From Bacteroidales bacterium (lineage in GTDB: Bacteria; Bacteroidota; Bacteroidia; Bacteroidales; WCHB1-69): 42,017 nt of DNA. Shown one piece after another: positions 1-42,017 of this stretch. The position numbers and the translations under genes are program-made. The stretch is from NCBI GenBank assembly GCA_017525245.1, contig JAFXTE010000028.1, forward strand, positions 1 through 42,017, given 5' to 3'. Under the pieces are notes generated by a model, which made no database searches, was not told the origin of the DNA, and worked only from the letters and a program-made list of their open reading frames with translations. Position 1 is the first letter of the stretch; the number at the start of each line of letters is the position of its first letter.

Positions 1-58
1 ATTCATCTACTCCAATAGAATCAATAGATAATAAAACAAAAACAAAAACAAAAAGACT

Positions 59-613
59 ATGAAAAAGATTTTATTTTTAATCGGATTGAGTATTTTAACT
101 TTTGGCGCTTTTGCCGAAAAAGTCCCTTCAGTGATTGTCAACAAATCAAAAGGCGGATTCTCAGCAATCTTTAACCTTTACAACTATGTGAGTTATACAC
201 CTGCAGAGGTGAACTCGGATGGTATAGGTCATCTGGATTGTTCTGGAAACGGTTTTTCAGCATGCAGAGTTCCAAACTGCAATGCACTGAACACAAACAA
301 CGGCAACAGCGTTGTTGTTGAAACTGAATCGGGCAAGTTGAATTCCTTCAAGCAGGCCATCAACGATGTCATCCAGCAATACGAAGTTGCGCTTGAAAAC
401 CACGCAGCCGCTGTTGCAGCAGGAACTCACACAAAAGCCGTTCCCAAGATTTACACCAAGACCATTGCGACAACTTCAAAAAGCAGCGGTAAACTCGGCA
501 AACAGAAGGGTGAAACTTACGTTGTCAGAGGGGTTGTAAATAAACAAACAGACAACACGTCAACTATGACCATCTACATCGAAAAGACAAATCTCCTTTA
601 CGCAGGCAACTAA
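59..613 (+). CDS. Secreted protein of unknown function
   Basis: I do not recognise this 184-residue protein. It opens with a clear signal peptide (Lys3-Ile-Leu-Phe hydrophobic run, likely cut after Ala19), so the mature chain is exported. Residues about 60-75 hold three closely spaced cysteines (C61, C69, C74 region) that could form disulfides, and residues 95-125 look helical. The C-terminal third is Thr/Lys/Ser-rich and predicted beta. There is no lipobox. The next gene starts 28 bp downstream on the same strand and is also exported, so the two probably form an operon. The upstream 58 bp hold an A-rich leader but no promoter core I would trust, so the transcript may start outside the window. 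Confidence 0.7.
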   Translation: MKKILFLIGLSILTFGAFAEKVPSVIVNKSKGGFSAIFNLYNYVSYTPAEVNSDGIGHLDCSGNGFSACRVPNCNALNTNNGNSVVVETESGKLNSFKQAINDVIQQYEVALENHAAAVAAGTHTKAVPKIYTKTIATTSKSSGKLGKQKGETYVVRGVVNKQTDNTSTMTIYIEKTNLLYAGN

Positions 614-641
614 TTCTCACTCCTAAAAAACGAAAGATTCT

Positions 642-2288
642 ATGAGAACACGCATTATTGTCATCGCCAGCTTGGTATTGGCATCGCTGGGTGCGACAGG
701 ACAGGAATGGATTGGCAAACGGTTCACACTGGACACTATGGTCAATATGCAGTACACACACCAGCCCAAGAACATCAACCTGCTCAAAAGCAGGATACAA
801 GACAATGCATTCTATTTTGTTGAACAACAGGGTTATCAATACAAGGAAAACGACTATCAAGCAGTTATCTACAAGCTGTCGTTAGACAATTATGAGCAAA
901 CCGAGATCACACTTCCCGTCCCGGAAAACCTGAAGAAGCCGGAGCACAACATCCGCAATCTTTGGATTTATGATTTCTGTTTTGACGGAGAATATCTGTT
1001 GGTCACCACACAGGAAGCACTAATCCTTTATAAACAAATCAATAATCAAAACTACCGGGTGGTTACCACATACCGTCATCACAACTTGTTCGTGGGATAC
1101 CTTCATCAAGGGAAGCTCAACTTCTTCGAAGAAGACCACGACAAGGGGTTCAAGTGGTTTCAACAGAATCTTGACAGCGATACGGCGACACTGGTCCGTG
1201 AGTTGCATTACGAGGCACCCCACATTGTCCAGATCCAACCCAATCGCTACATTTCCCACAATCAACAATCTGTATTCTTCCTAAGCACGAGATTCCCCCG
1301 TTTGGAGGTGTATTCGCTGGACGGGCAACTTCAGGACACGATTCACTTTGACCTTCCTTCCTGGAAAGCCTTTGAAGACGATTATATCCAAAAGACATTA
1401 TCAATACCATACGGGGTAGAACGCATTTTCGCAATCAAGGATGATTTGTACAAATACTCCTATCCCAAAGTGATAATGCCGCTAAACGGGGATCTCTTGC
1501 TATTCTTCACCTATTACGATACCATAACGGGGAACTCAGTGCTGCAATACGCAATACGAGAAAAAGACGGAAAAACCATCCGTTATTCAACCTCCAATCA
1601 TGAAGACAGCGTCTATGTTGCGGCACAGTTCCCATTTACACTGTTCAAAAACGGCTTAGAAAAAACAAATGCGCCCGGGGAAAATGTAATTGTCCAATTG
1701 ACATTGAAATCAGACGTGTCCTGGCAAGGGAAAAAAGAAAAAGAATACCTTAATGATGAACACCAGTACTTTCTATCCCACGAACCAGTACTCGCCTACA
1801 AAATCATGCTGTATTCACCGAGAATTGAGCAAAAAAAGTTTGAGCTCTTCACCACAAGCCAAGAAAGGATTTGCCTGAAGGACCTTCCTTCCGAAAAGAG
1901 CGTTTTGGTTCTACATCAAGATCTGGAATGTTCCGGTTGCGTGAATGCCCTTTATGAACTTCTAAACCAAACTGATGCTGAAAACCTTCACATCGGACAT
2001 GTTTACGCGCACCCATTAAACGGATTGTCAGCATACGATATCAATAGCAGGATAAAACAACATCTCACCAAAGCCTTCACCCTGTATTCGTGTGGCCCTT
2101 CTGGTTTCTCAGAAATCACTTCGCCTCTAAAAATTCCGGAAAAAGATTATCCCTGCATTATGTTTTGCGATAAAAAAGGCATCCGGAAACTATTCACCGC
2201 ATCGGAATTATTCACTACAAACCTAAATGTGACAACATTCAGCACAGAATTCCTCAACGAATGGCAATCTTTCAATTCTAAGCCATAA
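642..2288 (+). CDS. Secreted beta-propeller-like protein with a thioredoxin-like C-terminus
   Basis: This 548-residue protein has a signal peptide (about residues 1-20, ending ATGQ). Residues about 30-370 carry repeated aromatic beta-strand patterns that resemble the six-bladed propeller proteins common in Bacteroidales. The last 140 residues look like a thioredoxin fold: the segment around residue 425 reads LVLHQDLECSGC, placing Cys430 and Cys433 in a CxxC arrangement where a thioredoxin active site would be. The CSGC sequence differs from the usual WCxPC of TlpA proteins, so redox activity is inferred. It follows the first secreted gene by 28 bp. The fold call is by pattern only, and I cannot name a substrate. 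Confidence 0.6.
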   Translation: MRTRIIVIASLVLASLGATGQEWIGKRFTLDTMVNMQYTHQPKNINLLKSRIQDNAFYFVEQQGYQYKENDYQAVIYKLSLDNYEQTEITLPVPENLKKPEHNIRNLWIYDFCFDGEYLLVTTQEALILYKQINNQNYRVVTTYRHHNLFVGYLHQGKLNFFEEDHDKGFKWFQQNLDSDTATLVRELHYEAPHIVQIQPNRYISHNQQSVFFLSTRFPRLEVYSLDGQLQDTIHFDLPSWKAFEDDYIQKTLSIPYGVERIFAIKDDLYKYSYPKVIMPLNGDLLLFFTYYDTITGNSVLQYAIREKDGKTIRYSTSNHEDSVYVAAQFPFTLFKNGLEKTNAPGENVIVQLTLKSDVSWQGKKEKEYLNDEHQYFLSHEPVLAYKIMLYSPRIEQKKFELFTTSQERICLKDLPSEKSVLVLHQDLECSGCVNALYELLNQTDAENLHIGHVYAHPLNGLSAYDINSRIKQHLTKAFTLYSCGPSGFSEITSPLKIPEKDYPCIMFCDKKGIRKLFTASELFTTNLNVTTFSTEFLNEWQSFNSKP

Positions 2289-2293
2289 TGTTC

Positions 2294-2322
2294 TTTGACA
2301 GTCTGAAAAAATTGTAACTTTG
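2294..2322 (+). promoter_or_regulatory. Bacteroidota-type promoter for the DUF58 gene
   Basis: TTTG at 2294-2297 and TAACTTTG at 2315-2322, 17 bp apart, match the Bacteroidota -33/-7 pattern. It ends 18 bp before the ATG at 2341, and this decides against the upstream in-frame TTG at 2320, which falls inside the promoter. Confidence 0.7.
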
Positions 2323-2340
2323 CGCCCTAAAAATCTGGAT

Positions 2341-3276
2341 ATGGCATATACAATCGATTTGACGAAAATCACCAAGTTCGACCATGTGGAATTCGTGGCC
2401 AAACAGGTTGTGGAAGGGTTTATCACAGGCATCCACAAAAGCCCCATGCACGGCTTTTCCGTGGAGTTTGCCGAGCATCGGCCTTACAACACCGGCGAGC
2501 CAATCCGCCACATAGACTGGAAACTCTACGCCCGGACCGACAAACTGTTCGTCAAACAATACGAGGAGGAGACAAACCTGCGATGCCAGTTGGTCATCGA
2601 CAACTCATCATCTATGTATTTTCCAAAACGGCAGAAATACACACTTGCGCAGCCGAACAAAATCTTCTTCGCCGTATATGCCGCCGCAGTCCTGATGCAG
2701 GTTTTCAAAAGCCAGCGCGATGCAGTTGGTTTAAGCCTCTTCTCCGACAAACTGGAATTGCAAACCCGAGCACGCGGTGGGGACGCACACCACAAGATGA
2801 TTTACCGCGAACTCGAGAAGGTGCTGCAACCCATCGGCGATGACGTTCAGCGACAATCTATGGTCACCGACACCTTGCACCAAATCGCCGAGCAGATTCA
2901 CCGCCGCTCCCTGGTCATCATTTTCAGCGACATGTTGGAAACGAGCAGCAACCTCGACGAATTATTGCTGGCATTGGGACACCTCCGGCACAACAAACAT
3001 GAGGTGGTCCTTTTCCATACCTTCGACAAGCAATTGGAATACGATTTCGCATTCGAAAACCGACTCTACAAGTTCGTCGATATGGAAACAGGCAACGAAG
3101 TGAAAGTACACGCCAACAACATCCGCGAATTCTACCAACAGACCGTCCGCGATTATTTCCAGGAAATCAAAGTCAAATGCGGACAATACCAGATTGACGT
3201 GATTCCTGCAGATATAACCCAAGGATTTGAACAAATACTACTCCCCTACCTGCTTAAACGATCGCAAATGTACTAA
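2341..3276 (+). CDS. DUF58 domain protein with a von Willebrand A-like fold
   Basis: This 311-residue DUF58 protein has the family signature around residues 45-70, reading RHIDWKLYARTD then VKQYEEE. It is followed by DNSSSM near residue 85, a DxSxS metal-ion (MIDAS) motif of VWA-like domains. DUF58 proteins usually work beside MoxR AAA+ ATPases in Bacteroidota, in the group of genes linked to BatA/BatD. No MoxR gene is next to it here, since radC follows after 11 bp and the upstream gene is unrelated. It lacks a signal peptide and is probably cytoplasmic. I start at ATG 2341 because of the promoter just upstream. Family assignment is firm and the cellular role is not. Confidence 0.88.
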   Translation: MAYTIDLTKITKFDHVEFVAKQVVEGFITGIHKSPMHGFSVEFAEHRPYNTGEPIRHIDWKLYARTDKLFVKQYEEETNLRCQLVIDNSSSMYFPKRQKYTLAQPNKIFFAVYAAAVLMQVFKSQRDAVGLSLFSDKLELQTRARGGDAHHKMIYRELEKVLQPIGDDVQRQSMVTDTLHQIAEQIHRRSLVIIFSDMLETSSNLDELLLALGHLRHNKHEVVLFHTFDKQLEYDFAFENRLYKFVDMETGNEVKVHANNIREFYQQTVRDYFQEIKVKCGQYQIDVIPADITQGFEQILLPYLLKRSQMY

Positions 3277-3287
3277 CCTTAAACCAA

Positions 3288-3998
3288 ATGAACAAAACAT
3301 CAAACTACGAAAACAAGAGATTAACCATCAAAGAATGGAGTGTGCAAGACCGGCCTCGGGAAAAATATGCCCGAAACGGCGCAGCTTCGCTTTCTGACGC
3401 GGAACTAATCGCCATTCTGTTCCGGACAGGAAATGCTTCAGAATCTGCCGTGGAATTGGCCAAGCGCCTGCTCTCATCGTCAAACAACAGCCTCAATGAA
3501 TTATCTGAAAAGACATTGCTTGAGTTATCCGAAACCAAGGGTATCGGACAAGCAAAAGCAATGGCTCTGCTCACCGCATTTGAAATCGGGAGACGGATCC
3601 GCGCCGAAAAAGTGGAAGAGAAGCCGATAATTAAAAGCAGCTTGGATGTCGTAAACCTTATGCAAAACAAAATCGCCTATCTGGACCACGAGGAACTTTG
3701 GGTGATCTACTTGAACCAATCCAGCCGAATCTTGGGAGTTGCACAGATAAACAAGGGCGGAATCGCCAGCACAGAGGTAGATGTCCGCATCGTATTACAA
3801 CAAGCAGTGGTGAAAAAGTCCACCCAAATCATTCTATGCCATAACCATCCTTCCGGATCAATTCGTCCGAGCAAAGCCGACATACAGCTCACAGAAAAGA
3901 CCCGTAAAGCTGCAAATTTGCTTGATGTCATGCTGGTGGATCACATCATCATCCATCGGGAACGATATTTCAGCTTTGTGGAAGAGGGAATGTTATAG
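3288..3998 (+). CDS. radC: RadC family JAB/MPN-domain protein
   Basis: This 236-residue RadC homologue has normal length. Residues about 65-95 form a helix-hairpin-helix region (KGIGQAKAMALL). Residues about 110-236 are the JAB/MPN domain with an intact JAMM zinc site: His185, His187 and Asp198 in HNHPSG...D. The family is widespread in bacteria and was once linked to DNA repair, but that role is disputed and the true substrate is unknown. It begins 11 bp after the DUF58 gene and probably shares its transcript. It converges on the dipeptidase gene, whose stop is only 36 bp away. Confidence 0.95.
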   Translation: MNKTSNYENKRLTIKEWSVQDRPREKYARNGAASLSDAELIAILFRTGNASESAVELAKRLLSSSNNSLNELSEKTLLELSETKGIGQAKAMALLTAFEIGRRIRAEKVEEKPIIKSSLDVVNLMQNKIAYLDHEELWVIYLNQSSRILGVAQINKGGIASTEVDVRIVLQQAVVKKSTQIILCHNHPSGSIRPSKADIQLTEKTRKAANLLDVMLVDHIIIHRERYFSFVEEGML

Positions 3999-4033
3999 AG
4001 TCCATCCTCTGAAACGGCTCTTCAGGCGCGAAA

Positions 4034-5758
4034 TCATCGCTCCCTACGCTCAATCACCTCTTTAAGCCGATAGCGGTCGCCCGTGGCGGCGCCGATGGAA
4101 TTGATAAACTGGAGGTCGTAACCCGGGGTATCATAACCCCAACGCTGGAAGTTTCCGTCTTTGTCAACTTTCTTCACCACTTGGTCGTTATATCTGACAA
4201 TCAGGTATTTGGCCAGCTCGTCCCAGCGCTTCATCATCTTGTCGGCATAGGCGATGCTCCTTTTATTGAGATAGTCGCGACGATCGGCGGGGGTCATCGG
4301 CTCTATGGCTTTCAGCACGCTGTCCTGATCGTCGAAGTAGTAGTCCTCCAACTCGCGCTGGGCCTCGCGGAGATCATCAATCATCATCGAGTAGCGCGGA
4401 TAGACCATGTTGGCGACCCAGTTGTTCATCCAGAAGGCCGACCCGAAGCTGAATTCCGTGCGGGGGTTGTTCTCGGGACGGAAACAGTCGGGCACCTGCG
4501 TGATGCAGCAGTAGAGCGGCACGTAGGCCACCATGTCTGCGTCGTCGCAGTTGAACCAGGTGACGCCACCAACGTCGTCGGGGAGCCACGAACGCATCTG
4601 GCAGGTCATCGTGAAACCGCTCTGCTGCGTGGCGATGGGCCTCTCTCGGAAGTAGCTCACGCCGGCGGTATCACGGAAGTGCATCGGCAGCGGACGGATC
4701 GGCATCCCCCACGGACCGGCGGTCATGTCGGCGGTCATGTCCAACGGGGTGTTCTCAAAGTGGTCGCGCATGTCCTCCTGCAAGTCTCTGAGCGACAGCG
4801 GCGCGTCGGGTTTGATCCACAGCGGCAGATGGTCGCACTTGTCGAACTCGCCGTTGAGATACGGCAGGTACTTGTCCATTTCGGCTTCGGCGTAGTGGTG
4901 GCGGAAGAAGCTCCACACACGGGCGTCGGCGTAGCGCACGTTCTCGAAATCGATGGGACAGTAAGCGTCGCGGAAGGAGAAGTCCGCATCCTTGCCACTG
5001 AAGTAGCCCTTCTCGCGGGCAAACTCGATGACATCGGCGGCATAGACGCACTCGACCTCGGGACGGGTGATGTATTGGAGGTGTTTGCTGCTAAGAGATT
5101 TGTGGGATATTTTGGGCGAAAAATTTTTCGTCCCTACGGGTTCCTGCGGGAATTGCCTGATACGGCTCAAATTGGCATGGGCGCAGATGCAATCGTCAGG
5201 GATGCGCAGGGCGACCCAGACGGCGCCTTTCCTATCCTTCCCCTTGCCGATGATCTCCATAATCCACGCCTCGTTGGGGTCGCAGATGGTGATGCTTTCG
5301 CCACTGCTGTTGTAGCCGTACTCCTCCACCAACTCGGCCATGCACTTGATGGCCTCGCGGGCGTTGGCGGCGCGCTGCAGGGTGAGCCGCATCAGCGAGA
5401 AATAGTCGAGCAGTCCCTCGCGGTTCTGGAGTTCCAGCCGTCCGTCGAAGGTGGTCTCCACGATGGTCAGCTGCTTCTCGTTCATCAAGCCGACGACGTT
5501 GTAAGTGTACTCGACTTGCTTCACGAACTGCCCTTCGTGCGCGGGTCCCCACCCGTGGATGGCGATTTGCTCGCCCGGGGCGTGGCGTCCGGCCGGACTG
5601 TGGAACAGCGATCCGGAGAATCCGAAGCCGTCGCAGTTGTAGGTACACATCACGCTGCCGTCAGCAGAAGCTTTCTTGCCGACGATCAGGTTGGTGCAGG
5701 CCGTAGCGGGGAGGAGGGCTACGGCGAGGAGGAGGGTTGTGAGGAGGTTTTTCTTCAT
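4034..5758 (-). CDS. Secreted C69 family dipeptidase
   Basis: This 574-residue protein belongs to peptidase family C69 (PepD/dipeptidase A type), an N-terminal nucleophile hydrolase. A signal peptide ends at Ala20, and cleavage leaves Cys21 (ACTNLIVG) as the new N-terminus, which is the catalytic nucleophile in this family. Later landmarks are the SSGESITICDP segment near residue 151 and NCDDADMVAYVPLYC near residue 390. It probably clears dipeptides outside the cytoplasmic membrane. Residues about 205-235 (EPVGTKNFSPKISHK and onward) look like an in-frame insertion between RIRQFP and the conserved CVYAADVI segment, and its DNA is palindromic (see the repeat entry at 5100-5155). The gene is GC-rich compared with radC. 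Confidence 0.93.
   Translation of the reverse strand: MKKNLLTTLLLAVALLPATACTNLIVGKKASADGSVMCTYNCDGFGFSGSLFHSPAGRHAPGEQIAIHGWGPAHEGQFVKQVEYTYNVVGLMNEKQLTIVETTFDGRLELQNREGLLDYFSLMRLTLQRAANAREAIKCMAELVEEYGYNSSGESITICDPNEAWIMEIIGKGKDRKGAVWVALRIPDDCICAHANLSRIRQFPQEPVGTKNFSPKISHKSLSSKHLQYITRPEVECVYAADVIEFAREKGYFSGKDADFSFRDAYCPIDFENVRYADARVWSFFRHHYAEAEMDKYLPYLNGEFDKCDHLPLWIKPDAPLSLRDLQEDMRDHFENTPLDMTADMTAGPWGMPIRPLPMHFRDTAGVSYFRERPIATQQSGFTMTCQMRSWLPDDVGGVTWFNCDDADMVAYVPLYCCITQVPDCFRPENNPRTEFSFGSAFWMNNWVANMVYPRYSMMIDDLREAQRELEDYYFDDQDSVLKAIEPMTPADRRDYLNKRSIAYADKMMKRWDELAKYLIVRYNDQVVKKVDKDGNFQRWGYDTPGYDLQFINSIGAATGDRYRLKEVIERRER
5100..5155. repeat. Palindrome-like insertion inside the C69 dipeptidase gene
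   Basis: Within the dipeptidase gene, 5114-5134 is an almost perfect palindrome with arms GGGCGAAAAA and TTTTTCGTCCC, followed by CCCTACGGG and CCTGCGGG. The surroundings are AT-rich while the rest of the gene is GC-rich. The encoded stretch (residues about 205-235) interrupts an otherwise familiar C69 sequence without breaking the frame. It resembles an extragenic palindromic element that has become part of a protein. Confidence 0.5.
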
Positions 5759-5831
5759 ATCAGTATGTTTTTTGATGTCCCCACACTGCAGCTTCGCCTT
5801 GTGCGGGGTTATTAGTGCTATCGCGCGTCTT

Positions 5832-5909
5832 GCCCCTTCGGGGCTGCTTAAGGAAGTTGTTTTATATTACTACCCCGGCCTTCGGCCACCCCTTCTAAAA
5901 TAGAAGGGG
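5832..5909. repeat. Cluster of extragenic hairpins upstream of the dipeptidase
   Basis: Three compact inverted repeats lie in the 197-bp gap between the dipeptidase start and the cupin stop: GCCCC-TTC-GGGGC at 5832-5844, GGCC-TTC-GGCC at 5877-5887, and CCCCTTCTA-AAA-TAGAAGGGG at 5889-5909. Both flanking genes read on the minus strand, so the third hairpin could also act as the cupin terminator, though it lacks a clear U-run. Confidence 0.6.
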
Positions 5910-5931
5910 AATTGGGGTCTTCCGCTCCATC

Positions 5932-5966
5932 ATTCTTCATTCTATATTCTTCATTCTACATTCTCA
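5932..5966. repeat. Heptamer array at the cupin stop codon
   Basis: Five 7-bp units run ATTCTTC, ATTCTAT, ATTCTTC, ATTCTAC, ATTCTCA. Read on the minus strand the array encodes the last residues of the cupin protein (Arg-Met) and its TAG stop at 5956-5958. The units beyond it hold further TGA and TAG codons. Confidence 0.85.
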
Positions 5967-6303
5967 AAATGCACGCCAGAAACTTCACGTCTTTCCCGCT
6001 GTGGTTGGCGATACTGTGGCGGCCGCCGTTGCCGGTGAACATCACGTCGCCGGTGCGCATGACGGCGGTCTTGTCATTGTCTGTGACCTCGGCTTCGCCC
6101 TCCAAGATGTAGTAGATTTCGGCATCCTCAATGTGCGGATGCTCCTTGATCCGGCTGCCCGATGGCAGGGTGATGATGTTGAACATCGACGCCCGTTCCA
6201 GCATCTCCGCCGGCGTGAGGACGATGTTCTTGCTGATACGGCCTTCAATGTTGCCGCTGTTTTCCACGGTTTCAACGCGGATGTCTTGGCTGTATTTGAT
6301 CAT
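5956..6303 (-). CDS. Small cupin-domain protein
   Basis: This 115-residue single-domain cupin has the conserved barrel motifs: GSRIKEHPHIEDAEIYYILEGE in the first half, with the histidines and glutamate that normally bind a metal, and GDVMFTGNGGRHSI in the second. Stand-alone cupins of this size include mannose-6-phosphate isomerase-like and sugar- or small-molecule-binding proteins, so no substrate can be given. It is cytoplasmic, without a signal peptide. The final residues and the stop codon are encoded by a heptamer repeat array, so the C-terminus may have been reset by repeat growth. Confidence 0.88.
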   Translation of the reverse strand: MIKYSQDIRVETVENSGNIEGRISKNIVLTPAEMLERASMFNIITLPSGSRIKEHPHIEDAEIYYILEGEAEVTDNDKTAVMRTGDVMFTGNGGRHSIANHSGKDVKFLACILRM

Positions 6304-6338
6304 TGTGGTGATATTTGGTGGTATTCGAAATCAATCCG

Positions 6339-6346
6339 CAAAAATA
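6339..6346 (-). promoter_or_regulatory. Promoter -7 element for the cupin gene
   Basis: On the minus strand this reads TATTTTTG, 36 bp before the cupin ATG, matching the TAnnTTTG core used throughout the window. The -33 element is not clear. Confidence 0.55.
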
Positions 6347-6491
6347 CACAAATTCAAGTACCGGAATCAGACTGCGATATTTTACAAAAATATCCTTTCA
6401 TTCATCACATAACAATTTGACTGAATGAAATCTACGATAATCATTGTAACCTTTTGAAAATTCTGCATCATATTTATGTAGATGGATTTTC

Positions 6492-6499
6492 TATCTTTG
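6492..6499 (+). promoter_or_regulatory. Promoter -7 element for the barrel protein gene
   Basis: TATCTTTG lies 25 bp before the start codon at 6525. No convincing TTTG is at the expected -33 distance. The rest of the 220-bp gap between this gene and the divergent cupin gene shows nothing else. Confidence 0.6.
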
Positions 6500-6524
6500 C
6501 ATCATCGTTATTCATCAAGTTATT

Positions 6525-7121
6525 ATGGTTATGATAAAGAGACTGAATTACATCATACTCGTCGCAATGCTCGCACTTTCCATACAGTCGAATGCACAAA
6601 CGACAACATCTGAAAGCACTTACAAAGGCTTCAGTATCACCGCCAACGCCTCTGGCGGGATATGCAGTTACCTGTTTTGGTCCGACACTTTCATACAAGC
6701 TGGCGGCGGAGTGGGCTTCCGGTACGACTTCAGTCGATTTTGGGGAATATACACCAGTCTGGATTATGAAAGCGTTTTCAAACCGGCAAACTACGAGGAT
6801 TACCATTACCTGAGAATCCCGATTGAAATGGAATTCCACACACGGCACTTTTACGCCCGCGGCGGCCTCTCCTTCGGCATCGGGTTAAATGCTTGGACGG
6901 CAGCAAATGCTAAAGAGTGCTTCAACATAGGCGAGACGGTGCTCGAACTCGGAGGCCGTATTCCGTTGACCACCAGTGACATCCTCACAATCGGAATCAA
7001 CACCAACATCTCGGTTGGCTTCACAAAGGTCTATTTTGATGGCGTTGCCCACCCTGGTTTTTCAACGGATCCACCGCGTTTCGGCGCTGTCCTCAAACTC
7101 GGCTACGAACACCGATTCTGA
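6525..7121 (+). CDS. Outer-membrane beta-barrel protein, porin-like
   Basis: This 198-residue exported protein has a signal peptide cut near residue 24-25 (SIQSNAQ). The mature part alternates hydrophobic and polar residues in short strands with aromatic girdles (YFDFSRFWGIYTSLDYES, HYLRIPIEMEFH, FYARGGLSFGIGLN) and ends LKLGYEHRF, with a terminal Phe as is typical of outer-membrane barrels. About 8 strands fit the length. Such proteins are common in Bacteroidota and mostly uncharacterised. Two starts are possible, ATG 6525 or ATG 6531, which differ by two residues. It is a single-gene unit with its own promoter and terminator. Confidence 0.85.
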   Translation: MVMIKRLNYIILVAMLALSIQSNAQTTTSESTYKGFSITANASGGICSYLFWSDTFIQAGGGVGFRYDFSRFWGIYTSLDYESVFKPANYEDYHYLRIPIEMEFHTRHFYARGGLSFGIGLNAWTAANAKECFNIGETVLELGGRIPLTTSDILTIGINTNISVGFTKVYFDGVAHPGFSTDPPRFGAVLKLGYEHRF

Positions 7122-7131
7122 CAAAAACACC

Positions 7132-7165
7132 GACGGACGATCTCGTTGGAGGTCGTCCGTCTTTC
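7132..7165 (+). terminator. Rho-independent terminator after the barrel gene
   Basis: Arms GACGGACGA (7132-7140) and TCGTCCGTC (7153-7161) flank a 12-nt loop and are followed by a short T-rich run (TTTCTTTC). It lies 10 bp after the stop. Confidence 0.8.
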
Positions 7166-7173
7166 TTTCAAGC

Positions 7174-7201
7174 AATTACTAATTACTAATTGGAAACTAC
7201 T
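7174..7201. repeat. Short heptamer array at the aquaporin stop codon
   Basis: Units AATTACT, AATTACT, AATTGGA, AACTACT. The aquaporin TAG stop (7197-7199, minus strand) lies in the last unit, and the other units add TAG or TAA codons on the same strand. This is the weakest array of the set. Confidence 0.55.
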
Positions 7202-7889
7202 CCTTGTTGCAGGCGAGGCCTTTCCACACGAGTGCGGAGAGGGCAGCACCGATCATCGGGGCCACGATGAACACCCACACATCGGCAAGAGCCTGACCGC
7301 CAGCGAAGATCGCGGGTCCGAAGGAACGGGCCGGGTTGACGGAGGTGCCGGTGAGGTTAATGCAGACGAGGTGGACGAGGATCAGGGTCAGACCGATGGC
7401 CAAACCGGCGAGGTTGCCTGCGCCAAGCTTGCTGTCGGTGGTGCCGAGAACCACGAGCACGAAAATGAAGGTGGCAATGATCTCCACGAGGCAAGCGCCC
7501 ATTGCACCGCCAGCGTTAGCCACGCCGTTGCAGCCGAGACCCATCATGCCTTCAGCGATACCTTCAGCACTGGGGGTCACAATGTTGACAAGTGCCAACA
7601 AAACAGCACCAGCGAGGATACCGCCGATGAACTGGCCGATCCAGTAAATGCAGGCCTCTTTCCAAGTCATACGACCGGAAAGTGCCACCGCGAAGGTGAT
7701 GGCCGGGTTGATGTGGCAACCGGTGATGCCGCCGATGGTGTATGCCATGGCAACCACGGTGAGACCGAAAGCGATAGCCGTGCCCACCACGCCAGCAGGA
7801 GTGGCACAACCCAAGAACATAGCCGTTCCGCAGCCCAGCAGGGTGAGAACAAACGTTCCAATCAGTTCAGCGAATAATTTTTTTGTCAT
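7197..7889 (-). CDS. aqpZ: Aquaporin (MIP family, AqpZ-like)
   Basis: This 230-residue integral membrane protein has six predicted helices and both half-helix signatures, HINPAITF near residue 58 and SVNPARSFG near residue 178. The selectivity-filter positions favour water: the histidine of helix 5 (LVHLV) and the arginine after the second NPA are both present, as in AqpZ, whereas glycerol channels normally have Gly instead of that His. The Asp typical of glycerol facilitators after the second NPA is also absent. The gene stands alone between the converging barrel gene and divergent rex. Function as a water channel is well supported by sequence. Confidence 0.93.
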   Translation of the reverse strand: MTKKLFAELIGTFVLTLLGCGTAMFLGCATPAGVVGTAIAFGLTVVAMAYTIGGITGCHINPAITFAVALSGRMTWKEACIYWIGQFIGGILAGAVLLALVNIVTPSAEGIAEGMMGLGCNGVANAGGAMGACLVEIIATFIFVLVVLGTTDSKLGAGNLAGLAIGLTLILVHLVCINLTGTSVNPARSFGPAIFAGGQALADVWVFIVAPMIGAALSALVWKGLACNKE

Positions 7890-7991
7890 AATGCTTTTAT
7901 TTTGGTGAAAAATTAAAGGTTATCGGTTATTGGTTTTTGGTTATAGAAGCTGGAAGTTCATAGAGAGTTTGATAATTAGAGTTTGAATTGG

Positions 7992-7999
7992 CAAAAGTA
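7992..7999 (-). promoter_or_regulatory. Candidate -7 element for aqpZ
   Basis: Reads TACTTTTG on the minus strand, about 100 bp before the aqpZ ATG. That implies a long leader, and no -33 element stands out. Confidence 0.4.
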
Positions 8000-8277
8000 G
8001 AATTTTTTTTGTTTGGTTGTCACTTTATTTTTTTGTCCGGCATTATAAATAATGTCAATTCTTTTGTCCTTTATGAATGGGCGTGGTTTAATGACTGATT
8101 CGTTTTTTTGCATAAAATACGACAAAAACAAGAGATTCCCGCACTATCTTTAGGGGATTTATCATACCCAATACGCCTCCATATCACGGCCAAGAGACAA
8201 TTAAAACTGAACATAATTATTTGATAATCAAAACACAGATGTTTTTAGCTAAAAAAAACGCCATGATAGCCATTTTC

Positions 8278-8310
8278 TTTGCGGTACTTTAAAAATAAAG
8301 TGTATTTTTG
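8278..8310 (+). promoter_or_regulatory. Promoter of the rex-adhE-hydrogenase operon
   Basis: TTTG (8278-8281) and TATTTTTG (8303-8310) with 21 bp between them fit the Bacteroidota pattern, 32 bp before the rex ATG. It is the only good promoter core before the six-gene operon. A convincing Rex operator (TTGTGA-type inverted repeat) was not found over it. Confidence 0.6.
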
Positions 8311-8342
8311 CCGCGGATTTCAATAGATAAAAAAGTATCGAT

Positions 8343-9026
8343 ATGTCCAAACAGAATACACCCTCTTTGGTGGTCATGAAATCGACCTTGAGCCGGCTGC
8401 CGCTGTACTACAGCTACATCAGCAGACTGCAGGCTGATGGGGTGGAATCTGTCTCTTCTGCATTGCTTGCTGGGCATCTGAACCTCAACCCCGTATTGGT
8501 TCGCAAAGATCTTGCGCAGGTGAGCAGTGTGGCTGGTCATCCCCGAACCGGTTTTGAAGTGAAGCAACTGCTTGAGGACATGAGTGAATATTTGGGTTAC
8601 AACAAAATGGACGAAGCCATTTTGGTTGGGGTCGGCAGCATGGGCCGCATCCTCCTCACCAATACCAAATTCGCCAAATTCGGGTTGAACATTGTGGTGG
8701 GCTTCGACAAAGACCCCTATTTATGCGGACTCCAGCTTGATGGCAAGCACATCCTTCCCATGGAAAAGATGCCAAGCCTCGTACAACGCATGGGCATCCG
8801 TATAGGCATTATCACTGTACCTGACGATCAGGCACAGAGTGTGTGCGACCAAATGGTGAAGGCTGGCATCAAGGCCATCTGGAATTTCGCCTTTGTGCCG
8901 CTGAAAGTTCCCGAAGACGTGCTTGTGAAAAACGAGAATCTGCCCTCTTCATTAGCCGTTCTCGCACACAAGTTGGCCAAGAGATCACCTCTGCCCAAAG
9001 AGTTAAATCCGATAATAGAAAATTAA
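8343..9026 (+). CDS. rex: Redox-sensing transcriptional repressor Rex
   Basis: This 227-residue protein has both Rex domains. The N-terminal winged helix (residues about 5-80) shows STLSRLPLYYSYISRL and the VRKDLAQVS recognition region. The C-terminal Rossmann domain starts at residue about 92 with VGVGSMG, the NADH-binding loop, and ends with the swapped helix that closes the dimer. Rex binds DNA when NAD+ dominates and lets go when NADH builds up, so it derepresses fermentation genes under reducing conditions. It stands first in an operon, 21 bp before adhE, a typical Rex target. Autoregulation is likely, but no operator could be assigned. Confidence 0.95.
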   Translation: MSKQNTPSLVVMKSTLSRLPLYYSYISRLQADGVESVSSALLAGHLNLNPVLVRKDLAQVSSVAGHPRTGFEVKQLLEDMSEYLGYNKMDEAILVGVGSMGRILLTNTKFAKFGLNIVVGFDKDPYLCGLQLDGKHILPMEKMPSLVQRMGIRIGIITVPDDQAQSVCDQMVKAGIKAIWNFAFVPLKVPEDVLVKNENLPSSLAVLAHKLAKRSPLPKELNPIIEN

Positions 9027-9047
9027 AAACCTATATTTTTTTACAAT

Positions 9048-11666
9048 ATGAAGAAAGAAAGTGTAAAATCAGAGGAAAAAACCGATAAAAATTTATCGGT
9101 TGAAAGTGAGATCGATGTGTTAGTCCGGAATGCGGAAGAAGCGTTGAAAACATACGTTGACTTCAATCAGGAGCAGGTGGACAAGATTGTCTATGCGATG
9201 GCATTAGCCGGTTTGGAGCACCATCGTGAGCTCGCGCGCCTGGCTGTTGATGAGACACACCGTGGGGTTTACGAGGACAAGATCATCAAGAATATTTTCG
9301 CTACAGAGTATATTTGGAATTCCATCAAGAACGAGAAAACGGTTGGCGTTGTGGAGGACAACGAGATGGAGGGTTATGTTGAGGTTGCTGAACCTGTCGG
9401 TATTGTGGCTGGCGTGACGCCGGTGACGAACCCGACATCCACCACTATGTTCAAGTCGTTGATTTGCGCGAAAGCCCGCAATCCGATCATCTTCGGATTC
9501 CATCCGTCCGCACAGCAATCGTCGGTGGCGGCTGCCAAGATTCTGCGTGACGCGGCCGTGGCGGCAGGAGCTCCTGCGGCATGTATCCAATGGATCGAAC
9601 ATCCTTCTGTGGAGGCTACCATGGCTTTGATGAACCACCCGAAAGTGTCGTTGATTTTGGCTACTGGCGGTGCCGGCATGGTACGTTCGGCCTACAGTTG
9701 CGGCAAACCCGCCCTCGGCGTCGGACCCGGCAACGCTCCCTGCTACATCGAGACTTCCGCCAATGTGAAACGCGCCTGCACCGACCTCATGATGTCAAAG
9801 ACCTTCGACAACGGCATGATTTGCGCTTCCGAGCAAGCGGTCATCGTGGACAAGGTGATTTCCAACCTGTTCGAGTCGTTCATGAAAGAGAACGGCTGCT
9901 ATTTCCTGAACGAGGAGGAAATCAAGAAGGTGTCCGATTTCGTCATCAACTCAGAGAAAGGTGCGGTCAATCCCGACGTGGTGGGCAAATCGCCCTACTG
10001 GATCGCGCAACAATCGGGTGTGACGGTTCCCGAGAGAACCAAAATCCTCATCGCACGACTGAAAGATGTGGGTCCGGAATACCCGCTTTCCCGCGAGAAA
10101 CTGTCGCCGGTGCTGGCCTACTACGTAGTGAACAACCATGTGGAAGGATTCGAGATGTGCCGCAAGATGCTCGATATGGGCGGCCTTGGCCACACGGCCA
10201 TCATCCACAGCACCAACAGCGACCTGATCGAGAAGTTCGGCAAAGCGATGAAGGTGGGTCGTATCATCGTCAACTCCCCGTCATCGCAGGGTGCTATCGG
10301 AGACATCTACAACACCAACACCCCGTCGTTGACCCTCGGCTGCGGCTCATACGGCCATAACAGCACGACAGCCAACGTCTCCACCGTAAACCTTATCAAC
10401 AAAAAGAAAATCGCAAAAAGAAGAGTCAATATGCAATGGTTCAAGATTCCGCCGAAAGTTTATTTCGAGTACGGTTCAGTGCAATATCTGGAGCACATGG
10501 AAGGCTTCAGCAAGGCGTTCATCGTGAGCGACCCGATGATGGTGCAGCTCGGCTATGTCGATAAAGTCACCTATTATCTCAACAAGCGCAGCGAGCCTTG
10601 TCATTACCGGATTTTCTCCGATGTGGAGCCGGATCCGGATGTGGAGACCATCATGCGCGGCGTGGCTGAGATGCGTTCGTTCCAGCCAGACGTGATCATC
10701 GCGTTGGGCGGCGGTAGCGCCATGGACGCGGCCAAGGGAATGTGGCTCTTCTACGAGCATCCCGAGACCTCTTTCGACGGCTTGCGCCAGAAGTTCATGG
10801 ACATCCGCAAGCGTGTGGTGAAATTCCCGCACTTAGGCAACCAGTGCAAGATGGTCGCCATCCCGACCACATCCGGCACCGGCAGCGAGGTGACGGCCTT
10901 CACAGTCATCACCGACAAGAAGCTCGGTATCAAGTATCCGTTAGCCGACTACGCCGTGACGCCAAACGTGGCCATCATCGACCCGCAGTTCGTGGTTTCG
11001 TTGCCGAAGCGTGCCACTGCGGACACCGGCATGGACGTGCTGACCCACGCCATCGAGGCCTACATCTCCAACATGGCCAACGACTACACCGACGGTCTGG
11101 CTCTGCAGGCAATGGATCTCGTTTTCAGCTATTTGAAACGTGCTTATGAAAACGGTCAGTTCGATCTGAAGGCGCGTGAAAAGATGCACAACGCCTCCTG
11201 TATCGCCGGCATGGCCTTCACCAACGCCTTCCTCGGTCTCAACCACAGCATGGCCCACAAGTTAGGCGGCGACTACCATATCCCGCATGGCCGCGCCAAC
11301 GCCATCCTGTTGCCCTACGTGGTCAAGTATAACTCACTGAAACCGAATAAATTCGTTCCATTCCCGAAATATGATCATTTCATCGCGGACGAAAAATTGG
11401 CCAAAGCCGCCCGTTTCCTCGGGTTTGGCGGCAAGGACAACGAAGAGAGTATAGATAACCTCATCAAGGCTATCCGCCAGTTAATGAAAGACATGCACAT
11501 GCCGATGAGTATCAAGGAAGAGGGTGTGGATGAGAAACTGTTCATGGAGAACGTCGCTGCGCTGTCCGAGAAGGCACACGATGACCAGTGTACCGGTGCC
11601 AACCCGAAATATCCCCTCGTCAGTGAAATTATCGAAATATACAAACAAGCCTATTATGGTGAATAA
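9048..11666 (+). CDS. adhE: Bifunctional acetaldehyde-CoA/alcohol dehydrogenase
   Basis: This 872-residue AdhE has the full two-domain form. Residues about 20-440 are the CoA-acylating aldehyde dehydrogenase, with catalytic Cys259 in GMICASEQ. After a linker near residues 445-470 comes the iron-dependent alcohol dehydrogenase, with GGGSAMDAAK for NAD binding, GTGSEVTAF, and the iron-ligand region HAIEAY...NHSMAHKLGG...HGRAN. It turns acetyl-CoA into ethanol using two NADH and normally assembles into spirosomes. It follows rex by 21 bp, so redox control by Rex is expected. The 145 bp after it hold two hairpins before the next gene, which may set lower expression of the hydrogenase part. Confidence 0.97.
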   Translation: MKKESVKSEEKTDKNLSVESEIDVLVRNAEEALKTYVDFNQEQVDKIVYAMALAGLEHHRELARLAVDETHRGVYEDKIIKNIFATEYIWNSIKNEKTVGVVEDNEMEGYVEVAEPVGIVAGVTPVTNPTSTTMFKSLICAKARNPIIFGFHPSAQQSSVAAAKILRDAAVAAGAPAACIQWIEHPSVEATMALMNHPKVSLILATGGAGMVRSAYSCGKPALGVGPGNAPCYIETSANVKRACTDLMMSKTFDNGMICASEQAVIVDKVISNLFESFMKENGCYFLNEEEIKKVSDFVINSEKGAVNPDVVGKSPYWIAQQSGVTVPERTKILIARLKDVGPEYPLSREKLSPVLAYYVVNNHVEGFEMCRKMLDMGGLGHTAIIHSTNSDLIEKFGKAMKVGRIIVNSPSSQGAIGDIYNTNTPSLTLGCGSYGHNSTTANVSTVNLINKKKIAKRRVNMQWFKIPPKVYFEYGSVQYLEHMEGFSKAFIVSDPMMVQLGYVDKVTYYLNKRSEPCHYRIFSDVEPDPDVETIMRGVAEMRSFQPDVIIALGGGSAMDAAKGMWLFYEHPETSFDGLRQKFMDIRKRVVKFPHLGNQCKMVAIPTTSGTGSEVTAFTVITDKKLGIKYPLADYAVTPNVAIIDPQFVVSLPKRATADTGMDVLTHAIEAYISNMANDYTDGLALQAMDLVFSYLKRAYENGQFDLKAREKMHNASCIAGMAFTNAFLGLNHSMAHKLGGDYHIPHGRANAILLPYVVKYNSLKPNKFVPFPKYDHFIADEKLAKAARFLGFGGKDNEESIDNLIKAIRQLMKDMHMPMSIKEEGVDEKLFMENVAALSEKAHDDQCTGANPKYPLVSEIIEIYKQAYYGE

Positions 11667-11676
11667 TAAAATGGGG

Positions 11677-11753
11677 TTTCACTCGTTTCAAAAGGTTAGT
11701 TTTGAGTGAATCGTGTTTTGAAGCAGGTGGCCTCGTGTAAACGGGGCGCCTGC
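11677..11753 (+). promoter_or_regulatory. Hairpins in the gap between adhE and the ferredoxin gene
   Basis: Two inverted repeats lie in this 145-bp gap: TTCACTC (about 11678-11684) with GAGTGAA (11704-11710), and GCAGGTG (11723-11729) with CGCCTGC (11747-11753, one G-U pair). Neither is followed by a T-run, so they look like mRNA processing or partial read-through structures and not a full terminator. Confidence 0.35.
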
Positions 11754-11811
11754 GTACAAAGCCGACAAACAGGACAACAATCAATTTTAGAAAAATATTA
11801 AAACAAAAACA

Positions 11812-12114
11812 ATGATGAATATTAAAGTTTGTGTTGGCAGCTCCTGCCACTTGAAAGGTTCTTACGATGTCATCCAATCCTTAAAAGACATCCTGAAAAA
11901 ATACGATGTGGAAGATCTGGTGGAATTGCAGGCCAGTTTCTGCCTGGGACATTGCGCCAAAGGCGTGAATGTCAGAACAGACGGCCTTTCCGACAGCATG
12001 AAGCAGAAAGCCACCACGCTCGAAGAAGACGGCAGCATCATTCTCCACAACGTCACCAAAGAGAATGTGGAAGAGATATTTGTAAAAGAAGTCTATCCTT
12101 TAATCGAATTATAA
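11812..12114 (+). CDS. Thioredoxin-like [2Fe-2S] ferredoxin (NuoE/HydC-like)
   Basis: This 100-residue protein is a stand-alone thioredoxin-fold [2Fe-2S] domain. The four cluster ligands are visible: Cys7 and Cys12 in KVCVGSSCH, and Cys44 and Cys48 in FCLGHCAKG. It lacks the helical bundle of full NuoE. Related domains feed electrons in the HydABC electron-bifurcating hydrogenase and NADH dehydrogenases; here no flavin subunit is nearby, so its partner is unclear. It ends 9 bp before the HydS-like gene, and this pairing is also known next to sensory hydrogenases in Clostridia. The start is ATG 11812 or the adjacent ATG 11815. Confidence 0.85.
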   Translation: MMNIKVCVGSSCHLKGSYDVIQSLKDILKKYDVEDLVELQASFCLGHCAKGVNVRTDGLSDSMKQKATTLEEDGSIILHNVTKENVEEIFVKEVYPLIEL

Positions 12115-12123
12115 GCCGGGGAG

Positions 12124-13833
12124 ATGTCATTATATTTAGAGTTTCGCAATGCGAAATGTAAAGATTGCTACAAATGCCTGCGCGAATGTCCGGTGAAAGC
12201 CATTGACATCAAGGGACATCAGGCGGAGATTATCGAAGACAGATGCATCTTGTGCGGCCACTGCACGCTTGTGTGCCCGCAGAACGCGAAGGTGGTGCAC
12301 AGTGAGATCAACGAGGTGCGCGCCCTGCTGGCGGGTCCCGACAAAGTGATTGCCAGTGTCGCCCCCTCGTTCATTTCCAGTTTTGGACTTTCCGATTTCG
12401 GAGTGATGAAATTGGCGCTTGCCAAACTGGGCTTTTTTGATGCGGAAGAGACGGCTGTCGGCGCACAGGCGGTAACCCAAGAGTACGCCAACCTGCTGAA
12501 ATCCGGACAGTTCAAAAACTTCATAACGTCCGCTTGTCCGGCCGTATGTCGTATGATTCAAGAGTATTATCCGATGGCGCTCAAGTATTTGGCGCCTGTC
12601 GATTCCCCGATGGTGGCCCACGCCAAAATCCTCAAGAAACAGCATCCCGAGGCCAAGATCGTCTTCGTAGGCCCCTGCATCGCCAAAAAGCGCGAAGCGG
12701 AGGAATGCCACCTCATTGACAATGTCCTGACTTTCGAGGATGTGGTGGAGCTTTTCAAGGAAAAAGGGGTGCAGATTGACGAAATCACCAACGTCATGTT
12801 GCAGAAACGGAACGGAATGCCGAACCTGGCGAAGGAATACCCCATTCCTCAGGGCATCATCCACTCTTTTCCGGAACTTCCGGAGGGCTATGACTATATC
12901 GCCATCGACGGTCCGATGAAGTGTGTCAAAGCGTTGCAAAACATTGAACACATGGACCATGTGGTGTTGGAGATGAACCTTTGCGAGGATGCCTGCGTGA
13001 ACGGACCCTGTTCATTGGAGAAGAATGGCGGTTCCGTCAAGGCCATGTCGGACATCCGCAAGTATGTCTCTGCCGAGAAACGCCAACTCACGGCTACGCA
13101 GACGCCGGTGCAAGTGGAAGTCCCGCTCGCCACGGCCCATCCGAGAATCCGCAGCCACAGCATGCCTGCTCCCGAGCGCGAAATCGAAGCCATCCTGCAC
13201 AAGACCGGCAAGTTCAAACCGGAGGACGAACTCGATTGCGGTTCCTGCGGCTACGCCACTTGCCGCGAGAAAGCATGGGCGGTCTATAATGGCTATGCCG
13301 ACATCGACATTTGCTTGCCCTACATGCGTCAGCGTGCCGAGTCTTTCTCCGTGGAGGTGATCCAAAACAGCCCGGAAGGCATCGTGGTGCTCGACCCGGA
13401 CATGAACATTTTGGAAATCAACCGCCGCGGACGCGAACTGTTAGGCATTGAGGATCCCAACGCCAAAGGCCATCCTGCTATCGACTACTTCAACCCTATC
13501 GACTTCTGCAACGCATACGCCCAGAAGAAGAACATCGAGCTGAAGAAGGAACTTGTCACGAGCACAGGCAAGTATGTGGACTTGTCCATCAACTATTTAG
13601 CCAACCAGAATCTCATCTTCGGCATTATGAAGGATGTCACAGACACCGTTGACTATGAGAAGCGGATCATGAAGGTGAAGATGGAGACGCTGACCACGAC
13701 CGACGATGTGATTAAGAAGCAAATGCGTGTGGCTCAGGAGATTGCGTCGCTGTTGGGCGAAACTACAGCCGAGACCAAGGTGGCCCTGTTGAAGCTGAAG
13801 AAAACGTTAACCGAAGAAAAAGTCTCTGAGTGA
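12124..13833 (+). CDS. hydS: HydS-type sensory [FeFe]-hydrogenase with PAS domain
   Basis: This 569-residue protein combines, in order, a two-[4Fe-4S] ferredoxin domain (residues 1-65, CKDCYKCLRECP and CILCGHCTLVCP), an H-cluster domain (75-310), a four-cysteine Fe-S domain (Cys372, Cys375, Cys380, Cys397, PF04060 type) and a PAS domain (about 405-520) with a coiled C-terminal tail. The H-cluster ligand cysteines are Cys138, Cys185, Cys287 and Cys291. The proton-transfer cysteine of catalytic enzymes is replaced by Ala137 (TSACP instead of TSCCP), and loop 3 reads LCEDACVNGPC. These traits mark putative H2-sensing group C enzymes, which have little turnover. Its TGA overlaps the ATG of the phosphatase gene, arguing for a shared signalling task. 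Confidence 0.9.
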   Translation: MSLYLEFRNAKCKDCYKCLRECPVKAIDIKGHQAEIIEDRCILCGHCTLVCPQNAKVVHSEINEVRALLAGPDKVIASVAPSFISSFGLSDFGVMKLALAKLGFFDAEETAVGAQAVTQEYANLLKSGQFKNFITSACPAVCRMIQEYYPMALKYLAPVDSPMVAHAKILKKQHPEAKIVFVGPCIAKKREAEECHLIDNVLTFEDVVELFKEKGVQIDEITNVMLQKRNGMPNLAKEYPIPQGIIHSFPELPEGYDYIAIDGPMKCVKALQNIEHMDHVVLEMNLCEDACVNGPCSLEKNGGSVKAMSDIRKYVSAEKRQLTATQTPVQVEVPLATAHPRIRSHSMPAPEREIEAILHKTGKFKPEDELDCGSCGYATCREKAWAVYNGYADIDICLPYMRQRAESFSVEVIQNSPEGIVVLDPDMNILEINRRGRELLGIEDPNAKGHPAIDYFNPIDFCNAYAQKKNIELKKELVTSTGKYVDLSINYLANQNLIFGIMKDVTDTVDYEKRIMKVKMETLTTTDDVIKKQMRVAQEIASLLGETTAETKVALLKLKKTLTEEKVSE

Positions 13834-14993
13834 TGGAACTTTGCTTAGAAACAGGATGCACTTCGCTGAACCATTACGGCGAAGAACTGTGCGGCGACAA
13901 CGTGGCCTGCACGGTAAACGGCGACTATACTACGTTGGTGCTGGCCGACGGTCTGGGGAGCGGCGTGAAGGCGAACATTCTTTCCACGCTCACCTCCAAG
14001 ATTTTGTGTACCATGGCCGCCAACGAAATCGACATTTACGAATGCGTGGAGACCATCATCCAAACGTTGCCCGTGTGTGCGGAGCGTGGGGTGGCGTATT
14101 CCACGTTCTCCATTATCCACGTCAACAAGGAGGGCAAGGGGGAACTGTTCGAATTTGACAATCCGGAAGCTATCTATTACCATAACGGAAAATGCCAGAA
14201 CTTTGAGCGTGAAGAGCTGGATGTCTGCGGCAAACGGGTTTATCGTTCCGAGCTCAATCTTGAGGAGAACGACATCATCCTTGTTATGTCCGACGGTACC
14301 ATCCACGCTGGCATCGGTATGATCCTCAACTTCGGCTGGGAGCGGCCCCAGATCATGGAGCATCTCGACAACAACATCAAGCCCGAGATGTCCGCACGCG
14401 CGGTGGCCTGCATGCTCGCCGCCGCCTGCAACGACCTCTATGCCGACAAGCCGGGCGATGACACCACCGTGGCTGCCGTCAGGATTCGTCAGCGGCTGGA
14501 TGTCAACATCATGGTGGGACCGCCTGTGGATAAGGAGAAAGACGACTACTACATCAAGAACTTTTTGGAGGGACATTCCAAGAAGATTGTCTGCGGCGGC
14601 ACCAGCTCCACGATTGTGGCAAGGTACCTGAAAACGGAGCTCAAAACCAGCTTCGACTTCCCCGACAAGGAGGTTCCGCCAATCGGATACATCAAGGGAA
14701 TCGACCTTACCACCGAGGGCGTGCTCACCCTGCGCAAACTGCTGCAACTCTCGGAAAAATACGTTTCCATCGATGACCTTACCCCGAAGACCTTCACCAA
14801 GCAGGACGGTGCCTCGCTTTTGGCGGACTTCCTCTTTGAGAAGGCCACACATATCACCTTCTTCGTCGGACAAAGCGTCAACGTGGCGCACCAGGGTTTG
14901 CCCATCGACACCACGATGAAACTGAAACTGGTGGAGAAGATTACCGAAAATTTGCGCAAGATGGGTAAAATCGTTGAACTGAATTATTATTAA
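13833..14993 (+). CDS. SpoIIE/PP2C family serine phosphatase
   Basis: This 386-residue protein is a PP2C-type phosphatase of the SpoIIE group. Metal-binding aspartates appear in GDN (residue about 20), LADGLGSG (residue about 36), SDGTIHAG and GDDTTVAAV. The last 160 residues form an extra domain usual for the relatives that sit beside sensory hydrogenases. I start at ATG 13833, which overlaps the hydS stop as TGATG; an in-frame GTG three bases earlier is less likely. SpoIIE-type enzymes usually dephosphorylate anti-anti-sigma (STAS) proteins. No such partner, sigma factor or HPK-type kinase is in this window, so the output target is unknown. Confidence 0.88.
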   Translation: MELCLETGCTSLNHYGEELCGDNVACTVNGDYTTLVLADGLGSGVKANILSTLTSKILCTMAANEIDIYECVETIIQTLPVCAERGVAYSTFSIIHVNKEGKGELFEFDNPEAIYYHNGKCQNFEREELDVCGKRVYRSELNLEENDIILVMSDGTIHAGIGMILNFGWERPQIMEHLDNNIKPEMSARAVACMLAAACNDLYADKPGDDTTVAAVRIRQRLDVNIMVGPPVDKEKDDYYIKNFLEGHSKKIVCGGTSSTIVARYLKTELKTSFDFPDKEVPPIGYIKGIDLTTEGVLTLRKLLQLSEKYVSIDDLTPKTFTKQDGASLLADFLFEKATHITFFVGQSVNVAHQGLPIDTTMKLKLVEKITENLRKMGKIVELNYY

Positions 14994-15016
14994 TCCTCAA
15001 CAAAACAACAATCAAT

Positions 15017-16447
15017 ATGAATTCAAATCGGATATTTGACACTGATGTACAGCTGGTTAAGTATAAAGTCCTGAAGGAGGTTATCCGCCGTGCCTACGAG
15101 GGTGGCTTGGAGGACGCTTACATGGAAGTCCCCAAGCTTCTCAGTCCCGGCCCGAAAGCGGAGACCCGCTGCTGCATCTACAAGGAACGCGCCATTTTGC
15201 AGGACCGGATCAAGATGGCGATGGGCGGCGACAAAGAGAACCCCAACGTGATCGAGGTCATCGACAGCGCCTGCGACGAATGCCCCATCGACGGAATCTA
15301 TGTGACCCCCGCCTGTCGCGGATGCATGGTGCACAGCTGCAAGGAGGTTTGCCCGAAGGATGCCATCACCATCGTGAACCACAAGGCAACGGTAGATAAG
15401 GACAAATGTATCGAATGTGGCAAATGCACGCAGGCATGTCCCTATTCGGCCATCATCCTCCAGCACCGTCCCTGCATGGTGAGTTGCCCGGTGAAGGCGA
15501 TTTCGATAGACGAGAACCGGAAGGCCGCCATCGACAACAACAAATGCATCTCCTGCGGGGCCTGCGTCTATAAATGCCCGTTCGGTGCCATTTCCGACAA
15601 GTCGCTGGTGTTGGATATCATCGACATCTTAAAAAAATCGGAGAACAATACGAAATACAAGGTTTATGCGGTCATCGCGCCCGCCATCGTGAGCCAGTGT
15701 CGTTTCGGACGGGTCACGCAGGTGGTCACGGCCATCCGCAAATTAGGATTCCATCATGTGGTGGAGGCCGCCCTCGGCGCGGACATCACGCTTTACCGCG
15801 AGGCCAAGGAGTGGGAGGAGAAGAAACTGCTCACCACGTCGTGTTGTCCGTCGTTCGTTTCCTTCGTGGAGAAGAATTTCCCGGAACTGACGCAGTACAT
15901 CTCCAGTTCGGTGTCGCCCATGGTGGAAACGGCACGTCTGATCAAACGTTCCGACCCCACGGCGAAGATCGTCTTCATCGGACCGTGTACCTCCAAGAAG
16001 TTGGAGTACCGGCTGGAAAAGACCGGTGGAGCCATCGACAGTGTGATGTCGTTCGAGGAGTTGCAGGCCTTTTTGGACGCACGCGGCATCGACACCACCC
16101 AGATGGAGGATTCAGAGCTGAACAACGCCTCCTACTACGGCCGTATCTTCGCCAAGTCGGGCGGTATCGCCCACGGCGTCGCCGATGTGGCGGAGGCGAT
16201 GGGCGTGCAAGGCGTGAAACCGATTGCCATGAACGGCATCGCGGAATGCAAGGCCGCGCTGACCCGGCTGAAGTTCAACAAGGCCACCGAAAACTTCTTC
16301 GAAGGGATGGCCTGCAACGGCGGATGCCTCAACGGCCCCGTCTGCATCACCCACAGCCCGCGCAACATCGTGGATGTCGATAAATACGGCAACGAGGCGC
16401 GCGAGAAGACCATCTTCAACTCTGTGAAACTGCTCGAATCGTTCTGA
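15017..16447 (+). CDS. Catalytic [FeFe]-hydrogenase, ferredoxin type (group B-like)
   Basis: This 476-residue protein has an N-terminal Fe-S part with CIECGKCTQACP, PCMVSCP and CISCGACVYKCP motifs plus further cysteines near residues 85-120, then the H-cluster domain. The three loops read TSCCPSF (Cys276 and Cys277), IGPCTSKKLE (Cys324) and GMACNGGCLNGP (Cys433 and Cys437). All four ligands and the proton-transfer cysteine Cys276 are kept, so turnover is expected, unlike the HydS gene upstream. The loop-2 IGPC in place of MPC and the loop-3 form suggest group B, a class reported as common in gut Bacteroidota. It likely takes electrons from reduced ferredoxin to make H2. The HydEFG maturases are not in the window. 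Confidence 0.9.
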   Translation: MNSNRIFDTDVQLVKYKVLKEVIRRAYEGGLEDAYMEVPKLLSPGPKAETRCCIYKERAILQDRIKMAMGGDKENPNVIEVIDSACDECPIDGIYVTPACRGCMVHSCKEVCPKDAITIVNHKATVDKDKCIECGKCTQACPYSAIILQHRPCMVSCPVKAISIDENRKAAIDNNKCISCGACVYKCPFGAISDKSLVLDIIDILKKSENNTKYKVYAVIAPAIVSQCRFGRVTQVVTAIRKLGFHHVVEAALGADITLYREAKEWEEKKLLTTSCCPSFVSFVEKNFPELTQYISSSVSPMVETARLIKRSDPTAKIVFIGPCTSKKLEYRLEKTGGAIDSVMSFEELQAFLDARGIDTTQMEDSELNNASYYGRIFAKSGGIAHGVADVAEAMGVQGVKPIAMNGIAECKAALTRLKFNKATENFFEGMACNGGCLNGPVCITHSPRNIVDVDKYGNEAREKTIFNSVKLLESF

Positions 16448-16460
16448 CGAACGTTACACG

Positions 16461-18641
16461 TTACAACCTGATCAGAGTGGAACCCGTGGTTTTCCGCTGG
16501 TCGGTGACGACCTGCACGGCATAAACGCCATCCTTTAGCGAGGAAAGGTTGATGTGGTTCCGACCGGTGCGGGTGAGCAACAAACGACCATCCAACGCAT
16601 AAACGTTAAGGGTTATCCGCTTAGGACGTTCATCGCCGAAATCGACATACAACATGCGGTTCTCCACCCGGAACTGCACGCCCTGCGGCTGTTCCTGACT
16701 CAAATCCGGGATGCGGGATGGCAGATCCAGCACGTACAGCAAACCTTGGTAAGCGTCAATCTGTCCGTAGCCGTAGGTGTTGTTCGGATACGCCAACGTG
16801 TTGTCCTGATGGGTGGCAGTTTCACGAATAGCTTCCAGTGCCTCGGCGGGAGTCAGGTCTGGCTTGGCCTGTAGCCACAACGCGATAATGCCCGCCACCA
16901 CCGGAGACGCCATGGAAGTTCCTGATTCCGCCAAATAGTGGTAGGTTTTGCCGTTGTATTGCACCGTACTGGTCAGATTTTTCGCAATATAGTCATAATC
17001 TGCGTAAAAGCTGTTGTAAGCGGCATTGATATTGAGGCCCGGCGCCACCACGTCGGGCTTTATGCGTTCGTCGAAGGTGGGGCCGCATGAGGAAAATTTG
17101 GCTATGTGGCCCGGCTGATCGGGCGCGAAATCCAGCATGTCGGTGTTGGTCTGCCCTGCGATGTTCGTGAAGGTGTTTTTGTAACCGTTAGCCCCGACTG
17201 CGATGATGTCGGGAAGGTTAGCCGGCCAGGAGACGGAGTGTCCCGGCTGCGCGAAGCAATATTGCGGAACGCCTGTAACGTTCGTGAGGGAGTTGAAACC
17301 GATGTCACTGTACATCCAGGCGGGGCCATTGCCCGTGAGCAGCACCGTCGCGCCACAAAGTACCAAATAGGTGATATGCGGCAGCGTGCCGTGGATGTGA
17401 TAAACCGTGCCACGCGGGTCCTGATAGGGACTGACTTCCACCGTAAGCTGCACTTGCCCCATGCTCACCATGGTCGTGAACGTGGCACTGTTCACCTGGC
17501 TGATGCTGTCGGTGTTGAACATGATGGTTCCCTCAATGCCGCCGCCTACCAGCTGCATCCCAAGGAAGTCGAAACGCACCAATTGGTTGACAGGAGTCAC
17601 CAGATCCATATCGATGAGATGCCCGCCGGCGATACCGTTTTTGATGCCCGTACCAGCCTGGTAGTCAGACTGTCCCTTTTCCAAGTAGCACGCACGGGTG
17701 CCGTCATTGCCGCAAGCCGACACGATGATGCGCCCCGGTCCGACCAACGCCTGCAAGGCCTCGCCCTCCAGAATGCGCTGCGAGGTGAGCGTGACGGTTT
17801 CGCAACTGCTGAAATTGATGACGCAAGGTTTGTTGGCTTCCGCCGCCTTGTCGAAAATGTACTTGAACCCCAACACGGCGGTCGCGGAGGTGGGACCGGA
17901 TTCGCCCTCGAACTCCTCGCGGTCGGAGTTGAAATCGACGGCATAGATATCCGCCTCGGGAGCCATACCCTGAAGCTGGCCGTTCACCGCCGAGCCCGCC
18001 ATGATGCCCATCACATGGGTGCCGTGGATGCCATTGCGGGTGTTCTGCGAGTGTTCCAGCGCCGCTATCTCGGCAGCCGTTTCCAAGGCGTGACCCAACG
18101 TGCCATCGGCATTCGGCCAGTGGAAATCGTAGTAATATTGCACCCGCAGGTCGCCGTCAGCGTCCTGAAACGCCGGGTGCGTGAAGTCGTAGTAACAGTC
18201 GAAGACACCCGCCACCACGCCTTCGCCCGTGAAAGCTTGCGGCAGGTTGTCGCCCGCATAGATACCCGTGGCATTGACCTGCTGCGGGGTCACCTCCATC
18301 GCGGGGCGCGGCATCCGCTCGGCCTCGACACGCTCTATCGTGTCGTTTTGGGACAACTCCCTGACCCTGGCCAACGGCACATCCACGATATAGATGCGCC
18401 CCACCCTGTCGATGAGTCGGCAACCGTGCCGCTCAAAGAAAGCGGGAGCATCGCAAGAGACCGTCAGCGAAACGAGCGCATTGACGGAACGAGGAGATTT
18501 GGCCACCGTCGCCGTCCCGTCGGAACAGTTGGCCACCATCGTCGCCAAATACCTCGACACCTTGGAACAATCAGGGGTCTGCTGCGCACTCACACCTCGC
18601 AGCAACAGCAGAGCAAAGACAACAAATGCTATTCTTTTCAT
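16461..18641 (-). CDS. Secreted subtilisin-like (S8) peptidase, C-terminal sorting domain
   Basis: This 726-residue exported serine peptidase has a signal peptide cut near Ala19-Gln20, a propeptide-like region to about residue 115, and a catalytic triad of Asp148 (GVFDCYYD), His206 (IHGTHVMG) and Ser576 (SGTSMASP). A long insert between His and Ser probably forms a beta or PA-like domain. The last 75 residues (YVDFGDERPKRITLNVYALDGRLL and onward, ending TLIRL) have the beta-sandwich pattern of a type IX secretion sorting domain, so it is probably surface-bound or released. It converges on the hydrogenase operon with only 13 bp between stops. No clear promoter core was found in the 211 bp upstream. 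Confidence 0.9.
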   Translation of the reverse strand: MKRIAFVVFALLLLRGVSAQQTPDCSKVSRYLATMVANCSDGTATVAKSPRSVNALVSLTVSCDAPAFFERHGCRLIDRVGRIYIVDVPLARVRELSQNDTIERVEAERMPRPAMEVTPQQVNATGIYAGDNLPQAFTGEGVVAGVFDCYYDFTHPAFQDADGDLRVQYYYDFHWPNADGTLGHALETAAEIAALEHSQNTRNGIHGTHVMGIMAGSAVNGQLQGMAPEADIYAVDFNSDREEFEGESGPTSATAVLGFKYIFDKAAEANKPCVINFSSCETVTLTSQRILEGEALQALVGPGRIIVSACGNDGTRACYLEKGQSDYQAGTGIKNGIAGGHLIDMDLVTPVNQLVRFDFLGMQLVGGGIEGTIMFNTDSISQVNSATFTTMVSMGQVQLTVEVSPYQDPRGTVYHIHGTLPHITYLVLCGATVLLTGNGPAWMYSDIGFNSLTNVTGVPQYCFAQPGHSVSWPANLPDIIAVGANGYKNTFTNIAGQTNTDMLDFAPDQPGHIAKFSSCGPTFDERIKPDVVAPGLNINAAYNSFYADYDYIAKNLTSTVQYNGKTYHYLAESGTSMASPVVAGIIALWLQAKPDLTPAEALEAIRETATHQDNTLAYPNNTYGYGQIDAYQGLLYVLDLPSRIPDLSQEQPQGVQFRVENRMLYVDFGDERPKRITLNVYALDGRLLLTRTGRNHINLSSLKDGVYAVQVVTDQRKTTGSTLIRL

Positions 18642-18742
18642 AACTGTGGTTTTAGGTATTGGATTATTCTTTACTGCCCAAAATTTTCCGTCAGCAAAAA
18701 TGGCATTTTTTCATCGGACATCTTACGTCATACATCACAAGT

Positions 18743-18842
18743 CTTATTTTTGTGTGAGCCGGCGCGTAGGGGGCGACGTTTCCAAGCGTCGCAGAAACCA
18801 CATTCACGAACCAACGTTGGGAAACGTTGGCTCCTATGCACC
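18743..18842 (+). repeat. Hairpin repeat, copy A, downstream of hicB
   Basis: The first 84 bp (18743-18826) match 19640-19723 with three mismatches in the same direction. It starts CTTATTTTTG, a -7-like motif, then GAGCCGGCGCG. Copy A also has imperfect inverted ends: 18761-18783 and 18820-18842 pair at 17 of 23 positions, with an inner GCGACG/CGTCGC stem around 18774-18791. It could fold into a long hairpin, as MITE- or REP-like elements do. Confidence 0.8.
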
Positions 18843-18852
18843 TTTCGCGTCG

Positions 18853-19260
18853 TCACACGCAAACCGCCTGCAACTCACGTCCCAAAGCATGCAACGCATT
18901 GACAATCTTGCCGCTCTGCGCCGGACGCGGCTTGCTCCTGCCGCAGATGTAATGACCCAACTGCCGTTCGTTGATGCCCGTTAGACGCGACAATGCCGCG
19001 CGAGTCAGTATCTTATCGTAGCAGTACAGTATGCTCTGGATATCCATCTTGAAGACCAAATTATACGATTGGTCGAACACGGCAGGATATTCTTCCTTAT
19101 CTTCTTTCGCGCAATCCACAAAAAAGTCAATGCTTTCACGCACATAATCAATAAAACCCGAAAAATCACCAGAAAAGGCAACGACCCACCCTGGCAGAAG
19201 GTCGCAACTGCCGCTGTATCCTTTCTCCGTTCTTGATGTTGAAATGACTACTTCTTCCAT
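18853..19260 (-). CDS. hicB: HicB-type antitoxin
   Basis: This 135-residue protein lies 19 bp downstream of hicA on the same strand, the usual hicA-hicB order. Residues 1-75 match the partial RNase H-like HicB fold (YSGSCDLLPGWVVAFSGDFSGFIDYVRESI), and residues about 78-130 form a helix-turn-helix (LTRAALSRLTGINERQLGHYICGRSKP) for DNA binding. It would neutralise HicA by direct binding and repress the operon. The pair lies between two 84-bp repeats, which suggests it arrived or spreads as a cassette. The antitoxin appears full length. Confidence 0.85.
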   Translation of the reverse strand: MEEVVISTSRTEKGYSGSCDLLPGWVVAFSGDFSGFIDYVRESIDFFVDCAKEDKEEYPAVFDQSYNLVFKMDIQSILYCYDKILTRAALSRLTGINERQLGHYICGRSKPRPAQSGKIVNALHALGRELQAVCV

Positions 19261-19279
19261 AATATCTGCTTCTTCGGAA

Positions 19280-19477
19280 TTAAAAAATCAACCCTGATTG
19301 TTTCTCAATGCTTCTCAGCTCTGCGCCCCAAGTGTCATCACTCGGTTTTCCATTCACCGTCACCTTGCCCTTTTTCTCCGGATGCCGGAATTGACGATGA
19401 CTCCCACGCTGATGCACTATATACCATCCATCATCCGCCAGCATTTTCAGTATTCTACTTGTTTTTACTACTTTCAC
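19280..19477 (-). CDS. hicA: HicA-type mRNA interferase toxin
   Basis: This 65-residue protein has the HicA double-stranded RNA-binding-like fold. The motif RGSHRQFRHPEK holds His27, the expected catalytic histidine, and GKVTV follows as in the family. HicA toxins are ribosome-independent mRNA interferases that stop translation when the antitoxin is lost. Length and motif are normal, so it is probably active. It is translated first, 19 bp before hicB. Confidence 0.9.
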   Translation of the reverse strand: MKVVKTSRILKMLADDGWYIVHQRGSHRQFRHPEKKGKVTVNGKPSDDTWGAELRSIEKQSGLIF

Positions 19478-19506
19478 GGTTCAAAAACATTTTATTTTCA
19501 GCATTG

Positions 19507-19514
19507 CAAAAATA
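19507..19514 (-). promoter_or_regulatory. Promoter -7 element for hicAB
   Basis: Reads TATTTTTG on the minus strand, about 30 bp before the hicA ATG. No clear operator palindrome for HicB could be picked out around it. Confidence 0.55.
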
Positions 19515-19639
19515 GTAAAAACACTACGATGTTGTATGTGGCTCAAGAAAAATTATCAACAGAATTATGAACAGAACCAATGTGACACATCAGCACAATG
19601 ATGACCAGCACAAATCAACATGATTGCCGATGAATTTAC

Positions 19640-19723
19640 CTTATTTTTGGGCGAGCCGGCGCGTAGGGGGCGACGTTTCCAAGCGTCGCAGAAACCACAT
19701 TCACGGACCAACGTTGGGAAACG
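19640..19723 (+). repeat. Hairpin repeat, copy B, upstream of hicA
   Basis: This is the second 84-bp copy, same direction as 18743-18826, three mismatches in all. After GGGAAACG it diverges from copy A, so the right inverted end is missing or changed and is replaced by a C-run. The two copies bracket hicAB with 897 bp between equivalent points. Confidence 0.85.
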
Positions 19724-19994
19724 ATGCCCCCCCCCGCCGCGCCGTCGGGCTATCCGTTACAATGTTTTTTGCCAATCTGTTCCGTACGTACGGATGATTA
19801 TCCGCACATACAACCCATTATCCAACAATATTTTACAATCGGAGACAGGCAAAAAACATTTCCACTTCTATCCCTCTCGCAATCCCCGCCGTGCCAGACG
19901 TGTACAAACATTCCTGCTCCCGCCGCCGGAACGTTTCCCTATGTCGGGTTTCGCCCCTGAAGGGGCGGAATTGGAAAACGGGGGCGCATTTCCC

Positions 19995-20021
19995 TACCGA
20001 GCTTTTGTCCCTATCGGGACA
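19995..20021. repeat. Dispersed TGTCCC/GGGACA hairpin repeat, copy 1
   Basis: Starts TACCGAGCTTTTGTCCC and folds as TGTCCC-TATC-GGGACA. It matches 33558-33584 at 23 of 27 positions. Confidence 0.65.
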
Positions 20022-20030
20022 TCATCCCAT

Positions 20031-20152
20031 CGCCCATTCATCGGTTTTCATCGTGTCATCGCCCATTCATCACCCATTCATCGCTCATTCGTCACACATT
20101 CATCACCCATTCATCGCTCATTCATCACCCATTCATCGGTTTTCGTTGTGTC
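20031..20152. repeat. Array of 11-bp units with duplicated flanks
   Basis: Seven 11-bp units of the type ACCCATTCATC fill 20061-20137. The sequence CATTCATCGGTTTTC, followed by a GTGTC a few bases on, occurs on both sides (about 20034-20055 and 20131-20152), so the array sits inside a larger duplication. On the minus strand nearly every unit contains TGA. Confidence 0.75.
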
Positions 20153-20171
20153 TTCGCTCATCCCTTCAACT

Positions 20172-20199
20172 ACTAACTACTAACTGCTAACCGCTACCT
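20172..20199. repeat. Heptamer array at the symporter stop codon
   Basis: Units ACTAACT, ACTAACT, GCTAACC, GCTACCT. On the minus strand they encode the last residues (Val-Ala-Val-Ser-Ser) and the TAG stop at 20180-20182 of the symporter. Confidence 0.8.
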
Positions 20200-21664
20200 G
20201 CTTCTTGCTCGCCGCGACCAGAGCCCCGAACACCAGCAACCCATTGACAATCAGCAGTTCGTAGCCGAACTTGTAGCCGAAGAGCCACTGCTGGGAGTGC
20301 GTGGCGAGGATGTAACAGAAGACCGGGATGCCGATGGCGATGACCGGAACGAGCCAGCGGCGCGACTGCGGGATCTCCCGCTTGGTGAACATACCGAACG
20401 TGAACAAGCCCAAAATCGGACCATAAGTGTAGGAGGCCACCATGAAGATGATGCGGATGAGTGCGTCGTTGTGGTGCTGCGAGACGATGAGAATCACCGT
20501 CAGGAAGAGCATGGAGATGACGAGGTGGACGATGCGGCGCACGTTGATCTGCTGCTTCTCCGTGGGAAAACGCTTCTCAATGTCGAGCAGGTCGTAGCAG
20601 ACAGTGGTCGTGAGGGCCGTGAAGGTGCCGTCCGCGCTGGAGAAACCGGCAGAGATGAGTCCGAAGACGAAGACCAAAGCCCCCACCTTGCCTAAGTAGT
20701 TGAACGCGATCTCCGGATAGATGCGGTCGGTCGGGAACTGGCTGACATCCACGCCGTTGTGCTGCGCGAAGACCAGCAACATGCCGCCCAACAGCAGGAA
20801 CAGGATGTTGACGACCACCAAGATGCAGGTGAACGAGAACATGTTGCGTTGCGACTCCCGCAACGACTTGCAAGAGAGGTTCTTCTGCATCATGTCCTGA
20901 TCCAAGCCCGTCATGGAGATGGTGATGAACATGCCGCCGATGACCTGCTTCAGGAAGTAGCTGTTGTTGCGCCAATCGGTGTTGAAGACGGTGCGGCAGT
21001 CGGTACCGTCCTTGCCCACAGTGGCCATCTGCGCCCACAAATCGCTGAAGGAGCCGCCCATGTTGCGCATGATCACCACAATCGTAATAATCAGTGCGCC
21101 AATCAGAAAGGTGGTCTGCAGCATGTCCGTCCACACTACGGTCTTGATGCCACCGCGGAATGTGTAGAGCAGGATGATGGCAATCATCACGATGGCCGTG
21201 GCCCAGATCGGGATGTTCCAGCCATCGAAGACAAAGATCTGCAACACAAAGATTACCAGATACATACGCAACGCCGAACCCAGCAATCGCGACAGGAAGA
21301 AGAACAGTGCGCCCGTCTTGTGCGCCTCGTTGCCGATGCGCTTGCCGAGGTACTCGTAGATGGAGGTCACGTTGAGCCGATAATAGAGCGGCAACAGCAA
21401 CAACCCGATGACGATGTAGCCGAGGATGTAGCCGAAGACCACTCCCAAGTAGGTGAACTGCGTGGTATAAACGTCGCCGGGCACCGACATGAACGTCACG
21501 CCCGACAACGAACTGCCAATCATGCCGTAAGCCACCACAAACCAGGGTGACTTACGGTTTCCTGTGAAGTAACTCATTTTGTCCGTTTTGCGGGAAGTCA
21601 ACCCCGTAATCACGAACAGCATCACCACATAAAGGGCGAAGAATGTGAAGATGAAGGTCTGCAC
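20180..21664 (-). CDS. Sodium:solute symporter (SSS family)
   Basis: This 494-residue membrane protein has about 13 predicted helices in the sodium:solute symporter order. Early family marks are GLTSRKTDKMSYFTGNRKSPW and GMIGSSLSGVTFMSVPG; the sodium-binding region of the fold lies there and near SAGFSSADGTFTALTT in helix 8-9. Members carry sugars, amino acids, sialic acid and other substrates, so the cargo cannot be told. It is the last gene of a minus-strand run (desulfidase, pgi, symporter), 57 bp after pgi, with a heptamer array in that gap. Its own last five residues are encoded by a second array. Confidence 0.92.
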   Translation of the reverse strand: MQTFIFTFFALYVVMLFVITGLTSRKTDKMSYFTGNRKSPWFVVAYGMIGSSLSGVTFMSVPGDVYTTQFTYLGVVFGYILGYIVIGLLLLPLYYRLNVTSIYEYLGKRIGNEAHKTGALFFFLSRLLGSALRMYLVIFVLQIFVFDGWNIPIWATAIVMIAIILLYTFRGGIKTVVWTDMLQTTFLIGALIITIVVIMRNMGGSFSDLWAQMATVGKDGTDCRTVFNTDWRNNSYFLKQVIGGMFITISMTGLDQDMMQKNLSCKSLRESQRNMFSFTCILVVVNILFLLLGGMLLVFAQHNGVDVSQFPTDRIYPEIAFNYLGKVGALVFVFGLISAGFSSADGTFTALTTTVCYDLLDIEKRFPTEKQQINVRRIVHLVISMLFLTVILIVSQHHNDALIRIIFMVASYTYGPILGLFTFGMFTKREIPQSRRWLVPVIAIGIPVFCYILATHSQQWLFGYKFGYELLIVNGLLVFGALVAASKKQVAVSS

Positions 21665-21695
21665 TTGTTACAGTTTTTATTGTCAATGACGTTAG

Positions 21696-21723
21696 GCTAA
21701 CTGCTAACTGCTAACTGCTAACT
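21696..21723. repeat. Heptamer array at the pgi stop codon
   Basis: Four exact GCTAACT units. On the minus strand the pgi TAG stop (21722-21724) is the first codon of the array and each later unit carries another TAG in a shifted frame. Confidence 0.9.
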
Positions 21724-23044
21724 ACTGAAATAAAAAATATTTCACGCCGGGTTTTCCGAGCAGACGGAACATATTCTTCTTGTACGCTTCCACGCCGGGT
21801 TGGTCGAACGGGTTCACGCCGAGCATGTAACCGCTTACCGCACAGCTCATTTCGAAGAAGTAGATGAGTTCGCCGAGGTGGTACTCGTTGATTTCCGGCA
21901 CGGTGATGCAGAGGTTCGGCACCTGACCGTCCACGTGTGCGAGACACGTGCCTTTGCGGGCGATCTGGTTGATTTCGTGGATAGTGCGGTGCTGCAGATA
22001 GTTCAGGTTGTCGAGGTTTTCGGCATCCTCGGGGATGTTGACGCGGTGGTGGACCGCATCGATGGCGAGGACGGTCTCGAACATCTGGCGCGTGCCTTCC
22101 TGGATGTATTGCCCGAGGGAGTGCAGGTCGGTGGAGAAGATGGCGCCGGCGGGGAAGATGCCCTTGTGCTCCTTGCCCTCGCTCTCACCGAAGAGCTGCT
22201 TAAACCATTCGATGAAGTAGAACAGCTGCGGTTCGAAGGAGGCGAGCAACTCGACCTTCAACCCGCTTTCATAGAGTAGGTTACGGATGAGGGCGTATTG
22301 CAGAATCGGGTTCTGCTCGTATTTCGGATTCTCAGCGACGAACTTCTGCATGTCTTTCGCGCCCTGCAGCAGCTGGCGGATGTTGAAGCCGGCCATCGCG
22401 ATGGGCAACAGACCCACGGGGGTGAGCACGGAATAGCGACCGCCCACATCATCGGGAATCACGAAGGTGGGATAACCTTCCTTGTCGGCGAGGGTCTTCA
22501 AGGCGCCGCGGGCCTTGTCGGTGATGGCCACGATGCGCTCTTTGGCAGCCTCCACGCCGTATTTCTTCTCGCAGTGCTGTTTCAGGATGCGGAAAGCCAG
22601 AGCGGGTTCGGTAGTTGTGCCCGACTTGGAGATCACCACCACGGAGTAGTCGCGGGTGTCGAGAACGTCCAGCAGATCGTGGAGGTAGTCCTCGTTGATG
22701 TTGTTGCCGGCGTAGAGGATGTGCGGGAACTTGCCATCGACGTAGGGAGCGAAAGAGTGCTGCAGGGCCTCGATGACGGCGCGTGCCCCGAGGTAGGAGC
22801 CGCCGATGCCGACCACCACGACCACTTGCGATTTGGCGGCCATGCGGGCGGCGCATTCCTCAATGCGGGTAATGTCGGCCTCCGTCACATCGTTCGGAAG
22901 GGTAATCCACCCGAGAAAATCGTTGCCGCGGCCGGTACGGTTGAGCGCGGTCTGGAGCGCGGCCTCAGCGTCGGCCTTGCGGGGGTCCGTTATTAATTTT
23001 TCTACAAAAAATAAAGCATCTTGAGATGAAAATTTTACATTCAT
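21722..23044 (-). CDS. pgi: Glucose-6-phosphate isomerase
   Basis: This 440-residue enzyme interconverts glucose 6-phosphate and fructose 6-phosphate in glycolysis. It is the short bacterial form. The phosphate-binding SIS-type loops are visible at VVVGIGGSYLGARAV (residue about 77) and ISKSGTTTEPA (residue about 138), with the GGRYSVLTPVGLLP segment near residue 204 and the late SFEPQLFYFIEWFKQLFGESEGKE catalytic region. It is 24 bp downstream of the desulfidase-family gene and likely co-transcribed. The C-terminus (KYFLFQ) is complete, and the heptamer array starts exactly at the stop. Confidence 0.97.
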   Translation of the reverse strand: MNVKFSSQDALFFVEKLITDPRKADAEAALQTALNRTGRGNDFLGWITLPNDVTEADITRIEECAARMAAKSQVVVVVGIGGSYLGARAVIEALQHSFAPYVDGKFPHILYAGNNINEDYLHDLLDVLDTRDYSVVVISKSGTTTEPALAFRILKQHCEKKYGVEAAKERIVAITDKARGALKTLADKEGYPTFVIPDDVGGRYSVLTPVGLLPIAMAGFNIRQLLQGAKDMQKFVAENPKYEQNPILQYALIRNLLYESGLKVELLASFEPQLFYFIEWFKQLFGESEGKEHKGIFPAGAIFSTDLHSLGQYIQEGTRQMFETVLAIDAVHHRVNIPEDAENLDNLNYLQHRTIHEINQIARKGTCLAHVDGQVPNLCITVPEINEYHLGELIYFFEMSCAVSGYMLGVNPFDQPGVEAYKKNMFRLLGKPGVKYFLFQ

Positions 23045-23068
23045 ATCCTTATATTTTAATTAATGTTC

Positions 23069-24349
23069 TTATTTCTGCGTCATGATGTCCAGCACCAGAC
23101 TGTCGGTGGCCGCCATGCCGTGGTTGCCGATGTTGGCCATGTTCTGCACACACTTATCGACATCCGCGTCGATGATGCCCTCTTCCGGCGTAACCACCTC
23201 GTTCTCAATGGCCAGCATGGAGGAGAGAACCGCTGTGGAGACACCCGTGGCGACTTTCAGCGAACAGCTCGGTTTCGCGCCGTCGCAGATCATGCCCGTG
23301 ATGTTGGCGATCATGTTTTTCACGGCATAGACAATCTGTTCGTAGCTGCCGTTGAGCAGGTAGGTGAGGCCGCACGCGGAGCCCGTGGCTGCTACCACGC
23401 AGCCGCACAACGGCGACAGTCGTCCGAAACTTTGCTTGATGTAAATCACTGTCAAATGACTGAGCATCAACGCTCTGGTGAGTTCTTCCTCGCTTTTGAG
23501 GCGTTCTTTGGCGAAAACCCAGACGGGTAGTGTGGCCGCGATGCCCTGATTGCCGCTGCCTGAGTTGCTCATCACGGGCACCTTCACGCCAGCCATACGC
23601 GCGTCGCACGCCGCGGACGTGTAAGAGAGGATTTTGGAGTAGATGCCGTTGCCGAAGAACTGGGTCCGCGGCTCCATGAAGATGGTGCGGCCCAGCCCGT
23701 GGCCGTAGTGTTTGCTCAGCGACATCTCCGCCGCGCGCTTGTTCAGCTCGGCGGTTTCGAGGATGAAATGGATTTCCGAAATCGGGGCGGTGGTCGCGAA
23801 ATCATACACCATGCGCATGGTCAGCTTCGGATCCTCGGGTTCGTCTTTCGCCTCGGTCTTCACGCGGTCATCGAGCAACACCTCGCCGTTTTTGGCGATG
23901 TAGCTGAAATGGGTGTGCATACCGCTGATGACCACGGTCACGTTGTCATCGCCGTTGTGGCATTCCACCTCGATGTAGAGTTTCTCCTCGACCTCCTTCT
24001 TTTGAAGGATTTTGATGCGGTTCTGGGCGATGAACACCTTGCCCTTCTCCACCATTTCGGGAGTGATATCTTTCAGTACCTCAAGCTGATACTCGGATTT
24101 GCCAGCCAATGCGCCGAGGGCGATGGCGATGGGCAGTCCGACCATGCCGGTGCCGGGGATTCCCACGCCCATGGCGTTTTTCAGCATATTCGCGCTAAGT
24201 GACACGACAATCTGTTTGGGCATCCCGCCCAGGGTTTCCTTGGCTTTGGCGACGGCCAGCGCCACGGCCATCGGCTCGGTACAGCCAATGGCGGGCACCA
24301 CTTCCCGTTTCACCAAGGCAATTATGCGGTTTCGTTCTTCTGGAGTCAT
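23069..24349 (-). CDS. L-cysteine desulfidase family protein (UPF0597)
   Basis: This 426-residue protein belongs to the UPF0597/L-cysteine desulfidase family related to the L-serine dehydratase alpha chain. Cysteines that may hold a [4Fe-4S] cluster occur in PAIGCTEP near residue 22, CGCVVAATGSACG, and ICDGAKPSCSLK. The conserved NSGSGNQG loop is also present. Activity would release sulfide, ammonia and pyruvate from cysteine; this is inferred from the family. I choose ATG 24349 and not the longer upstream frame because a clear promoter core lies at 24369-24376, inside that extension. It is the first gene of the run with pgi and the symporter. Confidence 0.9.
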   Translation of the reverse strand: MTPEERNRIIALVKREVVPAIGCTEPMAVALAVAKAKETLGGMPKQIVVSLSANMLKNAMGVGIPGTGMVGLPIAIALGALAGKSEYQLEVLKDITPEMVEKGKVFIAQNRIKILQKKEVEEKLYIEVECHNGDDNVTVVISGMHTHFSYIAKNGEVLLDDRVKTEAKDEPEDPKLTMRMVYDFATTAPISEIHFILETAELNKRAAEMSLSKHYGHGLGRTIFMEPRTQFFGNGIYSKILSYTSAACDARMAGVKVPVMSNSGSGNQGIAATLPVWVFAKERLKSEEELTRALMLSHLTVIYIKQSFGRLSPLCGCVVAATGSACGLTYLLNGSYEQIVYAVKNMIANITGMICDGAKPSCSLKVATGVSTAVLSSMLAIENEVVTPEEGIIDADVDKCVQNMANIGNHGMAATDSLVLDIMTQK

Positions 24350-24368
24350 TGGATAAAATTTGAGACTG

Positions 24369-24376
24369 CAAAGATA
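24369..24376 (-). promoter_or_regulatory. Promoter -7 element for the desulfidase-pgi-symporter run
   Basis: Reads TATCTTTG on the minus strand, 19 bp before the ATG at 24349, and fixes that start codon. Confidence 0.7.
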
Positions 24377-24480
24377 CATAATATTCGTGAAACACGAGTT
24401 GGGGAAGAAAAACACAGTGGTGCGCATGCTCGATTTGCGGTAGCAACTTGCGTAATCCTGCGAAAAACCACGCCAAAAAC

Positions 24481-24506
24481 TTAACAATTAAAATTTTAAT
24501 TGTTAA
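24481..24506. repeat. Perfect 26-bp AT-rich palindrome
   Basis: Arms TTAACAATTAAAA and its complement meet without a spacer. It lies about 105 bp upstream of the desulfidase promoter and 50 bp before a plus-strand promoter, so it could be an operator or a bidirectional terminator-like structure. Nothing in it identifies a regulator. Confidence 0.7.
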
Positions 24507-24558
24507 AATATTTTGTATCATTCTGGTTTTGAACATCAAAAATTATTTCGCGAACCCC

Positions 24559-24589
24559 TTGACAAACGCCTTCTTGTGTTGTATATTTG
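24559..24589 (+). promoter_or_regulatory. Strong promoter-like sequence before higBA remnant
   Basis: TTGACA (24559-24564) and TATATTTG (24582-24589) are 17 bp apart, which fits both the classic and the Bacteroidota patterns. What it drives is unclear: a 28-codon frame follows (24623-24709), with no family signal, and higBA has its own promoter further on. Confidence 0.5.
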
Positions 24590-24717
24590 CCATATCATTT
24601 AAATCATTAAAACATAAAAATTATGATATGCATATTAGAAGTTGAAAAACAAAATTGTTCCCCGAAGAAGAGAATCTTTATTTCAATCAATCAGTCAGTT
24701 AACCCGTAAAACCAAAA

Positions 24718-24740
24718 AAATTCACTATTTTAGTGAATTT
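24718..24740. promoter_or_regulatory. Operator palindrome of the higBA locus
   Basis: Perfect 10-bp arms AAATTCACTA and TAGTGAATTT around a TTT spacer. It covers the -33 region of the promoter at 24754-24761, the usual place for an autoregulating HigA antitoxin to bind. HigA binding is inferred from position. Confidence 0.7.
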
Positions 24741-24753
24741 CAAAATAAAATTG

Positions 24754-24761
24754 TATTTTTG
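24754..24761 (+). promoter_or_regulatory. Promoter -7 element of the higBA locus
   Basis: TATTTTTG, 13 bp before the ATG of the higB remnant and 13 bp after the operator palindrome. Confidence 0.65.
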
Positions 24762-24774
24762 CCGCGAAGAAGTC

Positions 24775-24882
24775 ATGGAAATTCATTTTGACAAAGATTA
24801 TCTATCAGAACTCTATTACAACGGAAAGTGCTCGGACAAAAAGCATCGTTTTCAACCAAAAGTGGAAGGGATTTATGAGTAA
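24775..24882 (+). pseudogene. higB: Truncated higB toxin remnant (35 codons)
   Basis: The 35-residue frame begins MEIHFDKDYLSELYYNGK and continues DKKHRFQP, which matches the N-terminus of HigB/RelE-family toxins, normally 90-110 residues. After QPKVEGIYE it stops at TAA 24880-24882. The rest, including the catalytic C-terminal half, is gone. The stop overlaps the higA start (ATGAGTAA), so the deletion joined the toxin start to the antitoxin. It cannot be an active toxin, but translation of the remnant could still couple to higA. Confidence 0.75.
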
Positions 24883-25219
24883 TTTAGGTTTTTCATACAT
24901 AGCCATTCATCCTGGAGAGATGTTAAAGGAGGAACTGGAGTCAAGAGGAATCACGCAAAAGGAATTCGCAAAAGCCATTGAGGTATCATATACTATGTTG
25001 AACGAGATTTTGAACGGAAAGAGATCCATAACTGCAGATTTCGCCATTTTGATAGAGGCCGCGTTAGGCACCCCTGCGGAACATTGGCTGAACATGCAGG
25101 CACGATACAACCTGCAGACAGCGAGGAGAAAAGAGACGGTCATCTCCCGGTTCAATTCCATAAGAAATATGACCACTTGGTTTTCTCCAAAAAAGAAAGC
25201 TGAAGTGGCGACTGTATAA
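24875..25219 (+). CDS. higA: HigA family antitoxin, now without its toxin
   Basis: This 114-residue protein is a HigA/VapI-type antitoxin with an XRE helix-turn-helix. The family signature IHPGEMLKEELESRGITQKEF (start near residue 11) is followed by the recognition helix (VSYTMLNEILNGKRSIT) and the LGTPAEHWLNMQARYNL segment. I start at ATG 24875 because the upstream in-frame extension overlaps the higB remnant in another frame and fits no family. The operator and promoter upstream are intact, so it may still repress its own locus. As an orphan antitoxin it could neutralise a related HigB from elsewhere. Confidence 0.85.
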   Translation: MSNLGFSYIAIHPGEMLKEELESRGITQKEFAKAIEVSYTMLNEILNGKRSITADFAILIEAALGTPAEHWLNMQARYNLQTARRKETVISRFNSIRNMTTWFSPKKKAEVATV

Positions 25220-25285
25220 ATCACTTTCCTTTACGCTCAAGTTCAAGCATTAGGTATTTGCAACCAAGTTTATCAAAAAAATTAT

Positions 25286-25293
25286 TACCTTTG
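25286..25293 (+). promoter_or_regulatory. Promoter -7 element for pepD
   Basis: TACCTTTG lies 53 bp before the pepD ATG. The TTTG at 25257-25260 is a little far for a -33 element (25 bp). Confidence 0.55.
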
Positions 25294-25346
25294 CGGGTTC
25301 TTTTGAGAATGGACAATCAATATTTGTAAACTTAAACAATATTACA

Positions 25347-26801
25347 ATGAATCAAGAACTTTTGAATCTGTATCCCAAAGGATTATGGGACATCTTCGGA
25401 CACATTTGTGACGCCCCCCACCCTTCCAAGCACGAGACTGCCGTGGTGAAATGGTACAAGGAATGGGCTAAAGAGAACAACATCCCCGTGGTGCAAGACG
25501 AGACCGGCAACCTACTGTTCACCGTCCCCGCCACCCCTGGCTTCGAAAACCGCACGCCCGTCGTGCTGCAGGCCCACTGCGACATGGTGCCGCAAGCCGA
25601 CAGCGACAAGGCACACGACTTCCTGACCGACCCCATCGAGCCGATCATCGACAACGGCTGGGTGCGCGCCAACAAGACCACTCTGGGTGCTGACGACGGC
25701 ATCGGTGTCGCCGCCGCTTTGGCCGCCATCACCGACCCCAACTGCCAACACGGACCCATCGAGGTGCTCGTCACCATCGACGAAGAAACCGGCATGACCG
25801 GCGCCTTCGGTCTGAAGCCCGGCTTCGTGAAGGGCAAGATCCTCATCAACCTTGACTCCGAGACGGAAGGCGAGCTCTACGTGGGCTGCGCCGGCGGTCT
25901 GGACGCCAACTTCCACCGCACCTACACCACCGTGGCCACGCCCGCCGGCATGAAGGGCTACAAACTCTTCATCACGGGTCTGCACGGCGGTCACTCCGGC
26001 ATGGACATCAACCTCGGTCGCGCCAACGCCAACAAGATCGCCACGCGCTTCCTGCAGAAGGTTGTCCGCGACTTCGGCGGCTGCATCGCCTGCATCAACG
26101 GCGGCGGTCTGCGCAACGCCATCCCGCGCGAGGCCACGGCCATCCTGACCGTCCCTGCCGCGAAAGCTGCTGAGTTCGAGGCCTTTGCCAAAGAATTCGA
26201 AACGGTCGTGAAAAAAGAGTTCGCCCTCACCGAGGAAGGTCTCAGTCTTACCGTGACGGCTGTCGATGCTCCCGCACAAGTCATCGAGCCTAAGGCACTC
26301 TGCCAGTTCCTGAACATGATTTTCGCCATCCCGAACGGCGTGCAGCGCATGAGCGATTCCATGCCCGGCTTGGTGGAGACCTCCAACAACCTGGCCAACT
26401 TCGTCGCCGAGAACGGTGAGATGAGCGCCAAGTGCCTGTTGCGCAGCAGTGTGAACAGCGCGAAAGAGGCTCTGGGCGAGAAGATGGTCGCCATCGCCGA
26501 ACTCGCAGAATGCGGCATTGAGCTCACCGGCGCCTATCCCGGCTGGAACCCCAACATGCAAAGCCCGATCATGAACACCTGCATGAAGGTCTATAAGGAG
26601 AAATACGGCAACGAACCCAAAGTGATGGCCATCCACGCCGGTCTGGAATGCGGCCTCTTCGGCGTCTGCTATCCCGACTGGGACATGGTCTCCTTCGGCC
26701 CGACCATCGAGCACCCGCACTCCCCCGTCGAGCGCGTCAACATCGAGAGCGTCGGCAAATTCTACGACTTCCTCGTGGAGGTGCTGAAGAACGTGAAGTA
26801 G
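25347..26801 (+). CDS. pepD: Aminoacyl-histidine dipeptidase (M20 family PepD)
   Basis: This 484-residue cytoplasmic metallopeptidase of family M20C cuts dipeptides such as carnosine-type Xaa-His. Zinc-site residues are visible: His77 and Asp79 (QAHCDMVP), Asp116 (LGADDGIG), the general base Glu146 with Glu147 (IDEETGMTG), Asp170 (LINLDSETEG), and a late histidine in TIEHPHSPVERV. The lid domain lies at about residues 185-385. It stands alone with its own promoter and a strong terminator. Codon use is very GC-rich, which creates a long open frame on the opposite strand that is not a gene. Confidence 0.96.
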   Translation: MNQELLNLYPKGLWDIFGHICDAPHPSKHETAVVKWYKEWAKENNIPVVQDETGNLLFTVPATPGFENRTPVVLQAHCDMVPQADSDKAHDFLTDPIEPIIDNGWVRANKTTLGADDGIGVAAALAAITDPNCQHGPIEVLVTIDEETGMTGAFGLKPGFVKGKILINLDSETEGELYVGCAGGLDANFHRTYTTVATPAGMKGYKLFITGLHGGHSGMDINLGRANANKIATRFLQKVVRDFGGCIACINGGGLRNAIPREATAILTVPAAKAAEFEAFAKEFETVVKKEFALTEEGLSLTVTAVDAPAQVIEPKALCQFLNMIFAIPNGVQRMSDSMPGLVETSNNLANFVAENGEMSAKCLLRSSVNSAKEALGEKMVAIAELAECGIELTGAYPGWNPNMQSPIMNTCMKVYKEKYGNEPKVMAIHAGLECGLFGVCYPDWDMVSFGPTIEHPHSPVERVNIESVGKFYDFLVEVLKNVK

Positions 26802-26824
26802 TCCGTTTTTCGGAATCATTAACT

Positions 26825-26862
26825 AAAAACGCAGTTCCGGACTTTTCCGGGACTGCGTTTTT
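26825..26862 (+). terminator. Rho-independent terminator after pepD
   Basis: Arms AAAACGCAGTTCCGGA and TCCGGGACTGCGTTTT with a 4-nt loop (one mismatch), ending in T5. Confidence 0.9.
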
Positions 26863-26994
26863 GCTGTTAGCTGTTGGCTTTTGGCTTTTGGCTTTTAAAC
26901 ATAGACAAATGACTTAGACTTAGACTATTCTCCATTCACTGTTCACTATTGCCTGTTGCCTGTTGCCTGTTGCCTTTTGCCTTTTGCCTTTTGC
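26863..26994. repeat. Two heptamer arrays after the pepD terminator
   Basis: GCTGTTA, GCTGTTG, GCTTTTG, GCTTTTG, GCTTTTA at 26863-26897, and seven units of the CTGTTGC/CTTTTGC type at 26946-26994. Between them is low-complexity AT-rich sequence. Unlike the other arrays they are not at a stop codon. There is nothing else in the gap before tRNA-Ser. Confidence 0.8.
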
Positions 26995-27052
26995 CTTAAA
27001 AACGAAAAAGAAAAAAAGAACTATGTATCCTCAGAGATACCGAAAAAAATTG

Positions 27053-27060
27053 TATTTTTG
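27053..27060 (+). promoter_or_regulatory. Promoter -7 element for tRNA-Ser
   Basis: TATTTTTG, 17 bp before the mature 5' end of the tRNA. Confidence 0.6.
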
Positions 27061-27077
27061 CGCGCTCTTTTGAGAAA

Positions 27078-27164
27078 GGAAAGTTGGCCGAGCGGCTGAA
27101 GGCAGCGGTTTCGAAAACCGCCAGGGTGTAAAAGCTCTCACAGGTTCGAATCCTGTACTTTCCG
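27078..27164 (+). tRNA. tRNA-Ser (anticodon CGA)
   Basis: Acceptor arms GGAAAGT and ACTTTCC pair fully. The anticodon stem GCGGT/ACCGC encloses TTCGAAA, giving CGA for codon UCG. A long variable arm, typical of serine tRNAs, and the GGTTCGAATCC T-arm follow. CCA is not encoded. Confidence 0.95.
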
Positions 27165-27170
27165 CAAAAA

Positions 27171-27210
27171 AAAACCGCCGTAAGTCACACTGAAACTTAC
27201 GGCGGTTTTT
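27171..27210 (+). terminator. Rho-independent terminator after tRNA-Ser
   Basis: Arms AAAACCGCCGTAAGT and ACTTACGGCGGTTTT, perfect 15 bp, 9-nt loop. It can work in both directions, but the lipoprotein stop on the other strand is about 70 bp away. Confidence 0.9.
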
Positions 27211-27281
27211 ATTTTATTTTTATATGCGGTAAAATATGCAGGTTTTGTGCCTGTGAACTTTCTTGGCCATGAGCCAGACGC

Positions 27282-27848
27282 TCAGTTGCTCAAGATGGTT
27301 CTATAGCGCATGTCACCAGTGAGGGTTGCGTTGATGGGAATGCCCAGGACGGTGGTAGAGGCACTGCCGGTTGCAATACTGGTCCATTCCATAACGCCGT
27401 TTACAGGTGGTTGGATGGTGGGATGGGTCATGCAGACACTGACACCGAAGTTGAGGGGGGTGTTTGCGATGGTGGTGTCAATCACGAGATTGACAGTGTC
27501 GTTTTGAAGATGGAGCCCGTCGGTGTCAACAATACCGCGCAGATACAGAGCATCGTTATTGCTGATGATGATGCCGTGCGCGACAGCGGGGTCACTTTTG
27601 ACAGTGACCAATTCAACATCAAGGTCTTTGTCGAGTGGGAAGGAAAACATGCCGAGAACATTGATGGATAGCTCTGTGTGGCGGGACATCAGGTATTTGC
27701 CCAAATAGGGTGTGATGTCGATGACAGGGTCGTTGGTGTTGTTGCCGCCGCCAGGGTTGTTATTGCCGCCAGGGTTGTTTGGATCTTGCTCGCAGCCGCA
27801 CATTACCAGGGCCACAAGGGTCATGATGATTAAAATACTCTTTTTCAT
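27282..27848 (-). CDS. Lipoprotein of unknown function
   Basis: This 188-residue protein has a lipoprotein signal ending VMCGC, with Cys19 as the likely lipidated residue, then a low-complexity Pro-Gly-Asn linker (residues about 22-38). The mature part is predicted all-beta and resembles the small calycin-like lipoproteins frequent in Bacteroidales, though I recognise no specific family. It probably sits on the outer membrane or the surface. Upstream, about 100 bp before the ATG, its likely promoter core lies at the edge of a dispersed palindromic repeat. Confidence 0.75.
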   Translation of the reverse strand: MKKSILIIMTLVALVMCGCEQDPNNPGGNNNPGGGNNTNDPVIDITPYLGKYLMSRHTELSINVLGMFSFPLDKDLDVELVTVKSDPAVAHGIIISNNDALYLRGIVDTDGLHLQNDTVNLVIDTTIANTPLNFGVSVCMTHPTIQPPVNGVMEWTSIATGSASTTVLGIPINATLTGDMRYRTILSN

Positions 27849-27946
27849 AATTATTTGAATTATTGGATGATACTATTCTTATATTTTTTTACGCCACACC
27901 TCCAGTCCCTGCGAAATTCGTCAAACTGAATCTGAAGATATAACGA

Positions 27947-28024
27947 GGCAAATGTACATAAATTACGAATATACACAGACAGAAAAAATTGCCGCTGTAG
28001 AGACGTTTCATGAAACGTCTCTAC
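27947..28024 (-). repeat. GACGTTTC palindromic repeat with promoter-like edge, copy 1
   Basis: A perfect 28-bp palindrome at 27997-28024 (arm GTAGAGACGTTTCA) is joined to about 45 bp that end in TACATTTG on the minus strand (27949-27956), a promoter core pointing at the lipoprotein gene. The whole 78 bp resembles 34285-34360, which has the same order and also points a promoter core at a minus-strand gene. The rest of the 447-bp gap (27849-28295) shows no gene. Confidence 0.75.
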
Positions 28025-28267
28025 AATTTCAAAGGAAAGATACATATTATTATGGATTGTCATCGCCGAAATATTCGTTGTGGCTCATGATTTCCTTGAT
28101 CTTTTAATTCATAGGTCATTCTCTCCGCATCCGCTTCAACAAGTGCGAAAAATGAGATCTAAACGAGCACATATTTTTCATCCAAAATCAAATTAAGACA
28201 AATAACAATTTGATTTTGAACAAAATACAATTCTTAAAAAAACTTAAAGTTCAAATCGGATTTTTAT

Positions 28268-28275
28268 TAGATTTG
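28268..28275 (+). promoter_or_regulatory. Promoter -7 element for the AttH-like/PEP-synthase-like pair
   Basis: TAGATTTG, 20 bp before the ATG at 28296. The upstream 230 bp are AT-rich without other recognisable signals. Confidence 0.55.
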
Positions 28276-28295
28276 CACCGTCTTAATTTTAGATT

Positions 28296-29312
28296 ATGTT
28301 TTACGGCTTCAAAAAGCGAATGATGTGCCAGACACTGGCCAAACGGAACAGACAAAACCCGTTTGACTACCAGTATGCCGAGAACTTTTCTCTTGAAGGC
28401 GAAACGGATGCGATGCTGAACAATTCCTACTATTTTTCGGCGCACGACGAGAAAATGTCCGTCTTTGCACGCCTGGGAAAGAGAGTTCATTCGGAGGAGA
28501 CATGGTTTGTTATCTATATAGGCGGAAAGGTTTACTCCTTGCAACAGGAATATTTCCCTGTCGGTGCATCCCCTATACAGGTGGAAAAAAACGGTGAAAA
28601 CTGGACTGTTTCTTATCAAGGCAAACTGAATGAAACCGACGAGGCCTGCCTTCACGCAACCTTTGTAGGCAAGCAGAAACCCATTGATTTCACGAGCGAT
28701 ATGCCGGCGGAGAGGATGGCGGCAGGAATCGCCAACGAGAAATGGAGCAAAGCGTTTTTCGGTCAGCTGCAAAATGTCAGCGGACAATGCCACTACGAGC
28801 AGGAAGGCGTACTCGAAGGCCAACTGACGCTGAACGGCAAAACCACAGATTTCCGTCTGCCGTGCGTGCGCGACCATTCCTTCGGAAAGCGAGACTGGAA
28901 CTATATGAACAACCACCTCTGGATGATGGCCGTTTCACAAAATCAGCAGCTCAACTACTCCTTAGTATCTTATCCCGTGATGACTGTCCTGGAGGTGGGG
29001 CATTACCGAGACGAAACGGGGCTGCATTTCATGTTGCAGGCGGATCTGGATTTTCAGCAAATCAACCAAGGGACTATTCCTCACGAACTGGCTTTTCGCA
29101 TGAAACTGGACGATTCCAGAACAATTCCCGTTGAGGTGAAGTTCCTGACGGGCGTCACGTACCATTTTCAGGAAGGCCAATATATTCTGCACGAGAACAT
29201 CGCGGAATTCAGGATTGACGGCAAAACCTGCCGCGGCATTTTGGAAATCGGCTTCAACGCTGACAAAAACCGTTATTTCAATCAAAGAGAACTAAAGAAG
29301 ATAAGAAGATGA
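28296..29312 (+). CDS. AttH/DUF7064-like lipocalin-fold protein
   Basis: This 338-residue protein has no signal peptide and is predicted all-beta. The segment near residue 190, PCVRDHSFGKRDWNYMNNH, contains the RDHSxGxRDW motif of the AttH/DUF7064-type double-lipocalin fold, whose relatives bind or modify hydrophobic small molecules such as isoprenoids. The family assignment rests on that motif and on fold pattern. Its TGA overlaps the ATG of the next gene by 4 bp (ATGA), so the two are translated together and probably act together, the neighbour being a dikinase-type enzyme. Substrate unknown. Confidence 0.6.
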   Translation: MFYGFKKRMMCQTLAKRNRQNPFDYQYAENFSLEGETDAMLNNSYYFSAHDEKMSVFARLGKRVHSEETWFVIYIGGKVYSLQQEYFPVGASPIQVEKNGENWTVSYQGKLNETDEACLHATFVGKQKPIDFTSDMPAERMAAGIANEKWSKAFFGQLQNVSGQCHYEQEGVLEGQLTLNGKTTDFRLPCVRDHSFGKRDWNYMNNHLWMMAVSQNQQLNYSLVSYPVMTVLEVGHYRDETGLHFMLQADLDFQQINQGTIPHELAFRMKLDDSRTIPVEVKFLTGVTYHFQEGQYILHENIAEFRIDGKTCRGILEIGFNADKNRYFNQRELKKIRR

Positions 29313-31657
29313 AAATTTACCAGTTAGGACAATTACCGGAAGAGATTTATCCGTCCGTGGGAGGAAAAGCGAAAGGGCTGGACATGTTGGTTCGGCACGG
29401 ATTCATCGTTCCGAAAGGGTTCGTCATCACCGACACAGAACAGATTGACGAAGAGGCTGTTTATCAAGCTTTTGATGCCATGAATGCGGAGAAAGTGTCA
29501 GTGCGCTCGTCCGCCTCCAACGAGGATCAATCATCGGCCTCCAATGCCGGACAATATGAAACTTGCCTGTTCGTGGACCGTTCCCATCTGATGGAAAGCG
29601 TCAAGAAATGCTTGGAGTCCCTGAATTCCCGCCGCGTGGAGGACTACGCCCGCCACTTTGAGTTGAAACAGGGCACGATGAACATCGTCGTCCAAGAGAT
29701 GATTGACAGCGACAAGGCGGGGGTGCTTTTCACCGCCTGTCCAAATAATGGGTCAGCCATCCTCATTGAAGCGGTCAGCGGGCAGGGCGAGAATCTGGTT
29801 TCCGGTCAGGTCACCGCTCACCGCTACGAGATATCCCGCAAATATTACCGTCCATGCAGCGACGACTTGCTCAACGAAGACGAGATCAAACGGCTCTATG
29901 AGACCGGGAAGAAAATCCGGACGGTTTTTGCGGAAGAAAAAGATCTGGAATGGGCCATCCACAACGGACAGCTCTACCTGCTGCAAATGCGTCCCATCAC
30001 GACAGAAATCATTGACATTGAAGAATTTGACCGCGACGATGACTTGAGCGGGCATCTCTTCACCAAACGAAATGTGGGCGAGATGATGCCGGGAGCCGTC
30101 ACGCCGCTGACGCTGTCCACCTCCGCGAAAGCCATCGACTACGGCATGCGCTATATGCTCTACAAAGCCGGTGTATATAGCTCTCCATACGAAGAAAAAC
30201 CGTTGCGGCTGATTTCCTCCATATCGGGACATCTGTTCTTCGACATGAATCTGCTTTACAACATGTACACGAAGGTCGGAATCGCCAACCCGCAGTCGAT
30301 GAACCTGTCCATCATGGGCGAATACCACGACTACCCTCCCATCACCGCCAAGTTCTCCAATCCGATAGTCCGCGGCATCAATTCCGTGAAATTCCTGCGC
30401 TACGTGATGTCCGGCAGGCGCGCGATGAAGCGTTTCGACACGATGCTGACCAAAGTCCACTTTGCCGAAAACACTTCATATCAAGAACTTTATCGGAGCA
30501 TAGACCACAATCTCGCCTACTTGGACGAGAGCCTCATCTACCATTATGCTTCGTCCTCGTCTTCCGGAAGCGCCACCAGCACCCTGTACATGATGCTTGA
30601 CAAGTATTTCCCTGACAAAAAGAAGTATCAGTCTTTTCTGTCGCATCTGCTGACCAACATCCCCAACATCGAGAGTGCCGATATTCTCTCGTGCTTGCAG
30701 GAGATGGCGGCATTAATCAAAAAGCGCGAGCCCAAAGCCGTGGACTTCAGTGCTGGCGAATTGCTGGAATTCATTAAAAACGACGCGGAGACCAACGCCA
30801 AATACCAGGATTTTCTGGCGCGTCACGGCCACCGCTGCATCAAGGAGGCGGAGATGAGGAACAAGCCGTGGAGAGAAGACGAGCTTCCGCTGATGAATTA
30901 CCTGCAGAGCATCATCAATTCCCCCATGAAACTCGTTCAAAGTGAAGAAAAGATAGACCTTCGTAAAGAATTTGCCTTTATCCGGAACCCTCTGTTAAAA
31001 CGGGCTTCCATCGTTTTTGCCAAAAGAGCGAGACAGGCGGTGGTGGATCGCGAATACACAAAATCGCAGTTGATCCAAATCATCGACCTTTTCAAACAGC
31101 AGTACGCACGACTGGCCGAGCTGATGATGACTGCCAATGTCTTGACTGACACGGATTTGATCTACTTTCTGACGCACTCCGAAATCGGCAAGCTCATTGA
31201 CGGCGACACTACCCTACTCGCTGTTGCCGAGAGAAGACGAAAAGCATACGCCATTCAGGAAAACCTCTCGTTTGACGATATTTATATCGGAAAGCCCACA
31301 GCGGATGTCTTCGATGTGGGGCAGAATGACGGTGTGATGAAGGGTGTTCCCGTCTCCAACGGGGAATGTGAGGGAATTGTGCGCGTCGTTTATTCCATCG
31401 ACGACGCCAACAAACTGCAAAAAGGGGAGATTATGGTGGCTCGGTTCACGGATATCGGCTGGACGCCGTACTATTCCATCGTAAACGGGATGATTACCGA
31501 AATCGGATCGTCCTTGTCTCACGGGGCGGTCGTGGCGCGCGAGTATGGGCTGCCCGCAATTGTCAACATGAAAGGGGCCACCAAATTGCTGAAAAACGGC
31601 GACCGCATCAGGATGGACGCAGGCAAAGGAACGGTTGTCCTCGCCGAAGCATCGTAA
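29309..31657 (+). CDS. PEP synthase-like / rifampicin phosphotransferase-like dikinase
   Basis: This 782-residue protein has three parts. Residues 1-230 are the ATP-binding PEP/pyruvate-binding domain (GGKAKGLDML, SVRSSASNEDQSSASNAGQYE, LLQMRPIT). Residues about 245-690 are a central domain starting NVGEMMPGAVTPLT. Residues about 695-782 are the swivelling phosphohistidine domain with His738 in SLSHGAVVAREYGLPA. This order fits rifampicin phosphotransferases and PEP synthase-like proteins; a true PEP synthase would end in a TIM-barrel PEP-binding domain, absent here. It likely moves phosphate from ATP through His738 to a small molecule held by the central domain. That molecule is probably linked to the co-translated lipocalin-fold protein. 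Resistance to rifampicin is possible but not shown. Confidence 0.8.
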   Translation: MKIYQLGQLPEEIYPSVGGKAKGLDMLVRHGFIVPKGFVITDTEQIDEEAVYQAFDAMNAEKVSVRSSASNEDQSSASNAGQYETCLFVDRSHLMESVKKCLESLNSRRVEDYARHFELKQGTMNIVVQEMIDSDKAGVLFTACPNNGSAILIEAVSGQGENLVSGQVTAHRYEISRKYYRPCSDDLLNEDEIKRLYETGKKIRTVFAEEKDLEWAIHNGQLYLLQMRPITTEIIDIEEFDRDDDLSGHLFTKRNVGEMMPGAVTPLTLSTSAKAIDYGMRYMLYKAGVYSSPYEEKPLRLISSISGHLFFDMNLLYNMYTKVGIANPQSMNLSIMGEYHDYPPITAKFSNPIVRGINSVKFLRYVMSGRRAMKRFDTMLTKVHFAENTSYQELYRSIDHNLAYLDESLIYHYASSSSSGSATSTLYMMLDKYFPDKKKYQSFLSHLLTNIPNIESADILSCLQEMAALIKKREPKAVDFSAGELLEFIKNDAETNAKYQDFLARHGHRCIKEAEMRNKPWREDELPLMNYLQSIINSPMKLVQSEEKIDLRKEFAFIRNPLLKRASIVFAKRARQAVVDREYTKSQLIQIIDLFKQQYARLAELMMTANVLTDTDLIYFLTHSEIGKLIDGDTTLLAVAERRRKAYAIQENLSFDDIYIGKPTADVFDVGQNDGVMKGVPVSNGECEGIVRVVYSIDDANKLQKGEIMVARFTDIGWTPYYSIVNGMITEIGSSLSHGAVVAREYGLPAIVNMKGATKLLKNGDRIRMDAGKGTVVLAEAS

Positions 31658-31665
31658 AATCCTTT

Positions 31666-32475
31666 TTATTTAATATTGATGAACGGAATCGAGCCGCTGC
31701 CCACATATTGCGGCAGCTCGCCGTTCCATTTCTGCACGGCCTCGTATTCCACAAGCTTCTGGTTGCGTTCTAATGCCGTGGCCTTAATCCGCATGGCCTC
31801 GGCTTCGGCTTCCGCCTTGATGCGGGTCTGCTTGGCCTGCTCCTCAATCTGGACGGTTACATTCTTGGCTTTCAACGCGTTCTGTTCAGCCACCTGCTTC
31901 TCTTTGATGGCCGTCTCGAACTGGTCGTCGAAGTCGATGTTCACCAACTGGAAATGGATGTTCGTGAAATACTCCTTGCTTAACGTTGTACGGAGTTTGT
32001 CCTCGATCTGGCGGCGCACCTTATCGCGGTTCTCCACAATATGCGTGGCCGCAAAGTTGCCGAAGCTCTCCTTCAGCGCACTGCGGACGTAAGGCACCAC
32101 TATGCGGTTGTGGTAATCTTCGCCCACGTTCTTCATCAACTTGGCAACATTATCCTTCACCAAGTCGTAGTTGATGGTGTAGTCCACCTCCGAAGTCTGC
32201 ACATCGCGGGTGTAACTGTTCTCCTTGCCGTCGAACTTCTTCTGCTGGATGTTCACGTGCTTCACCGTTTGCACAAACGGGATCTTGAAATGCAGACCAT
32301 CGCCGATCACGCGGTCCTGAATCCGCCCGAAAGTGGAGAGGACGCCCCGCTCGGTCGATTTCACCGTATAAAAAGAAGAAAAAACGACCAGAAGAGCAAA
32401 GAAGATGGCAATGCCCCGCAAGGTCCATTTGAGAGCCGTCTTTCCGGCCGACTGATTGTTGATGTTTCGTTCCAT
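31666..32475 (-). CDS. SPFH/prohibitin family membrane protein (HflC-like)
   Basis: This 269-residue protein has an N-terminal membrane helix (residues about 18-38) followed by the SPFH/band-7 domain (STERGVLSTFGRI, GLHFKIPF, YTINYDL) and a long charged helix rich in Ala, Glu and Lys (residues about 190-245), as in prohibitins and HflC. Such proteins form ring-shaped scaffolds and often guard FtsH-type proteases. I start at ATG 32475; eight further in-frame codons upstream have no ribosome-site support. It lies downstream of the EEP hydrolase on the same strand, separated by an 18-unit heptamer array. Confidence 0.88.
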   Translation of the reverse strand: MERNINNQSAGKTALKWTLRGIAIFFALLVVFSSFYTVKSTERGVLSTFGRIQDRVIGDGLHFKIPFVQTVKHVNIQQKKFDGKENSYTRDVQTSEVDYTINYDLVKDNVAKLMKNVGEDYHNRIVVPYVRSALKESFGNFAATHIVENRDKVRRQIEDKLRTTLSKEYFTNIHFQLVNIDFDDQFETAIKEKQVAEQNALKAKNVTVQIEEQAKQTRIKAEAEAEAMRIKATALERNQKLVEYEAVQKWNGELPQYVGSGSIPFINIK

Positions 32476-32568
32476 ATCGGTATAAGGTTTAAGGTTCAAA
32501 GTTCAAAAGGTTCAAAGGGTTTGTTTTTATAGTTAGACGCTATAATTTTGAAAAAACTACATTTTACA

Positions 32569-32694
32569 ATTCAACATTCGACATTCAGCATTCAACATTC
32601 AACATTCAACATTCAGCATTCAACATTCAGCATTCAACATTCAACATTCAGCATTCAACATTCAACATTCAGCATTCAACATTCAGCATTCTTA
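32569..32694. repeat. 18-unit heptamer array at the EEP hydrolase stop codon
   Basis: Eighteen 7-bp units, mostly ATTCAAC and ATTCAGC, run without interruption. The last unit, ATTCTTA, supplies the TAA stop (32692-32694, minus strand) of the hydrolase. On that strand nearly every unit contains TGA, so stops occur in all three frames every 21 bp. The opposite strand has none. Confidence 0.95.
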
Positions 32695-33525
32695 ATTAGA
32701 AAAGACTCCTTTGATCGGATAGTGGTCCGAAATCAGCGAACGTCCGTACTTGCCGCTGTCCAAAGTCTTGAAAATCATCGGTTTGGCGTTTTTGTAGAAG
32801 ATATGGTCGATGACGAAGATGTTGGCAGCGGAGCCCCAGCCGTTGTAAGTGCCTTTGTTGTCGGTGACGGGAGCATCCTTGCGGGCCTGCTTCAGCACCT
32901 TCTTCAACGGGACAAAAATGTCACTGCTGATGTCGGAGTTGAAGTCACCAGTGAGAAAAACAGGAGCTTTCTTGTCCTTCACGATCTCTTTGATACGCTG
33001 GGTGATGAGCTTCACCGACTCACGACGGGCAACCTCGCCTACGTGATCCAGATGCGTGTTGAAACAGTATAAGTGCTTACCTGTCTGCTTGTTGCGGAAG
33101 TAACCCCACGTCACGATACGGTGACAGGCGGCATCCCAGCCCCGTGAACAGACATCCGGCGTCTCGCTCAGCCAAAAGTCACCGTGTTCCACCACCTCGT
33201 AACGTGCTTTGTTATAGAGTATGGCCATGTGCTCCCCACCCTTCTTGCCATCGTCACGGCCAACGCCAATATATTCATAATCAGGAAGATTCTTCAGCAA
33301 ATAGTCCAACTGCACGAAATAGGCCTCCTGCACGCAGAGGAAATCGGGCCGCTCCATTTTCACCATAGTGACAGAGCAATCCTTTCGGTTGTCCCAAATA
33401 TTGTCGCCATCGCCAGGGTTATTGTAACGGATATTGTAGGAGATGACCGTTGTGGTGTCCTTTTGGGCATTTATCATGCCACAACATCCTAAAAAACAAA
33501 ATATTGTAACAAATATTCTTTTCAT
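32692..33525 (-). CDS. Secreted endonuclease/exonuclease/phosphatase family hydrolase
   Basis: This 277-residue exported protein of the EEP superfamily has a signal peptide ending near GMINAQ. The metal and catalytic motifs follow the family order: SYNIRYNNPGDG (Asn), CVQEAY (Glu), FNTHLDHVG (His), LTGDFNSD (Asp and Asn) and ISDHYPI near the end (Asp-His pair). Family members cut phosphodiesters in nucleic acids or lipids, so the substrate is open. I take ATG 33525 (MKRIF) as start, although two Met codons lie just upstream. It ends VFSN-stop, and the stop is supplied by a heptamer array. Confidence 0.9.
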   Translation of the reverse strand: MKRIFVTIFCFLGCCGMINAQKDTTTVISYNIRYNNPGDGDNIWDNRKDCSVTMVKMERPDFLCVQEAYFVQLDYLLKNLPDYEYIGVGRDDGKKGGEHMAILYNKARYEVVEHGDFWLSETPDVCSRGWDAACHRIVTWGYFRNKQTGKHLYCFNTHLDHVGEVARRESVKLITQRIKEIVKDKKAPVFLTGDFNSDISSDIFVPLKKVLKQARKDAPVTDNKGTYNGWGSAANIFVIDHIFYKNAKPMIFKTLDSGKYGRSLISDHYPIKGVFSN

Positions 33526-33557
33526 ATTCATCATTCTCTCATCGGTTATCCATGCGC

Positions 33558-33584
33558 TACCAAGCTCTTGTCCCTGACGGGACA
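33558..33584. repeat. Dispersed TGTCCC/GGGACA hairpin repeat, copy 2
   Basis: Starts TACCAAGCTCTTGTCCC and folds as TGTCCC-TGAC-GGGACA. It matches 19995-20021 at 23 of 27 positions. Confidence 0.65.
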
Positions 33585-33595
33585 GCTCAGGGAAT

Positions 33596-33623
33596 ATTCT
33601 TCATTTTGCATTCTTCATTCTTA
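33596..33623. repeat. Heptamer array at the DUF4159 stop codon
   Basis: Units ATTCTTC, ATTTTGC, ATTCTTC, ATTCTTA. The last unit provides the TAA stop (33621-33623, minus strand), exactly as at the EEP hydrolase, and both arrays are followed by ATT(A/G)GAAAAGAC. Confidence 0.85.
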
Positions 33624-34265
33624 ATTGGAAAAGACATACTGCAAAATGTTCGCGCCCATCTGCAACGCTTTGGTGCGGGTAGCTTCGGAGTCCTTATGAA
33701 CGACGAAATCCTCCCAGCCGTCGCCGAGGTCGCACTCGTAGGTGAAGAGGAAGACCATGCGCCCCTCCCAGAAGAGGGCGAAAGCTTGCGGCGGTTTGTT
33801 GTCGTGCTCGTGGATTTTGGGCAGACCGTTCGGGAAGTTGTACTTCTGGTGGAAAATCGGATGGTTGTAGGGCAGTTCCACCAGCTCCAGCTCCGGAAAC
33901 ACCTTCTTCATCTGCGCACGGATGTAAGGCGACATTCCGTAGTTGTCATCCGCATGGAGGAAACCGCCGGCAATCAAGTAGTTGCGAAGATTATCGGCTT
34001 CCGCATCCGAGAACGCCACGTTGCCGTGGCCGGTCATGTGGACAAACGGATAGCGGAAGAGGTCCGCGCTGCCCACCTCCACGGTCGCAGGCTTCGCTTC
34101 AAGCGACATTCCTAACTGCTGGTTGCAGAACTTGATGAGGTTCGGCAGAGAAGTCGGGTTTGCATACCAATCGCCGCCACCGTTATATTTCAGCAAGGCA
34201 ATCTGTTGCGCCGGAGCCAGCAGACACACTATATATAATAATATGGTCAGAATTATCTTTCTCAT
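33621..34265 (-). CDS. Secreted DUF4159 domain protein
   Basis: This 214-residue protein has a signal peptide (residues about 1-20, ending LLAPAQQ) and the DUF4159 domain: LKYNGGGDWYANPTSLPNL near the start, FVHMTGHG, LIAGGFLHADD and LPYNHPIFH. The domain resembles class I glutamine amidotransferase-like folds, but the function is unknown. I start at ATG 34265, because the longer frame would begin inside the promoter core at 34287-34294. It is upstream of the EEP hydrolase on the same strand. Confidence 0.88.
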   Translation of the reverse strand: MRKIILTILLYIVCLLAPAQQIALLKYNGGGDWYANPTSLPNLIKFCNQQLGMSLEAKPATVEVGSADLFRYPFVHMTGHGNVAFSDAEADNLRNYLIAGGFLHADDNYGMSPYIRAQMKKVFPELELVELPYNHPIFHQKYNFPNGLPKIHEHDNKPPQAFALFWEGRMVFLFTYECDLGDGWEDFVVHKDSEATRTKALQMGANILQYVFSN

Positions 34266-34284
34266 AACACGAATTAAAAAAACG

Positions 34285-34360
34285 GGCAAAGGTACATAAA
34301 ATACGAATACACACAGAAGGATGAATTTTCCGTTGTAGAGACGTTTCCTGAAACGTCTTA
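34285..34360 (-). repeat. GACGTTTC palindromic repeat with promoter-like edge, copy 2
   Basis: It has the same order as copy 1: TACCTTTG on the minus strand (34287-34294) is the -7 core for the DUF4159 gene, 21 bp before its ATG, then about 40 bp similar to copy 1, then an inverted repeat with arms AGACGTTTC/GAAACGTCT at 34339-34358. A partial extra half follows to 34380. Confidence 0.75.
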
Positions 34361-34402
34361 ATGTTTCTGAAACGTCTTAACAATGTCTCTGAACTGTTAC
34401 AG

Positions 34403-34426
34403 AGAGACGTTTCAGGAAACGTCTCT
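34403..34426. repeat. GACGTTTC palindrome at the rnc stop codon
   Basis: Perfect 11-bp arms AGAGACGTTTC and its complement with 2 bp between. The rnc TAG stop (34425-34427, minus strand) overlaps its outer end. It could also serve as a processing or end structure for the acpP-fabF-rnc transcript. Confidence 0.8.
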
Positions 34427-35108
34427 ACTGTTTGAGAACGGCGAACGCGAGTTCCGCAGCACGCTGCTCCGCTGATTTCACGGAACTGCCGACCGCCTCG
34501 GAAATCCGCTGATCGTCAAGATCGATATAGGCGCGGAACAGATCACGCTCCTTGTCCGGTTCTGAGACATGGGTGAACGTCAGCTTGTGTTTGTGACGCT
34601 GCGCCCAGATCAGGAGGCTGCTTTTGTAATCGGTGTTCTCCGCATACACCGCATCAATATCCACGTGAACCAAAAAAATATTGTCCAATACGATATGAGC
34701 GGTTTTTTTATAACCCTGGTCACGATAAATGGCTCCGACGACAGCTTCAAAAGTGTTGCCAGGGAGCGTTTTGGAGGAAATATGGCCAGCCATAGTGGTG
34801 ATGTCATGCAAACCCAACTTGAGGGCCAACTCGCTCAGCCGCTGCCGGTTCACCAACTTGGAACGCATCTGGGTAAGCACACCTTCGGGTTCAGAGGGGT
34901 ACTTATGGCACAGGAAATCAGCGATTATCAAGCCCAGCACCGCATCGCCGAGAAATTCAAGGCGCTCATTGTTCTCCCGCCCGCCGATGGGCGAAACCTC
35001 GGTGGCGGATTTGTGAAGCAAAGCTTTACGGAATAAATTAACGTGACGGACCCTGAATCCGAAAATATTTTTAAAATATGACCGAATCTGCTTGTCCGTC
35101 AAGTTCAT
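34425..35108 (-). CDS. rnc: Ribonuclease III
   Basis: This 227-residue enzyme cleaves double-stranded RNA in rRNA maturation and mRNA processing. The RNase III signature NERLEFLGDAVLG (Glu48 to Asp55 region) and the second acidic cluster in GNTFEAVVGAIYRD near residue 120 supply the metal-binding residues. A double-stranded RNA-binding domain occupies residues about 160-227, though it is somewhat diverged. It follows fabF by only 3 bp, the order acpP-fabF-rnc being conserved in many bacteria. Its stop codon lies in a palindromic repeat. Confidence 0.95.
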   Translation of the reverse strand: MNLTDKQIRSYFKNIFGFRVRHVNLFRKALLHKSATEVSPIGGRENNERLEFLGDAVLGLIIADFLCHKYPSEPEGVLTQMRSKLVNRQRLSELALKLGLHDITTMAGHISSKTLPGNTFEAVVGAIYRDQGYKKTAHIVLDNIFLVHVDIDAVYAENTDYKSSLLIWAQRHKHKLTFTHVSEPDKERDLFRAYIDLDDQRISEAVGSSVKSAEQRAAELAFAVLKQ

Positions 35109-35111
35109 AAC

Positions 35112-36365
35112 TCACTCCCTGTATTTCACATACAACAAAGAGACATTATGACCTCCAAAACCAAAGGAGTTTGACATTGCCACATTCACCTCTTTGGAAA
35201 TAGCCTCGTTAGGCACAAAGTTCCAGTTCGAGGGCAACAGCGGGTCCAGATGCTGCAGATTGATGGTCGGATGAATGAGGTTGTCGCGCATGGAGCAGAG
35301 AATGGCCACACTCTCAACAGCCGGCCCGGCACCTAAAAGGTGGCCGATCATGGATTTTGTGGAATTAATTGCGATTTTAGGGGCATAGTCGCCGAACAGT
35401 TGCTCAATGGCACGACATTCGGACAAATCGCCCAAAGGTGTGGATGTCCCGTGCGTGTTGATATAATCGACATCCTCGGGTTTCAAGTCCGCGCTTTTCA
35501 AGGCGTTACGCATGGAAAGCATGGCGGCCCTTCCCGATGGGTTCGGGGCTGTGATGTGGTAATTGTCGGCGGTCATGCCCACTCCGACCACTTCGGCGTA
35601 AATGCGTGCGCCGCGCGCTTTGGCGTGTTCTTCGCTTTCCAGGATCAGCGTGGCCGCACCCTCACCCATGACAAATCCGTCGCGGTCTTTGTCGAAGGGA
35701 CGGCTGGCATGTTCGGGGTCTTCATTCCGCGTGGAGAGTGCCCGCATGGCGTTGAAACCGCCTACTGCCAACTCGATGATGGCCGACTCTGTACCGCCAG
35801 TGACAATCATGTCCGACTTGCCCAACGCAATCGCGTAACAGGCGTCGCCAATGGCATTGGCCGAAGAGGCACATGCGGATGTCGTGATATAACAAGGCCC
35901 CTCCAAGCCATATTTCAGGGCGATGTTTCCGGAAACGGTGTTCGCAAGCACCCTCAGAAGGTGGAACGGACTGAAGCGAGGTTCCCGATCCTGGATCATA
36001 AACTGTTGCACAGCCTGCTCGGAGGATGTAAGCCCTCCTATCCCGGTTCCAAATACCACCCCCACCCTCTCTTTGTCCACACGTGACCAATCTATGCCGG
36101 CATCGCGGACGGCCTCGTCCGTGGTTATCATAGCATATTGCGCGCAACGATCGAGCTTCGAAAGCTCTTTCGGGGTGAAATGGTCTGAAGGGTTGTAATT
36201 CTTTAACTGACAGGCGAATTTCGTTTTAAACTTCGCTGTGTCAAAATAAGTAATGTGGCTGGCACCGGACTTACCTTTCAAGAGGTTCTCCCAGTACTCA
36301 GCCACATTATTTCCTATTGGCGTTAAGGTGCCAATGCCTGTTACAACAACGCGTTTGAGGTTCAT
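35112..36365 (-). CDS. fabF: Beta-ketoacyl-ACP synthase II
   Basis: This 417-residue condensing enzyme elongates fatty acids by joining malonyl-ACP to acyl-ACP. The catalytic triad is visible: Cys165 in TTSACASS, a His in NTHGTSTPLGD (residue about 304) and a His in KSMIGHLLGA (residue about 341). The start is ATG 36365, just inside a GTG three bases upstream. It sits 29 bp after acpP and 3 bp before rnc, so the three are one transcript. Length and motifs are normal. Confidence 0.97.
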   Translation of the reverse strand: MNLKRVVVTGIGTLTPIGNNVAEYWENLLKGKSGASHITYFDTAKFKTKFACQLKNYNPSDHFTPKELSKLDRCAQYAMITTDEAVRDAGIDWSRVDKERVGVVFGTGIGGLTSSEQAVQQFMIQDREPRFSPFHLLRVLANTVSGNIALKYGLEGPCYITTSACASSANAIGDACYAIALGKSDMIVTGGTESAIIELAVGGFNAMRALSTRNEDPEHASRPFDKDRDGFVMGEGAATLILESEEHAKARGARIYAEVVGVGMTADNYHITAPNPSGRAAMLSMRNALKSADLKPEDVDYINTHGTSTPLGDLSECRAIEQLFGDYAPKIAINSTKSMIGHLLGAGPAVESVAILCSMRDNLIHPTINLQHLDPLLPSNWNFVPNEAISKEVNVAMSNSFGFGGHNVSLLYVKYRE

Positions 36366-36394
36366 CACAAACGTATTATGTAAACTGCAATATT

Positions 36395-36637
36395 CTACTT
36401 GCTTGCAAGAAGATTTTCGATGTAAGCTACTGCATCACCCACCGTGGCGATTTTCTCAGCATCTTCCTCAGGAAATTTAATGCCAAATGCATTCTCAAAT
36501 TCCATGATCAATTCGACGGTGTCCAACGAATCAGCACCCAAGTCATTGGTAAAACTCTTTTCGGGTGTCACGTCTGCCACATCGACACTTAATTTGTCGG
36601 CAATGATTGATTGTACTTTTTGTAAAATTTCTGACAT
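36395..36637 (-). CDS. acpP: Acyl carrier protein
   Basis: This 80-residue acidic helical protein carries growing fatty acids on a phosphopantetheine arm attached to Ser37 in the [10 protein letters not shown] motif. I start at ATG 36637 (MSEILQ); the longer in-frame start at 36664 lies in the promoter. It is first in the acpP-fabF-rnc operon. Confidence 0.97.
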
Positions 36638-36661
36638 AGCATTTGATTTTGAAACAGGCGG

Positions 36662-36669
36662 CAAAAATA
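36662..36669 (-). promoter_or_regulatory. Promoter -7 element of the acpP-fabF-rnc operon
   Basis: Reads TATTTTTG on the minus strand, 24 bp before the acpP ATG. The next 285 bp, up to the tRNA promoter, show no gene. Confidence 0.7.
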
Positions 36670-36954
36670 CATTTTTTTTTGATATAGCAAACCCATTCCT
36701 TTTTTAAAGAATGAACATCTTATCCACATCTTTTTCCGGCTTGAAAACTTCGGGTTTGATTTGACGTTTTTTGCACCATCAGCGCGATTTTCTTCCAAAA
36801 CGACATCAAAAAACCGTTTCCGAAAGAGTATTTTTCCTGTCCGAGACATCATTCAGCGGTGCTTTATAATATTTTATAATTCTGATTTACAGCTATTTAT
36901 GTTTAGTTGAAAAAAAAAAATTCACCCAAGTAGGTCATCGTATAAAAAAAATAG

Positions 36955-36962
36955 TATCTTTG
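36955..36962 (+). promoter_or_regulatory. Promoter -7 element of the tRNA cluster
   Basis: TATCTTTG, 37 bp before tRNA-Thr. Confidence 0.65.
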
Positions 36963-36999
36963 CCACCGCAAAAACGATGAGACGTTCATTGAAAAATAT

Positions 37000-37075
37000 G
37001 CCGATATAGCTCAGTTGGTAGAGCAGCTGATTTGTAATCAGCCGGTCGTTGGTTCAAGTCCGACTATCGGCTCCA
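37000..37075 (+). tRNA. tRNA-Thr (anticodon TGT)
   Basis: Acceptor arms GCCGATA/TATCGGC, anticodon stem CTGAT/ATCAG around TTTGTAA giving TGT for codon ACA, T-arm GGTTCAAGTCC. CCA is encoded (37073-37075). Confidence 0.95.
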
Positions 37076-37095
37076 GGCATAAGTGAAACAACGAT

Positions 37096-37177
37096 GGGAG
37101 AGTTCCAGAGCGGTCAAATGGGACAGACTGTAAATCTGCTGGCTAAGCCTTCGGAGGTTCGAATCCTTCCTCTCCCA
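37096..37177 (+). tRNA. tRNA-Tyr (anticodon GTA)
   Basis: Acceptor arms GGGAGAG/CTCTCCC, anticodon stem CAGA/TCTG around CTGTAAA giving GTA, and a long variable arm as in bacterial tyrosine tRNAs. CCA is not encoded. Confidence 0.95.
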
Positions 37178-37190
37178 CTTGTTTTTTTAT

Positions 37191-37266
37191 GCGGAAGTAG
37201 CTCATCCGGTAGAGCGACAGCCTTCCAAGCTGTAGGTGGCGGGTTCGAGTCCCGTTTTCCGCTCCA
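37191..37266 (+). tRNA. tRNA-Gly (anticodon TCC)
   Basis: Acceptor arms GCGGAAG/TTTCCGC with one G-U pair, anticodon loop CTTCCAA giving TCC for codon GGA. CCA is encoded (37264-37266). Confidence 0.95.
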
Positions 37267-37306
37267 TTTCGTTTTTTCATAACATTTTTTAGATGATGAC
37301 ATTGAT

Positions 37307-37341
37307 AAGCAACAAAAGATGATTTTGTTGCTTTTTTTTTG
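37307..37341 (+). terminator. Terminator of the tRNA cluster
   Basis: Arms AAGCAACAAAA and TTTTGTTGCTT with a 5-nt loop, followed by a T-run. Confidence 0.85.
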
Positions 37342-37354
37342 TTTTCCGCCGAAC

Positions 37355-37386
37355 AAAAAAAAGCGTAAGGATAACCCCTACGCTTT
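37355..37386 (-). terminator. Terminator of the thioredoxin-like gene
   Basis: On the minus strand, arms AAAGCGTA and TACGCTTT enclose an 11-nt loop and end in a T-run. It lies 23 bp after the stop at 37409. Confidence 0.8.
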
Positions 37387-37408
37387 GAACACATTCGTAA
37401 CGCTCGCA

Positions 37409-39091
37409 CTACTGCTCAACCAACTGCTTGACAGCCCGTTCAAGGTCGGCACCACGCAAGTCACGCTGCACAATGCGTCCCTCTTTGTCAAGAAGGAACG
37501 TGGAGGGTATGGAACGCACGCCATAGATGGCTGCAGCTTTTGACTGCCATTTCTTGAGGTCGCTCACATGGTTGGGCCACACCAACTTGTCAGCCTCAAT
37601 GGCACGTTTCCACGATGCGGCGTCACTGTCCAGCGAAACGCTGAACACCTCAAAGCCCTTGTCGTGGTATTGACCGTAGATGCGCGTCACATTAGGATTC
37701 TCACGACGGCAGGGTCCGCACCAGGAAGCCCAGAAATCCAGCAACACCACCTTGCCACGCAGATCGGACAACTTGCGCATCTTGCCGTCTGGATCTGGGA
37801 ACTCCAAATCTGGAGCAATGGCCCCTACCATCACTTTGGAGGCCGGTGAATTCATAAAGTTCCAACGGTCTTTCACTATCAAATGCTCAGGATATTTTTC
37901 ATGCAGCGCCGTTATAACCTCATTGTGCAACGCGGCATTTTGCTCCCTCGGGAAGATGTCCAAAAACATCAGCACGCAAATATCCTGCTTGTTCGCCTTG
38001 ATGGTCTCCTTCAGCCGGGAGGTCAGGTAGGCATCAATCTCATTATATGCTTCTTGGTATTTCTGCACCATCTTGCTCACCTTGCCTTGCGACTCTCTGA
38101 CGAGCTGGTCCGCATTCTGCTTATCATTTTTCATCAAAGCCTCGTACGCCGCCTTCTGGCCAACAGCCTGCTGCAAAGAAGGATACAACTCCTCAAGAAC
38201 ACGGTTCACCCATTTGGACTGATTTCCCTTCTTGTCCCAAAGATTATTATAGGCCAACGAATCCTTCTCCGCCAACAGCAGACGGATTTTCGGCATCAAC
38301 GTGCCTATAGCTTCTTGCGCAATCTGATGTCTGCTGTGCAAATCCGACTGATACTGGTCAAAAACACGGTAATAATCCTGTGCATCTGCCACCCGCTGCC
38401 CTGAAAACGAGTAATAACGGGAGACATTCTCCTGATAATTGGCGAACGGCGTATAGTCTATCTCTGTTTTCTTCATCATCCTGTTGGCAGCATCCGCGCA
38501 TTCGAACACCGCATTGCCCTTCAGTTTCCCGTTGGACAACTCTCTTGAATAGGTACGGTAAAGGGTGTCCAAATTATCGAACGCAGACAGAAGATAGTTG
38601 TCCACGTCATCGTTCGACTGACGATACATGTTGATTTTCTGGGCGAAATCCGACCAATACAACTTGTCTTTGTCGTTTTGAAGTGCCTCATTAATGCTGT
38701 CCACAGCCTCTTTCCGATGCAGGGCGAGATAGGACATCTGCTTCACCTGGCTCATGGATTCCGAACCGATCACAGAAACAATCTGTTGAAGGTTTTCGGC
38801 ATCCAAAGTCATGTTCACGGTTTCACCGGGGGTGATGACCAACAGCATTGACGACCCATTGCCGAAATCCAGTTTGTAGATGTCATTTGCAAGATTCACC
38901 GTCATATTGAACTTGTCGTTCTTAATGTCCACAGAAGCATAATTCGTCTGAGAACTGCCATACGCATTGGTCAGATTCACGTGACTGAAATGATTGTTCA
39001 GCAGGGAAACCTGCAATTTCGTGGGTGCCTGGGCGAAAAGTGCATTCACCAGCAAACCCCATAACATAATCACAAAACAATATCTTTTCAT
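37409..39091 (-). CDS. Exported TlpA-like thioredoxin-domain protein
   Basis: This 560-residue protein has a signal peptide (MKRYCFVIML..., cut near ALFAQ). The N-terminal 100 residues resemble the DUF4369 beta domain common in Bacteroidales TlpA proteins, the middle 280 residues are helical, and the last 140 residues are a thioredoxin/AhpC-TSA domain with the active site WCGPC in DFWASWCGPCRREN and the cis-Pro in SIPSTF. It probably reduces or isomerises disulfides in the periplasm. I start at ATG 39091, since the longer frame would start beyond the promoter core at 39111-39118. The gene is alone with its own terminator. Confidence 0.9.
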   Translation of the reverse strand: MKRYCFVIMLWGLLVNALFAQAPTKLQVSLLNNHFSHVNLTNAYGSSQTNYASVDIKNDKFNMTVNLANDIYKLDFGNGSSMLLVITPGETVNMTLDAENLQQIVSVIGSESMSQVKQMSYLALHRKEAVDSINEALQNDKDKLYWSDFAQKINMYRQSNDDVDNYLLSAFDNLDTLYRTYSRELSNGKLKGNAVFECADAANRMMKKTEIDYTPFANYQENVSRYYSFSGQRVADAQDYYRVFDQYQSDLHSRHQIAQEAIGTLMPKIRLLLAEKDSLAYNNLWDKKGNQSKWVNRVLEELYPSLQQAVGQKAAYEALMKNDKQNADQLVRESQGKVSKMVQKYQEAYNEIDAYLTSRLKETIKANKQDICVLMFLDIFPREQNAALHNEVITALHEKYPEHLIVKDRWNFMNSPASKVMVGAIAPDLEFPDPDGKMRKLSDLRGKVVLLDFWASWCGPCRRENPNVTRIYGQYHDKGFEVFSVSLDSDAASWKRAIEADKLVWPNHVSDLKKWQSKAAAIYGVRSIPSTFLLDKEGRIVQRDLRGADLERAVKQLVEQ

Positions 39092-39110
39092 AATATTTTT
39101 AAAATGGCCG

Positions 39111-39118
39111 CAAAGATA
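39111..39118 (-). promoter_or_regulatory. Promoter -7 element of the TlpA-like gene
   Basis: Reads TATCTTTG on the minus strand, 19 bp before the ATG at 39091. Confidence 0.7.
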
Positions 39119-39195
39119 CATTTTTTTAGTATAACTAAGACTTGAGACTTATGACTTAAGATACATGAAACTTCATACTAAGGTGCCATCTCCTT

Positions 39196-39282
39196 ATTCA
39201 GTATTCAGTATTCAGCATTCAGCATTCAACATTCAGCATTCTCCATCATTCATACTACATTCTACATTCTTCATTCTACATT
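39196..39282. repeat. Heptamer array between divergent promoters
   Basis: Units of the ATTCAGT, ATTCAGC, ATTCAAC and ATTCTAC type, the same set as at 32569-32694, fill most of the gap between the TlpA-like and malic enzyme genes. No stop codon is involved here, so it is an exception to the pattern seen elsewhere. Confidence 0.85.
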
Positions 39283-39291
39283 AAAAAATAC

Positions 39292-39299
39292 TATCTTTG
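39292..39299 (+). promoter_or_regulatory. Promoter -7 element of the malic enzyme gene
   Basis: TATCTTTG, 20 bp before the ATG at 39320. It directly follows the heptamer array, which would therefore cover the -33 region. Confidence 0.65.
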
Positions 39300-39319
39300 C
39301 CGCTTAAAATAAATATTGT

Positions 39320-40771
39320 ATGAGTAACAGTATCGAACACCTTGACGAGCTTTTCCCGAAGTCCTTTGACGAGGCGCAGAAAGCGAAAGCTAAAACATTA
39401 TTTTACAAACAGTTGTCTTTGTTTGCACACGAATATTATCGAGGCAAGATGAGTACACTTCCCAAGGTGCCCATTGAGAGTCTGAACTGGTTCAATGCCT
39501 GGTACACGCCGGGCGTTTCAGCAATTTCCACAACCATTCGCGATGACAACGACCGCTCGTTCCAGCTCAGCAACCGCTCAAACACGGTGGCGGTGGTCAG
39601 CGACAGCACCCGCGTGCTCGGCGACGGTGACTGCACGCCTCCCGGAGGCCTCGGCGTAATGGAAGGCAAGGCACTCATCATGAAATACTTAGGTGGCATT
39701 GATGCCAATGCGCTCTGTATCGACAGCCGCGATGAAAACGGCGAGCACCAACCCGACAAAATCATCGACTTTGTGAAGATGGTACAGCCCAGTTTCGGTG
39801 CCATCAACCTCGAAGACATCTCGCAGCCCAACTGTTTCCGCGTCTTGGACGTGCTGCGCGAAGAGTGCGACATTCCCGTCTGGCACGATGACGCGCAAGG
39901 CACAGCCTGCGTCACCCTTGCAGGTGTGCTGAACGCTCTCAAGATTGTGGGCAAACGCCTTGAGGATGTGAAGATTGTGCTCTACGGATCGGGCGCGGCC
40001 AACTGCAGCATCGCCCGACTGATGATGGAGGACGGCGCGAAGCCCGAGAACATCATCTTGTTCGACAGCAAAGGGGCTCTGCACAAAAATCGCGAACGCT
40101 ACGCCAACGACCCGCGCTACTACCCGCAATGGAAACTCTGCCAAACAACCAACCCGCAATGTATTGACACTGAAGAGGAGGCTTTCAAGGGTGCGGATGT
40201 CTTAGTGGCACTCTCCAAACCGGGCCCTGACACCATCAAGCCGGAGTGGGTCTCGCTGATGGCGGAGAAAGCCATCGTGTTCGCCTGTGCCAACCCTGTG
40301 CCAGAAATCTATCCGCATGCCGCCAAGGCCGCCGGTGCCTACATCGTGGCCACCGGTCGCGGCGACTTCCCCAACCAGGTCAACAACTCCGTCTGCTTCC
40401 CCTCCATCCTGAAAGGCACGCTGCTCGTCGCAGCCCGCAAGATCACCGACGAGATGGCCGTCTGCGCCGCACACGCCATCGCTGACTTCGCCGAGCGGCA
40501 GGGCATCAGTCCCGACCGCATCATGCCCACCATGATGGACAGCGACCTCTTCCCCGAGGTGGCCGCCGCTGTTGGCGAATGCGCCGTGAAAGCCGGCCTC
40601 GCCCGCAACCCGCTCACCCGCGAGGAAATCCACAAATTAGCCAAACGCGATATCGATGAGACCCACCGCGTAATGGATCTGCTTGTCGGACAAGGGATTA
40701 TTGAACAATTCCCCGAAACGGAAGTGAAAAGGATTTTCGACGAGGTGGTGGCAACGATGACACGAGGATGA
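39320..40771 (+). CDS. NAD(P)-dependent malic enzyme
   Basis: This 483-residue enzyme oxidatively decarboxylates malate to pyruvate, making NAD(P)H. The malic N-domain shows YTPGVSAI and VVSDSTRVLGDGD, with metal-binding acidic residues in INLEDI and VWHDDAQGTA. The NAD-binding domain begins near residue 217 with VLYGSGAANCSIARL. It lacks the phosphotransacetylase-like extension of the long MaeB form, and cofactor choice cannot be read safely. The stop codon falls in the first unit of an 8-bp repeat array. The acyl-CoA reductase gene starts 141 bp later, with only repeats between. Confidence 0.93.
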   Translation: MSNSIEHLDELFPKSFDEAQKAKAKTLFYKQLSLFAHEYYRGKMSTLPKVPIESLNWFNAWYTPGVSAISTTIRDDNDRSFQLSNRSNTVAVVSDSTRVLGDGDCTPPGGLGVMEGKALIMKYLGGIDANALCIDSRDENGEHQPDKIIDFVKMVQPSFGAINLEDISQPNCFRVLDVLREECDIPVWHDDAQGTACVTLAGVLNALKIVGKRLEDVKIVLYGSGAANCSIARLMMEDGAKPENIILFDSKGALHKNRERYANDPRYYPQWKLCQTTNPQCIDTEEEAFKGADVLVALSKPGPDTIKPEWVSLMAEKAIVFACANPVPEIYPHAAKAAGAYIVATGRGDFPNQVNNSVCFPSILKGTLLVAARKITDEMAVCAAHAIADFAERQGISPDRIMPTMMDSDLFPEVAAAVGECAVKAGLARNPLTREEIHKLAKRDIDETHRVMDLLVGQGIIEQFPETEVKRIFDEVVATMTRG

Positions 40772-40838
40772 GACGATGAAACGATGAGACGATGAGACGA
40801 TGAGGCGATGAGACGATGAGACGATGAGACGATGAAAG
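40767..40838. repeat. Octamer array at the malic enzyme stop codon
   Basis: Nine 8-bp units of the GATGAGAC type. The first contains the TGA stop (40769-40771), and each later unit has TGA in a new frame. The sequence from 40850 to 40912 continues as CAATCAC and AATAACC repeats with no gene. Confidence 0.95.
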
Positions 40839-40912
40839 GGACTTTACAGACACCAATCACCAATCACCAATCACCAACTCAATAACCAATAACCCATAAC
40901 CAATAACCATTA

Positions 40913-41944
40913 ATGTTCACCAACAACATCCAAGCATTCAAACAGTTAGGTCAAAACCTCGCTGTCCCGCAATGGGTTGACGCCACCTTCGGGGAAGCTA
41001 TCGAGCGGCAGTACCATGAGAACAGCTGGCTCACACCGGAGTTCTGCCGATATGCGCTGTCTGCCATCGCGCAGATGCTCGCGCCTGAGGCTTTAGACAC
41101 ATATCTCGCTCGATACCAAGACATTGTCCCCGATACCGCTCCACGCAAGCGCGTCGCGGTGATTTCCGCCGACAATATTCCCCTGGCGGCTTTCCACGAT
41201 TTCTTCTGCATCCTCGTGAGCGGCAACGACTATTTGGGCAAGCTCTCTGTACACGAGAAATACCTGCTGCCTGCCCTCGCAAAGGAACTCGTCAGCATTG
41301 AGCCTGCATTCGAGGAGCGCATCGATTTCGTGGAGAAAGTCACCGATTTCGATGCAATCATCGCCACGGAAAGCAACAACAATTCCCGTTACTTTGATTA
41401 CTACTTCGGCAAATACCCACACATCCTGCGCAAGAACCGCAACAGCGTGGCTGTCCTCAACGAAAAGGAAAGCGACGACGAGCTACGCGCTCTCGCCAAC
41501 GACATCTACCTCTATTTCGGACTCGGCAACCGCTCCGTTTCCAAACTATTCGTGCCGAGACACTACGATTTCGTGCCGTTTTTGCAGATTTTAACACAAG
41601 AAAGCCAACCCATCGCACTGCATCACCAGTTCAACAACAATCTGGAATACCAAAAGGCCGTCCATCTGATGAACCAGATTCCCTACATGGATGCAGGAAC
41701 TTTCCTGCTCGTTGAGAATCAGAATTATGCGTCCCCCATTGGGATGATAAACTACGAGTTCTACGATGATATTGAAGTTGTCAACGACCGCTTGGAAGCC
41801 GACTCCGAACTTTTGCAATGCATCGTTAGCCGTGACCCACGCATCACCCGCGCGGAGCCCTTCGGCAGTGCCCAGTCCCCCACCCTCTCCGACTATCCCG
41901 ACGGCATTGATACGCTACGCTGGATGTTGGCTATTGGCTGTTAG
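40913..41944 (+). CDS. LuxC-like acyl-CoA reductase lacking the expected cysteine
   Basis: This 343-residue protein belongs to the acyl-CoA reductase family related to LuxC, which reduces long-chain acyl groups to aldehydes with NADPH. Family marks are VISADNIPLAAFHDFF (residue about 85), DAIIATESNNNSRYFDYYF, and GLGNRSVSKLFVP (residue about 203). From memory, relatives have Cys where Asn206 stands in GLGNRSVSK, and that Cys would be the nucleophile. If so, this copy may be inactive or have changed its chemistry. The protein otherwise looks full length, ending PDGIDTLRWMLAIGC, the last five residues being written by a heptamer array. It is transcribed after malic enzyme. Confidence 0.8.
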   Translation: MFTNNIQAFKQLGQNLAVPQWVDATFGEAIERQYHENSWLTPEFCRYALSAIAQMLAPEALDTYLARYQDIVPDTAPRKRVAVISADNIPLAAFHDFFCILVSGNDYLGKLSVHEKYLLPALAKELVSIEPAFEERIDFVEKVTDFDAIIATESNNNSRYFDYYFGKYPHILRKNRNSVAVLNEKESDDELRALANDIYLYFGLGNRSVSKLFVPRHYDFVPFLQILTQESQPIALHHQFNNNLEYQKAVHLMNQIPYMDAGTFLLVENQNYASPIGMINYEFYDDIEVVNDRLEADSELLQCIVSRDPRITRAEPFGSAQSPTLSDYPDGIDTLRWMLAIGC

Positions 41945-41964
41945 CTATTGGCTATTGGCTGTTA
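41930..41964. repeat. Heptamer array at the acyl-CoA reductase stop codon
   Basis: Units GCTATTG, GCTGTTA, GCTATTG, GCTATTG, GCTGTTA. They encode the final residues and the TAG stop (41942-41944) of the reductase. The remaining 53 bp of the window hold an AATAAC-type repeat and no gene. Confidence 0.9.
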
Positions 41965-42017
41965 TACTTGCAGAGACTGATACCTAATAACAATAACAAT
42001 AACAATAACTATAACAA

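Follow-up and report, generated by a model that had tools for sequence, protein, structure and literature searches.

A six-gene Rex-AdhE-HydS-phosphatase-hydrogenase cassette has changed place as a block within a Bacteroidales genus and suggests local control of fermentation electron sinks

The window, a 42,017-nt contig of a Bacteroidales bacterium, carries six genes on the plus strand between 8343 and 16447: rex, adhE, a thioredoxin-like [2Fe-2S] gene (trx), hydS, a SpoIIE-type phosphatase gene and a group B [FeFe]-hydrogenase gene. This cassette has changed place as a block within its genus, and its make-up, as read from the sequence, suggests that it helps decide the destination of fermentation electrons. 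On the reading we lean toward, it is a self-contained cassette for the control of electron sinks, a version of the rex-adhE-hfsABCD arrangement of Clostridia; it would be repressed by Rex, and HydS and the phosphatase would tune ethanol against H2. The original prediction of six genes on one strand is borne out, with all six open reading frames and family matches found in place. The features are as follows.

8288..16447, plus strand: cassette unit common to relatives in the genus, with differing flanks (blastn blocks against 11 loci, L015-L025)
8303..8310, plus strand: promoter-like box TATTTTTG; TAnnTTTG lies 40-41 nt 5' of rex in 12/12 loci compared, a set without L015 and L024
8323..8342, plus strand: palindromic site 1, putative Rex operator, running up to the rex start codon
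8343..9026, plus strand: Rex, predicted NADH/NAD+-sensing repressor, wing GHPRTGF; best model NF003994, 256.7 bits (cut-off 130)
9048..11666, plus strand: AdhE, bifunctional acetaldehyde-CoA/alcohol dehydrogenase of a divergent subfamily; NF010378, 1394 bits (cut-off 951)
9081..9100, plus strand: palindromic site 2, putative Rex operator, within the first adhE codons
11723..11753, plus strand: intercistronic hairpin separating the alcohol gene from the hydrogenase module
11812..12114, plus strand: trx, thioredoxin-like [2Fe-2S] protein in the hfsA position; PF01257, a weak match at 27.1 (cut-off 24.8)
12124..13833, plus strand: HydS, HfsB-like, with N-terminal 4Fe-4S, H-cluster domain, FeS and PAS; PF02906, PF04060, PAS
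13830..14993, plus strand: SpoIIE/PP2C serine phosphatase, HfsC-like; PF07228, 49.9 (cut-off 25)
15017..16447, plus strand: group B monomeric [FeFe]-hydrogenase, HfsD/HydA2-like; TIGR04105, 543.4 bits (cut-off 450)

Besides matching the Rex equivalog model, the first gene product has an N-terminal DNA-binding domain and an NAD/CoA-binding-type domain, and the TIGR04105 score places the last in group B. The phosphatase reading frame begins at a GTG and overlaps the 3' end of hydS by 4 nt. From trx onward the order is, by sequence, of the hfsABCD type: small protein, PAS-hydrogenase, SpoIIE phosphatase, putative ferredoxin-type hydrogenase. A HydF maturase is also present.

To the left, blastn similarity with the window starts at 8276-8291 in 9 of the 11 loci; in L024 the block starts at 9078, rex being too diverged, and in L022 at a contig end. 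On the right it stops at 16431-16447 in ten loci, and at a contig end in L025. The fetched flanks of these loci have no blastn match to the window. L015-L018 share one type of flank and L019-L023 another; the window and L024 each have surroundings of their own. In all, at least four chromosomal sites in the genus carry the cassette, and two of these are empty in relatives: the window's site in G043 and G013, and that of L015-L018 in G011, G012 and G016. A chimeric contig is ruled out, since both window flanks match a single G043 locus at ~93-94%. Inspection of the junctions by eye for target-site duplications or terminal repeats revealed none.

Within the genus, the genomes with Rex, those with full-length AdhE and those with the phosphatase form one identical set, 12 of 40. 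The 11 besides the window genome preserve gene content and order, with exceptions. An additional Fe-ADH gene sits between adhE and trx at three loci (L020-L022), the hydrogenase match of L018 and L022 is split into two pieces that differ in frame, G044 has rex and half of adhE on a separate contig, and the G008 contig stops within the phosphatase, leaving the hydrogenase gene out of view. By their record titles, several carriers belong to genome sets from the rumen or from ruminants, RUG standing for rumen uncultured genome. Cassette DNA is 97.0% (G043) and 95.0% (G013) identical to the window, versus 89.0% and 87.3% for rpoB, which was comparable in 8 of the 12 genomes, the window's own included (over 1.5 kb only in G013; a short piece in G046 and none in three genomes). 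The aquaporin-side flank is 94% identical in G043 and 87-89% in G013, and the right flank 93% in both. Another G043 stretch also reaches 97%. Because DNA outside the cassette varies as widely as the cassette itself, we do not conclude that there was recent transfer between species of the genus.

Between adhE and trx lie 145 nt with a conserved hairpin (z-scores of -3.2 to -6.0 in the 8 loci folded), and a single six-gene transcript is therefore not certain. Covariation in the hairpin is weak, with 35 of 500 shuffles reaching its score. The gap and hairpin would fit two adjoining units that are merely co-inherited, rex-adhE controlled by NADH and trx-hydS-phosphatase-hydrogenase controlled separately, as would the many Bacteroidota loci in which the core lies without a nearby rex or alcohol gene. 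We regard this as a less likely but serious possibility. The genes stay together as one block in 11 genus loci, interrupted only by the extra Fe-ADH in three; alcohol genes of distant subfamilies, or a lone Fe-ADH, fill the same slot beside the core elsewhere; and no terminator-like site was found in the window's adhE-trx gap. The hairpin itself was rejected as a terminator, as no U-run follows it 3' in the window, and as a repeat, as its GGCGCCTGC arm has no copies in like context outside the cassettes in the loci compared. A search against Rfam gave one sub-threshold match, outside the cassette. We continue to treat the six genes as one presumably co-transcribed unit.

The cassette Rex, of a subfamily bound to the cassette in this genus, has a non-canonical wing. 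The pattern GxPxxG[FY] is present in 27 of 28 Rex rows, and the exception, L026 (26% identity), lies outside cassettes of this kind. Neither the canonical wing FGxxG.. nor a TTGTTAA/TTGTGAA operator before rex is found in the window, where the best upstream matches to the latter have 5 mismatches of 14 and the TCGATAA type has 2. A palindrome, TCGATAA-N4-TTATCGA, lies 5' of rex in 19 of 26 loci and is missing in 7. In control draws, none of up to 400 was as good for 18 loci, and 12 of up to 400 were for L018. Across the 19 loci, the TCGATAA type did better than the TTGTTAA and TTGTGAA consensus in 17, tied in L017 and did worse in L079. The TCGATAA consensus was itself drawn from the loci examined, and those of the genus are near kin. 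Genus loci have a second copy within adhE; when 12 loci were resampled synonymously, 3 to 34 of 5000 draws per locus reached this site. Site 2 is the sole perfect CGATAANNNNTTATCG in the genome; the search used this 16-mer, from which site 1 deviates by two bases, so that other weak sites are possible. The box upstream of site 1 fits the Bacteroidetes -7 consensus, TAnnTTTG.

It is also conceivable, though we think it unlikely, that the palindromes are sites for another regulator or RNA hairpins. The dyad of site 2 is kept through paired changes in L015 and L037, as in an RNA stem, L037 has the palindrome with no rex found beside it, and the clostridial Rex consensus given in PMC8457756 is TTGTTAANNNNTTAACAA. 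However, the 7-4-7 layout is that of clostridial Rex operators, and the cassettes concerned are also those with the divergent wing. Site 1 retains a dyad mismatch in most loci and would make a poor stem. Weaker copies also lie in noncoding DNA between rex and the Fe-ADH gene of L034 and L035, 5' of the latter, with 3 and 2 mismatches of 14. Binding by the cassette Rex remains our preferred explanation of both sites.

HydS has the motifs TSACP, GPCIAKK and CEDAC. Like group C enzymes, it keeps the H-cluster cysteines, is altered at the position of CpI C299, which is Ala, and carries C-terminal FeS and PAS domains. Gly at the M353 position is no mark of a sensor, because 67 of 67 group B rows share it. 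From these features we infer that HydS may sense H2. That it is instead a slow metabolic hydrogenase, with a phosphatase whose target is unrelated to fermentation, seems quite improbable given the overlap of the two genes, the PAS and FeS domains and the core Asp residues of the phosphatase, presumably metal ligands, which are invariant in 36 sequences. The same Ala in TmHydS (PMC10055695) and the reported hfsB deletion phenotypes (PMC5707799) also argue against it. In its favor, a sensory role is still termed putative (PMC8924675), and no kinase partner was found in the Bacteroidales form.

The window phosphatase ends in a ~165-aa region with no match in Pfam or the PDB. Among 36 members, no Pfam family beyond SpoIIE/PP2C occurs in more than three (best E 0.0042, in one member). 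An APH-like kinase gene between adhE and trx is absent from the window; near the phosphatase, such kinases were found in 0/22 Bacteroidota, 21/57 Bacillota and 1/1 Spirochaetota loci. Elsewhere in the 12 cassette genomes, the kinase search gave only weak APH-type matches, in 6. With no opposing kinase nearby, the phosphorelay may be rewired or dead in the Bacteroidota form. The alcohol gene differs as well. The cassette AdhE is ~48% identical to most Clostridia and Treponema cassette AdhEs and forms a separate deep branch in the tree, rather than being orthologous to the AdhE of the clostridial rex-adhE-kinase-hfs cassette. Two AdhE subfamilies adjoin the same core in different loci.

Tree rows were selected from 97 sequences by coverage (0.8-0.85 of the query) and identity (at least 40% for hydB and at least 24% for hydS), which kept 28 for rex, 27 for adhE, 97 for the phosphatase and 67 for the hydrogenase. 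In quick trees, Bacteroidota form one group within Bacillota both for the phosphatase (97 rows, SH-aLRT 88) and for the hydrogenase (67 rows, SH-aLRT 99). Descent of both from clostridial genes supports transfer of the core from Clostridia to Bacteroidales; the original prediction had offered transfer as one of two possibilities. Its hint that the set is peculiar to one Bacteroidales does not stand, as 22 of 80 named loci belong to Bacteroidota and 137 of 393 Bacteroidales genomes have a relative of the phosphatase. Among the matches listed, five genomes (the window's included) share at least 72% phosphatase identity, the others 31-38%. Linkage is loose, with rex in 7/22 Bacteroidota loci and a full AdhE in 3/22. 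In the rumen, group C3 sensory hydrogenases were reported to increase with a starch diet, these genes, together with others, being assigned mainly to Firmicutes and Spirochaetota (PMC9562222). Our literature search, with most subscription papers outside it, found no description of the cassette in Bacteroidales, and absence is thus unproven.

These observations are consistent with the following mechanism. At low NADH/NAD+, Rex would bind two operators, at the start of rex and at the alcohol gene, and so repress the unit; a rise in NADH would allow expression. AdhE would then use NADH to make ethanol, and reduced ferredoxin would be turned into H2 by the group B hydrogenase. HydS, as a low-turnover [FeFe]-hydrogenase, would read H2, and its C-terminal FeS cluster and PAS domain would relay the signal to the phosphatase of the overlapping gene, which would set the phosphorylation of some target and so tune adhE or AdhE against the hydrogenase. 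High H2 would presumably favor ethanol. The core would have come from Clostridia by transfer; in its present form it has no neighboring kinase, goes with a different AdhE, and has relocated as a block in the genus. More tentatively, trx-HydS-phosphatase could be a conserved H2-sensing controller to which different sinks are coupled in the course of evolution. These would include AdhE from either of two distant subfamilies, an Fe-ADH by itself, L-lactate dehydrogenase, and hydrogenases of group B or of the NADH-linked trimeric type. A Rex subfamily and operator specific to the controller would often accompany it, and in rumen Bacteroidales the whole would be a fermentation switch portable between chromosomal sites.

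How fermenters split electrons between H2 and ethanol under changing H2 pressure is an old question, and hfsB mutants point to a sensor circuit. New here are the edges of the block, its multiple sites in the genus, the co-occurrence of Rex, AdhE and phosphatase, the Rex wing with its palindromes, the nesting of phosphatase and hydrogenase in Bacillota alongside a different AdhE subfamily, and, in Bacteroidota loci, the lack of a detected kinase. That alcohol and lactate genes of distant kinds recur alongside one sensor core lends evolutionary support to electron-sink control. The analysis singles out the two palindromes, the divergent Rex and the phosphatase C-terminal region, and a natural kinase-less form separates the kinase from the sensor-phosphatase pair. 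With several carriers in rumen or ruminant genome sets, the cassette may bear on H2 supply for methanogens.

Similar sets in Clostridia had been noted before, and indeed the last four genes match hfsABCD of thermophilic Clostridia. The Thermoanaerobacterium saccharolyticum operon, likened here by description rather than by sequence, has the same small protein, PAS-hydrogenase HfsB, phosphatase HfsC and ferredoxin-linked HfsD, and a regulatory link to adhE; it differs in that adhE is elsewhere in the genome (Tsac_0416 vs Tsac_1550) and the Rex sites predicted there follow the TTGTTAA pattern (PMC5707799, PMC11837493, PMC5886521). HfsA is reported to align poorly with known proteins, and trx corresponds to it by position only. 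Deletion of hfsA or hfsB raised adhE two- and threefold and increased ethanol, while deletion of hfsC or hfsD did not (PMC5707799). The anticipated linkage of sensors and sinks, with an NADH sensor and an H2-sensor-like protein beside two sink enzymes, fits these hfsB genetics. Higher adhE and ethanol are also reported after rex deletion, together with a predicted Rex site 5' of hfsABCD (PMC5886521). One finding runs against the Rex model: in T. saccharolyticum strains with high ethanol, rex expression was increased rather than reduced (PMC5707799).

In Clostridium thermocellum, Clo1313_1799 (Rex), 1798 (adhE), 1797 and 1796-1793 (hfs) imply, by locus tags alone, the layout rex-adhE-X-hfs, which is therefore not new (PMC8457756, PMC11365378, PMC5707799). 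Rex_1799 is described as a divergent second Rex, with 36 and 34% identity to two characterized Rex proteins. The extra gene 1797 would, by its tag, occupy the slot of the APH-like kinase of Clostridia cassettes, a gene that the Bacteroidales form lacks. Ruminococcus albus hydA2-hydS (Zheng et al. 2014), compared by description, likewise pairs an H2-sensor hydrogenase with a ferredoxin hydrogenase, and a Ser/Thr kinase step has been proposed for it. The group C enzyme TmHydS is described as sharing with the window HydS a PAS domain, Ala at C299 and Gly at M353; at M497, our motif reading gives Asn in HydS vs Ser in TmHydS (PMC10055695). The cassette hydrogenase belongs to the same enzyme group as the group B [FeFe]-hydrogenase described in gut bacteria (PMC12578642).

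All six genes proposed in the original prediction were confirmed as open reading frames in place, with family matches that agree, and the predicted overlap holds as well, since the phosphatase frame starts at 13830, inside the 3' end of hydS (13833). The features of the window are:

8343-16447, + strand: cassette of rex, adhE, trx (thioredoxin-like [2Fe-2S] gene), hydS (PAS-bearing [FeFe]-hydrogenase), SpoIIE phosphatase and group B [FeFe]-hydrogenase
8323-8342: palindrome before rex (site 1)
9081-9100: palindrome within adhE (site 2)
11723-11753: hairpin between adhE and trx
14493-14990: phosphatase C-terminal region (residues ~222-387)

The cassette behaves as a block within its genus. The phosphatase is present in 12 of 40 genus genomes, and the cassette genes keep their order in the 11 other loci (L015-L025). 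DNA similarity to the window (80-97% identity) starts at 8276-8291, except in L024 (9078) and L022 (contig end), and stops at 16431-16447, or at the contig end in L025; nucleotide comparison found no flank match above 200 bp in any of the 11. Comparing flanks with each other places L015-L018 at one common site and L019-L023 at another; L025 lies in the latter neighbourhood but some kilobases off, and the window and L024 are each apart from both. Both G043 and G013 carry their cassettes elsewhere in the genome and have a closed window site (between aquaporin and subtilase genes), with 79 bp and 270 bp separating the matched flanks; the L015-L018 site is likewise closed in three genomes that have no cassette, G011, G012 and G016. 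Neither a recombinase nor a terminal repeat was noticed at the cassette junctions. A short intergenic element at ~7913-7953 has dozens of 30-60 bp near-copies across genus genomes.

Rex looks like a cassette component in this genus rather than a housekeeping regulator, because it is found in precisely the 12 genomes with the phosphatase, although these genomes are related and so not independent events, and some genus genomes are incomplete (51-100%). Full-length AdhE occurs in the same 12 of 40, divided between two contigs in G044; the remaining 28 have separate ADH-like or ALDH-like matches at no more than 38% identity, and G004 and G015 none. In G002, rex-adhE is present twice; the additional copy (L175, G002:C38) runs into a contig end and is closest to the G017 type (91% DNA). 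An additional iron-dependent alcohol dehydrogenase (Fe-ADH) gene lies between adhE and trx in L020-L022, and after adhE in L033, L036 and L175, the L175 gene being truncated where its contig stops.

Beyond the genus, a named-genome scan gave 573 confirmed loci, of which the best 80 comprise 57 Bacillota, 22 Bacteroidota and 1 Spirochaetota.

Genes in the phosphatase neighbourhood, same strand, best 80 of 573 loci (lower bounds; many contigs are short)
trx: Bacillota at least 52 of 57; Bacteroidota at least 22 of 22; Spirochaetota at least 1 of 1
Hydrogenase piece >44% identical to the window's (short pieces included, e.g. L090, L046): at least 48; at least 17; at least 1
rex: at least 8; at least 7; at least 1
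Full AdhE: at least 11; at least 3; at least 1
APH-like kinase: at least 21; none found at the 22 loci; at least 1

In 55 of these 80 loci the upstream DNA reaches 7 kb or more; 9 of them have both the kinase and a full AdhE, 1 has the kinase only, 4 have AdhE only and 41 have neither. The missing kinase gene means that in Bacteroidales cassettes another kinase serves, or the phosphatase arm is altered.

In quick trees the Bacteroidota phosphatases and hydrogenases each form a single group within Bacillota (SH-aLRT 88 and 99), which agrees with the transfer suggested earlier. Across Bacteroidales, phosphatase relatives occur in 137 of 393 genomes, but only five, our own included, reach 72% identity. 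A distant phosphatase lineage is present in 132 of the 393 (31-38% identity among the matches listed). In L026-L030 its neighbours are HydS-like genes and, in part, other [FeFe]-hydrogenase genes, with a distant Rex-like gene nearby in L026. Five distant Bacteroidales phosphatases were placed outside the clostridial-plus-cassette group (quick tree).

The AdhE tree, midpoint-rooted only, has on one side the cassette AdhEs of ten Bacillota and of Treponema, and on the other the Bacteroidales AdhEs with L086 (Ruminococcaceae) and L084 (support 100), the two sides being ~48% identical. L086 combines a second-type AdhE (71%) with a phosphatase that shares just 45% identity with that of the window; AdhE in L084 is kilobases from the core. 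In comparisons with solved structures, the AdhE of the Treponema cassette reaches 1612 bits (8uhw), versus 897 for the window's. AdhE thus joined this core more than once, or it was replaced. The alcohol-gene slot holds a lone Fe-ADH in L034 and L035. After the phosphatase lie lactate dehydrogenase genes in L089 and L109 (both above the L-LDH cut-off) and in L111 (by Pfam), NuoE/NuoF-type genes with a trimeric-type hydrogenase in L105, and a NuoF-type gene in L051 and L077. LysR-type regulator genes accompany the lactate dehydrogenase in L089 and L111. In or near the cassette, L044, L046 and L068 have a gene for a calcineurin-like phosphoesterase, annotated in L044 at 180 aa.

The hydrogenase at 15017 belongs to group B (TIGR04105, 543 bits). 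HydS retains the H-cluster cysteines (TSACP, GPCIAKK, CEDAC; read from the sequence), with Ala at the CpI C299 position and Gly at the M353 position, both of which are reported to differ in sensory enzymes (PMC10055695). By motif search over 94 HydS rows, the C299 position is Ala in 40, Cys in 9 and Ser in 1, with no reading in the other 44; it is Cys in 67/67 group B rows. M353 is Gly in 88/94 HydS rows and in all 67 group B rows, and Gly is therefore no sensor marker. Further genes of our genome code for a trimeric NADH-type [FeFe]-hydrogenase (L031) and, at 481.6 bits against a cut-off of 325.55, for the HydF maturase. Its fourth [FeFe]-hydrogenase-like protein (L032 8068-9444; G000:C110) has an FeS domain and no PAS match, and its gene adjoins one for an ArsP_2-family exporter. 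The phosphatase C-terminal region has invariant GPP, CGG, PP and EG motifs; nothing in the PDB matched it, and across 36 members no Pfam family is widely shared.

TAnnTTTG, which we take to be the Bacteroidetes -7 box, stands upstream of rex in 12/12 loci examined. A TCGATAA-N4-TTATCGA-type palindrome abuts the start codon of rex, and a second lies ~30 nt into adhE in genus loci having that region, plus L036 and L037; L034 and L035 have weaker copies between rex and the Fe-ADH gene. The site before rex is found in 19/26 loci, five of them Clostridia, and is seldom equalled by stretches drawn at random from that locus (none of up to 400 draws in 18 loci; 12 in L018). It was not found above random draws in L039, L060, L071, L057, L089, L096 and L066, the last having little DNA upstream of rex. 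In 17 of the 19 the TCGATAA form is a closer match than either TTGTTAA or TTGTGAA; in L017 they are level, and in L079 it fits less well, a TTGTTAA-type site there having 2 mismatches. Paired overlapping copies, 14 nt apart (up to 3 mismatches), occur in L048, L051, L063 and L079; L050 has such a pair, one copy perfect, upstream of adhE with rex not nearby. Synonymous resampling regenerated the adhE site in 3-34 of 5000 draws per locus (12 loci). In our genome the 16-mer CGATAANNNNTTATCG is perfect once and occurs at up to 1 mismatch in six places, versus 22 for the reversed pattern. A G[KHYR]P[KRN]xG[FY] motif marks 27/28 Rex rows; only L026, which is not from a cassette, lacks it. At that position FG-[FL]G--G-GY stands in three solved Rex proteins. 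NF003994 is the best model for both the window and Treponema cassette Rex. We infer that cassette Rex may bind these palindromic sites.

The hairpin keeps its shape while its sequence turns over: 94.9% of cells are paired over seven genus sequences, six of them distinct, and both sides have changed at two pairs. Covariation support is moderate, because 35/500 shuffles equal the score. No U-run follows the window hairpin.

In Thermoanaerobacterium saccharolyticum, where hfsABCD is the clostridial counterpart of the last four genes, loss of hfsA or hfsB is reported to increase ethanol and, two- and threefold, the adhE transcript, whereas loss of hfsC or hfsD does not, and deleting all four gives no substantial rise (PMC5707799). 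From these phenotypes, HydS would be a brake on an action requiring phosphatase and hydrogenase. Deletion of rex there likewise increases both adhE and ethanol, and upstream of hfsABCD a Rex site has been predicted (PMC5886521). On this basis we propose an NADH/H2 control scheme: NADH would lift Rex repression, H2 would lift the HydS brake on the phosphatase, and ethanol would take over once H2 cannot leave. However, rex expression is up in the high-ethanol hfs strains (PMC5707799).

No paper describing the rex-adhE-hfs layout as a cassette was found in the literature searched. The layout itself is not new: in Clostridium thermocellum the locus tags of rex (Clo1313_1799), adhE (1798) and hfs (1796-1793) adjoin (PMC8457756, PMC11365378, PMC5707799), so by these tags it is already present in a well-studied genome, whose Rex_1799 is noted in that literature to resemble characterized Rex proteins less closely. 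Clostridial Rex sites are given as TTGTTAA-N4-TTAACAA (PMC8457756, PMC5886521); the cassette palindromes share this layout but are built of other bases.
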